64,000 bases of DNA from assembly GCA_027605045.1 (NCBI GenBank), contig JAQFWX010000010.1, positions 1 to 64,000 of the forward strand, in the 5' to 3' direction. Each line of letters begins with the position of its first letter. Within the stretch, counting starts at the first letter, position 1. The notes below the pieces were generated by a model that saw only the letters and a list, made by a program, of their open reading frames with translations, ran no database searches and was not told where the DNA came from. This stretch comes from Phallus indusiatus. Its lineage: Eukaryota; Basidiomycota; Agaricomycetes; Phallales; Phallaceae. Position numbers and translations under genes: made by a program. Below are positions 1 through 64,000 of this stretch, one piece after another.

Positions 1-1103
1 TCACATATGGTGCGATCATTGCTGCTGCCTGTCGAGTCGGCGATGTTGCGAGCGCAGAAGCCTTCTTTGAAGAGATGCTGGCGTCGCCGAAATATAAACT
101 CCGAGCACCTCCATACAACACCATGATGCAAATGTACATCTACACGAAACCGGATCGTGAACGTGCATTGTACTACTACAACGCCTTGGCAAGGGATAAT
201 GTTCGCCCGACGGAACATACATACAAGGTAATTGTTATCAGGCAATCGTATCTTATATATTCGCTCAGCCGTTTTTATTAGCTTTTACTCGATATCTATG
301 GAAGGACGGAACCAGTCGATCTGGAAGGCATGCAAGGAGTTTTCGACAAGATTTCTCAGGATCATTCCATTGAAATCCAGGGAACTCATTGGGCGACATT
401 AATCAACGTTTACGGCTGCGTAGCAAGAGATTTGGCTCGGGCAATCGGTATCTTCGAATCAATTGAAAAGCATCCTTCGACCGCGAGATCACGAACCAAG
501 TTACCCGATGCTGTCGTCTATGAAGCTTTACTAGAAGTCCTTTCTACGCACCAACGACCGGATCTCATTCCAATGTATCTCAATCGTTTACGTGCAGCAC
601 ATGTTCGTCCAACTGCCTACGTTGCAAACGCCATAATTAAAGGTTATGCGGCCGCTGGAGATATTTTCAGTGCTCGCGAGACTTTTGAATCGATGGAAGA
701 TCCTCCAATGGGTAAAGCGGCACCGTTTAATCATAATTACCAAGGAAATCCAAGTCCGTCGCACCCTCAATTACGGGATCCTACGGTAATTTACAGAGAG
801 GTATGTATATTCACTCGTCAATGGTTTGGTCACGTTATAACTGCTTTCTTTGAAGCCCTCTACTTGGGAAGCCATGATCAGAGCCGAACTTGGTGTGGGT
901 GAGCACGAACGTGTTCAAGAACTCATTCGAAGAATGGAATCAAGGTGAGACAATCATTTTTAAATGAAAAAAAAAAGCGTGCAACCTAACGGTTGATCAG
1001 ATTATATCCGGTACTGGTCGTTCAGCGCATCAAAGATATTGTGAATCTTCCGGAAACCCAGAAACACTCGTCTGTGGTTTCGACTCCTCCAAGCACAGAT
1101 TGA
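1..1103 (+). CDS. Pentatricopeptide-repeat (PPR) protein, 3' part
   Basis: This is the 3' part of a gene whose start lies left of the window. At least four exons are visible. They are separated by introns near 229-285 (donor GTAATT), 801-858 (donor GTATGT) and 944-1000 (donor GTGAGA), and the frame closes at a TGA at 1101-1103. The peptide has helical-pair repeats typical of PPR proteins: 'YNTMMQMYIY', 'HWATLINVYG', 'YEALLEVLS' and 'ANAIIKGYAAAGD', spaced about 35 residues apart. PPR proteins bind organelle RNA base by base, and fungal ones usually act in mitochondrial RNA processing or translation. The targeting peptide would be in the missing 5' part. I cannot assign it to a named yeast orthologue (CCM1, PET309, DMR1). 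Confidence 0.75.
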
Positions 1104-1355
1104 CATCACACAGCATACTCTCGTTTTTGATTTTTTTTTGTTATTTTCAACCTAGGTGTATCATCACAGAACCATTGTATTATACTGTCCCGCACGCACA
1201 TCCCCCACTCCAACATTTATTAGTACTTTATTATCTAGCCCAATCGACCCAATCTAAAAGTATATGAAGGAAGGCTTGTAATAGACAAAAACAATGATTA
1301 CGGACGAGACTTGTTGTCACTGTCGCATAGATGAAAATACATACATATATAATAA

Positions 1356-3495
1356 CTAATCTAATCGCGTTCCTTTGTTGTTCGGATGCATAGATCCATA
1401 CCGCTTAGCATCATTGTCAACAATTCGTTTGATGACATAGAAAATTCCCGTGATAAATAGACAGAAAACGAATACAGCACGAATTGGATGCGCTGATATG
1501 GCATCACCCAAGTTTTGGAGTTTATTATGAAGTTGCTGTAGCAAATCGTTAAATTACATGAAATCTGACAAGAGAATATGAAAACTCACTCTTGCAAACC
1601 TCTCGAAGATATTCTCGGTATGTTTAGCTTTAAGGGATCCCTGACGGACAGCTTCCAAGGCTTCGTTAATACTTTCGTATGACAATTCAATGCTCTTTCC
1701 CGTAAGCGACTTGTCATAATATAGAAGTTCCTACAATCATATTCAAGACGATGTGTATCATTGCGTTCACAAACTTGACTTACACTATGATCAACCAGCA
1801 CAACTACGGCTTCCGATCCAGCTTTGATACCATATGCGCTTTTTAACCAGTTTGCCCATCTCTCCCGATCCATCCAGGTAAAGACTACTTTACCATCCAA
1901 ATGTTTGTTTTCTTGAAGCCATAATTTAGCTATTTTTCGGAGTTCCTCAATGTTTGCAAAGTCTTGCTGGTTGACTGCGGCGATGACAGCCAGCCGCCGT
2001 ACAGTGGGAGGCGAAGCCGATGGACTTCCCATGATCGTAACAAAGTTCTCGGCGTCGAGTTCAGTGCTCAACGGAAGCGAGTGTTGTATTAGCCAATCTG
2101 AAATTTCAGTTTCTTTGATTTGAGACGATAGAGTAAGGCTATCGAAATTTCGTAGAGAGTGGTCTTTGAAGCATGCAAGAACAGGAAGGTGTTGGTCACT
2201 GGGTAGGTCAAGAGAGGTCAATAGATGCGGAGCGACCTGAATTGATAGGATAGGTGGAGTGCCATGTAGAGGCTTAGATGCTTCTTCTACTAATTCCTTG
2301 CGAAATAACTCAGTATTGCTAACTTTTGACACATATAAGAAAGCATACCCGGATGGAATCAGTGAGTGTCTCGTGAACGACTGCATATACAACAGAATGA
2401 TCTCTAATTCTTTGCTCTAGCTCTGCAGCGGATACACTTGACAATGGTCTATAACAATATAAAATCAGAGAGCGTCTACGCTTTTGATGCCAACGAATAC
2501 ATACGGTGCCAAGGCAGCATCTGCGAAACTTCTCAAAGCATCCAATGTTCGAGAACCAGAGAATTCTATCGTTTGACCGTGTTGATATCTGTGACAAAAG
2601 AATGAAAGGCTAGTCCAAAATATATTAAAAACGGCTTACAAAAAGATTGACGGGTAACCCTTGATTTTTTGCAATTTGCAGAGTATTTTTTGCTCGTCAC
2701 AGTCGACTTCGGCCACTGTTACTTTTCCCTTCATTTCCGAAGCAAAATCGACCCAAACTCGAAATGAAGTTAATAAAACACCAAAATACGTCACCAAATG
2801 AGACTTACTAGGTGCCAGTTTTTTGCAGTATCCACACCAGGGCGCGAAGAATTTGACGAAAATAGGGCCGTTCTCAATCTGCGAGTGGAATGTGTTGTAA
2901 TTTAAAGAGATTGTCTTCCCGTCAGGATTCAAGTGGTGTTTTGGTGGGGATGGGGGCGGGGGTGGAGGCGGTTTACGTGCATTGATGTCGACGAATTGTG
3001 TTAACAGTTCATATTCACGGTCTCCAGAGAACTCCTTTTTCTGAACACCATCTTCGTAAATAAATAATGTGGGCCATGCGCGTATACTCTGTTCATGGCA
3101 TAAATCTGGAAAAATTAAGTGTCACAAATGAACATTACCGCAAGTATATAATTACTCATTTAGACTAACTCACCTCCTTGCGCAAGACAATTAACTTCAG
3201 CCAAAGAAATGCCAGGATTCGACTGTGCATCAACATAATGAGCTAATTTTTCCCAGGTCGGCGCAAACGCTCTGCAATGACCGCATTTTGGGGAATAAAA
3301 CTTGATAAACCTGGAAAGACAAGTTTGATCATGTCAAGCTTAGCAGTCCTGAATGATGAAAACGAACCAGACGCCTTCTTGGATAGACTGAGTGAAGTCG
3401 GCTGATGTTAATTCACGCAGGTCTTCTGCGCTCTCAACAGGTAGCGCTGTCCCAGCTAAAATAAGCGAAAAAACTATGAGGGGAGAAACAAGCAT
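1356..3495 (-). CDS. Membrane-anchored PDI-like thioredoxin-domain protein
   Basis: I place the start at 3495 because a hydrophobic signal peptide (MLVSPLIVFSLILAGTAL) begins there. An in-frame ATG at 3579 would add 28 polar residues and almost reach the divergent gene. Two thioredoxin domains follow. The first has a CGHC active site (FYSPKCGHC, reached by splicing 3368 to 3311). The second has CGYC (FFAPWCGYC, near 2840), after a poly-proline linker. Then come thioredoxin-like domains without CxxC and a C-terminal transmembrane helix (1440-1500) followed by a short basic tail. This layout matches ER oxidoreductases that isomerise disulphides, such as yeast Eps1 or animal TMX3. At least six introns are present. 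The family is clear; the exact orthologue is not. Confidence 0.8.
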
Positions 3496-3595
3496 AATAA
3501 TGAGAAGACAAGGACGTGACACGGCAGTGCTCTCGGAGCCAAGCTCGGATCTGATTACATAACCTGACGACGATCTCAAGTGCTAGTGATGCACG
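3496..3595. promoter_or_regulatory. Short divergent (bidirectional) promoter region
   Basis: Only 100 nt separate the chosen start codons of the PDI-like gene (leftward) and CGI121 (rightward). Both genes must therefore share promoter DNA, or one promoter must lie inside the other's transcript. No TATA box is visible. Confidence 0.5.
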
Positions 3596-4409
3596 ATGGA
3601 GAGGCTAGAGTTTGCGTACCACCCAGAAGAGATCTCACTGGCGCACATCGCATTCTTCACCGAAGTGACGAACACCGCTGAACTCACAAAACGTCTTCAG
3701 GCATCGTTCCAGCTTCAAGGGCCGGAAGGAGATCGGGAACGGGCGATACTCAATTTTGCGTTCATCGATGCAAAAGCCGTGAGTGATAATACTGTCGATC
3801 ACGCGAACTCAATTGAAATAATTATCATATCAACCAAAAAATTGAACAGGTGGCCAGTCATGTTCACATCAAGGCAGCAGTCACCCAGGCCACGCTGGTG
3901 TGTGCACAGCACAGAATGGCTTCGAGGTCTTTGAACACTGAGATCTTGTGGTACTTGAGCCCTGGAAAATCTGTACGTGGACGCATTGATTTTTATCTGT
4001 AACATCACAATCTTGATATCATCATCTGTATTGTCATTGTAACTATTACAAGGTCAAAGATGCCTTATCGCGGTACGGCATTTCAAACACAACTACGAGC
4101 CTAATCGCTGTCAAAATCGGACCTTCGTCTCTCGACGCCGGTGTTACTCTTACGTCCTTGAATAAAATCGTGGACGGAAAGTTAACACCCGTCGTCGATA
4201 TAGCAAAGTACTCCGATTATCATGTTGTTCGTCAGGTGAGAAAAAATAACTTGGGGACACCGTTCCGCTGCCTAACATTCCTCTCTTCGTACAAGTATCA
4301 TCACATGGTCGGGGATCCGCGTCTACAGCGTGTCAACAAAGTGGAGTTGGACAGACTCACCGAGAACACGGCTGTCACTTATACCATAGCGAAGAGCATC
4401 GTCGCTTAG
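3596..4409 (+). CDS. CGI121: EKC/KEOPS complex subunit CGI121 (TPRKB homologue)
   Basis: Four exons (3596-3778, 3850-3972, 4053-4235, 4296-4409) join in frame to 200 codons, near the usual size for Cgi121 (about 175-200 residues). Recognisable parts are the N-terminal 'AHIAFFTEVTNTAELTKRL', the central 'SLNTEILWYLSPGKSVKDALSRYGIS' region and 'LIAVKIG', which match the Cgi121/TPRKB fold. The protein binds the kinase subunit Bud32 in the KEOPS complex, which makes the t6A37 modification of ANN-decoding tRNAs and affects telomeres. The gene is head to head with the PDI-like gene. All introns are GT-AG and 60-80 nt. Confidence 0.88.
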
Positions 4410-4482
4410 ATTGTAATCGTTTGTATCATTGTGGTTATGTAATCTTGCTTTGTAATATGTACACTGTATACAACAAGCGCCT

Positions 4483-5891
4483 ATGAGCTTCAGCCAACAC
4501 CTCGTCTCAGGTACAAGTGTATTCGTCTTGAAAGGCTTGTAGATTCATCCTTCTTATTCAAGCTTAGGTGCTCTATCCGGGTTTGCTTCCTCAATATGTT
4601 TGCAACCATGTATGTCGGTTTTTTCAGTGTTTATTGAGTTTTATTTATCAAAACATTTGTCTTTTAAAATTGCAGTCGATCTTATAAAGACTCGCGTGCA
4701 ACAGGGTAGCAATGATCTTTGCAGGAAAGCATGCTCGCATCTTTCTACTTCCAACGTTTATCTTACGCATACTAGACCACCGCCAGGCCTGCTGAGAATT
4801 ACCCGGGATGTTTTGGCATCAGACGGTTTTCTAGGATTATGGAGGGGTACATTACCGACTCTTGCAAGGTATTCTTCGTTCTGTCGCTTTCAAAGCTAGC
4901 GCATAGTTCCATTTCCAGAAATGTACCAGGTGTGGCGTTATACATGTCAAGCCTCAACCATGTGCGATCTCTAATGGTCAAAGCACCTTTTTTCGCTGTA
5001 CATGATTCCTCAAAGAAGCCGCTTTCATCTTCTTCAGCCCTGCCTGTTTTGACTATCCAAGGAAATCTCTTAGCAGGAGCCTTTGTTAGTAAACTCCCAT
5101 TTTTTTAAGATATATATCTCTAATTTCCCTTTAGACAAGATCTACTGTTGGCGTTTTATTGAATCCTTTCACCGTTTTGAAAGCCCGCTATGAAGTACTT
5201 GTGTGAATCGGCCGTAATTAGGGTTGTACTTGACCACTATTTTGGTTTTTAATTTAGAGCGATCTGTACACATACCGATCACTCTGGGGCGCCGTGAAGT
5301 CTATCATTACCTCGGGACCATCTACCATCTTCAGAGGCGCTGCTGCTTCAGCCGCTCGCGACGCACCATATGCAGGTATCTTTCTGGTAGGATATGAGCA
5401 AATTAAACGCGAAATAGGTGAGGAAACATCGCGTTTAGCAAAAACTACACTGACATCATATTCTTAGCTATGTCTTCCCTGATTGGTTCACCACCTTCTG
5501 CCATGCTTGTCAGTGGAATTTCAGGAGCTGGTGCAGGTATTCTGGCAACGACAATTACGCATCCCTTTGACGTTATAAAGGTATAATGTGATTTTCGTTT
5601 CGTGAAAACCTCAATGTCTAATCACTGTTCATTTCTAAGACACGTTTGCAGGTTAGAAACGATAATCAATACCTGAATTTCAGAAGCACCGTCAAAACAA
5701 TTTTGAAGGTAATGATTATAGCTTTCTTACATAGAAATCTTCCCTTCCTCATTATATGATAGGATCGAGGCCTCAAAGGCTTCCTGGATGGAATATCTTT
5801 ACGTTTGACCAAAAAAGTGTTCAGCTCTGCCATTGCCTGGGCTGTTTACGAATCCCTGATATTATTCATATATAGACAATCGAGTTCCTAG
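4483..5891 (+). CDS. HEM25: Mitochondrial glycine carrier (SLC25A38/Hem25 homologue)
   Basis: The ATG at 4483 begins a 28-nt first exon (MSFSQHLVS), followed by a GT intron. Later exons give the first carrier repeat with the signature PxDxxK (LQPFDLIKTRVQQG), then 'GFLGLWRGTLPTLARNVPGVALYMSSL', typical of the SLC25A38 branch. A second PxTVLKARYE motif (about 5164) and a third PFDVIKT motif (about 5560-5640, split by an intron) complete the three-repeat solute carrier fold. It ends with TAG at 5889. Hem25 imports glycine into the matrix for the first step of haem synthesis. There are at least seven exons and some introns are under 60 nt. Confidence 0.87.
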
Positions 5892-5977
5892 TTTCATAAT
5901 ACAATATAAGATTTATCTTAACTCTATAAATATAAAAAGACCAGAATTGAACCTCGCACACGCCGTCATCTCACTCA

Positions 5978-7504
5978 TCAAGAGACAACGCGTTCGGCAC
6001 CTATATACCACGAATCCCTCAAACCTACAAAGGCTTCTTCCCAATCAACATTAGCGCTAGCCTCTCTTATCTTACTCTCAAGAACTGCATGATGAGCCTG
6101 GAATTGCTCCACAAACTCCGACCAGTTGAGTTTGGTCAGTTCCCCGTCGCGTTTGACAATTTCACCGTCAATAATGACCGTCTTGACGTCTGAAACGTTC
6201 GCGTAGACAACCAGTGCCGAAACGAGTGACTCGCTTTCTCGTGATGTTCCTAGCATATTGGGCGACGAAAGCGAGACAAGGATAATATCGGCGAGTTTCC
6301 CAACCTCGATTGAGCCGACCTTATCCGTCAAGTTTAGTGTTTCTGCTCCTCCCAGAGTCGCAAACCGGACCATGTGCTCGGCTTTGTGGATCAGCTTGCG
6401 TGGAAGTTTCTTTGCGGGGTGTGAAGGATCGTTCCCTAGATAAAGCTGTGCATTGCGAATGGAACGAGCGGATTGCAGTGCCAGTCGCATCTGACCGAAC
6501 AGATCGCCGGAGCACATAATGTGAGTGTCTACTCCAAGTCCGACTTTGACTCCCTTCTCGGCACAATCAAATAGTACGCATTGTCCATGACTCATCGCCA
6601 GCTCCGTTTCCGGGGTGCAAGCAATTCCAACATCGAGTTTCTTTACGAGATCCCAGTCTTCAGGAGTTGCATGGTTGAAATGCGAGATAACGAAATTCGA
6701 ATCGAAAGCCTCTCCGGACGACTTGTGGGTTTCACTGAATGTCCGAGCAAAATGTGTATTAACATAATGGACAGTAGTGAGATGAGAGCCCGCTTCTTGG
6801 GCGACGGCAAGGGTATCTTTAATCTCCTCCGGGGACTCCCAAGCGATTGGATCATATCCTAAGCCAAGAATTATGCGCTGATCTCCCTCTCGTAGCTTCT
6901 GACCAATCTCGACAATATGCTTCTTTCCCCACTCATTCCACGGCTCAACTTCATGCCGGAAATACGCATAAATTGAACGCAGCCCGCTGCGTCGAGTAGC
7001 GTCGATAACACGCTCCACATGTGCAGGACTTTGTGATCCTTGTGCCTGATCCAGAACCGTCGTAATACCAGAAGCAACCGCTTCGCATGCTCCTGCTAAT
7101 TGACTCCAATGCATTTCTTCTGCGGTAAACAGTGGTTGCGCTGCTGTGCGGACACTGCACATGTACTCCATGAGTGTTTGGTCTGCAATCGGTTTCGGTT
7201 TTACAATCGCGCGCATTCCGGCTTGCCATCTTTGAATAACTCGTTTTAGTCTTCATTCATTAATAATAATAATAAATAGGAAAGCATACAAGTGTCGATG
7301 GGTATCAATGAACCCAGGGGAGACGATGTGGTTTCTAGCATTGATAACGATGGCATTCGTGGGAGGAGGAATGGACTCCTCCAATTTGACGATCTTGTTG
7401 CCTTCTATCAGCACATCCATGACACGAAAGGATATTTGAGGCTCCAATGGCGTAGAGCCCTTATTGAACTGTAAAACATAGCCAGATTGTATGAGAAGAG
7501 ACAT
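5978..7504 (-). CDS. Amidohydrolase (chlorohydrolase / MTA-SAH deaminase-like)
   Basis: Two exons (7290-7504 and 5978-7229) are joined by a 60-nt intron that splits the metal-binding motif, giving DTHRHLWQAG across the junction. Further expected metal or catalytic positions are visible: His in 'HLTTVHYVNTHF', His in 'FVISHFNHA' and Asp in 'GLGVDTHIMCSGDL'. The C-terminal 'GSIEVGKLADIILV' segment is the usual beta-sandwich hallmark of the family. The product is about 487 residues. Relatives hydrolyse amino or chloro groups on purine or triazine-like rings, or guanine; the substrate here is unknown. There is no signal peptide, so it is probably cytosolic. Confidence 0.85.
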
Positions 7505-7813
7505 GAATGACGAATATTGACGCGTTTAGACAAGCTTTTTCTTTTTCTTCCCCTGAATCTGACAATACACACTATTTATACACGAGAATGAGGAGGAAAA
7601 AAAGAGGTTCATCGCATTATAAAATCAACAGGCATCACACCGCCGTATCTGGATTGTCCATAGGCTCAACCATATTCCATGCACCGAAAAGGAGCCTTGG
7701 ACGGCCGAAAATTCCCACAGAACCTGCGCTTCTCCACGCTTTGTTGGGAAAGTCAAGGTGAAGATAAAAGAATATCCGATGGCTATTTGTTTAATGAAGA
7801 AATCAAAAAAAAA

Positions 7814-9573
7814 CTACATGTAATCCTTCTGTATTAACTTGGCAATCGTCTGTAACTGGATATTTGAGGTTCCTTCGTAGATCGCACCCTGATAATGAAA
7901 TAACCGATCAGTATTCTTCCGATGCAAGGTCAATTTATGGAAGGTTCTATATGCTTACTATCTTTGAATCTCGCCAAAATTTCTCAATCCCTGTTTCTCT
8001 TGTGAATCCGATACCACCCGTCCACTCAATGGCGGCACCGGACACCTTTTGAGCGATGACCGAAGAGTAATATTTGGCCATAGCAGCCTCTTTAACAAAA
8101 CTCTTCCCCTCTTCTTTCCTGTAAGAAAAAAAGAAGTGAAAAAAAATAAAAAATAAAGTTGGCTTTTGTTCGAGACACAACTGATGAGAATGATCAGGCG
8201 TAACAAACTCACAATCGGGCCGCGTTGTATGTCAATAATCGAGCAGCTTCTATTTGAACAGCAGCCTCTGCTTGCTGAAATTGCATACCCTGGAACTCGC
8301 CTACTAGTTTTCCGAACTGTTTCCTTTGGAGCGTGTACGGAACTGCCTTATCAAATGCACCCTGAGCTAGGCCAACCATTTGACCGGCAATACCTATACG
8401 CCCCTCATTTAAAATTTGAATGGCAACCTAGCATATGCGTCAACTGATGATGTAGGCTTTTTGGGCTGACAGCGTGGAGTACCTTATATCCGTTTCCTTC
8501 ACCACCGATTACGTTTTCCACAGGTACTTTCACACCATCAAAATTAAGAGTACAGGTTGAGGAAGCCCGTATGCCTAATTTCTGTTCTTTCTTCGCCACT
8601 TCAATCCCCATGTCCTTCTCGACTATGAAGCATGTGATACCTTTGTATCCTTTGGTCGGATCTACCTGCAAAAGGTAAAGAGCTTTCCAGAAGAACAATC
8701 GAATTTGGTATAGATACGAACTGTGGCGAAGACAAGGAAAATTTCGGCCTCGAATGAATTGGTTATCCACATCTTGGATCCATTTAGGACATAATGGTCA
8801 CCATGTTTCTCAGCGCGGGTTTGCAAAGCGAACGCATCGGATCCTGAAACCGGCTCCGACAAACAGAAAGACCCGACCTGCATAGTACAATATTTGAGAG
8901 ATTTTTAACACGGGCACGGTAATAACGCATTTCGAAGCTTCCAAAAAACGGCTCTCACCTTTGATTGGGCAAGTTGGGGCAAGTACTTCTTTTGTTGGTC
9001 TGGGGTTCCGTAAATGCGGAATATTGTATTAACAAGGGTATTATGGACATCGCACATGACTGAGACAGCAGGATCAATCTTCGCCAGCTCTTCAATAGCG
9101 ATGACGGCTGAAGTAAACGAAGACTCTGAGCCTCCAAACTCGCTACTGGTCTCGATTCCCATGAGCTGTAGGAAAAGATCCATCGTCAGTGACACACATG
9201 GGGTAGAGTAGGGTATGATAATACGGACACCTTGCTCGAATAAACCTTTGATAACTTCTGGTGCCATTAATTCATTTTCGTCCATTTCACGAACGCGAGG
9301 TGCAATCTCATCGGTCGCAAACCGTCGAACTTGATGAAAGATATAAATACACAGAATAATAGATATTGATATTTGCTTACCTGCCTCCCTCAACATCTCC
9401 TCTTCTTCAGTAAAGGTATGCAGCGAAGATAGCTGGGAGGCTACTAATCGGGTTGAAGAGAAATAACTAGGTAAATTTCGTTATACGCCCGTAATATGCT
9501 AATTAATTTGAACGTACCGCACAGGTCGCAAGACATTTCGACCAACTGCTCGAGCACATACTAAACGATGCAT
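7814..9573 (-). CDS. Short/branched-chain acyl-CoA dehydrogenase, mitochondrial
   Basis: The start at 9573 gives [19 protein letters not shown], a basic Ser/Arg-type mitochondrial leader, then an intron. Domain landmarks in order: '[17 protein letters not shown]' (N-terminal helical domain), '[21 protein letters not shown]' (FAD/substrate signature), '[13 protein letters not shown]', '[20 protein letters not shown]', '[10 protein letters not shown]' and '[16 protein letters not shown]' at the end, which carries the catalytic Glu of the short-chain branch. It closes with TAG at 7814-7816. Such enzymes oxidise 2-methylbutyryl-, isobutyryl- or short acyl-CoAs and pass electrons to ETF. At least seven exons are needed. 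The ACADSB-like subclass is inferred from the C-terminal motif. Confidence 0.87.
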
Positions 9574-10049
9574 GCTTTGAGTAAAAGAAAGATTCACGTG
9601 AAAAAATGTCTAGGTGACATGCATGTGACTGATACTACCGTTCACCTTGGTTCACTGCCGGATTTTGCGACGCTGAACCAACGCTGAACTAGATAACTCG
9701 AGGTGTTTGGGTACGGAATTGTTAATTTTTCAGACAAGGTTGATGTAGGGATTTATGTTAAGACAATTACACAATGTATGTACTGGAAAGTCTAGAATAA
9801 AGACAAGTTTTTGTACTACTACTAGTATATTATGATGATGTGACTAAGGACATTGAAGGAGCTGATCTACGAGACATAGACATATTCTTACAAACAAACA
9901 ATAGTTTCATACCGCACATAGTCCCTGTTTTGTACTAGCATAAACCCGCTGCCAAGTAGTAAAGTAATAACTTAGTGCCGTGATGAGCGAGCGACGAGGA
10001 GTAGAAGTTTCAAGCAACGGTCGGCTTGGCAGGTAATTTCACTCGACCT
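9574..10049. other. Intergenic: promoter side of the acyl-CoA dehydrogenase, 3' side of the protease-like gene
   Basis: AT-rich sequence with no open frame of note. It must hold the upstream region of the acyl-CoA dehydrogenase gene and the 3' end of the next minus-strand transcript. No repeat or RNA gene was recognised. Confidence 0.5.
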
Positions 10050-11705
10050 TCACCTTGTAGATGACCCTGGGTTGTTGGGGGTAGAGGTAGGGAAAAAATT
10101 AGGATTCATGCCATGCAACAACATCCTTTTCTTTAGAAAATTGATGGATGCAACGTAAGTTAGATCCGAGACACTCCCATCACCGGCGCCGGCCGTGAGT
10201 AAACCAGCTAACCTTCCCGCACCATCAACAGCGCTTGATCCGGAATCCCCGCGTTCGGAGAAAGGTCCCGACTTGGAGTCGCGGGGCAGGACTACAACCT
10301 CCTTCGACATTGCACCTAAAGGCTGATCCTTGAAGGGGTACCTGACTAAGGAACGAATGTTGTTGAGACGACCGACGGTGAGACCAGTGGTGAGACCACG
10401 CTTGAGGACCATTATGACCGGGTCGTTGTGTTGGTCGACATTTTTCGGGTTTGGTTTCCACATTTCCTCGTCTGGGATGGTGCCAATGATGCGATGGAGC
10501 CGATCCTGGGGATATTTGAAGGACGGCTGATTAGAACAGAGGGGGTACATCCACGCCTCGATTTTGCCTCTGGGAATGTCGGCACCAAGATCAACCACAT
10601 TCCCGACGAAATTGGTCTTGTCTATCTTTCCGGCATCAATTTCAATGATTGCCCAGTCTTCGGTAAATCCTTCCTCGCCGACACTGGTACCAATCGGAGG
10701 AGACAAAATAACATGACCGATTACTCTTTGCTCTCGGTTTTTCCACTCCTGATTAGCTTCGCGGAGGAGCTTGTCAAGTTCATCCGACTCATTCCTCACG
10801 ATAGTAAGCCTAGCCTGTAAACGAGCCCGCGCGCTCTCGTCTACCTCATCTTCCAGCTTCCTCTCAAGGTGACTAAGGTAGTCCTTGTTATATCCCAGAG
10901 CGGTCTCAACAGCAGCGATATTGACTCCAGCAGCGTGGTCACTAAAGATCAAGACATTTTTCCGGCGCTGGCTGGTATTGACGCGCTCGAAGTGTGAGTT
11001 GATCTTACTGTCGGCACGAAAGACCACATGCCGGGCAGTCGCAAGGTAGTACTTCCCAGGGAAGCGTGAGTCTGACAGGAAGAGACCCCCTGTTCCACCA
11101 ACGGACGGATTCGCCTCGGGGGAGATGGGTATCCCGACGGACGTGGAGAAGGGTTCAAATGCGGATATGGTGTCAAGCATTCCCTCGCAAGCGGGTCCGA
11201 AGAATTTGACAAGAAAAAAAACTTCAGACTCGCGCAGCTCAACATCAACGTCATGAATGCCGTGAGAGGTGACGATATTTTTGAGGCGCGCAGCGACCTT
11301 AACCCCGAGCTCGGAAGTGAGGGTGTTGGGGAGGACTCCCACCCAGATGATTGCCGGAGGGGAAGCGTCGTTCTCGTACCCAATCCGGACAGGGTCGAGA
11401 CTTGAACAGTTGACGCCGTTTGCATCCAGGTACCTCACCATATCTGGGCCAATAGTAGATTCCCAAATCTCCTGGAGAGGGTGGGAGCCGAGAGGGCTAA
11501 GCTCCTTGCGGCGCGCCTCAAAGTCATGCCACTCGATCCAAGGCTCTGTGCTAGAGCGAGCAATGAGCCGAGGCTTGGTGTACAAACCATGATAGTAATC
11601 TCTGGCCTCAGTGGCTGAAGGAGGGGACGGAGGAGGGTTGGCGTGGCTTGGAAGGGAAAGCGTATCCTCCATAGCTGCAAGGGTGGTAATAGTCGTTTCG
11701 GACAC
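10050..11705 (-). CDS. Intracellular trypsin-fold (PA clan) serine peptidase-like protein with coiled-coil insert
   Basis: A single uninterrupted frame of 551 codons with no signal peptide; unusual here, where nearly all genes have introns. The C-terminal 350 residues look like a chymotrypsin-fold peptidase. His226 lies in 'LATARHVVF', Asp350 in 'EDWAIIEID' and Ser488 in 'RGDSGSSAVDGAGRLAGLLT', in the canonical H-D-S order with a GDSG motif. Between His and Asp, residues about 275-325 are strongly charged and predicted coiled coil (ERKLEDEVDESARARLQARL and following). The first 200 residues are not recognised, apart from a Pro-rich start. Whether it cleaves protein is inference from the intact triad. 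Intronless structure could reflect retroposition or an expanded lineage-specific family. Confidence 0.7.
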   Translation of the reverse strand: MSETTITTLAAMEDTLSLPSHANPPPSPPSATEARDYYHGLYTKPRLIARSSTEPWIEWHDFEARRKELSPLGSHPLQEIWESTIGPDMVRYLDANGVNCSSLDPVRIGYENDASPPAIIWVGVLPNTLTSELGVKVAARLKNIVTSHGIHDVDVELRESEVFFLVKFFGPACEGMLDTISAFEPFSTSVGIPISPEANPSVGGTGGLFLSDSRFPGKYYLATARHVVFRADSKINSHFERVNTSQRRKNVLIFSDHAAGVNIAAVETALGYNKDYLSHLERKLEDEVDESARARLQARLTIVRNESDELDKLLREANQEWKNREQRVIGHVILSPPIGTSVGEEGFTEDWAIIEIDAGKIDKTNFVGNVVDLGADIPRGKIEAWMYPLCSNQPSFKYPQDRLHRIIGTIPDEEMWKPNPKNVDQHNDPVIMVLKRGLTTGLTVGRLNNIRSLVRYPFKDQPLGAMSKEVVVLPRDSKSGPFSERGDSGSSAVDGAGRLAGLLTAGAGDGSVSDLTYVASINFLKKRMLLHGMNPNFFPTSTPNNPGSSTR

Positions 11706-11880
11706 TAATTCGAGAACAACACGGATAGCGGGGTTGACGGGTAGGTAAGTAACGAAGAATGAAATTTAACAAATAAACTCACTTGGGAATATTTTTATTT
11801 TGAAATGAGAGGCTGACGAGTTGACCGGGAACCGCGGCTGCAAACAAGCGCCCGCCTGACGTTTGGGGTTATTATCGTTA

Positions 11881-12511
11881 GAACTGCTTGAATTAGCCGG
11901 CGAGTCTAGAACTGTCGCGCTTCAACCAATTTTCCCGTCTTGACCACCATGTTATGTAATGTGCTCCGTAAAGAGGACCTGAAACCGCTCTCCAATATTC
12001 CCTTCCAGACCCTCCCGAATACACATTCAAGCATGTTATATCTCCTGAACAAGCCGAAGCAATTCTGACGGATGGCTCTTTCAATGATTTTCAGAGTCAA
12101 GTTTCTTATTGGAACCAAACACAACTCTCGTCAAACAGATAATACCTGAAACGCCTAAGAAGGTGGCTCCTAGATATCCTCCTACAGTCCCTCGCCCAGT
12201 GCCAGTATGGCTGAGAAGTCTCCCGGGCGTTTGACCTTTGACCTTTGAGTAGTAGGGGATGCGAGCGGTCTCAGTTCACATCCGTTTCAACCTTCCAATG
12301 ATCTGAAGAATGGTGAAACAACTAAGAATGCAAGACCCAAATGGCTTGGAGAATGAGTCAGGTATGTTTCATTTTGTAATTTCTTATCAAGCTTTCAAAT
12401 TCTACAGCTCTTCTAGCACTTGACTTTCGAACGCAAGCACATCTCAACGCAAGAAATGTTGCTCGTGGACCTTCTGGCATGATACCACGTCCCATCGAGT
12501 TAAGGAGATAC
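11881..12511 (+). pseudogene. Coding-like fragments, possibly a decayed small gene
   Basis: Plus-strand reading frames of coding character appear in sequence: 'ELLELAGESRTVALQPIFPS' at 11881, 'YTFKHVISPEQAEAILTDG' (about 12020-12080), 'PETPKKVAPRYPPTVPRPVP' at 12145, and a two-exon piece starting at 12311, 'MVKQLRMQDPNGLENES', spliced by a clean GT-AG intron (12362-12408) to 'ALLALDFRTQ', ending with TGA near 12511. Joining the first pieces needs frame changes without good splice sites. The last part weakly recalls the 'LR..DP' region of fungal mitochondrial ribosomal protein mL58, but this is a guess. It may be a real gene whose exons I cannot join, or a relic. Confidence 0.3.
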
Positions 12512-13349
12512 TGAATCATCTGCCGCTAATAAAACCCTCATTTCAAAAAAAAATAAAAAGCACCGATAACGCTCTAATGATCGCGTTTTATTCATGTGCT
12601 TCTAAGGCCTGGACACATGTATACTATTATCTTCGGGTATGACTGGAGAAACAGGGACAAGGAGTGTGGCCGTCGTTGGCCTTGGATCAGACTTCATGAA
12701 CGACAGCACATGGGTGTCAACAAAAGGTCGCTACGTTAAATTAAAACCAGCACATTAATGGAGGAATTTAAGTTATTGGAGATTCTATCCCATGGTGGTG
12801 CAAGCGGGCACGGGGTTCCTTTTACATAAATGTTCACTTGAAGCCGCAAAATTAGCAGGTGCAGTAATTGTTATTGAATCATCTACTTGGAATATATATG
12901 TATATCTGGACGCAGAAAATACCGATACAGGGCGCGGGCTTCATCCAGCGGCTCGGGTTTACTGCTTTCAATTACGAAGACTCCTTTCCGATGAATTCGT
13001 CTCAGAACTCGGTGTCTGTCATTTCCTTGGACTCTTTCTCCATCTGGCGTCTTTTCAATTCGCTGATTATTTTCCTTGTCTTGCCATTTATTGCCACGTA
13101 GTCTGAGACGACCTATTTTACTCCTTTTCCCGGATACCCCCGAAAAACTTTCGATTTTTTTCAACTTTAAACGTCATTGAAATTGACCGTCTCACTCCAT
13201 ATTGTTATTGTCTCCTGTAAACACACCTTTATGATTACCCTGAAATCCTGGTGCATCCAACGTGTCTTTCTGAGTGGCAGTGACTGGATGTCACCCTTTG
13301 TGACTGAGTAACCGATTCCATTAAGTGTAAACTTTGTACGCCGCTGTCG
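12512..13349. other. Intergenic with weak minus-strand coding signal; upstream of BUR1
   Basis: No gene could be supported. On the minus strand, 12603-12733 reads as an exon-like 'RPFVDTHVLSFMKSDPRP' preceded by a TAG acceptor, and about 12780-12885 reads 'DDSITITAPANFAASSEH', but no start or joining introns fit. The last part is the 5' region of the kinase gene. Confidence 0.35.
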
Positions 13350-16300
13350 ATGGTGGGAGCAGCAGTCAACCGCAAAAGAAGTGACCCGCCGACGCCCGAC
13401 AACCGACCTTCAAAGCGACAGTTCATTGCTGAATCTTCTCGCCCACCCTCGTCACCAGAAGAAGGCGAACTCGAGGACGGAGAGGAGGAACAACGTGAAC
13501 AGCAGCAGGGACAGCAGCAACTCAACCCTCGCAAATTCCAATCAAAAGTTCCTTTTCCTTTCAAAACTGTTGCTGTGTCTGCATCGATACCCGACAATCA
13601 ACATAACAATGCTCGTTCAACAGTGTCTCGCTCGCCTTCCTCTCCACCCCCGCCGCAAACAATGAAACACCGTCTTCCTGCCAAACCACCCGCGTCCAAT
13701 GCCTCCCCTCGTCGACCCATCGACAGATATGTTCCTCCTTATCGAGATGAGAGAGAATGGGAGAGAGGACATCATTCACGCCATGATTATTTCCCTCCTC
13801 GCAGAGAATACGACTCGTGGCGGCCAGAATACGAGAATGGTCCTCCCAGACCAAATTACGCTTATCGACCCTCGTCTCGCTCTCGCTCCCGTTCTCGTTC
13901 ACGCTCCAGGTCAAGATCAAGATCTCGTGAACGGATGCCCTCCCGTCCTCTCTCACTACTACGATCACCCCGACCTCATTCTCCACTCCCTTCAAGACCA
14001 CCACCGCCTCCCGAATTGCCACCGCCACCCATACCACCGTCGACAACACAACTTCCCGCAAAGAGTGGTCCCGCTAACTTTCCAATGTCGGAGTCACGTA
14101 CACGACCCTCCACGCCTCTCCCACCTCCCCCGCCATCCATTCCCAAACCTCTTGAGCAGCCGTCCCAAATTCAACCAACAGACCCAACACCAACGCCTGT
14201 GTCTTCCTTTCCCCCTCCCCCTCCTCCACCTCTTCGCTCCAAAAAACCTCGTCGACCTCCTGTCCAACGCACAAACTCGGCAGATCTCAAAGCTTACGCT
14301 CGCACGTTCACGGGCTGTGGGAGAATAGACGACTATGACATTGCCACAAAAGTTGGAGAAGGTACCTTTGGTGAAGTTCACAAAGCAGTGCATCGTCCTA
14401 CCACTACTCAAGTTGCACTAAAACGGATTTTAATGCACAACGAGAAAGAGGGAATGCCTATCACTGCCATCCGTGAAATCAAGATTCTCAAAAAGTTGAA
14501 TCACTCTAATATCGTTCAGCTCAGAGAGGTTATTGTTCAACGATCCAGCAATAGTGCTACGTCATTTCATATGGTTTTCCCATATATGGATCATGATCTG
14601 GCTGGTCTGCTGGAAAATGAACGCGTCCAGCTCACTCCCAGTCAAATTAAGCTTTACATGAAGCAGTTACTAGAAGGAACAGCCTATATGCATGCTGTAA
14701 GTATGTCTATCATCTTATCAGACAACTGCTTTAAGGCATGGCATGTAGAACAACATCATCCACCGTGACATGAAGGCTGCCAACCTTCTTATTTCCAATA
14801 CCGGACTCCTTCAAATTGCTGATTTTGGTCTCGCTCGTCCATTTGATCCTCGAGCAGCTCAAATTGCCCCTAGGTAAGCTTAGGGAACAAGATATTGAGT
14901 TCTTTTGACCTCAGATATCTTCTTTTTTTTTTTTAGAAATGGCGACGCGTCCTCTCTTGCTCCTCGGTATACCAATTGTGTTGTAACACGATGGTATCGA
15001 CCACCGGAGCTTTTCTTAGGTGCACGCCGTTATGGAGGTGAAATTGACATGTGGGGAATTGGGTGAGTGTCAAAGTTCATGAGGGTAATCTTTTTTAACA
15101 TCCGTCTAGATGTGTGCTTGGCGAAATTTTTATTCGTCGTCCCATTCTCATGGGGTCATCAGATGCAAACCAGCTGGATCTTATATGGCAGTTATGCGGT
15201 TCTCCTTCCGTTCGTAGCAGCATCAAACAATGAACAAACGAAAAGAAAAAAAACTGACTCTCATTTCAGGGCGAGACATGGCCTGATTATGACACACTCC
15301 CAGGCCTTGACGGCATTAAACGCTGGAATCGATATGACAGACAAGTTAAGACCAAGTTCCATGCGTGAGTTTTCTTTTTCAAACCCGCCAATTCCAGTTT
15401 TCCTTCCAACGAAGGTTCAACATCCTTTTAACAGCATTGGTCCTGAGACGGTTGACCTTCTCGATAAACTCCTCACGCTCGATCCTTCCCGCCGTATCAC
15501 GGCAGTTCAGGCATTAGACCATGACTGGTTTTGGTCCGATCCCATGCCCGCCGACCCAAAGACGTCAGTGTTTATATTCTTTATTCTCCCTTTGCTCTCA
15601 AGTGCTAATTTAATTACGTATAGTCTCCCAAAATACGAATCGTCGCACGAGATAGATAAACGCTCAAAGAGACATATCGTAGGACCAATTCCTGGTCCTC
15701 CAATGGCACAAGGACCAGGTGTAAGTACTCTCGGTCCCACAGGAGCGCATCCGCTACCCCACAATCTCCCTCCACCGATGTATAATCCACATGCTCAAAA
15801 TCACACTGCCAACGCTGCCATCCCTCCGCCGCCACCCCCCATCAGACAAGGACATAATCTCCCGCCTCCACTTGCATCGTTTAGCGGCCCGGGGCCTCCC
15901 CCTGTTGCCGCATCAGGTAGTGGCCCTGTTCCACAACCACCATCTTATTCAACAGGACCCGGACCCATGCACTATCCCGCTCCACAGCACTACCCACATC
16001 CACACCCTCCCCCACCGCACGGCTTTGTTCACCCTCCACCGAACTGGCGTCCTCCTCCCAATTGGTTTGGTCCTCCTCCTCCTATGCATCCCAATCAGCC
16101 CTATATGCTAGGTATGCCTCCCGGAAGTTTACCGGGACACGGTGGTATGAACATGGGTTATCCTAATATGTATGACCAACATCAGCACCACGGGCAGCGT
16201 AAACATCAGCATCATCAGCATCAACATCAACATCAGCACCATCATCATCAGCACCAGCATAATCACCAGCATAATCGTAATAACAGCCATAATAATAATA

Positions 16301-16551
16301 ACAATCCTAAACCGTCAATATGGCCTCCGCCGGGTACACACGGTCTTCCTCCTAAGCCTAAAGTTAATCTACCGTCGGATTCGGGGAGAGGGAATGACAA
16401 TGATGATGGTAGTAGGGACAGAAGACAAAGGGATGGCAGGGAAGGTCAGGATCCAGAGTATCGAAAAAGCGACAACTCTTCCGGTGGTGGTGGCGGTGGT
16501 GGCGGTGGACCTCCCAGGAGTGATTCAGCATCTGCTTTACCTTACGATTAG
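13350..16551 (+). CDS. BUR1: BUR1/CDK9-type cyclin-dependent kinase
   Basis: Seven exons (13350-14696, 14749-14873, 14937-15062, 15110-15209, 15270-15364, 15435-15563, 15624-16551) join in frame to 949 codons. The first 320 residues are disordered: an acidic patch, an Arg-Ser repeat and poly-proline tracts. The kinase has the glycine loop '[13 protein letters not shown]', Lys in 'VALKRI', the helix '[16 protein letters not shown]' (the PITALRE-like sequence that marks CDK9/Bur1), '[12 protein letters not shown]', 'DFGLARPF' and '[14 protein letters not shown]'. The long tail is Pro-rich, then a His/Gln run (16180-16290), Asn-rich and Gly-rich. Bur1 phosphorylates the RNA polymerase II CTD and Spt5 during elongation; Spt4, the Spt5 partner, is encoded at 28960. 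Confidence 0.92.
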
Positions 16552-17271
16552 ACTTATCCCGGGTCCCCATACCATCACCATGTATGCCGCATATTTATAA
16601 TACTCTCTCTCTCATACATTTGAAGTCGACTTCAGTATTCTAAATTCCCGTCACATGATTGCATGGCGAGTCATACAACCGTATTGTCCTTTCTCTTATA
16701 TTGATTGTACTACATTGGTCTTTTCCTTTTTTTCTTTCTTTTTTTGTGGCGTTATTCAAGTGGACCAAACATTGGAAGGCTGGATTCAACTCTTCACTCC
16801 CTCTTTGCCAGTCTCAATATATCTTCTCCCTTAAAAAATCATCAATTTTTTTTATTCATGTCTGTACTTTCTACCACAGTCTGATGCGTAATTACAAAAT
16901 AAACAGGCTAAAATAATGATAATATCCGGAAATAAGTCCCAAAAATCTTAGTTCATATAACCTTGTAGACAAAAGATTGTTTCATCATTCTTACTGCTAG
17001 TATTATTATACACATTGTACAAAATGCAATATGCCAATGAGAACTAATACTTAATGGTAACCAAAGAGTCAATAAATTATGCAAGGGAATAGTACATTTT
17101 AACAGGAAATTAATGTCGTTGTTATGAATAAATGAGCCCAGACTGTGCGGTATCCAAAACCAAAAAATGATATGTGCAAAAAAAAGGAAAAAAAACCAAT
17201 ATACATACATAAATCCCAGAAAGCAGAACATAAAACAGGGCGGAGCGGGAAAAACAAAAACCAAAAAACAT
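16552..17271. other. Convergent 3' intergenic region
   Basis: AT-rich spacer between the convergent stop codons of BUR1 and MED13. It should hold both 3' UTRs and poly(A) sites. No gene or repeat beyond T/A runs was seen. Confidence 0.6.
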
Positions 17272-20200
17272 TCATTCAGTCTCCTTCCGGAACGGGTCAA
17301 CATCCACAGTGAATAGAGACAGCATGACGTCCAAAGCAGCCAAATGAAAAGGTAACGAGATCGAATTGCCGTTATCCATCCCAGAAATACGCCATCTCTC
17401 TCTAGTTAAAACAGAAAGATCGTGCCAGCTTTGTGTGATATCCGATAAAACATCTTTCAGGCTTTTGCAAAGTGTCGATTTCGATGTCTTGCATGCGTAA
17501 AGCATGTGAACGTATAGTGCTCCTACAAACGTCGCATCACCAGACGCCTCTCCAATGTCAGATGCTTCATTGCACGTGTTCGAGACTGTGAAAAGTGCAG
17601 ATGAGCCTAAAGGTATGATGGGCGTAGTGTAGCTTTCCATTGACGGTGCAATAATATCCGTGTCATTATCAATTGCTTCTGAATCAGTTTCCGCCGGACT
17701 TGGCCCGAGAATAGAGGGCTGATCTGCAGGATAGAGACGGGAAGATGAAACAATAGGGGCTCTCCCAGAAAACAAGACGCTATACGTCAATAGTGAGGCA
17801 TCCATAAAAACGCTTCCAGGAGGGGCATTTGATGACGGGGACGGCAGTTTTGGTTTCTGAGTATCGTCCGACGGAATGTTAGTAGGAACCGCAGGTAAAG
17901 GCACGTCACTCTGAGCGCACACCAAGCTAACATGAAAGGGGAGACCGGGCGAATCCAAAACAGCTGTCTCCAAATGCGTAATCCAAGCTAGTAAAACAGT
18001 CATTTTTCAGATATGTACAATCAAAACAGTACCGCAGCTTTGCTTACCTTCCACTTCACTCTCCGTTATTTCGTCAAACCTCGATAAAACAATTCTCCAC
18101 TCTGTATCACCTCGTTTCGTGAATTGCGAAGCAAACAGCCAGATATTTTCCACAACCCAAGCCATGTTCACATCGATATCTCCACCAATGGTTTGATCAT
18201 CCTCGGAGTGATATGGTACATTCCAGACCGCAAGATCGTGTGCTTCCCCACGTTCATCAATACATGCAGCAACTAGCCATTTTTTACACTTGGATAATCT
18301 ATATCCAACATGTAAGAATGTATGCTGATCTAAGACATTGAGGGGCGGCCGCTCTTCCCATTGAAAGCACGCCTCAGGTGGACTGGTACGGGCTAAGACA
18401 AAAGCGGGAGTGTGAAAGGGAGCATCAGCGTTAATTGGGTTGAGAGGGCTTCTCAGAGGGAGGGGTCTTCTGCAGACTCGCAACAGTCTGTCATAAACAG
18501 ATTGTACGAATTGTTCTAGTCCTAGGTATCGTGTAGAAGGGTAAGTGTAGGGGTCCGCGATGTGATTGTCGGGTACAAAATGGAAAAGAATACGATCGTT
18601 GTCGAAATCTCGTTGCCCGGCAGATTTAGGTGCGTATTTGCGACTTCGGATGATAGATCTCAGAATGGGGGATTCCAGGGAAGAAAAAAGAGATGGTGGT
18701 GCGATAATGTAGATAACAATATGGGGAACATGAGGGATCAAGGACAAAGCAGTAAGAAGTTGCACTGAAAACATCTCAAAACGAGCGTAATAGATAAGTT
18801 TGAAAGAAAACTCACTCAGAACTTTACGGATAGATTCAAACTGTAAAGGCACAAGACCTCTGTTGAATGGTCCTGCGTCTCCGGGTACGTGAATTCCAAA
18901 ATTACGGGCCTGGCCATAGATTAAGTGAATGCAAATAATCCAAGAAAATTTGCTCACAGCATATGTTCGTGCAACACGTTCTAACCAAGATGTAACAACT
19001 GCAGCTTTTTCTCCGCCGTCTTGGAAAAGACAAAATGCAACAACATTTTTCGTTCCTGCTCTAGGCCCCAAACCTTCTTTTTCCCAGAAACGGAGAGCAG
19101 ATGGTAGAACATGATGGACTAGACCAGCTCGTCCCAGTGAGAGTTTAGGTTGGTTGAGGGGCTTGAATCTACAAGTGGAAGATAGTGAAGAAGGGGGGAC
19201 GTCTACAAAAACATAAATAAGAGAAAGAAATCAAGATAAATAATAAAGGTATACCTGAAGCTGTACCCACAAGTTCGGATACAGGGAGAGAAGTTTCAAT
19301 TCCGGGGACTCGCTTGAGTAGACTGAGTAATTCAAGAATATTCTCCTGAGGAATGATGAAACGCGGGGGTAGAGAGAATGGTGTTCCTAAACCGCTGGCG
19401 TGTGCCCAGAAACTATTTTCTACATGTTCCTTTGACATCGCCTGCGCCAATAACTCCAGCGTTTTATTACGTTCTGACGCGCTACCTAACGCAGCAGCCG
19501 GGGAGACGGGTGTTGGAACGGATATGGCAAGAGAGGGTGTGTCAGAAGAAACGAGTTCTTTGAACGAGGGTCGCATGACGATAGCATGAGGAAGTAGTAG
19601 ACTATGCTCGAGCTGGTAATATAGAAGAGGTGGCGACAGTGGGTGTCCAACAGGAGTTGGAGTAGATGGCCGCGAAAAAGATTCTCGACTGGGAACTTCT
19701 GCATAACCCCCATCTAATTCTACATTGTCCATTTCTTCTTCTTCTTCGTCCTGTGACGAAGAAGAGTCCAGCGCTTTAATGTCGTCGTCGATAAACATGC
19801 TTTCCCATTCCTCTTCCTCCCTCAGACCTCCTTTCAGACTTTTGATACTAGGTGAATCGTCACAGAGTTTTCGCTTGACGCCCCGTAAACGGTTTACAAC
19901 TCCAACTCGCGGATCGGTGAGAGCCTCGTATCTGGACCTCCAACTATCCCAGTTCTGGCCGATAAGGACGTCGTCCAGAGGTACTGTTTTCGGTTGTAGT
20001 TTGCTCAGGAGAAATTTACCGCGAGAACCAGTATATTTACCATCCGCTATATGATGTCGATCACTGAAATTGACTGGCTCAAATAACTGATCCTTAGGAG
20101 ACGTCAGATATGAGAGAATTTCGAGCGAGGGTGTTCTAGGGTTATCAGGCGTTGGAGGACTTCTGGCGGTTGGAGTAGACGGGTATAATTCCGGAGGTAT

Positions 20201-22574
20201 CATAGATACGGTATCCTCGAAGCCCGTAGAAGCTAAACGCTGTGGAGATGGATCAGCAGGAGAAATAACGGTTCCAGAGGTAAAGGCATCGCCCAACCAA
20301 CTGGGAATATCCTTGTCCATATCAGATGCTGAGCTAGGTAGATGTTCCGGAACTATTGTCTTGTCAAAAAAATCAAAATCATCATCAGTGATCAAGGCAT
20401 CGCCGAAACTTCCAAAACCTCCATCAGCCAAATCGGGATCGACGTTTACGTTCATCATATCCATTGAACGGCTTAGGTCGATACCGATGTTCATGTCGTT
20501 CAAATCTATGTCCATCCCTAAGTCCATGTCATTTGACATTCCCATAGTATTTGTCTGCATGTTATGCGACGTTGCCAGCGTATTTTGAATGTGATGGGTT
20601 GACATAGCAGACGGAGGAGCCATGGCAAAGGATCCTGAGGTTGAGTCACCACCACCAGCAGATACATGCGAAATGCTACAGTCTGGAGGAGAGGGGTAAA
20701 AAGAATACGATATGGTATCCTGAGCGGTTCTCGCAAAAAATTGACCTGACGTGGAACGCCAGCTCGAGGTTGAAACAGTGGTATCTTGCAAGGGTTTTTG
20801 CGGTATAGTAGCTGCCGATGGGGTTGGAGTAGATGGAGCAGAAGTAGGCAATGGATGAGAAGGGACGGAACCAGGACCAGAACTCGCTGAAGGCGTTCTG
20901 TCTTTAGCTTCCTTTTCTCGTCGCAGACGTTCAAGGTTTGCTTTTTCCCGTTCCTTTTCCCGTTCTTTGGCCACGCTTTCGACATAGCCAGCCGTACTTT
21001 TAGCTGCTTCATGAATATGCAAACCTGGAGTCCGCCGTCTGGTATGTAACTCCAATGTTCGCATGACACGTTGAGTGCTTTTCAACTGTTTGGAGGAGTT
21101 GCGGAATATAGTACAGTTGGGGATATGCGAGGAGCTTGCAATCATGGAACAGGATTCCGAAGTTGTATTTGCCGAAGGACGAGGGGGCGTGAGAAGGACC
21201 TCGATGCTAGGAATTTCGGGCAGGGTTGTTAATCGAATACGGTTCGGGTCAGTATCAATGAAGGTTAACCGAGCAGGCCATAACGCGGGCAATCCCTTGG
21301 GTTCACCTCGAGGATTGTTCAATGAAATATAAGCCAAGATGAAGGGTTCGTCGCTGAACCTCGAATCAGGGATACTAGACTTGTGATGCTGAGAGGTAGG
21401 GCGCTTGTAAACAGTATGGGAATCATGTAACGCGCCCAGTCCTTTTAATGTGTGCCAAAATTCGTTACGGAGTGATGAAGGAATAGTAGATGGGTCATGA
21501 ATGGATATATATGAGGCTGGCGTAGGATATGGAGCAAGAACCAACGGTGTCCCAGGAGAAAGCGATGCGTGTGGTGTCACTCTTGGACTAAACGCATATG
21601 GAGTAGGAAGTAATTTGGTTACAGAGGGCATGGGTCGGATATATATGGCGGTTAATGTGAGATAAATGTCAAAGGCGGTATGTATAAGGTATCTGATCGT
21701 ATGAATATTATTGTGAGCCAAGCCAAAAAAATAACGAAAATTTATTATCGGGAAGCTTACTTTGCTTGTGATCGTCGTTCCCAACCATAACCCCAAGTAG
21801 AACTAGGACACTCTCCTATCGTTAAAAAGCCTTGTCCGAAACGAACAGCTTGCACAGGAGGTTTCTCATCAGACTTTGTATCATCCGTATTTGAACTGAG
21901 AGTGCAGATGTTATTTATGAGCCTCTCACGAATGGCGCAAATGAGCATTGAATATGTATCTCGTAAGGATGGTCTTGGTAACAACATCGAAGATGTCGGG
22001 AATGAGGGATTTTGGTCTCGTGCAGATGTTGCATTAGCGCAGGCTGGGCAGGATCGTGAGAGCGTGGCACATGCCGGCGAGCAGGAAAATATGTCGTTGG
22101 GTAAGAAATCGCCCACGTCAACCCCTACGGAAATAAAAATGTTAGGAAGAAAAGCTCGATTGCAGCGAACGTTGTGAAGCACTTACGCTGAAGCCCCTCG
22201 AAGGACAGTGCGTCCAGATCCTCCCATAGATGCATTGTTGCCTTCTCCTTTCCTTTGGAAGACGACGATTGCATGATTCCAGAAGATAAATCTTGAGATC
22301 GTATGCAAAAGACCCATAAAGTTACGAAACGGTTCGAGATATTCACGAAAGGCAGCAAGGACTCAACGAGACTGATGCTATTCTCAGCCGCATCCTTGAT
22401 GAGACTCTGTCGGGCAATTTCTACAACCTTGTATGGATCGTCAAAGGTATTATCTGGTGTAAATTTTGCGTAAAAAATGACGGGATTCGACGGGAGGTTG
22501 CATCTAGAATGAAGGGTCTGTGATCCTTCAGTCAAGTTGCGGAGAGCTCTAAACGGAGACTTTGGTATTGTCAT
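17272..22574 (-). CDS. MED13: Mediator complex subunit 13 (Srb9/Ssn2 homologue)
   Basis: The start at 22574 (MTIPKSPFRALRNLTEG) leads several exons on the minus strand. The N-terminal Med13 domain is spread over 21600-22574; one junction across 21695-21779 reads 'QAKYLIHTAFDIYLTLTAIYI'. A long disordered centre contains a coiled Glu/Arg run and Asp/Met-rich acidic repeats. The C-terminal part (17272-19071) has the MID/PIWI-like segments of Med13: 'GTKNVVAFCLFQDGG', 'YGQARNFGIHVPGDAG', 'KCKKWLVAACIDERGEAHDL' and 'NIWLFASQFTKRGDTEWRIVLSR'. MED13 links the CDK8 kinase module to core Mediator. The stop is at 17272-17274. The total of about 1,500 residues agrees with fungal homologues. Confidence 0.9.
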
Positions 22575-23405
22575 GTACGATGTGGTAGAGAAAAAGAAAA
22601 ATCAAGAAAAAAAAACTGTGAATGGCCTATTGAGCCAGATTGGCAAAGAGAAGGCTGAGTCGCCGTGCGTATTCGACGATGCACTTGACTTTGATCGCCC
22701 AGGGCAGGAAATAACCGCGGATTGGAGCGGAATCGGACAAACACTCATTCGACTTACGGCACCTCCGCTGGCTGCCAGCTCTTCATCAAGGAGACAAAAC
22801 TCATTTTTTTTAAATGAGGAATGCATGAAATTACTAAAATTTATTATAAGTTAATAACACTAGGTGAGGCTTGACATAAACTCAGATTGTTGATATTCGG
22901 AAAATATATCGCAGCCACGACTCACGTTACACGTAAGGCGAAACGAAAAAGAAAACGAATGACAAGCGAATGTAGCACACGTTTAAAAAATGAACAATAC
23001 TAGACATGATAAACATATGTGTAGTATTGGAAAAGAAGGAGAAAATGAGAAAAATAAGTCCTAGCAGCAACTTATAACGATAACGAACGACGACGACGAC
23101 AAACAAACTCAGGTCAACAATAACTCCCCCTCAGCACACCTCACAAAAACAACGACACCTATTAAAGAAAAAAAAGGGTAAAGCACATAAGGCACCTGGC
23201 TCTCTTATACATGAAGAGGCATAACACACAAACACGCACGCAAACACACAAGCACACAAAACTATCTTTTGGAAGGAAGGAAACGCCCGGAGACAAGAGC
23301 GCAATCTCGGGGTGACCCGCGACAAACCAGTCAGCACCTGGCTAGCACGATGCTCCGACACTCGCAAAAAGAAGCGCAAAAGAGGGAAACGGCAAAATAG
23401 TTTTA
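22575..23405. other. Intergenic: MED13 upstream region and 3' side of the next minus-strand gene
   Basis: No supported gene. An open plus-strand frame at 22537-22854 is lysine-rich with no recognisable domain and overlaps the MED13 start, so it is treated as chance. The sequence 23085-23260 is purine-rich and simple (ACGACGACGACGAC, CACAAACACGCACGC-like). Confidence 0.5.
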
Positions 23406-25874
23406 CTATGATGCCTCCGCTGGTTTGCTAGCATTTTCGCCATTTTCGTTTCTTCTCGAGCCGGCACCTCGGCCGAATAATCCAGCCTGTGCAACTGCTC
23501 GGTGTGCAAAACCTCCTCGACCGCGACCGCGACCACCGAAGCCTCCGCGGTCAGAGGGGCGATCTCGTTCCCGGTCGTCGGCTATCGTGACGTGTGCTAC
23601 TTGATCCTTCAATTTCTAAATGAGATGAAAAGGAATAGGTTAAAATGAAAGCTAGTTCAAAAAAGGGCAAACACAAACCTCGGCGTGTCCATTCAACCCT
23701 GCCTTCATGGCTTCTTCGTCACCAAACTCTATGAAAGCAACACGCGCACGTCCGAAGCTACTTTGTGGGATTTTGATGTTGGTGATCTAAAAATAAGCCG
23801 GTAAGTCTTTATATTCTGCACGTACAAACGACAAAAAGAAAATCCTTTACCCCATCTTTGGCGTCTTGGAAAAATTCTCTCAATTCAGATTCAGTAGCAG
23901 GCACAGGGAGCTTCATGAAAAGGGTCCAAGGATGGCGTTGTCGTCTTGGTGGGCCGGTAGGTGTACGTGCACCAGTACCTTCTACAGGCGATGTCAATTC
24001 CCCATCGCCACCACTGGGTAGACTGCTAGAAGTGCTCGGTTTAGGCTGATGCGACGACAATGGCGAATCTTTTTTGTCAGTTGTCTCTCGCTCTCTTTCG
24101 TCCCTTTTACGTTCCTTTTCGCGATCCCTTTTTTGTTGCTTCTTGGCCTGCTGACGGTCTCGTCCCGAATCAGCACTTGCGAAACCGTTCGGTTTGGGCC
24201 CGTTTGTAGATTCGTCAAAGGAGGGTGGATGTAAGCTAACGGGAGATGAGCTGGTTAATTCGTTGAGAGGCGTCGCATTTTGAACAGATGGCGTTCCATG
24301 GGGAACTGGAGTCGATGCCTTGGTTTGTGATTGCGGTTGTGGCAAGGCAGAAGTGGTCGACTGTGGGGTAGGAACAGTAGTCGGAGTAGCCGTCCTCCGG
24401 TAGGAGTAATTAAAACCTGATAATGAATACAGTTAATCAAAATTGCACAAAAGGAGAAACTGAATACAACATGATTTCACTTGCCTTGACATTTTATCTC
24501 TGAGCTAATTCTACCATTACGAATATCTAAGACGAGTGTACCGTTGGCAGCGTCACAAAGGTTCCAGTTCCAGCAGTTTTTCCAAACGGCATCTTCACCA
24601 GCAGTAGGTCCGCCAGAGGGACCAGCGTTAGTAGGGATACGCTCAATGACAGCCAGCATTTTATCAAGGAGCAAACGCTGTGTTTCACGTTGATTGTCGC
24701 GTTGGTTATCGCGCTGGCTTTCAGACTGGTTTTCACTGTAAACAGACAACAAAACAATTAACGACCTGACACGTGAAGAGGAGCATGAAACGTACTCGAT
24801 CAAAGACTCAACCAAAGCTTTAACATTCTCCCATACTTTTTCGAATGACTCTTTACTGTTCATGAGTTTGCGTCTAAAAGCCTCCAAATCGGGCTGAACG
24901 CTAAAATCGTTGTAACTGGATGTGTTTCTAAAGTGCAAGCTCCCGGAAATCGTTGCATCAACTTTTAGTATTAAAGCTAATTGCCCTATTAAACCCTCTC
25001 GTCCCGAAGATGCGTGAGTCACGAGGAAACGGGTTTCGGTTGGATCATATACTCTTTGAGCAGTATCGACCAGTTCGCCTATTTGAAGCGCCGTTGTCCA
25101 CGTTGTCCCTTGACCGCCGGCAATAGTAGCACGACCTTCACCATTATCAAATAGCTTATGGTAAACAAACGCGCCACCTAGACCGAGAAGACGTAACTTT
25201 ACACCACCGATATCGAGACAACGAGTCGTGGCTTCATCGATAATAGTGAAATTAGGTATTTCGTATTGTCCCGCGCGGAACTTTTCAAGCACGGCAACGT
25301 CCTCGCACGCACCCCAGACCGTGAAAACTGGAACAGAAAGTTTTATAGCTCCCGAAAGTAGGAGAGGGAACTCTGAGAGAAGAGGAACAGGAGAAGTGGC
25401 GATTGCGCTTCTCATTGCAGCGGGTGAGGCTTCAGCCGCAAAAATGGAGGCGCGCTGTGCTGCAGAAACAAGAGGCGAATATTGAACAAGATGACGAAGC
25501 GTGCTAGTTATAACGTTTTGAAATTATTAGCTTAAAATCACCTGTAGAAGACATTATAAGCAAATATAATACCGGTCATTGATTCTGTCTAAACTGGTGT
25601 TCTCTGAGAGAAAGAGAGGTTGAGCAAAACGAAAGGCCCCAAAGCTCACAAAAAAGAGCAGACACGAAAGCGTACCGAAGAACCCAAAGTCACCAGTGTG
25701 AATTACTGCATCTACCTTCGCTTCTTGAGCAAGGTCGTTGATCATGTTTATATGGCCTCTAATGTCTGCGATACAAAGAATGCGACCAGCCATCGAGTCG
25801 AAAATTTTTGTTTGGGTATTCACGGAGGGACGAGGATGAGGTGTAGTACCAGGCCGGGAAGCTGAACGAGACAT
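23406..25874 (-). CDS. Metallophosphoesterase (DUF2433-like) fused to RRM and RGG tail
   Basis: Exons on the minus strand join into one product. First is a calcineurin-like phosphoesterase part: 'RILCIADIRGHINMINDLAQ', 'DAVIHTGDFGFFG' and 'VPVFTVWGACEDVAVLEKF' (GNCE-like), then 'RFLVTHASSGREGLIGQLAL'. This agrees with the fungal DUF2433 family. Next comes a Gln/Arg repeat (ESQRDNQRDNQRETQR), a charged Lys/Arg-rich linker, an RRM ('PWTLFMKLPVPATESELREF', 'RARVAFIEFGDEEAMKAGL') and an RGG-rich end (GGFGGRGRGRGGF). The first metal motif has Arg where Asp-x-His is expected, so catalysis is doubtful. An RNA-related role is inferred. The start at 25874 (MSRSASRPG) is chosen; 25940 is an in-frame alternative. 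Confidence 0.78.
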
Positions 25875-26393
25875 TATATTGGATGGGATTAGAGGGAATA
25901 TGGAGATATGGGCAGAAGGATGTTGGTGGACGTCGACCACACAGTGAGTTTTGGCGGACTTTGAAATCCACTTTTTTTCTCTCTTTCATAAACAAAGCAC
26001 GGCATGAACCTCAAAAAAATCAGCCAGGGTCTAATCTCAGTGATTTAGACGTATAGACGAGCATGAAATGAACAGAAAAAAGAATTGTTGCAAGCTATAT
26101 GGATCTTGAAGCCATCATATCCAGTCGCCACCGGATCCCGAATAGCACACTCCACACAACAAATGACGGCCTTTAAAGGTAAACACTTTCTCAATTCACT
26201 ACTTTTAGAACACTGCACTGACCATAAAAAAAGAAACAAGGCAAAAGGACTCGAATTGAGAAATATGAATGCAGATAATCTATGCATAAGAGGTATAATA
26301 ATTTATGTAGTTAATATCTCTATTCAGGCAAACCATAATGAATGACCGAGTCCACAAAAATCGACGTGGTGATCTAAAGCAATAATAGATAAT

Positions 26394-26421
26394 GGGGAAT
26401 GGGGAATGGGGAATGGGGAAT
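26394..26421. repeat. Short tandem repeat (GGGGAAT)x4
   Basis: Four exact copies of the heptamer GGGGAAT just downstream of the GH16 stop codon, inside its probable 3' UTR. Confidence 0.95.
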
Positions 26422-26455
26422 GAGAAGAAAAATGAGCGAGTACGCGAATGGTAGC

Positions 26456-28105
26456 CTAATTGTATATTGCCACATATTCGATCGTCCAGTTAGCTTGTTT
26501 GTAATTATTCGGGTCTTGTACGGTCCCAGCGCACGTTCCGGGACATCCAGAAGAGGGAAACAAAGCCTCGGCGAAATCCCTATCATAAATCTTCATAATC
26601 ATGACAAAAAAGGGGGAAGGGCAACATACCCGCAAAGTGTAATATCAAACACTATCATCATATTGGCAAAGTACTGATCAACCGGGCACGTAACAGAAGA
26701 GAAGAATGCATCAGGAACAGGCCAGTTGCCAGGAACAGGTGCCATAGCAGTAATATCAGGTGGAACAGAGCCATTAGGAAACATCCAGATTCGAATCCCC
26801 AACTCATCCCAGGTAGTAGCTACTACCCCTCCTCCGTTATTATTATACGACACCCCGAACGAATCTTTCCCAGTATCCATTATACCGCATCCAGAATTCG
26901 AATTAACCGTTACATCGCAAGACGCCTGAAGAGGTGTTCCAGTGAAAGCTTTACTTTGTCCAGGTGCTGGTTTCGCTGCATCGTCACGCGTGCAGCCAGG
27001 GGCCGTGTGCAATGTAATTTGATTTTGAGTTTGACGATTGACTCCCTCGATAATGTCAATTTCACCATTATTTGGCCAGTTATCTCCTACTGCCCAAAAT
27101 GCAGGCCAAACAGAACATCCGGTGCTGCAATAGAATACATGAATTATAACATCAAATCGTCAAATAGCCAAGTAACTCACGGCATGGCTTTGAAATTTCC
27201 TATGAGCAGACCACCCGTCATCCGCATTTGGGACGAAATTCGAATTCTATATCGTTTCTTAGCTGTCATCATGCAAAATCGGCAAATCGTTCTCCAACTC
27301 ACGAATTACGGTTTTGACCCGGCTGAAGCTGAGTCGTATCATCCACCTTGAGAATAGTGGTATTCCCCTTAACCTGAATCAAACCTTGCGATATAGCATC
27401 TTGCTGGTTAAGATAGTTCACATTACCATGAGTCGGATCCGGGCTGCTGAAAAAATCAAATTCGTTTATGAAATCCTCTCCCTGATACAGTTTCGTCAAA
27501 GTGAGTGGACCAGCTTTTGCCGGGGGTGCGTTTCCAATGATGGGTCGAGTGAACTTGGGAGAAGTCGCGCTTGTTGTGCTGGAACTCTTCTTAGTACTCG
27601 TACTGCTAGTATGCGTAACGGAAGAACTCGATGTTTTCGGGGGTTTGCTCGAGGTCGTACTGCTTTTTGTCGTTTTTGTCGTACTGCCACTCGAAGTGGT
27701 ATGAGTTGTCGACGTCGTGAAGCTTGCACTTTTAGTGGTATGCGTCGATGATGTTAAGGGACTGTTCGAGACGGTACTTTTTGTTGTTTGCGAACTGGAA
27801 GCCGGTTCCGTCGTTTTAGCAGGTGATGAAGTAGCTGAAACAGAAGAGCTAAGAGTTGTGCTGGTAGACGACGAAAGCGTCACTGATGCAATACCAGAAG
27901 ATTGGATAGTACTGGCAGTACTAGCATGAGTAATGGCGCTTTCGTTCTGTAACTTGAGGGATCCTGAATCTGAGGGACACTCATCGCCTATCGCGAACGC
28001 CCCATTGATGTTACAAATCAAAAGCGACGTTGACTGACTATTAACGCTGTATAGGGACGATAGAGATGACAGCAGCCAGGACGCTAACAAAACGTTTGCG
28101 AGCAT
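26456..28105 (-). CDS. Secreted GH16 endo-beta-1,3(4)-glucanase-like protein
   Basis: A signal peptide starts at 28105 (MLANVLLASWLLSSLSSLYS) and is followed by a Ser/Thr-rich stalk of about 120 residues, presumably O-glycosylated. The catalytic domain has 'LYQGEDFINEFDFFSSPDPTHG', 'GQNRNSIRISSQMRMTGG' across an intron (acceptor TAG before AATTCG), 'FWAVGDNWPNNGEIDIIEGV' with the GH16 ExDxxE catalytic motif, and 'CGIMDTGKDSFG'. The last exon ends 'NWTIEYVAIYN' with TAG at 26456-26458. Members of this subfamily cut beta-1,3- or mixed-linkage glucans in the fungal wall or in substrate. The product is about 480 residues from four exons. Confidence 0.88.
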
Positions 28106-28959
28106 TGCGGAAGGTCAAAGAAGAGAATGAGAGTTAGCCTTTAAGAGGAAAGACAGAGAGGGAAAGAGAGAAAATAAAGGAAACCTTTGGGTAAAAGATT
28201 AAAAGCAGCTGAAAAGGACCTTCGTTCCTTCAGCTGCGTACAAATATATCCTTTGCACGGTCAGGGCCATGACCGAGCCCTTCGTCGAGTAAACAACCGC
28301 CAGATTTGGTGCATTATTAATAACGTTATTAAACTCGTCTTGTCGAATAACACAAGAAAGACGATAATGGTTTTTGAAGTCGTCCTTGTACAAATGGTGA
28401 TGGTTGAAACGTTGAAGGTGGTGGATTTGTGGTAATATGCGGCACCACGGCAGAACCAGAACAAACGTGTGCCGAAACCCATTTACGGCTTGGCCGAAGT
28501 CTACCTGACGATCTGCCTCAGGGCACGGAGCACAACGATAATCTGTCGGAAATATTTTTCTGCATCAACAACTGTGAATCCCTCTCCGATCTCACTATTA
28601 AGCAGTTTACCGAATTACTTGCAGCGGGGACACGACGAACTGAGGAATTTCTGGATCATCTTTACTTTCTAAATTGTGTAGAAAGAATCCTCAAGCATAA
28701 ATCCTAGTTATTCCGTCAGTCAATTCCAGGTCGTTGGCAAGATAGCAAGGTGGTGATACTTGGTGGTGGTGGTGGTGCCAACACGCTCATCCGAGCCCGC
28801 CACCGTTCCCTCCCGGGCCACGAGTTTCGCTGAGAAACGAACGAACGAACGAACGAGAAAGAAAAAAGTATTACAAGTGGGTAAACCGAGAAAGATAGTA
28901 TACAAATACAATGCTATGCAATAATTGAAAAAAAAAACCTGAGTTGTATATCGCGAATT
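28106..28959. other. Intergenic region upstream of the GH16 gene
   Basis: Nothing recognised beyond simple sequence: a GGT run near 28757-28775 and four GAAC copies near 28838-28856. Open frames at 28187-28707 lack domain or splice support. Confidence 0.5.
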
Positions 28960-29475
28960 CTAATCACCAGTTTCATCTCTAGGCCGGTAGGAGAAACCTT
29001 GCGCGGTGATATCGTCCTCCACGTCTTCAGGGATGCGGCCAGTTACGCGAGCAGCGTACATACCACGCACATATTTAGCTATCAAAAATGGCCATAAGTA
29101 TTTCCAACTTCGAATTACCGCAGCAGCGTTACGTTACTCACACGTTCTCTGCCACCGAGCTACCCAGCTATTCTCCGGATCCATAACCGCAATCAACCCA
29201 TTAAACTGACCAGACGTGCACGTGAGAATTCGATCAGGATTAGATTTGAGCTATAACGGGTGTGGATATCATCATTCATTCGTTCATTCATATTTAGAAA
29301 GCTTCTCCGAAAGCCCGGTGAAACTTCTGGTGAAACCTGTACTTACCTGCAAAACAGATTCGCAATTGGGGCATCCATGCCTTTTGAAATCAGCAGGAGT
29401 TTGTACGATAGCACATAACAGACACGCTCGTTGTTTGGATTTTGGTGTTGGAATGGGTGCTGTGGCTTCAGCCAT
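28960..29475 (-). CDS. SPT4: Transcription elongation factor SPT4
   Basis: Three exons on the minus strand. The N-terminus 'KQRACLLCAIVQTPADFKRHGCPNCESVLQ' has the four-cysteine zinc finger (CxxC..CxxC) that defines Spt4. The next exons give 'GQFNGLIAVMDPENSWVARWQRT' and 'YVRGMYAARVTGRIPEDVEDD', matching the conserved Spt4 core and tail. It ends with TAG at 28960. The product is about 115 residues, the normal size. Spt4 pairs with Spt5 (DSIF) to promote RNA polymerase II processivity. Confidence 0.93.
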
Positions 29476-29844
29476 TATTTACGGTGAAAGGCAGTGGTTT
29501 GAATCCCGCAAATCCCGAATTGTCACAGTTCTTGTCACGCGGAATGTTCGCATTCTCAACTTACATTTCTATGTCGGTCTTTCTTTGCAGAGATTATAGA
29601 TTATCGATTATCGGTTAACACCTATTCAACACGGACGGGTGCACATGGCATACATACATGAATATGCATAGTATGGTATGTCGAACCCGTTATTGCCCAG
29701 TCCAATACACGGTAACAAGCTCCGTATCAAAAGAGCTCCAAAAAGCAGGGCAATTATGGCCGTTCAATTCTATTCCCGTTTATCCAAAACAAAGGTCATC
29801 CCTACATATGAGCATCATCCGGCTATGCTTTGAGAACGGGTACA

Positions 29845-29855
29845 TATATATAAAG
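29845..29855 (+). promoter_or_regulatory. TATA box of small secreted protein gene 1
   Basis: TATATATAAAG lies about 55 nt before the ATG at 29909. Its paralogue at 40062 has a similar box. Confidence 0.6.
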
Positions 29856-29908
29856 AGAACGACACTCGCTCTCAACTTATCCGCAAGAAGTCTCTCCAAC
29901 AAACAAAT

Positions 29909-30414
29909 ATGTTATTCGCTCCAATTCTCTGTGCTTTCGTTTTCGCAGTCCCCACTCTCGCACAGACCATTCAAATTCTATCACCCACGAATAATCAGAC
30001 CATCGTCCTAGGACAGCCTCTCGTCGTCACAATCGCCCAACCAGGAGGCTTAGGACCCGTCGAGAACGTAGCTATCGCTCTCGGAATAGAGCACTGCGGA
30101 GCTACACCTTGCTCGTCTGACGAAGACAACCAAATTCTCGGTCAAATCGTGGCGAAGAGCCTGTTTAACCCTGTTCGAGACCCATCCGAGCCTACTAACC
30201 CGCCAAGCCAATCTTTCACTGTCACTCCTAGTGGTGAAGCAGGTTTTGCCACCGTGCATGCTACCATCTTAACTTTAACCGGAGTGAGTTTGTGTTGGTA
30301 CAGTATAATGTCTGAAACCCTATTAATCTTTGCATTTCCTTGCAGGCTGGTCCCACTGCTGAAATCTTCCAACAGAGTGTTAACGTAAATTTAGTCTCGG
30401 CTCTCGACGGATAA
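29909..30414 (+). CDS. Small secreted protein, paralogue 1
   Basis: Two exons (29909-30283, 30346-30414) join in frame to 147 codons. A signal peptide (MLFAPILCAFVFAVPTLAQ) precedes a domain of about 125 residues with 'IQILSPTNNQTIVLGQPLVV', 'VENVAIALGIEHCGATPCSS', 'GEAGFATVHATILTL' and a short final strand. The alternating hydrophobic pattern suggests an immunoglobulin-like beta-sandwich (inference). One Cys pair (HCGATPC) is visible. I do not recognise a function. The protein is closely similar to the one at 40062-40634, including the position of the last intron. Confidence 0.82.
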
Positions 30415-30944
30415 GTTGTGGACTAGATGCATACAGTAGCTACATACATAGATGTATCGTAATTATGGCTTCTGGAATCTTCTGTTTAATATTATTTATT
30501 CAAAGATACATCATACGTAAAGCACAATACCTACGCAAAGATACATATCTCTATTGTATAATTGCGGAAGTAAGAACTGCAGAATCACGGATCACGGAAC
30601 GACTTAGAAACTACTTGAGAGAAGACCTGAGAAGACAGGTTATATCGTTCCTGCTTCATTAATTTACGAAGATATCATGTGTTCACCCGATTTGCAATAT
30701 GAGCAACCGTACCTTTTTTGCCATTTCAGACTTGGAAGACATACTGTACATAGAAATAAACAGAAGGTTCTACGTGCGCTTGAGCATGAGCATATGAGGG
30801 AGAGATTATTTCAAATTTGAATGATATATGACATACCGTTGTTTTGCTGCGCTTTTAGTTTAATTACCGGTATCGCTGGTTTTGAGTATTGATGATGATG
30901 TCAATACCAGGTCGTATGGGCGTCAGGAAAGATACGCCAGTTTA

Positions 30945-31190
30945 CCCAGATGGCTCAACGCATTCAGCCAGATAATGAATACACGAGCTTTACATTCGCC
31001 TTCCGCATCAAAACGTCCTCGATAATACGTCCATACAGTATTGCGCTTGAGAGAGGCATTCAGGGTTTGACATCGGGAGCTTGTCGGGAACAGAACGATT
31101 CAAAGTAGTTACTTCAGCATTCTTCGAAGAGTTATAATTGTTGTCGCCAACGTAGACATCATTCTCCAGGACAATGAGGTATGACGATAT
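30945..31190 (-). pseudogene. Decayed fimbrin (SAC6) fragment
   Basis: The minus strand reads 'RFDAEGECKARVFIIWLNAL', close to 'DFDAEGEREARVFTLWLNSL' of the intact fimbrin gene at 44173-44250. A second piece reads 'VLENDVYVGD' and 'NRSVPDKL', matching 'ILEGDADVGG' and 'NDSVPDTI' at 45000-45130. The two pieces are in different frames and now adjoin, though in the intact gene about 700 nt including an intron separate them. Stops and frame breaks make it non-functional. Confidence 0.75.
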
Positions 31191-31446
31191 TACATTTGAA
31201 TTCGGTTTCAATGGGAGAACTGGAAACGGTGACCCCCATCCGCGGATTTCCTATAGCCTAGACCCTGTGCCAATTTATTTGGACCCACAAGCACCCATCC
31301 CCACACTCGTTTTTTCCTTCCCTTTCTCTCTCTCTGTCTCCATCTCCTCTACATACTCAATACCAAATCCCGCTCTTTACCCAAAACCCCTACGCTCGCT
31401 ACCAAATACTCAATTTAAATCTTTTTTTTTCATTCTTACACCAACG

Positions 31447-32751
31447 ATGAAACTCTCACTCCCATCGTTCACCGTCCTAGCTCTCGCAGGCTTTTCACTG
31501 GCACAAGACACATGGACTTCATCTTCTCCTCCATCGTCCGCTTCGTCTTCACCCTCCTCACCATCGTCGACGGCTTCCTCTGCTTCTGGTGCCGCTTCAG
31601 CCTCCGCAACCCCCGGAGCCGGAGCCTCGAAATCTTCGAACTCTACCGCTCCAATTGCTTCGGGCGCTGTTGGCTTTGCTAATTCCACAGTCAACGGTCT
31701 CGCATCTAATTTGACTGATGTCGCTGGTAATGGTACTCTACCCTTGTTGACCTCTGTTAATGGAACTGGTCCTGCTATCCCAGCTAACGAACCCGTGCGC
31801 TCACTTTTTTCTCTCTCTCCCCGTCATTTAAGCTCAACACTAATAAAAAAAATCTCAGGTCAACGTCTCCGTTCCAACAACAGCCTCCTCATCCTGCTCA
31901 TCCTTCCTAACAACCCTCAACACAGACTCAGCCCTCCAATCCTGCCTCGCACCCGCTTTAGAAGTTCTCGAAAGCGAAACCGCCTCAGTCAGCGCCTTCT
32001 GCAACGTCGCAACAACTCAATCCTGCCCATCCACCACAATCCGCCGTTTCCTCGCCGACTTTGCAGGAAACTGCTCCCAGGAACTCGCTTCGTCTGATAA
32101 AAACGTGGTTCCGTTATATGATGCGCTGTACCTTCTTACGCCGATGACGCAGGCTGTTTGTGCAAAAGACGAGAATGGGAACTTTTGTGCGGCTAATACC
32201 ACTTCTGCTGGTACAACGACCAGCGGTGGTGGGGGAGCTGCTAATGTTGGGCAACAACCTTTGGGTGTAAACGGTCTTCCCAACGCGGATGCGTTTACTT
32301 CTAAGAATATTTTGTTCTTGGGAGCCAATGCGGCACTCGATGAACAAGACTTGTGTACCACTTGCACACGTAACGTTCTCACCAGTTATTTCGCGTTCGA
32401 AGCTGCGTTGCCATACACTGGTGGTTTAGCTAGGTAAAAACCTCTTTTAGAATAATATTATATTATCGTTTTTACTGATATCATCTCTCTTTTTTTAAGC
32501 TCGCCTTTGCTGAGCGCTCAGAACCCCCTCTACTCTGCCATTCAAACCAAGTGTCCTGCGGATTTCCTTTCTTCTGCTTTAAATAATGCTGGTTCGTACC
32601 CTATTTTTTTTTTGTATTCCCATATCATATTTTAATCTCGTTTCTCTTTTCAGGTGCGGCGCCGGGTGCTGTTAACGGTGCTATGACATTCACCCCAGCC
32701 AAGGGTCTCATTTCACTTGCTGTAGCTGTTGCTTCGATCCTTGCTTTGTGA
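31447..32751 (+). CDS. GPI-anchored Ser-rich surface protein (DUF7729-like)
   Basis: Four exons (31447-31794, 31859-32433, 32500-32591, 32655-32751). A signal peptide (MKLSLPSFTVLALAGFSLAQ) is followed by a Ser/Ala/Pro-rich stretch and a Cys-containing globular domain: 'CSSFLTTLNTDSALQSCLAP', 'RRFLADFAGNCSQELAS', 'VYDALYLLTPMTQAVCAKD'-like and 'DLCTTCTRNVLTSYFAFE'. It ends in a hydrophobic tail (GLISLAVAVASILAL) preceded by small residues, as in GPI-anchored proteins. Such fungal surface proteins have no established biochemical role. All introns are GT-AG with phases that fit. Confidence 0.83.
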
Positions 32752-34376
32752 TGAGAGAGACGACAGAAAGTGTTGTTTTCTATAATCTCATCCCCGACAC
32801 TTCCATATTCTTTTTTCTCTCAAATCTAAATGAAAATTTCTTTTTTTCTTAATTCAAATTTTCTAAAGCGCAAACCTGGCAGGGCGTGGAGCGTACCAGA
32901 CGATGCCGTTACCCCCCAAAGTTCCCTGTTTATATACCTTTTCTTCTTTTTCCTCTTCTTTCTCGGGTAGATTGTCATATTTATATCTATACGTTACTTC
33001 TTTTTTTTCTTCACAGATATTTGTACTATGGAAGTCGAGACAAGCATCCCGTCTTTTTTTTTTTTCAAAAATTTCCACGTGGATGTGTACTTTTTTTTCT
33101 TTCTTTCAGCCCCCAGTAACTTCAGCTCGTTGGGGTTGGGGGATTTATATAGTGCAACAGGATACCTGAATAGATAATCTTTCAATAATTTGCCTCACTT
33201 CCCATCTCCCCCTATCGAAGCTTTAACTTAGTCTTGGCGCTGGCAATATTTGTCAATTGACTTTTCTTATGAAGTCTTTTTCAGTGACGAAATCATGCAA
33301 AATGTGTTATTGTCATGAAAAAACTAAGTTCACGTGCACACACGAGAGGGATCGTCATAAACGCATGTTTTCAATTTCAATGAGCGATCGTAAATTGGAC
33401 GGTAATATCCGATTTCAATACGGTTTCTTGAGAAAAGAAACAACCAGAGATGTCATTTCCGATAGTCTGGTTTGGATATGAAGGGAGGGTTTGATACCTG
33501 GTAAAGGCTGGATGGGGGCGTCTTCATGACCTATGGTCCTATGGGAGGCTATGACATGTCCTTGACAGAGGAATGGACGATCGGATCCGACTCGTTCCGA
33601 AAGAGAAGTGCAAAGGGATTAGCCAGGGATTTGCCCCGGGCCACGTAGTACCGTAGGTAGCCATGCCATGCTATGCTATACTTGGTCGTCGAAAGTTTAT
33701 TTTGTTTTTCCGTTCGTTCGCAGTCTATTCCGGACGGAAAGTGCTCCACAAGGAGAGAGAGAGGGGTAAAAAAACAAAGTATGTATGTAGAATGAAAAGA
33801 TTCCGTTGGCTCGTCTAAATGATTATTTTTGAAACGCAGTTGTTGTTTTTACTTTTAGAAATAGTCATTATTGATGAACGCTCGTTAGGAACCTTGTTAT
33901 TATTAACTCAGTTTACTTTAACGCTCACTCCCTCCGAGGTTCTCGTTCTCGATGATCACGGGAAGAACGCATCGGAGTGACACGCAAGTAGCCAAGATGT
34001 GCTAGGCACTGCACTCGGGATCCTTTGGAACTTGGAGTTGTTAGGACACAGAGCACAGGAGTTAAGTTACAGTTTCAGATTGAATGCCATATAGGGAGCA
34101 AAGACATCAACCAATTTGGCTATGGAGGGCTATGTAGTGTTAGTCTGGTAACTTTGGTTCCGCACAGCGATATGACTGATATTGATGGAGTACTGAGGCT
34201 AAGACCTGATTAGGCTCGGTAAGGCTGACTCAGGTCACGCGCACGGAGGCACATTCCGTCGCGTGACTCTGTCTACAAGCCAATGGCTCGCCACGCAAAA
34301 GAGAGCCTCTCTTTCAATTTTCATGATCTAAATGATCCTATTACACCATTAGTGGAACCAGACGGCATGGCCCTGC
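32752..34376. other. Long intergenic region, T-rich
   Basis: About 1.6 kb without a supportable gene. The sequence 32830-33110 is rich in poly-T runs, and open frames there are low complexity. One long imperfect palindrome is listed separately. No tRNA was seen. Confidence 0.5.
34234..34267. repeat. Imperfect inverted repeat
   Basis: Arms GTCACGCG (34234-34241) and CGCGTGAC (34260-34267), with inner arms ACGGA and TCCGT, leave a small loop. It sits about 195 nt before the ATG of the gene at 34462. Confidence 0.7.
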
Positions 34377-34386
34377 GTATAAATAC
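34377..34386 (+). promoter_or_regulatory. TATA box
   Basis: GTATAAATAC lies about 76 nt before the ATG at 34462, a common spacing for inducible fungal genes. Confidence 0.55.
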
Positions 34387-34461
34387 AACTAGAGAGATGC
34401 CTACCGCACGTTATAATATCCCTTCTAAATAATATCTACTGGTTTTACGCTCAATATCATC

Positions 34462-35460
34462 ATGACCACACGAACAGAACTCTGGAGAGCATCCGTCAGA
34501 CCAGGCAGTCCTGGTCCCCCTCCCCGTCTACTACGCCCAGAGCCCCCTCCATTCATCTCTCCAGACTGCAGCATCTCAAACGTCGGCGTCAGTCCTCCAC
34601 GCAGACCTCGCAGCTTCAGCGCAAGCTCTCCACAGCCTCCACAGCCTCATATTCCTCATAATCATAATCATAACCATAATCATACTACTCCCCCTCGTCA
34701 CCGTTCACCCCCTCCGAAACAGCAAATCCAAGATTCCGCTGCGTATCATCACACCTACCACTCCCCTTCTCCTCGAACGCCCTCTCCGCATTCCTCGTCC
34801 ACTCAGAGAAACCCCGTGCCTCCGCTGTATAATCCAGCGCACCATCAGCCTCGCGTTCGTTCGCCTGCCGATCATCTCCATTCTTCATCATCCCGAGACT
34901 CGCGTTCTTCTCGTCAAGAAACTCGCCCGGGTTTGTACGTAATTCAGCCACGTAACGGCCCAAATGGAAATGTAGTGCAAGCTCTGGTGGGTGTAACGTC
35001 ATCATCGCCACTATCGTCATTCTGATTTTTTTGAATACTTATTGTCATCTCATCAGTATCCACAACGATCTGATTCCGCACCACCCACTCGCACATCCAA
35101 TCATTATCACCACCACCACCGTTCTCATTACTCTCCAACATCTGAAAAATCCCTGTTCCGCCGTGTTTTAGATAAATTCGGCAACAAGGACAAAGAGAAT
35201 CTTCACACGTGAGTCTAAAAAACTTCATTTTTCCGTGTGTCTGTGTGTGTCACTCGGCCTCATGTTCCGTTATTAGCCGAACACGTTCTTCTTCTGCTTA
35301 TCCCAATAAACATCTCGTCCAATCATCCAGCATTAATAGACCTCGACGGAACTCTACAGGAAGCTCTTCTAATCAATGGCATATCGTTCCTGGAGAGCCA
35401 CAGTATGCGTTCACTACATCTAGAACATCTAGAAAAGGCACTGTGTACCAAGTCATTTAA
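34462..35460 (+). CDS. Intrinsically disordered Ser/Pro/His-rich protein
   Basis: Three exons (34462-34986, 35057-35208, 35277-35460) join in frame and end with TAA at 35458. The protein is dominated by Ser, Pro, Arg and His, with an (HN) repeat (HNHNHNHNH) and SP/RS dipeptides. The one more ordered stretch is 'SLFRRVLDKFGNKDKENLHT' in exon 2, a short amphipathic basic segment. The C-terminus is 'SRTSRKGTVYQVI'. There is no signal peptide and no recognised domain. Splice sites, the TATA box and consistent frame make it a likely real gene of unknown function. Confidence 0.7.
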
Positions 35461-36179
35461 GCTTTTTTTCTTTTCTTTCCTTTTCTTTCTCATTACATAT
35501 TTTTACACATCTGTGCCTGTATCCATATCATACATATATATATATCTTTCTCCGGTTCATAGTGACAATGCAATACATTCAAGACTTTTTTGATTATTGA
35601 CTGCGCACGGGATGAATGCACATGACCGTTTATACGTAATATATATATTTATTGCATATCGAAACTATGTTATTAGATTCTAGCATATACCAGCAACTCC
35701 GTAATAACGTTACATAAAGGCTACGCCGTTTAGGGCTACGGTGTACTCGAATGAAATGATGAGCGGGAAAGTGTGTCATTGAGGTAAGTACATATTCTCT
35801 AAATCGAAAACATGAGGAATAATATATTTATTCCAACGGAATTTGAAATAGAAAAGTGACAATTAAATTGCATCGTTTTCGCTAAAGTGGTCACCTTAGA
35901 CACATAGAAAGCGTACCTAGTCTATCGATGATGCAGAAATCAATTTCAGGACGATACTAATACTCATGTAGAACATAACGTCTAATATGTCAGATCTAAG
36001 CCAACACGATCAACGACATCCATGAAAAAGTGTCCGTCCGTCTCGTAAAATGTCTTTTTCTGAGGTGTATATGTATATTCTTCGATCCTTTTCTTCAAAC
36101 TAACCGCTATTGGATTAATTTATTGGGGAACTGCAGTTAAAATTTTGTAGAAAAAAAGAACGGAGATAGGGAAAAGATA
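35461..36179. other. Intergenic, AT-rich
   Basis: No gene recognised. The start is the 3' UTR of the disordered-protein gene; the rest borders the duplicated segment. Confidence 0.5.
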
Positions 36180-36830
36180 ATTGTAGTAATTATAGAGTAT
36201 ATGAACAAGGGATCCGGAGCGCGATGGCGCGAGGTTATGTAACAAAGATTTTGCTTTCAAGCAGCTTAGATTGGTTTTCAGATTCAGAGGAACCTAAAAC
36301 GAGAAGTGTAGTAAGGCAAAATAGTTTCTTGAAGGAAAAAATAACTGCGGGCCCGTTTACTAGAGTCTAGGAAAGTCTACGCCGAGTCCGGCGGCCAACC
36401 TCGGCCTCGTGCGGACTGCCACCGTGCCACTGCGGAGTCTCAGTTTGATCAAGCTCAGTTCCTGCCATTTCATTCCGATTCTGAATTCGAGCCGTCTGTC
36501 GTTGTTCCATTCTTTCTCTAATCCGAGTCGTTCTTTGTGTTGTTTCTAACATCCTTCTTCCCCTTCCTTTATGCTTTTACAAAAGGTGGAATATTTTTCT
36601 TTATTCTCCTCTGTCAAAGGGGTTTTTCTTTTTCGATTAGAAGAGTATACAGGTTTTATTTATATGTCTCATCATGTCATGGTATGGACCGAATTAGAAG
36701 ATACCATCCACACTTGGGGGTGGACAATCGTAATCATGTGTGATGTCCAAGGGACTATCGGACATGACAATATTCAATGCGTAACATACATACCTTTGCA
36801 TTGGGTTAGGGACAATCGTTCTGGGGGCGT
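36180..36830. repeat. Segmental duplication, copy A (diverged)
   Basis: This segment resembles 37390-38130 in order and orientation. Shared blocks include 'GGTTATGTAACAAA', 'GGACCTAAAACGAGA', 'TAGGAAAGTCTACGCCGAGT', 'GAGTCGT' with flanks, and 'GTGGAC..CCGAATTA'-type sequence further right. Similarity covers both the small minus-strand reading frame and non-coding DNA. Confidence 0.75.
36367..36552 (-). pseudogene. Truncated copy of the small basic-protein gene
   Basis: The frame ends 'GRRTRRRLS' exactly like the frame at 37571-37870 and shares 'NRNE' and 'RTRxRERxxQRQ' patterns. Upstream, the homology to 'TEENKEN' and the following residues continues in the DNA but is interrupted by stops, so the N-terminal half is broken. 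Confidence 0.5.
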
Positions 36831-37389
36831 TGTTTCTGGATCTGAGTCCATCACGATGTATAAGCAACAAACTTTTACTCAGTTGGCAAGTGCGCGGACT
36901 GGGTGCGCATCGTAACTTACAAACGGCTCCAATGATTGACGAAGTTACTTTCTTTGTACTAATAATTCAAGGACAAAAATTGGACCCCGTAGTGAATACA
37001 TATATCTTGCTTGATGTACCGTAACCTCAAACGGTACATGGAGCCAGTTTCGTTTCTTAGTACTCAAAAGTCCTGACTTCCTTCTTCTTACGCAAGAGAT
37101 GATGGTGTATTTACAGAGGAGAAACAGGCCTCAACACCGGTATCGAATTTCAGACTTGAAAGGGAATCATGCTTTCCTGCTTATGGGTTGCGTCCAATTG
37201 CAAGACACCCCAGCCTCACGTCTATATATAATACTTATTGAGGGTATGCAGTCGCGTACTAAAAAATATCACATTCGCTTTTTGAGGTTCCAACCGTCAT
37301 AGAATTTTCAGGAAACTATTTTTGACCCTTGTAGAAGAAAGGATTGAATTAGAAAAGGCTATTCCAAGTTGTAGCATTACATATAGTAT

Positions 37390-38130
37390 GTGAACAGAAA
37401 AGCACGATATGAAAGATACGCGGAAGGTTATGTAACAAATTTTGATTCAAGGTGATTTCGAAAAGTGTTGATTTTTAGATGGGGGGGGACCTAAAACGAG
37501 AGTGTAGTTAGTGTAGTAGACAAAATAGTTGTTTTTTGAAAATAATCACGGGCTTCAAACGGGCTTACTATTAGGAAAGTCTACGCCGAGTGCGGCGACC
37601 TACCGCCGTGTGCGTAGTTTCAATTTGATCAAACTCAGTCGCCACTATTTCATTCCTATTCTGTCTTTGCATAGTTCTTTCTCTGGTCCGAGTCGTCATT
37701 TGCGCTGCTCCCAACCGTCTTCTCCCCCTTTGGCTTCTTCTCCTCCCTGAAGTTTGGACTTTCAACGGAGGTGGAACGTTCTCCTTATTTTCCTCCGTTA
37801 AGTCGATAGGGATACGGATTATGACCGGGGGGAGGGGCTCAGCTTGGAGAATGACTACGGCAACGTCCATGGATCAGAGATGTGTTTCCGAGTTAAAGTG
37901 ATGGGTCAATGAAATTAAGTTGGGGTTAAAGTACTTTTTGTGGTGTATACATATACGCGTTATATATATCTCAAAATATTATGGGTGGACCGAATTAAAC
38001 ATCATCCACACTCAGGTCCTGAGGCGGACAATTGTAACGATGTACGTCTTCTATCGGGTGATGTCCAAAGGACGATCAAATATAACAATATAACAATGTG
38101 TGATATAGTGTTTGGGACGATCTTAGCACC
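37390..38130. repeat. Segmental duplication, copy B
   Basis: Partner of 36180-36830, about 1.2 kb away and in direct orientation. It carries the longer of the two reading frames (37571-37870). Confidence 0.75.
37571..37870 (-). CDS. Small basic protein of unknown function
   Basis: A 99-codon single frame. The N-terminal 25 residues are hydrophobic (MDVAVVILQAEPLPPVIIRI), then 'TEENKENVPPPLKVQ', then a very Arg-rich part (SGRRRSQRGRRRLG, ending GRRTRRRLS). No domain is recognised. The diverged copy at 36367-36552 keeps the C-terminal pattern, which argues for past coding use. It may instead be an exon of a larger gene. Confidence 0.4.
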   Translation of the reverse strand: MDVAVVILQAEPLPPVIIRIPIDLTEENKENVPPPLKVQTSGRRRSQRGRRRLGAAQMTTRTRERTMQRQNRNEIVATEFDQIETTHTAVGRRTRRRLS

Positions 38131-38994
38131 GTCCCAGTGAGTTTGGAGTCTTATTTTTAAAAAAATTTGGTTTGTCTTTGCTAGCTTCCAACTCCAGAAA
38201 TTAAAACGACGCCTCTGAAGGCTACTTCATTGAAAATCAAAAAGATAAATTCGCTCACCTCTTGTTTACATACTGTAAGTACCCTTCTCTTTTTACAAGG
38301 ATCCAAAATATATTTTCTAAAACGGCTCGATTTCTACAAAGGCGACTAATATTTATGTATCCTATGAGTCGCAGAGCATAAAATGATTCATACTAGGAGG
38401 AACAGACAATGAACACATGTAAAACTTGAAGTACATACTGGTAAATACGGATAATACGAAGTCCCCCATCAATTCTAAAGCTCAGCGCTCCAGAACAATC
38501 ACCAGTGGAATATTTTTGCTCTGCTTATAAGCAGTAGTATTGTTAAGGAAGAATCACCGAACACGGGTGAATCCAAGTACCACTGCCCGCATGATAGATA
38601 TATAGTGGCAAGGGTTCTAGAAAAGCTACTCTGCCGTTATTTCCACCTGCACGGGATACAAGGGTCATCGAACCAGTCTCTCAATAGTCCCGCCTCCCAC
38701 GCAAGGGACAATGTTTGTATTTATAGTTGCGAAAGTATATGAGAAACATAGATGTGCATAGTATCACGGATCACGATCGATCACGGATGGTAAAAAAGGA
38801 AACTCCTATAAAGGTTATGTTGTGCTAATGATTTCTTAGTCAATCGGTCTCTCGCTCATACATACTCGAAAGGCATGGTTTCTGAATTACTATCGACCGT
38901 ATTGAGGTGATGCAGCCATACTTCTTTTGAAAATTTCGTTTAGCCTTCTCTAAGAATAACTTCAACATATGTATGCAAACACAGGGGTCCAAAA

Positions 38995-39276
38995 TTAGAA
39001 AAATACTTTTTGTTCGTCCGTTAACTCGTTGAACTGGACGTCCGGAACGCCAGCCTCACGCTTCAGAGAAACTAATAAAAGTGGATGTTGTCTCGCTAAA
39101 TCATTTTCAAGCTGTTGGAACTCCGAGTTATTGAATGACGGTGAGGTACCCGGCGGCCCAGGTCTTATATATTTATATATGTATTGAGCTCATGAAGTCT
39201 CTGATGACAAAAACAGGACAAATAGTTACCTGACAGCCCTGGGACCAGTTGCCAGGGTGCCATTAAAATTCGACAT
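38995..39276 (-). CDS. Tiny unrecognised protein, tandem family member 1
   Basis: Two exons (39230-39276 and 38995-39163) with GT-AG borders join in phase 2 to 71 codons. The start reads MSNFNGTLATGPRAV and the C-terminal half reads 'LENDLARQHPLLLVSLKREA', then 'GVPDVQFNELTDEQKVFF'. The adjacent gene (39353-39709) encodes a protein with the same C-terminal pattern and the same intron phase. There is no signal peptide, no Cys and no known motif. Conservation between copies is concentrated in the last 45 residues, as expected for a protein under selection. Confidence 0.6.
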
Positions 39277-39352
39277 AGTTCTTTTGAAAACTTCGTCAAG
39301 GCTCACCTAGAATAGGTTAATTCTTTTAAAAAAATATATTTGGAACATATGG

Positions 39353-39709
39353 TCAACGAATTACTTTTTGTTCGTACGTTAACTCATTGAAAGGGACATC
39401 CGGAATGCCGGCCTCCAACTTCATAGAGGTTAAGAAAACCGGAGGGATTCTTACCAAATCTTGTTCAAGGTGGTCTAAGTTTTCGAACGATCGTGAGGTT
39501 GGATTTTGCGGATAAGAGGGCCCGGGACTGGGAATTGTCCACCGCAAGGGTCGCGAATCTTGCATTGTCGTCGTAATAAATCTAGAAATGACTCAGAGAT
39601 CTTCAACTGTCACAAACTTGTCATCGCGTCACCATCCGAGTCCACGCTCTTTCGTCGTGTATCATATTTAGACGTATGGAAATCACCCAGCACTCACATT
39701 CGCTGACAT
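39353..39709 (-). CDS. Tiny unrecognised protein, tandem family member 2
   Basis: Two exons (39687-39709 and 39353-39581) join in phase 2 to 83 codons, starting MSANVSAG. The end reads 'LEQDLVRIPPVFLTSMKLEA', then 'GIPDVPFNELTYEQKVIR'. It aligns with the neighbour at 38995-39276 over the C-terminal 45 residues at roughly 55% identity by eye. The donor GTGATT is weaker than usual, so the first exon is less certain than the second. Function unknown. Confidence 0.55.
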
Positions 39710-39963
39710 TTTTCTCTCACTTTTTCAGCCTGTTTTTCTTTTGTATTGTGTCGAGAGCTTGGATGCAACACTGCGCATCGATATATAGTTGATCCGCCGT
39801 TTGCTAACCTGCATACATTCACATGCAGACAACACCAGATTCCATCACATGCTGCTGAAAAATAGGGCACACATGGCCGTGATGCATGAAGCTTTACGCC
39901 GCTTCATCCGCCGTTATTAAGTGTGTGGCCGAGAAAACCGATCGTTGTGGATTCGGAGTCGTG

Positions 39964-39975
39964 ATATATAAAAAG
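39964..39975 (+). promoter_or_regulatory. TATA box of small secreted protein gene 2
   Basis: ATATATAAAAAG lies about 90 nt before the ATG at 40062. Confidence 0.6.
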
Positions 39976-40061
39976 GCAGAAGATGCGACCCGCTCCACAT
40001 TCCGTGATATAACTGTTTGAGCCATTTTTTCTCTCCCTTTGGTCCACTCGAAAGAAACGAA

Positions 40062-40634
40062 ATGTTATTCACTGCGGCTTTTTCTGCTTTCCTTCTGGCA
40101 GCTTCTTCTTTCGCTCAACAGATTGAGATCTTATCTCCCACTCAAAATCAGTCTGTTGTACTAGGTCGACCTCTAGTCGTCGCCATCTCGCAACCCGTAA
40201 GTCGAACGAAGATTGTTTTTCTGTCTACACATCTCTGATAATCGTTCCTTTCTCGATAACAGTTCGCAGTCCCAGCCGTTCCCATGGAAAACGTGGCCAT
40301 CGCTCTTGGAATACAGCACTGCGGCGCTACTCCCTGCTCATCTGACGACGATAACCAAGTGTTGGGACAAATTGTCCTCAGGAGCCTGTTTGATCCGGCT
40401 CTGAATGCGTCAGAACCCTTCAACCCCCCCGGCCAGACTTTCACTATAACTCCTACTGGTGAAGCGGGTTTCGCCAATTTGCACGCTAGTGTGTTGCTTG
40501 TGTCTGGCGTAAGTTTTCCTTCTTGTATATTTCTCTTCCAATCTGAATGAGGTCTTTTTTGAAAAAAAAAATAGGCTGGTCCCAATGCTCAAGTTGTTCA
40601 ACAGAACATTAGTATTGTTTTGGTTTCTGCATGA
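40062..40634 (+). CDS. Small secreted protein, paralogue 2
   Basis: Three exons (40062-40196, 40263-40508, 40575-40634) give 146 codons. The signal peptide is MLFTAAFSAFLLAASSFAQ. The mature part follows paralogue 1 nearly throughout: 'QIEILSPTQNQSVVLGRPLV', 'MENVAIALGIQHCGATPCSS', 'GEAGFANLHASVLLVSG', 'AGPNAQ'. It has one more intron than paralogue 1, after the 'ISQP' position; the second intron is shared. Function unknown. Confidence 0.82.
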
Positions 40635-40839
40635 GATCTAGTAGTTATATTCAATTGGGACAAACCGCGGACTTCTTCGGGACTTTTAAAACGTACAATA
40701 CACATACATAGATACATAAATGTAAATTTTTTTGTCAGGATAAGTATTTGTGCGTCGAGATAGAAAGTACCATTCAAAGTTTCTCTGGTTGCCTCGCCGC
40801 ATTAGTGACTTCCCGTTATGTAACGCGGATTTAGTATTG

Positions 40840-43117
40840 ATGTCAGTGTTTGCAGACAAGAAAGCGCAAAGAAACGTCAAGCAGTCTAAAACGTTTATAA
40901 ATGAAAATGTCGACCACGTGAAATCACAAGAGGAACAATCATCAGACAGTGCAAAACACGACGCAGCTACGGCCGGTATATACGCAGATCTACCATCTTC
41001 CCTAACTATTCGGAAAGATGTCACGAAAGGGAAGGGTTTATGGTCTAATACCTTCATACGTAAAGGTAAGAGTGAATCATCTCAATAATTCATATCCATA
41101 CTTACTTTCATATTCATCAAAGGTAGCATCATTTTGAAAACCAAGCCGTTCATTTGTGTTCTATCAATTGCAAACCTTTCTTCGTATTGCAGTTACTGTG
41201 CTCAACCTGCCAGTGAAGGATCGGCACTTAAACGATGCACGAAATGCAAGCAAGTATGGTATTGCTCTTCGGTAAGCTGGAATGATGCGAGATGTTCTAT
41301 CTTCATGTTCATTTTCAAGACAAAAGCTCTGATAAATGATTATTTTATCTTACAGGCATGCCAAAACGCTGATTGGCAATTACACAAACATGAATGTTCT
41401 GCTATTAATCGTTGGATAGCAGCTTCTCCTGAAGGTTCATCGCCTCCTGAAGTTGTTAGAGCACTGGGTAGGATTCTCTTTGCTCGAAAAGTTCTAACGG
41501 ACGATAATCCCTGGGTATGTATATCCTTCCACACCAATGCCCCTATATTGCTAACTTTAACTCTAGTGGAAAGAAATTCAAGCCTTGCAATCTCGTATGT
41601 TCGCTCGCTAATTATCAGAGCATTTCCCATCAAATTGCAAACATATATTCCAAAGATAGTTCTTCTCTACCATCATCCGCCACAGAATCGTTTACTCAGC
41701 TAGCTCACGCCTTGGTCCGTTATCTTGGCGTTACATCACCAACAGAACTAGAACCTTACGGGCTACATTCAGCAAGAGACATTGTCGATATCATATCCCG
41801 AGTAAGTTAACGCATAGCTGCATCCTCGAACAATTCCACTCTAACACATTTTTAACAAAAGTTCACCATAAACGCTTTCACATTGACATCTCCCATTTTA
41901 TCTTCTCTTGGAGTTTGTTTAGCCCCCGTAGCATCTCTTCTCAATCATTCATGCCAACCTAACGCTGTCGTCGTGTTTCCAAATTCGCAGTCGAACTCTT
42001 CCTCAAACTCGGCTCATGGCCAACAACCGGTTCTAAATGTAGTTGCACTGAGAGATATCCCTCCCAACGAAGAAGTACTGTCCTAATCAACCCTCTCCAA
42101 CTTTCAACCTTCAATCTTGGCTTATATCCATGTTAGATTCTGGTCTCGTATGTTGATATAACATTCGCAACTCCACAACGACAGGAGATTCTCAAAGAAA
42201 CATACAATTTCACTTGCACTTGTTCTCTTTGTGGTGATAAAGCAGAATCACAACCAGATCAGCGCGAAGTGGTGCTTTGTCCTAAAGGGTGTGGTGGACG
42301 ATGTATCGCACCGTTTCCTCCTAAACAACGTTGAGTTCCTGTTCATTAGGAAACGAGTTTTTAGCTTATGTTTTATTTTATTTTCTGGTTGAACAGGTTC
42401 CATTTGGAGCTGTTTATCCTGTAATGCTACGTACTCCTCGAACGCAATAAGTAAGTTGGAGGATAAAAGACGCGTTGGGCAAGAAGCACTCGATAAAGCT
42501 TTCAAATTTCAATACTCCGGTCCGTGTTTTTTATTACTAGGGAAATGTTAGATGCGATCTTCACCATCATTAACACCTTTATCATGACAATAGGTCCCGA
42601 GCAAGCACTCAAAATCACAACAAACATTATCCCGCTCCTCTCAAACGACCTCCCACCTTCTGCACACCCCTATTTAAACATTCTCCGACTTCATCAGGCT
42701 CTACTGATAGCAAATTTAAATGAAGAAGGCAAAATTCTGGACGAGGCAATACGCACAGCGGGTCTTGTCGTAACGGGATTAACCACCATTCTCGAAGAAG
42801 GTCATCCAATCTTAGGTATCGCACTCGCCGAACTAGCGAAACTGTTGGCCGTGGATGAACCGCCGGAGTCGTCTAACACTAATGCGTTTGATTTTCCACC
42901 ACGAGGACCGCGACGACTTGCATTGGCTTTAGAAACGTCCAAACGCGCTCTAGAGAGTTTGAAAACTGGCTTTGGGAGGGAGAATGAAGGTGGAATGGTC
43001 GGGAATCAGGTGCGGGAGGATATTGTCAGATTGGAAAAAGAGGCGCAGGTGTGGCAGTCTGGTATTCGGAATGTTTGGGAGGATACAGTTCTTCAGACAA
43101 AGTACGAGAGAAAATGA
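40840..43117 (+). CDS. SMYD-type SET/MYND-domain protein
   Basis: I choose the ATG at 40840 (MSVFADKKAQ); an in-frame ATG at 40750 is possible. Exons encode the start of the SET domain ('LTIRKDVTKGKGLWSNTFIRKGS'), then a MYND zinc finger ('CSYCAQPASEG..RCTKCKQVWYCSSACQNADWQLHKHEC'), SET motifs 'LLNHSCQPNAVVVF' and 'ISYVD'-like 'LVSYVDITF', the post-SET 'CTCSLCGD' and a helical C-terminal TPR-like domain. This order is diagnostic for SMYD lysine methyltransferases, which act on histones or other proteins. At least eight exons. The C-terminal exon ends at 43117. Confidence 0.85.
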
Positions 43118-43290
43118 AATAGTTTGTAATTATATTTCGACCTTCTTGTACTTCATTTCAATTTTCAAATACATGTCCTAATGTTACTATTGTTACTACT
43201 CAAAACATATTACTGGTCTTTTGCCTGGTTTTTACTTATAATTAGGTTATGTTTACAGAAGTGCCTGTGAGAGAGAAACACTCCAGACGT

Positions 43291-45676
43291 TCAGCGTTGT
43301 TGCTGAAGACTCATTAAACTGGCGACGAATGTTAGAATCTATAACAAGGTCAGTATGTTTGATGATAGCAACTTAGCGATGAAACACATACCAAACGAGG
43401 CCGGACGTCTACAATATCTTCTGGAACGATAAAAATGAGAGCATTCATCTTACGCGCAATGGATATGGCGAGTTTGGCTTTATATACAATCGTCAAATCC
43501 GGAACTGAAAGATCGAATATTGCAACAACACATACCGTTTTGTCTGCGTACTTCGTAATCGCCAGTTTCGGTTACATCGGTAGCTAAGCTAAAATCGACA
43601 ATTCCGGGTTGCAGCGAATCCAAAATGTTGAGGAGATATAAGCCAGTTGAAATATAAGGATCTTTGAATGACCGAATGGTCTTGACGTGATGTTTGCTCT
43701 TTTGTGCGGTAGCGTTCGCCCATTTCAAGATCTCAGTATCTGAGATTGGTTGGTTTTTCCCCGATAAAGAGGACAAAGTTTGAACAATGTTTAACCTGTA
43801 TGCAACAATCAAATCAAGACCAAAGGCACTTAATATGAGACGGTTACCTCATAAGCTGCCACACCAGTCCAAGAACCAACGTTCTATTGCCATCAACGAT
43901 ATTACTTCCTTGAACACCGACCATATGCAACTTGTTCTGAACAGCAAGATCGACTGCGTAATTGGTGTTTTCTACGGCTTTAAACCGTGTCAACCTCGGT
44001 CGAGAATCGCCCAGCATGTCATCGGCCTCTTCTCCTTCCGCAGGAATAACAAATCCGGGACCAGCTGCTTTAGGTTGATTAACCCTCTTCCAAAGCACGC
44101 TGCCCGGAACAATCTTATCGAATGCTTGAAGTATAATCAACCCGTCTTTCAGATTCTCAAAGAGGTTGACTACAGTCGGCTCAACACCCAAAGAATTCAA
44201 CCAAAGGGTGAACACACGAGCTTCACGCTCGCCTTCGGCGTCAAAGTCCTCGACAATTCCGAAATCTTTTGCTTCCTGCATGTCGAGAGGTTCCAGCCCG
44301 GGGTGTGTGTTGAATAAATTAGCCACGAATGCGAGATTCAGGCGAGGGTTTCCGGAGATCATAGATTGGGGTGTCAGATATTTGCGGCATCCGATGGCAT
44401 CTGCGTTCTTGAGAACCTACAAACATACATTTAGAAATAAAAATCTTGTAGCAAATATAGAGCAGACTATACCTCTTCGGCTCTTTGGCGGAGATCTTTA
44501 GTCTGAAGAGGTGCACGCGAGCATTGGTCCGGTTTTAATTGGTTGAGAAGAATGGTGTAATTTTCCCCATCGCTTACGTCCTTACTGAAATTGTTCACTC
44601 TAAAGTTATTCAGGTCAGCTGCAGATAGAGAAGGATTCAAACAGGAATATATACTTTCTATGCCATTTGGCTGCCTTCAGGTGATAGTTAAACCATCTTA
44701 GCAAAATCTGATCCGGAGAAAGTCTCAAGAGGTCCTCAATCGTTTCACCATCCTCGCAGAGACGGTATAGCTCAGGATGAATCTTGATATCCACACTGGC
44801 CAAGAGACCGCGACGAATAATCTGCCAGATCAGACCGAGGATCAAATGCTCGCGACCTTCTGCAAGATCTGAGCTACCGATATTGACAACTGAACAACCG
44901 ATCGCTTTTGCGGAGGCGATGACGATGTTGTTGTTTTCAGTAATTTGGAAGGCGTTCAGGGGTTTAGTAGCTGTGGGCTTATTCAGGACACGAGTATCGA
45001 TCGTGTCGGGAACAGAATCGTTGATGAGTTTGCAAAGGATCAGACCATCACGACATTCGTCGAAGAGTTGCATCGTTGTTGTTGGGATGGGTAATCGGCC
45101 ACCAACGTCTGCATCTCCCTCCAAAATCTGGCAATACAATATTATGAGATATATAATAGTAACAGCGCTGTGAATATACGAACCCCGTTTATATGATTTG
45201 TAAATTCGCTTCTTTCATCTTCGTTGATAGTATGACTAACGTTGGCGTTGGATCCTTGAACAGTGACTCTACCCTTTTTCTGCTGCAAGATCGAAGAAGA
45301 TTTTTGTTCCTTCAGCTTCGCAGCAAGCTATCGTATGTATAAGCTAAAAGCCACAATGTGTTCTCAGAAATCCATACCTCAACAAAATCTTCCAGTTCGA
45401 CTTTGCCACTGGCATCAACACTGACGTGCTTTAGTGTTTCGCGCACGACGTCATAGGACTCTCCTCTTGCCTGCAAAGCTGAAATTGCAGCAGGTTTGGA
45501 AACCCGGCCGGGACTGTCTGTATCGATCTGACTGTATTAAATTCATGGTTGAGAACGATGGAAGATCTAAGCGAAGGACAGAGGGATTATAAGACGCACT
45601 TGAAGCGGTTAATCAGATCTAGCATTTCCTCGCGAGTAACCTGTGGATATTTCTTTTGAAGACGGATTGCTTCCAT
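43291..45676 (-). CDS. SAC6: Fimbrin/plastin (Sac6) actin-bundling protein
   Basis: The start at 45676 gives MEAIRLQKKYPQVTREEML, matching the beginning of fungal fimbrins and their EF-hand-like region. Calponin-homology domains follow: 'HTINEDERSEFTNHINGV', 'MQLFDECRDGLILCKLINDS', 'EHLILGLIWQIIRRGLL', 'LLRWFNYHLKAA', 'DFDAEGEREARVFTLWLNSL', 'LILQAFDKIVPGSVLWKRVN'. The C-terminus 'VPEDIVDVRPRLILTFVASLM' is typical of the last CH domain. It ends with TGA at 43291. Fimbrin crosslinks actin in endocytic patches and cables. A decayed fragment of this gene lies at 30945-31190. Confidence 0.92.
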
Positions 45677-46003
45677 TATCTTGTGTGGATTTGAGAATAA
45701 AGATAAGAAAAGTTAATGCAATGAGCTGGCTATGTACGAAGTTGGATGACCTTAGCTTAGTCATCGATTCCCACTACGCAATTGCCCAGTGTATAGCCCT
45801 GCACAGTGGACCCTGGACAAATGGCAACGAGCCGGAGAATTTCATTATAGGTGAGCCAAAGACTTCTGCTCTCTCTTTGTATTGATAATTCAGAATACAG
45901 AAATAGAAGTGTTTCGGGTATCAAAGATGGTGTAAATGTCCAGGCTTCCTAAATTCTAATTCCCAACACTACGACCGCGAAATCATTCTGACTTGTAGTA
46001 GCT

Positions 46004-47966
46004 ATGGACTCTTTGGACTCAACAGCAAAGACTTCTCTCGTAAAGGCTCCGGTGCCGCGTTCATATGGTTCGACCGAGAGAGTGCCCACGCAGAACGATG
46101 TCGTCCAGGCGGCCACAACCACAACCACCACACAAACACCAAGACACACCGCACCCTCTCAAACATCTATTCAAGCCATAGTAATACCCTCTTCACGAAG
46201 CACCGTAACTGTGATTCCGACTTTGCATCGCACACCAGCCTTTCAGCCATCCATGCGCAGTCGTTTGGCCCTCTGCATCGCCCAGACTTTTTCAACCATC
46301 GTGTCTTCTATCTTCTTGTTCGGCGTGGTAGCATGGGCCTCTTTGCTTCATTTGATTCATCACATGCCAGCTCGATTTTCATCAAAGCCACCTCAACGAT
46401 ATGAATGGGACAATCCCGAGTTGGCAAAGACGGAGAAGGTCGTGAAACAAGTGCAGCACTATGCTCAAGCAATTGGTCTAGATATCATTGACGAACAGGT
46501 TGAAACAGCTGATGGTTACATCCTTAGGTTTTATTTATTTCGCACAAAAGTCTCTTATGATCGCTCACCTTGTTTATATTTAAGGGTTCATCGCGTAGTC
46601 AATCCAAAGCATAAGCTAAACGAACACGGAAAGGGTCTGTCTTGACTTCTGGTGACTTTTTTGCGTCTCTTTACTCATTTATCTTAGGCGGATTTCCTGT
46701 TCTCATCCTTCATGGTCTGTTTCAAAGTTCTGGATCTTTCATAACCTCGGAGGAAAGGTCTCTTGCCTTTTGGTTATCTGAACAAGGGTAACTTGAGCTC
46801 CTTAAGATTTCATCTTTTCTTTCTTAACAACTGTTCTTTAGTGGATATCAAGTATTTCTTGGAAATACAAGAAGTGTGTTCAACATGGGACATCGCACAC
46901 TTTCCCGCTCAGACCCTCGTTTTTGGAACTGGACGATAAAAGACCTGGCAGAATATGATTTCCCCGCTTTAGTAGACTACGTACGAGATGTGACAGGTTA
47001 TGACAAGGTTGAATTACCACCCTTCTTTTTTTTTATTGTCGTCATGACTGAAAAACGCCTTTGCGTTAGATTGCCTTCATCGGCCATTCTCAAGGTAATG
47101 GCGTAGCGTTTATTTCTTTATCAGAAGGCATGCATCCATCAATTGCGGAGAAATTGTCGTGCTTTGTTGCCTTGGGGCCCGCAGTATACGCCGGAAACTT
47201 AACCCAAAGTTTGCTATTCCGGAGCTTGAGGCGTCTAGAATGGACTGCTTGGACAAGATTATTTGGTACGATGAAAAATAATGTCGGAATACTCTTCTCT
47301 CACCTCTTCTAATTCAAAGGTGTATTGGATTTCCTTCCAATAATGCAAGTGTCGTATAACTATGTACCCGCCAAAATTTTCGCGTCAATGGCGTACATCA
47401 TGTTCGCATTCCTTTTTGAATGGACTGATGCTAACTGGTTACTAAGAAGAAAAACCAAAATGTTTCGATTTACCCCTACACCCGTTAGTAGCGCAAGTAT
47501 ATTCTGGTGGTGTGGTAAAGGCGGTTTTGCGGAACGAGGATGTACTATGGACGATACACGAAAGACATGGTGGTCTATCAATAATCCAGAGACTGGTATT
47601 ACGACATGTAGCCTACCGCCTCTGAGCTTGTGGATTGGCGGGAAGGACTATCTCGTAGATGCTCAGAAACTTATTAAAAGACTGAGAGAACAAGAAACGG
47701 GAGTAACGCTTTTGAGAGTTGAAGAATTGAAAGACTCAGAGGTGAGTATGTGTGTTCGAATTCAAAGTAAAACCAAGCTCAAGTACCTTCTAGCATTGCG
47801 ATTTCTATTGGGCAGCTGAGTCTGTAGAATGGTGCTTTATGAAACTATTAGGCAAGTTCATCACATTTACTACGAGCTTTTTGTTCTTACTTTTTGTCTA
47901 TTACATCTCACAGAGGACATTGAATATACCCGACCAGATCGAGAGGGCGCTCCAATACCCAAATAA
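46004..47966 (+). CDS. Membrane-bound steryl ester hydrolase-like lipase (Tgl1/Yeh family)
   Basis: The first exon starts MDSLDSTAKTSLVKAP, is Thr-rich, and has a transmembrane helix (TIVSSIFLFGVVAWASLL). Then come 'ETADGYILR', 'VLILHGLFQSSGSF' (oxyanion region), 'QVFLGNTRS', 'FNWTIKDLAEYD'-type 'NWTIKDLAEYDFPALVDYV', nucleophile 'IAFIGHSQGNG', Asp in 'WIGGKDYLVDAQ' and His in 'HCDFYWAAES'. These are hallmarks of acid lipase-like steryl ester hydrolases of lipid droplets or membranes. The last intron (47852-47913) starts with GC rather than GT (GCAAGT..CAG). The final residues are 'DREGAPIPK'. Confidence 0.87.
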
Positions 47967-48862
47967 ACGAATAGGGATTCACTGGCTGCAGAGACTTTAC
48001 ATAGATCTAGAATCAGATCATTTTGAATTTGACTTTTCTTCTTACAGGGATTAAATCTGAACATTGAATTTTTTTTTACTTTTGATACCCACGCTTCGTT
48101 GTAACTATTATTGGGCACGCAAATAAATTTTATTCAATGCGGTATTTTGAACAGCGCCTCTCTCGTTACTTGATAAGATGGGTATCGGCTGCTAGAGAAT
48201 AGATAATACAAAAACCACCATACATGGGATAGTGACGACGACAGCGATAGACGTTCCTGGACCGCAACGAAAAAGCGGAGCACAGCTATTCAATCAGCGA
48301 CTCAACCCATGCAATTTGACCGGCAAATAAGCTCAAAATGTTGTTAAACAGCAAGTGCCTTTTCAAAGCTCTCCCATAATCTCTGGGATATTTAGGGAGA
48401 TATTCAATCTCAGACGGCTCTCCCTAGGTCCCTCTCATATAGCATACAAACATATGCACGGCCGGTAGCTATCACGATCGGGGAATCTCACCAGTAACAT
48501 GACAAAGATTTTCAGGATCACGGTAAGTAGGATCCGGTGTTCTCCTATTCAAATTCAACGCAGGCTCCAGGCTAGAACATCACAAGTTTATAATTGTTTT
48601 TCAGCCGTAATTTGAGCATGACTTTTTGTGCAGCATCAAGAACTTGAAACATGCGTCAGGATTGACCGCTGTCACACGATTATACCAGAAAACGTGGAAA
48701 TCCACTTGCACCGAGATCACCATCTAATTTTGAATTGAATTGGCTCCAAGGGGTCTTCGGGATGGCTCGAGCTCCCGCCGCCAAGGCCCCGAGAAGTAGA
48801 GAAAGAAATCATGTGAAACGTTTTGTGATAACAAATATGCATACATATCATTCTTACTGGCC
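47967..48862. other. Convergent intergenic region
   Basis: The 3' regions of the lipase (+) and P450 (-) genes. No gene, repeat or RNA gene was recognised in about 0.9 kb. Confidence 0.5.
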
Positions 48863-51041
48863 TTATTTTGCCGATTCGTTGTTCAGGACTTGCTGCATGG
48901 TTTCTTCTAGGCCGGGGCGAATTTCAAATTTACAGCGATAAGGCACTGCCGGTGGTCTATATGCATGTTAGTCTGAATCCCCTGAATGTATGTATCAGGT
49001 GTCAACGAAGAAATACTCACGCGAGAGCGCCCTTCTTAAACAGATCATTTTTAATTATGTCTCGTACTGCTTTGTCGTCGGAGGCGGATATATTGAATAA
49101 ATGTAATGAGGATGCAATCGTAATAAAAAGCCCCGCCTCGGCGAAATATCGGCCAGGACAGATTCTACCGAAGCATGAGCAACTAACACTTGATCTTTTG
49201 AAAAAAATCTTACCGTCTTCCATATCCGAAAGCAACTTCAGGGAAGTCCATTTTTTCGTTCAAAAATCTTTCAGGTCTAAACTGGTCGGCATCTGGTCCA
49301 TATTTACTCGTTGACCGAAGAAGTGTCCTGCAGTTGGGTTTGAATCAAAACGCAATAATTCAAAACAATTTTTAAGTTCGTCAAACCTAGTATTTCCGAA
49401 AACCAAGGTTCCTTTCGGTATGAAATATTCTCCAACGATATCATCCTGCATCAGACGGTGGGGCATACCAAAAGGTCCGATTGTATGCCATCGTAGCACC
49501 TCTTTGCAAATAGCACTGATATATGGGAGATCTTTTTGATTACGGAATGAGGGCAGATTATCCTTCCCGACCACTCTGTCCAATTCTTCCTGAGCTTTTT
49601 CTTGAACTTCCGGATGTATTCCTATTATGAGGAAGAAAATCTGCAACGCGACATCCGTCTAAAAAGAGTAAAGTCAAAATAGCATTCGCGTACATATCCG
49701 ATAGGAAAAAACATACCGTATCAATTCCCCCAAGGTAAAGCGTGGTTGCTACTTGTTGCATAGTTGTCTTGTCTTCTGCTGATGAAGACTCAATCTGGAG
49801 CTTTTCCAGGTAATTCGTAACCAATGAAGGCCTAGCTTGTCCGGATTCCTAAACATATTATAGAGTCAGTAAGAACTCTCCGCACACAACATACAGGACG
49901 TGCAAACAATTCTTCAACAGCCCCGAAAGGGCGTTCCATCATGTTCAGGTAGAGATTGTTTAACCTTGCAGCCACTTTGGGAAATTTCAAACCGGGAAAC
50001 CGGGAAGGAAGATACTTCACTATGTTGGGCAAGCTTTAAGTAATTTTTTTTCGAAAAAAATAAGAGCATACATACATATCGGTAAAAAGTCAACGACGTA
50101 TGACCCAGGAAGTAAAGCTGTCCCCAAGCATGCCGTTGTTTCTTCAGCTAGCTCCACCAAAGGATCGTTCTTGATACGAGTTTTGATACCGTACACCATC
50201 TACAGAAAGAAGATATATTATCACTGGACATATTTTCTCTGGATTATGAATGCTTTACCTCTATTATAGAGGCACCTAATGCATGTCTAATGTGTCCATA
50301 CAAGTTGTCTGGATCGAGATGTAGGTTGCAGAGGAATGTTCTGAAAATCGACTCATGTAAATACGTTACTGGAAGTAAAAGGGACTTTGTTCGACCTGGC
50401 TGTCTCTTCCAGCATATCCCAATGCTTGGGTACTTTCTTCGCAGAGATGAAGTCATGTATGATAGCCCGTTGGCGAGTTACCTTTTCCGAGTACGGCATC
50501 GTCAGCAACGCAGTGTATCCAAAGTGGGTTCTGAAAAGCCAGATAATAAGTGATTTGAATTTTTAGTTTTGAACAACCCCTATTATTTACAAGTCGTGCA
50601 GCATGGGTGTCACCATGCGATCAGAATAAATCGACCCGCGTTTGTCGAAAAGCTCATGTGCCAATTCGTACGAATTCACAATCAAAATTGATTTGCCGAA
50701 AACTTTGAGATAAACGAGATCACCTAAACCAGAGTCAATCTATCAATTTTCAGAAGGGGAGATATGCATAGATACACACCGTATTTTCTTGCCAGTTCTG
50801 CATAGGTGACGTATTCCGGTTTTTCACCTGACTGAAGGTCCATAAGATTTCCAATTATTGGCTTTCCAGGAGGGCCAGGAGGTGATCGAAGGCCTAATTA
50901 TCACGAAAAGTTCACCCACAAACACGAACCTGAATCTGTTTCGAACGCACCATTGGGAATCCTCGATCGACCGAAGTATAAGTATACAGTGAGAACCAAG
51001 CATACGAAAACCAATGAGAAGTCTAAAGTGGTGTACAACAT
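48863..51041 (-). CDS. Cytochrome P450 monooxygenase
   Basis: The start at 51041 (MLYTTLDFSLVFVCLVLTVY) is a membrane anchor. Then come the Pro hinge 'RSPPGPPGKPIIGN', 'DLVYLKVFGKSILIVNSYE' and 'RGSIYSDRM'. A helix-I-like segment includes 'TTLYLGGIDT', the ExxR motif is 'ICKEVLRWH', then 'PHRLMQDDIVGEYFIPKGT' and, across a 49-nt intron, the haem loop 'FGYGRRICPGRYFAE'. It ends 'NNESAK' with TAA at 48863. The order fits the large agaricomycete CYP5144-type group of ER enzymes for secondary metabolism or detoxification. The substrate is unknown. About ten exons. Confidence 0.88.
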
Positions 51042-51106
51042 TGCGTGAAAAGAAGCAAACGGGTTGGTTGCCTGTCTTAAATCAGGCCGAACTTAAAATG
51101 CCCACG

Positions 51107-51116
51107 GTATTTATAC
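51107..51116 (-). promoter_or_regulatory. TATA box of the P450 gene
   Basis: On the minus strand TATAAATAC lies about 65 nt before the P450 start codon. Confidence 0.5.
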
Positions 51117-51383
51117 AGATAGGATGTCCAAATCACTGACGTCGACTGAAGCTTCAGGATGTAACATTGAGTCAGAATCCAATCCATGATCGCATGACCG
51201 GTGACCAGTAGTAAAACAGCAAGTAAATGTCATATGAAAATTTTTGGCAAAAGCTTCCACAACACTAGCCTCAAGTGGAACGTTTATCCGAGTGGATGAT
51301 AGGCCAGTAGTTATTATGGGATGAGTAAAGCAATGTCAAGGCACAGCAGCATGGCAATTATGGGAAAACGATCCTCCTAATTT

Positions 51384-51660
51384 TTAAGCATAGTCGCCGA
51401 TCTGACCTACCACATTAGTAAATCGCCCTTTGTTCTCAAAGAAACATACCTCTTCTCCGCTCTTTGAAAGACCTTGATTCGTTGTCGCGGTCAAATATCA
51501 TTCTTGCGGTGGCTTCTCCGTTCGTGTCAGGTTTAGGGTTTCGGGAAAGATGTGTGACAACTTCAGCGCTAATTCTGCGACTTAGCCTTTCCGAGTTGCT
51601 CGTCCATAATGGTTTCACGGTCTCAGTTGAGGAGACGAGCAATATCCAACTTGAAGACAT
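51384..51660 (-). CDS. Small unrecognised two-exon gene
   Basis: Exon 51450-51660 starts MSSSWILLVSSTETVKPLW and continues 'RRISAEVVTHLSRNP' and 'MIFDRDNESRSFKERR'. A 43-nt intron (51407-51449) has GTATGT, a perfect TACTAAT branch motif and GTAG, and leads to an exon ending GQIGDYA. The join is in frame, 77 codons. The intron quality is the main support. No domain recognised; it may be a fragment of a larger gene. Confidence 0.4.
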
Positions 51661-52426
51661 AGGTAAGACCTGTCAGACAAACACGACCCTATTAATAAAG
51701 TTGTGCCAATGAGAAGTGCTTAGATAAAGGTTCGAATTGAATATGGCAAGATGGCGCCTCGAACTTAAAGAGATGTGTTCTTGAGCGGAGCGAAGTCAGA
51801 CAAGGCGTCTCTGTCGTCACTAAACATATATATCACACTAATAACAAGTATTCTTCCGAGAATTGGTCCTAGTGTCGGTGGAGACTTATGAAGACCCCAA
51901 ATTCGAACTTAGTAGGGGCTGAAAGCTGAGGGTGAATTTCCAGGATCTTCGTATAAAATTATTATTATTATCAGCGATATAACTGTCACTTCAAATTTAC
52001 ACCAGTGTTGTGATTATTCTTGTCGAGACTCGGGCGTCGACAGTAAGGAACAGGCCGGATAATTTAGTATTACTCAACTTGTGGAAAATGAATCCACTTC
52101 CACTATTCGGCATTGATTATGGATTAAATTGTGTATTTTCGCTCTGTTCGGTCCGTACCACTGGGCTGTTTTTTTTTTTGAGGACAAGTCTAATGATCAT
52201 TTTCAGTCACTTGGTTCTGACGACCGCTGTCCACAAGGTATACATATCACAAACTTTTCCTTCTTCATGTTTATCACATTGTCCCAATGTTCTAGAGTAA
52301 CTTGCTATATAATAAGCACGCGCAATTTTAACAATTCCGTCCTCTAGACACCCCGTTGAATTATCTGGTTCATTGCGAGTTACAAGACACAAATACTACT
52401 ATAATACTGCACTGTTTATCTTCACA

Positions 52427-52838
52427 ATGCAGAGTATTCCAGCGTTAGCAGACACGATCACCGTTGGGCCACCTCAAAAGTGTCGGGGGTCATCATGCTC
52501 AGAGAGAGGAAATATGTTATGTACGGGGTGCAAGAATCTTACCCGAAGACATATTACTACAAGTGTTGGGTGTCAAAAAAGGGTATGTTTTTATTGTAAC
52601 AAGTAAGCCCAGCTTATTTTTTGAACCTTCTAGCTCATGATTTCGTCGTCAAATTAATGCATCTTTATATAGACATGCCTGCGTATTCGACGTTGAGATT
52701 ATGGGCTCTACAAATCCACCAATCACCCGACGAATAATCGTTCTTGCTTGGTGGACTTTTAAGGAATTTCACAATGCGTTACAATACATCTTTTCTCCCG
52801 TTCAAACGATCTACAGTTTCGCGAGTTCCAGTTTCTGA
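52427..52838 (+). CDS. Small cysteine-rich protein of unknown family
   Basis: Two exons (52427-52602, 52673-52838) joined by a GTAAGC..TAG intron give 113 codons. The first exon carries a dense Cys pattern: C-x4-C-x7-C-x2-C, then C-x5-C-x2-C ('CRGSSCSERGNMLCTGC', 'CQKRVCFYC'), suggesting zinc binding. The second exon encodes a hydrophobic Trp-rich segment ('RRIIVLAWWTFKEF') and a Ser/Phe end. There is no clear signal peptide from the ATG at 52427. It is not a MYND or RING pattern that I can match. Confidence 0.5.
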
Positions 52839-53254
52839 AGGACTAATATCCAAATCCCAAAGATGAGTATACCTGCTTCGGAGCTGGTGTCCTTCTGGAG
52901 CTTTACATATAACGCCTTTGACCGCGCTGATTCGGACGTTATTTTTGCGCCTACACCCACCCCTCAATGAGAATAAGTATTTGGCCCTGTTTCCGACTTC
53001 AGATGAAGCCACCGATATATTTTTGTTGTCCTTATTATGGGCTATGAATAAGTAGGTTGATACCGAAACACGCAGAATGACAATTACCTACCGAATCGTG
53101 GACCTCAGGCAAATGTCGGGATGAACTGGATAATCGCCGGAACCCATCATAAACGGTCATTCCATCTCGTGTTCATTACTGGAGTGACAAGATGAGAAAG
53201 ACGCTTGACATTTGATCAATGAATGTGCGAGTATTTTAGCCTGCTTTTACTCTA

Positions 53255-53750
53255 TATTCATTTTAAAAGGAAATTTCGAACCGAAAAGCAAACAATTTGG
53301 GTTGGAAACAGGTACAGGAAATGATATTTCATAAGAGACGGAAGTAGGGTGGGGTATGGTAGGATCTGGATGAAGGGCGGAGAACGGAGACATCGCTATA
53401 ACTGGTGGTGAGATATGCTCAAAATGCTGAGTTTCTCTCGCAAGTTGGGTAATAATACACACCAGGTCCTTGTGGCGCCGTAATAAAATCGGATTGTTTC
53501 TGTGTTGGTATATAGTAGCCGGAAGCGTTGAAACTGCCCGGCTCCTGAGTCTGCTGACGGGTTTGGATACTGTGAGTAGCTAATAGAAATTTGTTAACCC
53601 AAGAATGATCGTCAACTTTCCAAGATTGACTTGCCTGTCGTTTCGTTTCCACGCGCAAGTGGTCGCCCCGGTGTGTTTGAGTTGACCGGCCCGATAATAG
53701 CCTTGGCACGCAATCGCAATTGATTAAAAGCTTGAAATCAGTAAGCACCA
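53255..53750 (-). pseudogene. Truncated duplicate of the zinc-finger gene at 54640-56309
   Basis: The minus strand reads 'QEPGSFNASGYYIPTQKQ' and 'VYYYPTCERN', and 'HPDPTIPHPTSVS'. These match 'QEPGSLNTSGYYIPTQTK', 'VYYYTQVGR' and 'RPNPTIVHPTSVA' of the intact neighbour. A stop interrupts the frame between the two blocks, and the zinc-finger end is missing. Confidence 0.6.
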
Positions 53751-54639
53751 TTCTCTTTATACAAGCATGAAATTAACTTGGTTATCATCTTGGAATACCT
53801 TATGTATACTCATGTAGCCTGATCTTTATATCATGTATCTTAATACGCATTGTTCCCATAACATCCCCCAAGTTTTGTTCTGCAACCAGGTGAAAAAAAG
53901 GAGCGAGATCGAAATTGCAAATGCTCTGTATAGACATAATCAAGCTTTACTATGTAGAAACGATGTTCGAATTGAAGTCTTTCTATCATACATGAAGACT
54001 TGGAATGATTACCACTTTTCAGATGTACTCTTTCACAGTTTGGGCGGAATCCGACTCAAAAATTCCACGATGTGCATTGATTAATTCGTCTATAATTATA
54101 TCCAAGTATCGATAAAGACCAAAAGTTTTAAGAGAAGCGACCTTCAATCTGCCCCGAAACAGCGTGCTGCGGCCTTCTGTGCCTTTTGCTATGGCTTCCA
54201 CGTGGCACTGAAATGACGAGTTATTATCCAGATCTAGCGAGAGTGCGATGTATTGTTAACGCATGCGTAGACCATGACAGGCCTTTTGGACATGAGGCTT
54301 TGCTATGCAGTTTCGTCATGACCTCGGGACCAGACCAGTTTCGTCAAACAGTCTCCTAGGATGAACCTTCATCCGCCTTCATCCGTGTCAATTTTGGTGA
54401 AAGTGAGTTTTTTTGAAAGCACTTCATCGATGATGTAAAATAGCCAATCGGGGAAAAAAAAAATTTCTGGCGGAACGGATGAAAGAAAAGTTTACATCTA
54501 TAAAAATAGGGAACAGTCACATTTGTGACCTGGCATCTTTTATCGATTGCTACTCGCTTACAACGACATCCTCCTACAGACAAGATGAGGAAATAAAACC
54601 AGAGGTGAGCACTCGCTCTTATTTACATGATATGCGCTA

Positions 54640-56309
54640 TTATAAATGAAAAAACTTATACAAAAACTCGTCTGAAAAGTCATAAAATCCTTCCTTTGGC
54701 TTCATTACCTCTTGAACCCGTTTGTCTTCTAGATCTCGCATATTGCCCAAGACGTCCTGGTGAGAGCCATCCAAATGCTTCTTGAGGTAACCTTTTCTAA
54801 TTACCAAGCTATTATCCGGTCCACAAAAGGAACATTTGAGTAGCGCAACATATTGTCGGGCTAGGTCAAACTGCACTTTTGTGCTGATTAAATTTCCTTT
54901 CGAAATTCCAAAGTGATCAGCATTAAAAGTCTCGACGTTTTTGACTACCTGCAATATGTGCGTCGATACCAGGTGCTCAAGTCGACGATCCAGTCTATCA
55001 CACTCAGGACCTCGCTGGCAGAGTGTACACCGACTTCCTCGGGGCATATACTTGTTTAACCATTGTGCGCTTTTAGGTTGAGGTTTCCGTCCGTTTGAGA
55101 GACTGCGAGCGTTTGACTTTTTTACCTTGGTCGGTGCTGGCTTTCACGGCTGGTGCGTTCGTTTTTTCTTTGGTTCAGGTAATACCGGAGCAGGACGTAG
55201 TTGTATAAGTTGGGATGACGGTAAGGACGATGGGAATGAAGAAACAGGAGTGGGTGGAGTACGTAACGAAGCCGGACTGGAAACGGGAACAGAAACTGAG
55301 GGTGGAGCGACAGACGTGGGGTGGACTATGGTGGGATTTGGACGAAAGGTGGAGAACGAAGATGGCGTTACAACCGGTGATGAGCTAACCGGTAATGAAA
55401 CGTTGTCCGACTCACACCGCTGAGTCTTCCTCCCAACTTGGGTATAATAATACACGTCAGAAGGCTCAATAAATTTCGTTTGCGTCGGTATATAATAGCC
55501 GGAAGTATTGAGACTACCCGGCTCCTGGTTCTTTTGCATCACATATCCGGAAGCGGCGTCGCAATTCAGCGCGCTCGAGTTTATGTGATTTAGGTGCAAT
55601 TGGTTGCAGGAGTCGAAATGTGAATTTCTACGACGCTGTAATTAAAATGTGTGCTTATATGCCATGAATAAACGAACTCACACATTCAACTCCTGCCTTG
55701 TGCTGTGTAAGGACGGATTAGAATACCCTATATAAGAAGAGTCGTAATGACTCCTCGAGGGTACATTCCTAAACTTTTGTTAGATCGCAATGTAATCAAA
55801 TTAACTATGACGTACCAGTCCTGTGGCACTAAGTATTGGTCTTGTGGAATGGTGGGTTGATACGGGTCTGGAGACTGTGTGTAACTGTGATAATAGAATT
55901 TTGTTAATTTAGGAAAGGTCGACAATTCTTCAAGACAACGAGTAGCCCACCTGTTGTTCCATTCCCACGAGTTGTATACGGTCGCTTCGGGGTGTTCGAG
56001 TTGACCGGCGGCCTGATGATAGCCTTGCCACCCAGATACTGATAAGGCTGGGTCATAGACGGGGGCAGTAGGGTTTGCGACGTAGTATTCTGGTAAGCTG
56101 GCGTTGAAATCATCGAGAGGAGTCTTGAACTGAGTGTGATCCCTAAAACTCGGTCAATCGACGGTGTCTATTAGAAGTTGAAAGAACGGCGCCGTGAACA
56201 CTTACAGTGCCCGGAGACTGTTGAAGAAACCGGATTGAGGTGAAGAATATTCTGTTGGAGAGGACGAGTCTCCAGCGGAGAAATTGTTAGTTTGTGTGGG
56301 AGATTGCAT
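54640..56309 (-). CDS. Tyr/Pro-rich disordered protein with C2H2-like zinc-finger end; in-frame TGA
   Basis: The start at 56309 (MQSPTQTNNFSAGDSSSP) lies 80 nt after a TATA box. Exons join in frame: 56206-56309, 55951-56142 ('FNASLPEYYVANPTAPVYDP'), then 'SYTQSPDPYQPTIPQDQYLV' and 'SRSHYDSSYIGYSNPSLHST', then the long exon with 'QEPGSLNTSGYYIPTQTK' and an NLS-like PEPKKKR. A TGA occurs at 55144-55146, yet the same frame stays open for another 168 codons. Those encode 'CTLCQRGPECDRLDRRLEHL..H' and 'CSFCGPDNSLVIRKGYLKKH', two CxxC..H fingers. Either a 45-nt intron removes the stop, or the gene ends early. It resembles a nuclear regulator; function unknown. Confidence 0.6.
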
Positions 56310-56383
56310 GTTTAGTGCAGTGAAATTGGGAAGAGTAGGACTTGTGGCAAGATGAGGGGAATTGAAACGCTGAGGGGGGCAAG

Positions 56384-56394
56384 GTTTTATATAC
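56384..56394 (-). promoter_or_regulatory. TATA box of the zinc-finger gene
   Basis: On the minus strand GTATATAAAAC lies about 80 nt before the start codon at 56309. Confidence 0.55.
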
Positions 56395-57220
56395 TTCAAG
56401 GGGGGATCGGCCTGAGCGTGAGTATAACTGACCAGTCTAATTCTCATCATATGCAGGGTTCTAGTGTTACTTGCCTCGTGTTTTAGGAGTGAGTAACGCG
56501 TCATTTCCACATTCCCATCCGAGGACAGAACAACAAAGCATCGCTTGCCACCTCCGGGAACGCCAGCCCTTGCTTCAAAAACAAATAGGACAACTTGGTT
56601 TTTGTAACACATTTCTCAAAGGGGAAAGGGTGGGAGCATTTTACGATCGATTTATTGTGTGACTCCAAAGGTGTGGTCGAAGATGATTAGTTGAGCGAGA
56701 TCAGTACCGCCGCCCGAAGCCACATTGGCCATGAAGGAAAATTTTAGAACTGTTCAAATTAGATCTAGATTTCAAGGAAAGTATAATTCAAGGCGATCCT
56801 GGATGAAGATAAGCCAAGCCACAGCGACGCGTAAGTGGTGCGTAATACGCCTTGTTTTTTACATGTGAGAAGGTATGTTTTTCCAGCCGATATCATTTTT
56901 TTATGTTATAGAAAAGCACTCACGTGCGAGATTTAGATCAAATTAGGAGTTTTATATCAATTTTCTGCATTGAGTCGACACAAGAGTATTTTTAAAGCTG
57001 TCCAAAGGGTTATTCGGGTCATAAAAGTGACAAGTCATATATGCGACGACCGGCGAGAAGCAGGAAGCACAGTCATACAATAATGAACCTGAAATCAAAG
57101 GCACCTTCGTAAGTCCAGATTAGGAAATTGAGGTGTTGGCCAGAAAGAAATCAGTGTGGTCAAATGCACACTCAGTTCATAGGGGCATGCGCCACATTCT
57201 AAAAGAGGAATATGACAAAT

Positions 57221-57580
57221 TTAATTGTCCTTAACATCCCCTAATTGTTCCTCATAGCATCCGTCAAGAAAATGAACCACGTATTTTCCATTAAGATAGG
57301 AAATGCGCATGAGCTTTTCCATCCAAATTAACATTCTGTGCAAACTACAGATCCAAACGCCTGGTGCCCTGGTCGCTTCGGAGTCAAAAGTTAGGTTTGC
57401 CAAATCACGCGACGAGGCGTAATAAACCTGATAAGATTCAAACCTAAGCTGAGTTTTTCGGATCGAGCTCGTGCGTGCTTGATCAACGTCATTCGGTTGC
57501 GTTCCATGGAAACCCAGGCAATTGGTTCCGGGAGTGGCACGAACAGTTATACATGATAACATGAAAACATGATTAATCAC
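57221..57580 (-). CDS. Hypothetical 119-codon reading frame
   Basis: A single frame starting MINHVFMLSCITVRATPGTN and ending 'HFLDGCYEEQLGDVKDN'. It is the only long frame in the 2.3 kb between the zinc-finger gene and the aldo/keto reductase, and its composition is not low complexity. There is no domain, no splice evidence and no promoter element, so it could be chance or a relic. The rest of 56395-58662 shows nothing I can name. Confidence 0.25.
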   Translation of the reverse strand: MINHVFMLSCITVRATPGTNCLGFHGTQPNDVDQARTSSIRKTQLRFESYQVYYASSRDLANLTFDSEATRAPGVWICSLHRMLIWMEKLMRISYLNGKYVVHFLDGCYEEQLGDVKDN

Positions 57581-58662
57581 TAGTCGACAAGAATATGGCT
57601 TACCTTGTTAACAAATCAAACCTAATAGTGACAGTTGTAACATGTGAAACTGAGTGAGAATATTAACGATGTCAAAGGTCTTGTTTAGAGTAGGTTATCG
57701 CAGTACTGGCCCCGGTGGCCACCTTGTGAATTTGATGCAATCACGGACGGCCTCCGAGTAAAGCTAAAGCGGGGGAAGATATTATAACCGTTCAGCGGTA
57801 ATCGCTTACTACCTGGAGCTCAAGACCCCCCCAGAAGGTCCGTGTCGGTATAAGGATTACTGGTCTCCTGACCGGTTCATTCTTGCTTGTGGATCGGATC
57901 CTTTTCCTAACAACAAAATTCCCTCAGGGCGGGCTGCATTCCAAATGACGTCAATGACATCAATTGGTGCAGATTCCCAATTCTAACAGTTACGACCTAA
58001 GCCGACTCCTGGGTGAACAGAGCTGTGTTGTCATTTCACCCGATGGGATCTATCGATCTAAGTGAGTCCTATTCAATACGAAAGCCTTTTGATGTCAAAA
58101 TTACTCCATCTTTTAAAACCAAATTGTAAGATTGGATCATTATGATCCATTCCATGACCTGGTGCCGAATGTGATTTACTCACTGGCTAAGGCTCAGGCT
58201 GCTTAGGTATCTAAACGCGCATTCTAATTAGCAAACTCTTTCTGCAATGGCTCTTAGAAATGCGATCAATCAGAATGATAACGGCCGGTACATGAGAACA
58301 TGTGGCTAATAGAAGTTGGAACTGAAACGACTCATCGTACAAATTGATGCTGCCCCGTGCCGAAACCCCAAGTTCATGAAGTGCAGCGCAGTTTCCACGC
58401 CTTTCGTAGTAAGCCTTCTTCTGTCTTATTTAGCACAGGGATGATAAATCGTGTCTTCCCTTCGGCAATAGCCGTCTGAAAGGATGACGCGTTCTATTCT
58501 TATCTGTCCAGCCATTGGATTATATGGTATTCGGTGTGAGACAGGATTTCCGTAGTCTCGCTTCATTCGTTCATGTTGTTCATTTTCTCTTCGGCTTGGG
58601 CTTGGATAATAGTTTTAAATGCCAGCTTGGATTGGTTGATTGATGCTTGCCAAAACTGGTAC

Positions 58663-58671
58663 GTATAAAAG
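58663..58671 (+). promoter_or_regulatory. TATA box of the aldo/keto reductase gene
   Basis: GTATAAAAG lies about 50 nt before the ATG at 58719. Confidence 0.55.
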
Positions 58672-58718
58672 AATACCTCGTTATCCGAGTCGCCTCTATC
58701 ACATACTTGACACTAAAA

Positions 58719-60152
58719 ATGGCTCTCCTTCTTCCTCACCCTCGTCCCGCCACAAAACTAGGTTATTATCGAGTTTTATCACCTTCTGCAGGTGTTCGGG
58801 TTTCCCCCTTCGCTCTAGGCGCAGGTAGTATCGGCGAGGAATGGCACAAAATTGGAATGGGTGCCATGAACAAGGAGTCATCTTTGAAACTTCTCGACGC
58901 CTTCTACGAAGCAGGCGGCAACTTTATTGATACTGCAAATCAATATCAAGATGAGACCTCAGAGTCTATAATTGGGGAATGGATGGAATCGCGTGGTAAC
59001 CGTGAACAAATGGTTATAGCGAGCAAGTACACCTCGTTTTATAAACGAGCTGATACTTCAATACCTATTCGGATCAATTACGTTGGAAATCATTCTAAGT
59101 CGCTTTATGTTTCTGTTGAAGCGAGTCTTAAGAAGCTGCGAACCGATTACATTGATATCCTCTATGTTCACTGTGAGCTGTTTCCCTTTACAAATTCTCA
59201 TCCCTCTCAAATTTTCCTTCAGGGTGGGCTTGGGATACTTCCATCGAAGAGGTAATGAATGCCTTGCATCACCTCGTAGCCGCTAGGAAAGTATTATACC
59301 TGGTGAGTTCCTCTGACTAATAAACTTTTTTTTTCTAAAAAGGATTTTGTATTTCAGGGCATTTCGGTGACACTATTTCAAATATATTCTACTGTTCAGG
59401 TTTACATGTATGCACTCATTTCATGTAGGACACTCCAGCTTGGATTGTTTCGAAAGCGAACCAATACGCACGATTGACTGGGAAAACTCCTTTTAGTATT
59501 TACCAAGGCCAGTGGAGCATTCTTGAGCGTAGCTTTGAGCGAGATATCATCCCCATGGCGCGCTCTGAGGGTCTCGCGTTGGCACCCTGGGGTGTGATGG
59601 GTGGTGGTCGCATTCGAACAGACGAAGAAGAGCAGCGACGTAAAGAAAGTGGAGAAAAAGGACGGATGCTTTTCACAGAGTCATGGGAGCGGACTGAAGA
59701 CGAGAGGAAAGTTTGTAAAAAACTTGAAGAAGTTGCGACAGAGGTTGGCGCTAAGAGTATTACTGCAGTCGCTATCGCCTACGTCATGCATGTAAGGGAG
59801 ACATCTTACCAGACGTCGACACATTGATAATATCCTCCCTCCCTTTCCCACAGAAAGCACCATACGTTTTCCCTATTCTTGGAGGTCGAAAAGTAGAGCA
59901 TTTACATGCCAATCTGGAAGCTCTTGATATCACTCTTACACCAGAACACATTAAGAAACTTGAGGGTGTCCTGCCTTTTGACGTTGGTTTCCCGAATAAA
60001 ATGATTGTAAGAATTATTACTGTATTCCAGCTTGATATACAATTTTCACCTTTGTCTAGGGGAATAACCCGCAGGGTAGTTTACGTGTGATACGGCCTGC
60101 TGGGTGGACGCAAGAGTGGCAAGCGATGCCCGCTCTTCCCTCTTCAGAGTAA
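58719..60152 (+). CDS. Aldo/keto reductase, aryl-alcohol dehydrogenase (AAD) type
   Basis: The start at 58719 ([20 protein letters not shown]) is followed by '[14 protein letters not shown]'. The catalytic tetrad is visible: Asp and Tyr in '[12 protein letters not shown]', Lys in 'VIASKYTS' and His in 'DILYVHWAWD' across an intron. Then '[20 protein letters not shown]', '[20 protein letters not shown]', '[12 protein letters not shown]' and '[12 protein letters not shown]' (NADPH region). The residues GIS come from a 9-nt exon (59358-59366) between two introns. It ends 'ALPSSE' with TAA at 60150. AAD enzymes reduce aromatic aldehydes with NADPH, as in lignin-derived aryl metabolism. About 390 residues, eight exons. 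Confidence 0.88.
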
Positions 60153-60590
60153 AAGGCTAGCCTTTTTAATCTCTCAAGAAGTTATGACTGCTACTCGAGG
60201 TTATGGTGGTGGCGTATATCAGCTGTATCCATTTGTATTAGACAAAATCCACGTGTCGATACATTCACCAACCTCATTCATATGATACTCGGTTGAACTA
60301 AGCATGAATGCAGTGGTCTAAGCTTTGCGATATCAATGTTTTTTACGGATTGACACAGGAATTTAAACTGTAAACACTGCGGTTCGAAAGGCTTCATAGA
60401 GCGCCTTCCCTTGGCACACACCGCTTTCTTTAAATAAATTCCGCCCAAGAAAAATTGTTAATGTGCTTGGTAAGTAAGGTTTTTATGAAGCAAGATTCTC
60501 ATATTCGGATGGTCTCCCGTGTGGATTCTACTGACGTCGCGTGCATTTAAAGAGTTCAATACGATTGAGAAACGATCCCGACGCATAATC
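60153..60590. other. Intergenic: 3' side of the aldo/keto reductase, up to the LTR
   Basis: No gene recognised. The last bases before the LTR (ATAATC, 60585-60590) should contain the target-site duplication of the copia element; its partner is outside the window. Confidence 0.5.
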
Positions 60591-60809
60591 TGTAAGTTAA
60601 TTAGACTCTTCTCTAGTAGTCGGGAAGAACGACTATATTACCTGTAAGTTAATTAGACTACAGGAGTGTAAGTAATTGATATGATTATTATAACTATAGT
60701 CTACTCACCTCTTCTCTAGTAGTCGGGAAGAACGACTAGAGAAGAGGTGACGCGCTTCGGTACGCGTAGAGGGGCGTGATCCTGGCGTCTAATATCTCCG
60801 TTTCCAACA
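60591..60809 (-). repeat. 3' LTR of the copia element
   Basis: On the minus strand it begins TGTTGGAAACGG and ends TTAACTTACA, so it has TG..CA ends. It directly follows the polypurine tract. It contains an internal duplication (TGTAAGTTAATTAGACT at 60591 and 60643, plus strand) and a long hairpin at 60706-60749. The left LTR border could be 60643 instead. Confidence 0.7.
60706..60749. repeat. Perfect 15-bp hairpin inside the LTR
   Basis: Arms CACCTCTTCTCTAGT and ACTAGAGAAGAGGTG flank a 14-nt loop. A 28-nt part of it (CTTCTCTAGTAGTCGG and following) also occurs at 60608-60635. Confidence 0.9.
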
Positions 60810-60818
60810 CACCCCCTC
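60810..60818 (-). promoter_or_regulatory. Polypurine tract of the copia element
   Basis: GAGGGGGTG on the minus strand lies immediately before the LTR start TGTTGG, where plus-strand DNA synthesis is primed. Confidence 0.75.
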
Positions 60819-60841
60819 AATGATCACCGCAGGTGATCATT
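60819..60841. repeat. Perfect 10-bp hairpin at the polyprotein stop codon
   Basis: Arms AATGATCACC and GGTGATCATT with loop GCA overlap the TGA stop of the copia frame (60837-60839) and abut the polypurine tract. Confidence 0.9.
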
Positions 60842-62522
60842 GCTCGATCACGCCCATCTCCTCTGTGTGTTTTTTGTGTTTAGGTCCAGGTATGGCTTTC
60901 GTCAATCCGTCTGCCATCATTTTTGACGTCGGAATGTATTTGAATTCGACAGATTTGTCCTTCACTTTCTTGCGTAGATAGTGGTACTTGACATCGATGT
61001 GTTTGGTTCTGGCGTGATAGGTTGGGTTTTTTGTGAGTGAAATAGCCCCCATGTTATCACAGTGTACCATCGTTGCTGATTTCTGTTCGTATCCGAGGTC
61101 TTTTAGCAGTTTTCTGAGCCAGATTGCCTCTTTCACGGCATAGTCAGCTGAGATGTATTCGGCTTCCGTCGAGGATGAAGAGACTATCTCATGCTTTTTT
61201 GATCTCCATGAAATAGCTCCTGAACCTAGTGTGAAGACATATCCACCCGTCGATTTTCGATCGTCCCTATCGGAGGCCCAGTCCGAATCCGTATGGCCCG
61301 TGAGTTTTATCTGCTCCTTTCCACCGAGTACCAGTCGGTGATTTTTCGTCCCATTTAGGTATTTTATTACCCGTTGGGCTGCAGTCCAGTGCACTTGTCC
61401 TGGGTTCTCATAGAACCTGGTTAGTCGCTGGACTGCGAACATTATGTCGGGCCGGGTGCTGACTGCAACGTACATCAGTGCCCCCACGGCTTCTCTGTAG
61501 GGTATGTTTTTCATCTTTATCTTTTCTTCGGTAGTCGTTGGTGACATTTCCTTTGTCAGGATGACGTGCGGGTCTAGCGGTGTCGAGACAGGGTAGGCTT
61601 CTTCGAGGTTGAAGCGTCTTGCAACTTCTTCAATGTAGGATTCTTGTGACAAAGTAATTGTATTCTCATGCCTATTTCTGTTGACCGCAATTCCTAACTG
61701 CCATCTTACAGGACCTTCATCAATCAGTTCAAAGTGCTTTGATAGGTCCTGTCGGGCGCGCTCAATCTCTGACTTTGAGGTACCCGCAACTGCCATGTCA
61801 TCCACGTGTACCGATGCCATCGTCTGTCCCGTTTGGGTCTTGCGCAGGTATAGACTGTGGTCTGCCGTAGACTGTTCGAAACCTTCCGCAGTCATGCTTT
61901 GGTGCAGCTTCTGCATCCACATCCTGCCTGCCTGTTTCAGTCCGTAGAGGGATTTTTCGAGCTTCGCGACCCAGTCTTCTTTTCCAGGTTCTTCCATGCC
62001 CTCCGGCTGTTCCATGTAGATGTCCTCGTCCAGAGTCCCATGGAGGAACGCGGTTTTGACGTCCATTTGGTGAATTTCCCAGTCATTTACGGCGGCTATA
62101 TGTAGGATTGCTCTCAATGATTCCATCCGTGAGACGGATGCGAACGTCTCATTGTAGTCCACTCCCTGGACTTGGGTGAATCCTCGGGCGACTACTCTCA
62201 CTTTGTACCGGGTAATGTCTCCCTTCTCGTTTCTTTTTACCGTAAAGCATGGTTTTGACTTAATAACGCGTCTTCCTTCAGGTACTTTTGTTCGTGGAAT
62301 CAACGTCCATACTTGATGCTTGTGTAGGGAGTTCATCTCGTCTAGGTACGCCGCCTTCCATTTCTCTCCATCTGTTGATGACTTAGCTTCCCTCCAGGTT
62401 GTCGGTTCGTTGTCTGAACTGTAGAAGCACTGTTCATCGTCGTCTATTTCATCTAGGAGTGGTACCCATCCATCCATTTCATCTGCTGCCATTGCTATTC
62501 TTTCCTCTTGCCGCCTCCTGTT
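60837..62522 (-). CDS. Copia polyprotein: reverse transcriptase and RNase H
   Basis: The frame contains the copia reverse transcriptase: 'WTLIPRTKVPEGRRVIKSK', 'VRVVARGFTQVQGVDYNETF', 'EIHQMDVKTAFLHGTLDEDI', 'KSLYGLKQAGRMW', and the catalytic box as VHVDDM (YVDD in many relatives). It continues to RNase H with 'HTDSDWASDRDDRKSTGGYV', 'SSSSTEAEYISA' and 'LTKNPTYHARTKHIDVKYHY'. No stop interrupts it. The first ATG is at 62492, but the frame is open to the insertion site at 62522 and is really the downstream part of one polyprotein. Confidence 0.93.
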   Translation of the reverse strand, partial: NRRRQEERIAMAADEMDGWVPLLDEIDDDEQCFYSSDNEPTTWREAKSSTDGEKWKAAYLDEMNSLHKHQVWTLIPRTKVPEGRRVIKSKPCFTVKRNEKGDITRYKVRVVARGFTQVQGVDYNETFASVSRMESLRAILHIAAVNDWEIHQMDVKTAFLHGTLDEDIYMEQPEGMEEPGKEDWVAKLEKSLYGLKQAGRMWMQKLHQSMTAEGFEQSTADHSLYLRKTQTGQTMASVHVDDMAVAGTSKSEIERARQDLSKHFELIDEGPVRWQLGIAVNRNRHENTITLSQESYIEEVARRFNLEEAYPVSTPLDPHVILTKEMSPTTTEEKIKMKNIPYREAVGALMYVAVSTRPDIMFAVQRLTRFYENPGQVHWTAAQRVIKYLNGTKNHRLVLGGKEQIKLTGHTDSDWASDRDDRKSTGGYVFTLGSGAISWRSKKHEIVSSSSTEAEYISADYAVKEAIWLRKLLKDLGYEQKSATMVHCDNMGAISLTKNPTYHARTKHIDVKYHYLRKKVKDKSVEFKYIPTSKMMADGLTKAIPGPKHKKHTEEMGVIEQ

Positions 62523-62786
62523 TGTAACGTTTCGTTACAGTTTACGATTAGCCCGGTTCTTACTGACTCACAACAAACAGTATAAAGCTGTATATTTGCA
62601 AGTGCAGGTAAGAAAGGCTGCCGGCGCCTTTACCGTTACGCGGTATTTACTGGTGTGACGGCGCCTATGTACATTACATAATACTAGGTACTTGTGCAGA
62701 CGACGATCGTCTGCATGCAATTGTATATATATACTAATATGTACTATGGGTAATAGTAGTCCGCTGGTCATAGCGGAATCGTTACA
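62523..62786. mobile_element. Hairpin-rich TIR element 1 (264 bp), inserted in copia
   Basis: It starts TGTAACGTTTCGTTAC and ends CGTTACA (plus strand), and is flanked by exact CTGTT copies (62518-62522 and 62787-62791). Removing the element and one CTGTT restores the copia codons. Inner hairpins: GTAACG/CGTTAC at the left end, TGCAGACGA/TCGTCTGCA at 62695-62715, TCCGCT/AGCGGA at 62760-62777 near the right end, and GGCGCC twice (62630s and 62670s). No coding potential. It resembles a MITE by size and ends, but the terminal inverted repeat is only 7 bp. Confidence 0.85.
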
Positions 62787-63279
62787 CTGTTCCGTTCTTG
62801 TCGGGCCCTGTCTTCCGCTTCTCTCACCTCTTGTACCGCCTGTTGTACCCGGGTTGTATGTGGTAAACCTCTAGCAGCTGCAGCTGCAGCTGTGGGGCGC
62901 CTTTGTCTAGTGGACCGGCGTAGGTTTTCTTCTCTTCCTTGTGCTTCTTGCTCACCCCCTTGTTCTGGGACTTCTTCCTGGATATCTTCTGGCAGTCGGG
63001 GTGCTTCCGGTGCTATTTCTGGCCCGACATTGATTTCGGGATAGGGCTCGGGAGTGCTTGCGTCCTCCACCGGGATCTCTAGCAGATCAATCATCCTTTG
63101 GGTGTTGCTCTGGGCTGGTGTTGGTGTCGGATGGATTTCATGTATTCTAGTCCCGTTGTCTGTTTCAATAAATCTTACATTTCTCGAGACATGCACACGT
63201 CCAGTTGACCTTTCATAGCATCTGTATGCCTTTGAATTTTGAGAGTACCCGATTAATACATGTTCCTTTGATTGTTCAC
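62787..63279 (-). CDS. Copia polyprotein: integrase-RT linker region
   Basis: The frame between the two insertions reads 'QSKEHVLIGYSQNSKAYRCY', 'ERSTGRVHVSRNVRFIETDN', then a low-complexity acidic and Arg/Ala-rich linker (EVPEQGGEQEAQGREENLRR and following), ending 'ARQERN' at the left insertion. This is the usual divergent segment between copia integrase and reverse transcriptase. It is in frame with both neighbours once the inserts are removed. Confidence 0.85.
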
Positions 63280-63600
63280 TGTAACGTTTCGTTACTTTTT
63301 ATAGTGTACCGCTTGCGGTACACAGTTTATATCACGCTGTAGTTTCACGCCACAAGTAACAGACCAAGGTGCTGTATTTTCTTTGTGGAGTAAAACAAGT
63401 TGCGCGTGCTGAATCAGCACGCGCGTAGCTACTACTAATGTATAGTTATTACATAATGGCTCGCCACGCCGCGGCGAGCCAGAGGCGTTAAGCGCCTCTG
63501 TTATTAGAGTAAGTAATAGTAACTACTGCAGAGGGCGAAGCCCTCTGCATATGCCTAAGTGGCATATACTCAATCCACCGCATGCGGTGGATCCGTTACA
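63280..63600. mobile_element. Hairpin-array TIR element 2 (321 bp), inserted in copia
   Basis: It starts TGTAACGTTTCGTTAC, identical to element 1 for 16 nt, and ends CCGTTACA. It is flanked by exact TTCAC copies (63275-63279 and 63601-63605). Eight hairpins follow each other: 63281-63295; 63304-63323 (GTGTACCGC arms); 63402-63424 (GCGCGTGCTG arms); 63457-63481 (TGGCTCGCC arms); 63481-63499 (AGAGGCG arms); 63527-63549 (TGCAGAGGGC arms); 63549-63567 (ATATGCC arms); 63573-63592, a perfect 20-bp palindrome starting ATCCACCGCA. No coding potential. Confidence 0.88.
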
Positions 63601-63825
63601 TTCACCTATCTTAGTGCTATTCTGTAGTAAAACGAACGCTCGAGAGCCGAATGCACGCAGGTGTGATACGTCAGGTTTTGATCCATGCCACGCTTCGTAG
63701 GGTGTCTTGCCTTTCAGGGCTTTGGTTGGGGTGCGGTTCTTTAGATAGGATGCTGTCAGGACACATTCTCCCCATGCTCGTTTTGGTAGGCCGGCACTTA
63801 TTCGCATGGTTCGTGTCAGGGTACG
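63601..63825 (-). CDS. Copia polyprotein: integrase C-terminal part
   Basis: The frame reads 'TLTRTMRISAGLPKRAWGEC', 'VLTASYLKNRTPTKALKGKT', 'PYEAWHGSKPDVSHLRAFGS', 'RAFVLLQNSTKIGE', matching the end of the copia integrase core and the following GKTPYE..W motif. On the right, homology stops abruptly near 63825, where a stop precedes 'RTLTRT'; sequence to the window end is pyrimidine-rich and not copia-like. Confidence 0.85.
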
Positions 63826-64000
63826 CTACCGCCGTCTCTCATTTTCTTATTTATTATCATCGGCATCACTTCCTTTCTATTTTATTTATCATTTCCATAT
63901 TTTACTTTCACTCTCCGTTTCCTTGTTCTGTCTCTATTTCACCTTCTCTACTCGCGCGTTGCGCTCGTACCGCGTGATGCCCGTGACATCACGTCGCTTA
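63826..64000. other. Non-copia sequence interrupting the integrase, cut by the window edge
   Basis: Pyrimidine-rich DNA on the plus strand with one hairpin near the edge (CGTGATG and CATCACG arms, about 63974-63994). It lacks the TGTAACG end of the two neighbouring inserts. It could be a third insertion, an intron (TAG precedes the integrase exon) or a rearrangement. Confidence 0.5.

Follow-up and report, generated by a model that had tools for sequence, protein, structure and literature searches.

Two hairpin-bearing inserts in a copia frame of Phallus indusiatus read as solo LTRs of sister Ty3/gypsy families

Among the small, hairpin-bearing and repeated sequences of eukaryotes, MITEs and the double-hairpin elements of fungal mitochondria are well-known examples that are not the LTRs of an autonomous retroelement. 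Solo LTRs, on the other hand, are remnants of such retroelements, and excerpts of a study on two strains of the fungus Pleurotus ostreatus report 609 and 585 of them, which were ascribed to LTR recombination (PMC4905642). The ends of LTR retrotransposons have also been tabulated as integrase motifs, and the part of the tabulation consulted here gives TGTNANR...CGTNACA for the rGmr1 group (PMC3601003). Finally, the crapaud LTR retrotransposon of Podospora, as described in the available sections of its report, comprises sister subfamilies whose LTR divergence is found mainly in U3 (PMC10787394).

The stretch of DNA analysed in this work (hereafter the window) comprises the first 64,000 nucleotides of contig JAQFWX010000010.1 of the Phallus indusiatus assembly, and contains two short inserts within one copia polyprotein frame. 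A preliminary description, made from the letters of the window, regarded both inserts as members of a single family of short mobile elements with common ends, unrelated stem-loop cores and a possible likeness to the hairpin elements of organelle genomes. The present analysis leads to a different reading, to which we assign a probability of about 0.98: the inserts are two solo LTRs of two sister Ty3/gypsy families (A and B), left behind by recombination between the LTRs of larger elements.

Direct reading of the window agrees with most of the anatomy first reported for the inserts. Both share the ends TGTAACG...CGTTACA, the 16-mer end TGTAACGTTTCGTTAC occurring exactly twice in the window against 0.04 occurrences expected by chance, and both are flanked by exact 5-bp repeats (Table 1). 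The hairpin announced just inside the right end is also present in the two inserts, as TCCGCT...AGCGGA at positions 62760-62777 of insert A (recognized by eye) and as hairpin H1 of insert B. Regarding the interiors, the A and B cores hardly align, and only in that sense does the word "unrelated" hold. The duplications directly abut the LTR ends in both window copies, which implies that the interior is missing there. When compared with the genome, both window copies show 98-99% identity to 39 other scored matches each, figures that rest on the scoring of 40 out of 157 candidates for one unit and of 40 out of 205 for the other. A search of Rfam over positions 62000-64000 gave nothing at the gathering thresholds.

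Table 1. Coordinates of the inserts, of the hairpins of LTR-B and of the interrupted copia frame in the window.
Feature	Position	Strand	Basis
Copia pol, 3' piece (RVT_2)	60837..62522	-	reading frame and Pfam profile
Target-site duplication CTGTT, left of insert A	62518..62522	.	direct reading; identical to 62787-62791
Solo LTR of family A, TGTAACG...CGTTACA	62523..62786 (264 bp)	-	direct reading and genome units
Target-site duplication CTGTT, right of insert A	62787..62791	.	direct reading
Copia pol, middle piece, second part of SH3 domain	62789..63277	-	frame and profile
Target-site duplication TTCAC, left of insert B	63275..63279	.	direct reading
Solo LTR of family B, hairpin array	63280..63600 (321 bp)	-	direct reading, genome units and folding
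H8 of LTR-B, terminal inverted repeat, U5 end; same 16-mer in A at 62523-62538	63281..63295	-	
H7 of LTR-B, 9-bp stem	63304..63323	-	stem search/mask
H6 of LTR-B, 11-bp stem	63402..63424	-	stem search/mask
H5 of LTR-B, 9-bp stem	63457..63481	-	stem search/mask
H4 of LTR-B, 8-bp stem, overlaps H5 by 2 nt	63480..63500	-	stem mask
H3 of LTR-B, 10-bp stem	63527..63549	-	stem search/mask
H2 of LTR-B, 6-bp stem used in mask	63550..63566	-	stem mask
H1 of LTR-B, 10-bp stem, ATCCACCGCATGCGGTGGAT	63573..63592	-	stem search/folding
Target-site duplication TTCAC, right of insert B	63601..63605	.	direct reading
Copia pol, 5' piece as far as used, first part of SH3 domain	63601..63822	-	frame and profile

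Both inserts interrupt one copia frame, which is read in three minus-strand pieces and can be traced to about position 63822. Removal of each insert together with one repeat restores this frame, as originally proposed, in the sense that the separately translated, not joined, pieces have frames that meet across each site. Independent support for a single interrupted copia frame comes from the SH3 domain (PF25597), which is continuous across insert B: its positions 1-24 are matched by the piece to the right of the insert with 26.7 bits (curated value of 27), and its positions 32-70 by the piece to the left with 46 bits. The outer copia pieces are 1078 nt apart in the window and would be 483 nt apart without the inserts. 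Among 28 genomic relatives of the right-hand piece, 24 show a spacing of 357-525 nt, three a longer one (797, 4146 and 7753 nt) and for one no partner lies within 9 kb. Half of the 24 (12) have both copia pieces in reading frames with an identical stated length, with no stop in the right-hand piece. Because most of the relatives (24/28) have the short spacing and thus lack the inserts, the latter are not part of the copia family, in agreement with the preliminary description. A DNA search of the assembly for further copies of this copia recovered the window copy alone, so that no empty site can be read at the DNA level and the empty site rests on the protein-level relatives.

Some side observations were made around this frame. 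In one copia relative (C123:300524-301445), the 797-nt linker holds a 16-mer end at C123:301353 that is absent from the B list, and this relative probably harbours a separate A unit, located elsewhere than the inserts in the window. The stretch 63870-64000 looks, by eye, like a repeat found next to an A element as well (L088/L089), and beyond the window there is a gypsy polyprotein with a chromodomain (L175, C2:64796-67800), which belongs to a different family.

A search of the whole host genome (67.2 Mb in 206 contigs) revealed 250 exact places of the 16-mer (130 in the plus and 120 in the minus strand) and none for its reversed control. A 24-mer classified 88 of these places as B-type, which form 16 same-strand pairs separated by 8.6-9.8 kb and no opposite-strand pair. 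A scan of viral contigs with the same 16-mer returned 82 stretches, a result that was set aside, as chance matches are to be expected, by our estimate, for 16 bases in such a collection. In the first 30 loci read, every left end was of either the A or the B type, and a plain scan detected a perfect 5-bp duplication in 13 of them. Altogether, 93 loci were reduced to 87 distinct units (51 A and 36 B), with usual lengths of 264 bp for A and 321 bp for B. With the right end of each unit picked among the occurrences of TTACA, and a preference for a matching duplication or for TCCTCCC that could favour "perfect" calls, 25 of the 87 units were solo with a perfect 5-bp duplication (19 A and 6 B), 28 adjoined the primer-side interior flank (...TTAAAAAAGA; 12 A and 16 B), 27 adjoined the polypurine-side interior flank (TCCTCCC...; 16 A and 11 B), three were solo-like without a duplication and four had no right end found. 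The expectation that other genomic loci would carry these ends together with target duplications is thus borne out. Moreover, the 5-mers of the outer flanks agree between a left and a right LTR in 17 cases, 14 of them on the same contig and strand; some of these 14 pairs are far apart (13-27 kb) and presumably contain nested insertions. Two of the other three agreements correspond to a swapped pair on contig C173, and the third one, between contigs C112 and C128, may be due to chance or to duplicated contigs.

The A and B units are therefore not short elements in their own right, as first thought, but the direct terminal repeats of Ty3/gypsy retrotransposons of about 9 kb. Pieces taken from inside one element of each family were compared with Pfam and encode reverse transcriptase, RNase H and integrase in the gypsy order. 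Reverse transcriptase, RNase H and the zinc-binding domain of the integrase score above the curated cut-off in the pieces of both families, and the integrase core (PF00665) stays below it in both (26.3 and 28.5 vs 32.6). Upstream of these domains, the A element gave a protease match and the B element a zinc knuckle, with no protease found by Pfam in the B piece. The pol pieces of A and B are 75% identical over 748 aa, and 1215 homologues were found among 8000 scored candidates, the homologues listed showing the same domains; the named ones among the best 120 of the 1215 belong to Phanerochaete, Trametes and Mycena, which points to a probable basidiomycete host. As for the full-length element with the same ends whose existence had been anticipated, it does exist in both families, but in the one A and the one B element read it encodes reverse transcriptase, RNase H and integrase and not a DNA transposase.

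In both families, pol and the 16-mer are on opposite strands; the 16-mer is consequently the U5 end, and the LTR sense in the window is minus. One correction to the preliminary description is that the coding sense of the inserts is the minus strand of the window. The sense purine run GGGAGGA (TCCTCCC in the orientation of the 16-mer), which precedes the 3' LTR in the 27 units mentioned above, is a putative polypurine tract, judging from its position and composition. After the 5' LTR, both families show the identical 14 nt TCTTTTTTAACACC (L105 and L089), which start an inverted repeat with the following GGCGTTA. A tRNA-type primer site (TGG...) is absent after the 5' LTR of either family, and the search for a self-priming partner of TCTTTTTTAACACC gave no convincing candidate, with no complement to the LTR longer than 7 nt. 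An additional open frame is located between pol and the 3' LTR in both families (L104:1818-2921, minus strand, 367 aa; L087:499-1203, plus strand, 234 aa). The two frames are related to each other (29% identity over 165 aa, E 1e-21), and the A copy gave neither a homologue at E 0.001 in a protein search nor a credible Pfam match. They may represent a third gene of both families.

These data bear on three other explanations for the inserts. Short inverted ends, 5-bp duplications and differing interiors would all be expected of a MITE-like or other short DNA-transposon family whose members keep common ends around variable cores and are mobilized in trans by a transposase. Such a family becomes extremely improbable given that the units are the direct terminal repeats of retroelements of about 9 kb, with gypsy pol in the two that were looked into, and that their interiors are not freely variable, all 30 loci read having an A or a B left end; in place of a MITE-like class there are paired direct repeats, a purine tract, gypsy pol and matching outer duplications. 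Equally remote is the possibility that the inserts are non-autonomous mini-retrotransposons of the TRIM/SMART kind, whose small size, LTR-type ends and target duplications they share: no terminal direct repeat was found inside either window unit, and each one is a single LTR from end to end. The suggested kinship with organelle-type hairpin elements does not stand either, the window being part of a 1.59-Mb contig with Med13, kinase and amidohydrolase frames. What persists of the original description is the mobile and hairpin-rich character of the inserts, their common ends and 5-bp target duplications, their independence from the copia and the existence of many other copies in the genome.

From the anatomy of the locus we infer that a full-length element of family A and, separately, another of family B would have integrated into an old copia copy. 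Their integrases would act on the LTR ends (TGTAACG.../...CGTTACA) and produce a 5-bp staggered cut in the target, resulting in the duplications. Homologous recombination between the direct LTRs of each element would then have deleted the interior together with one of the LTRs, so that each site retains a lone LTR flanked by its duplications. A and B share their ends because their integrases are close relatives, as indicated by the similarity of the pol pieces, with LTR bodies that have diverged; this combination made two sister families look like a single one with unrelated cores. The bodies of the two LTRs were also aligned in search of homology, but the alignment score was reached by 3 of 1000 shuffles under loose gaps and by 242 of 1000 under stricter gaps (44 and 611 of 1000, respectively, with L176 as the B copy), and for this reason homology is not claimed.

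Other rearrangements were seen among the full-length elements. B elements are nested inside A LTRs in two loci, L084 (duplication CTTTC) and L119 (GACGG = CCGTC). In contig C173, two B elements in opposite orientation (1881318-1890832, minus; 1944697-1953883, plus; loci L117, L118, L119 and L130) show swapped target duplications (CCGTC / CGTCT), which would mark either an inversion of the intervening stretch by recombination between the two elements or a mis-assembly.

A notable feature of family B is the hairpin array of its LTR. If perfect stems of 7 bp or more that do not overlap and have loops of up to 9 nt are counted, LTR-B has five and LTR-A two; 300 shuffles of LTR-B gave 0.24 on average and never more than 2. 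The sense RNA of LTR-B folds with -149.0 kcal/mol vs -89.5 (sd 5.0) for 60 shuffles (z -11.8), and the corresponding z of LTR-A is -4.6. For the analysis of variation, a stem mask of eight hairpins was used (H2, H4 and the terminal repeat being added), which covers 69 pairs and 136 of the 321 nt. It could be thought that each hairpin is a tiny mobile palindrome that inserted into the LTR by itself, an idea in line with their density and perfection, with the 116 exact places of the H6 core in the genome vs 88 B ends recognized by the 24-mer, and with the replacement of the H1-H3 region in one copy. Nonetheless, six of the H6 places lacking a B end were read (three fetched and three in other loci) and each proved to be a B-type LTR with a changed end, and no H6 core occurred outside such an LTR among the places read. 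Mobile palindromes are accordingly very unlikely, if slightly less so than the MITE and TRIM/SMART readings, and the hairpins, as far as the H6 places read show, travel with the LTR. The copy with the replaced region (L111, C34:469162) is a divergent 262-bp B-type 5' LTR in which the first ~95 nt, with H1-H3, have given way to other sequence and the TGTAACG end is kept, and so either H1-H3 are not indispensable or L111 is a recombinant.

The distribution of sequence variants among B copies bears on whether these stems are constrained. In 37 B copies, variants with respect to the window copy fall in the stems in 5 of 45 cases when present in at least two copies and in 18 of 27 when found in a single copy. 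After removing the positions used for finding copies and counting the rarer state, the values are 5 of 43 for shared and 15 of 23 for private variants (Fisher 1.2e-5). The copies of this set are related and may have undergone gene conversion, a large number of them were chosen for their likeness to the window copy, and both LTRs of one element enter as two copies. When the stem mask is moved around the LTR in a circle, just one of 273 shifts yields a number of shared variants in stems this low (mean of 16). The contrast weakens in stricter subsets, namely without the three most divergent copies (L176, L178 and L089; 4/25 shared vs 14/30 private variants in stems, p 0.022) or without CpG positions (3/37 vs 4/10, p 0.029). 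Taken individually, L176 differs from the window copy at 3 of 136 stem and 30 of 185 other positions, and L101 and L098 show the same contrast; L089, which lacks a stretch in H2/H3, shows none (14/136 and 21/185). Changes that keep the pairing account for 3 of the 5 shared and 7 of the 18 single-copy stem variants, both small counts.

Since private variants do occur in the stems, these are open to mutation and are not efficiently corrected from one arm to the other; the scarcity of shared variants there suggests that a copy whose stems are broken seldom becomes the source of further copies. On sequence grounds, a constraint probably acts on the LTR-B hairpins as long as the element transposes, RNA and DNA levels being indistinguishable in these data. 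The alternative is that they are neutral by-products without function: CpG-rich palindromes could persist by chance, LTR-A has far fewer hairpins and L111 manages without H1-H3. This is a somewhat unlikely but serious alternative, which has to face the avoidance of stems by shared variants and the outcome of the mask shifts, and is under less strain in the stricter subsets. A more specific proposal, offered tentatively and at slightly less than even odds, is that the array (seven hairpins over about 290 nt) has been selected, most likely acting in the RNA or the cDNA, and that this LTR would be largely a structural rather than a promoter module. Candidate roles would be, for example, 3'-end formation, packaging or strand transfer. 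Hairpin stems spared from shared variation would make it possible to test structural selection within an LTR.

A last point is how this locus compares with the systems already described. The reading as solo LTRs removes a candidate new class of mobile elements and makes the insertion ordinary in kind, but it also exposes a general trap, in which solo LTRs of sister families that share only the ends recognized by the integrase mimic a MITE family. The inserts are of the same kind as the solo LTRs of other fungi, one LTR without the interior, in the terms of the excerpts considered (PMC4905642), although their families were matched to no named one and, to judge from the literature and the homologues, may be undescribed. 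Within the tabulated motifs consulted, that of the rGmr1 group fits TGTAACG...CGTTACA, a likeness of motif and not a placement of the clade by a tree, and that of Sushi (TGTYANR) does not fit at its fourth base (PMC3601003). No hairpin-rich or palindromic LTR appeared in the titles and abstract beginnings of the open-licence literature searched, the portion of PMC3411680 at hand holds nothing relevant, and the words hairpin and palindrom are absent from the crapaud text (PMC10787394). As in the available account of crapaud, A and B are sister families with diverged LTRs; unlike crapaud, they are hardly alignable beyond their ends. Finally, the units of the window are similar to MITEs and to mitochondrial double-hairpin elements in their size, hairpins and repetition, but differ from both in being the LTRs of an autonomous retroelement.
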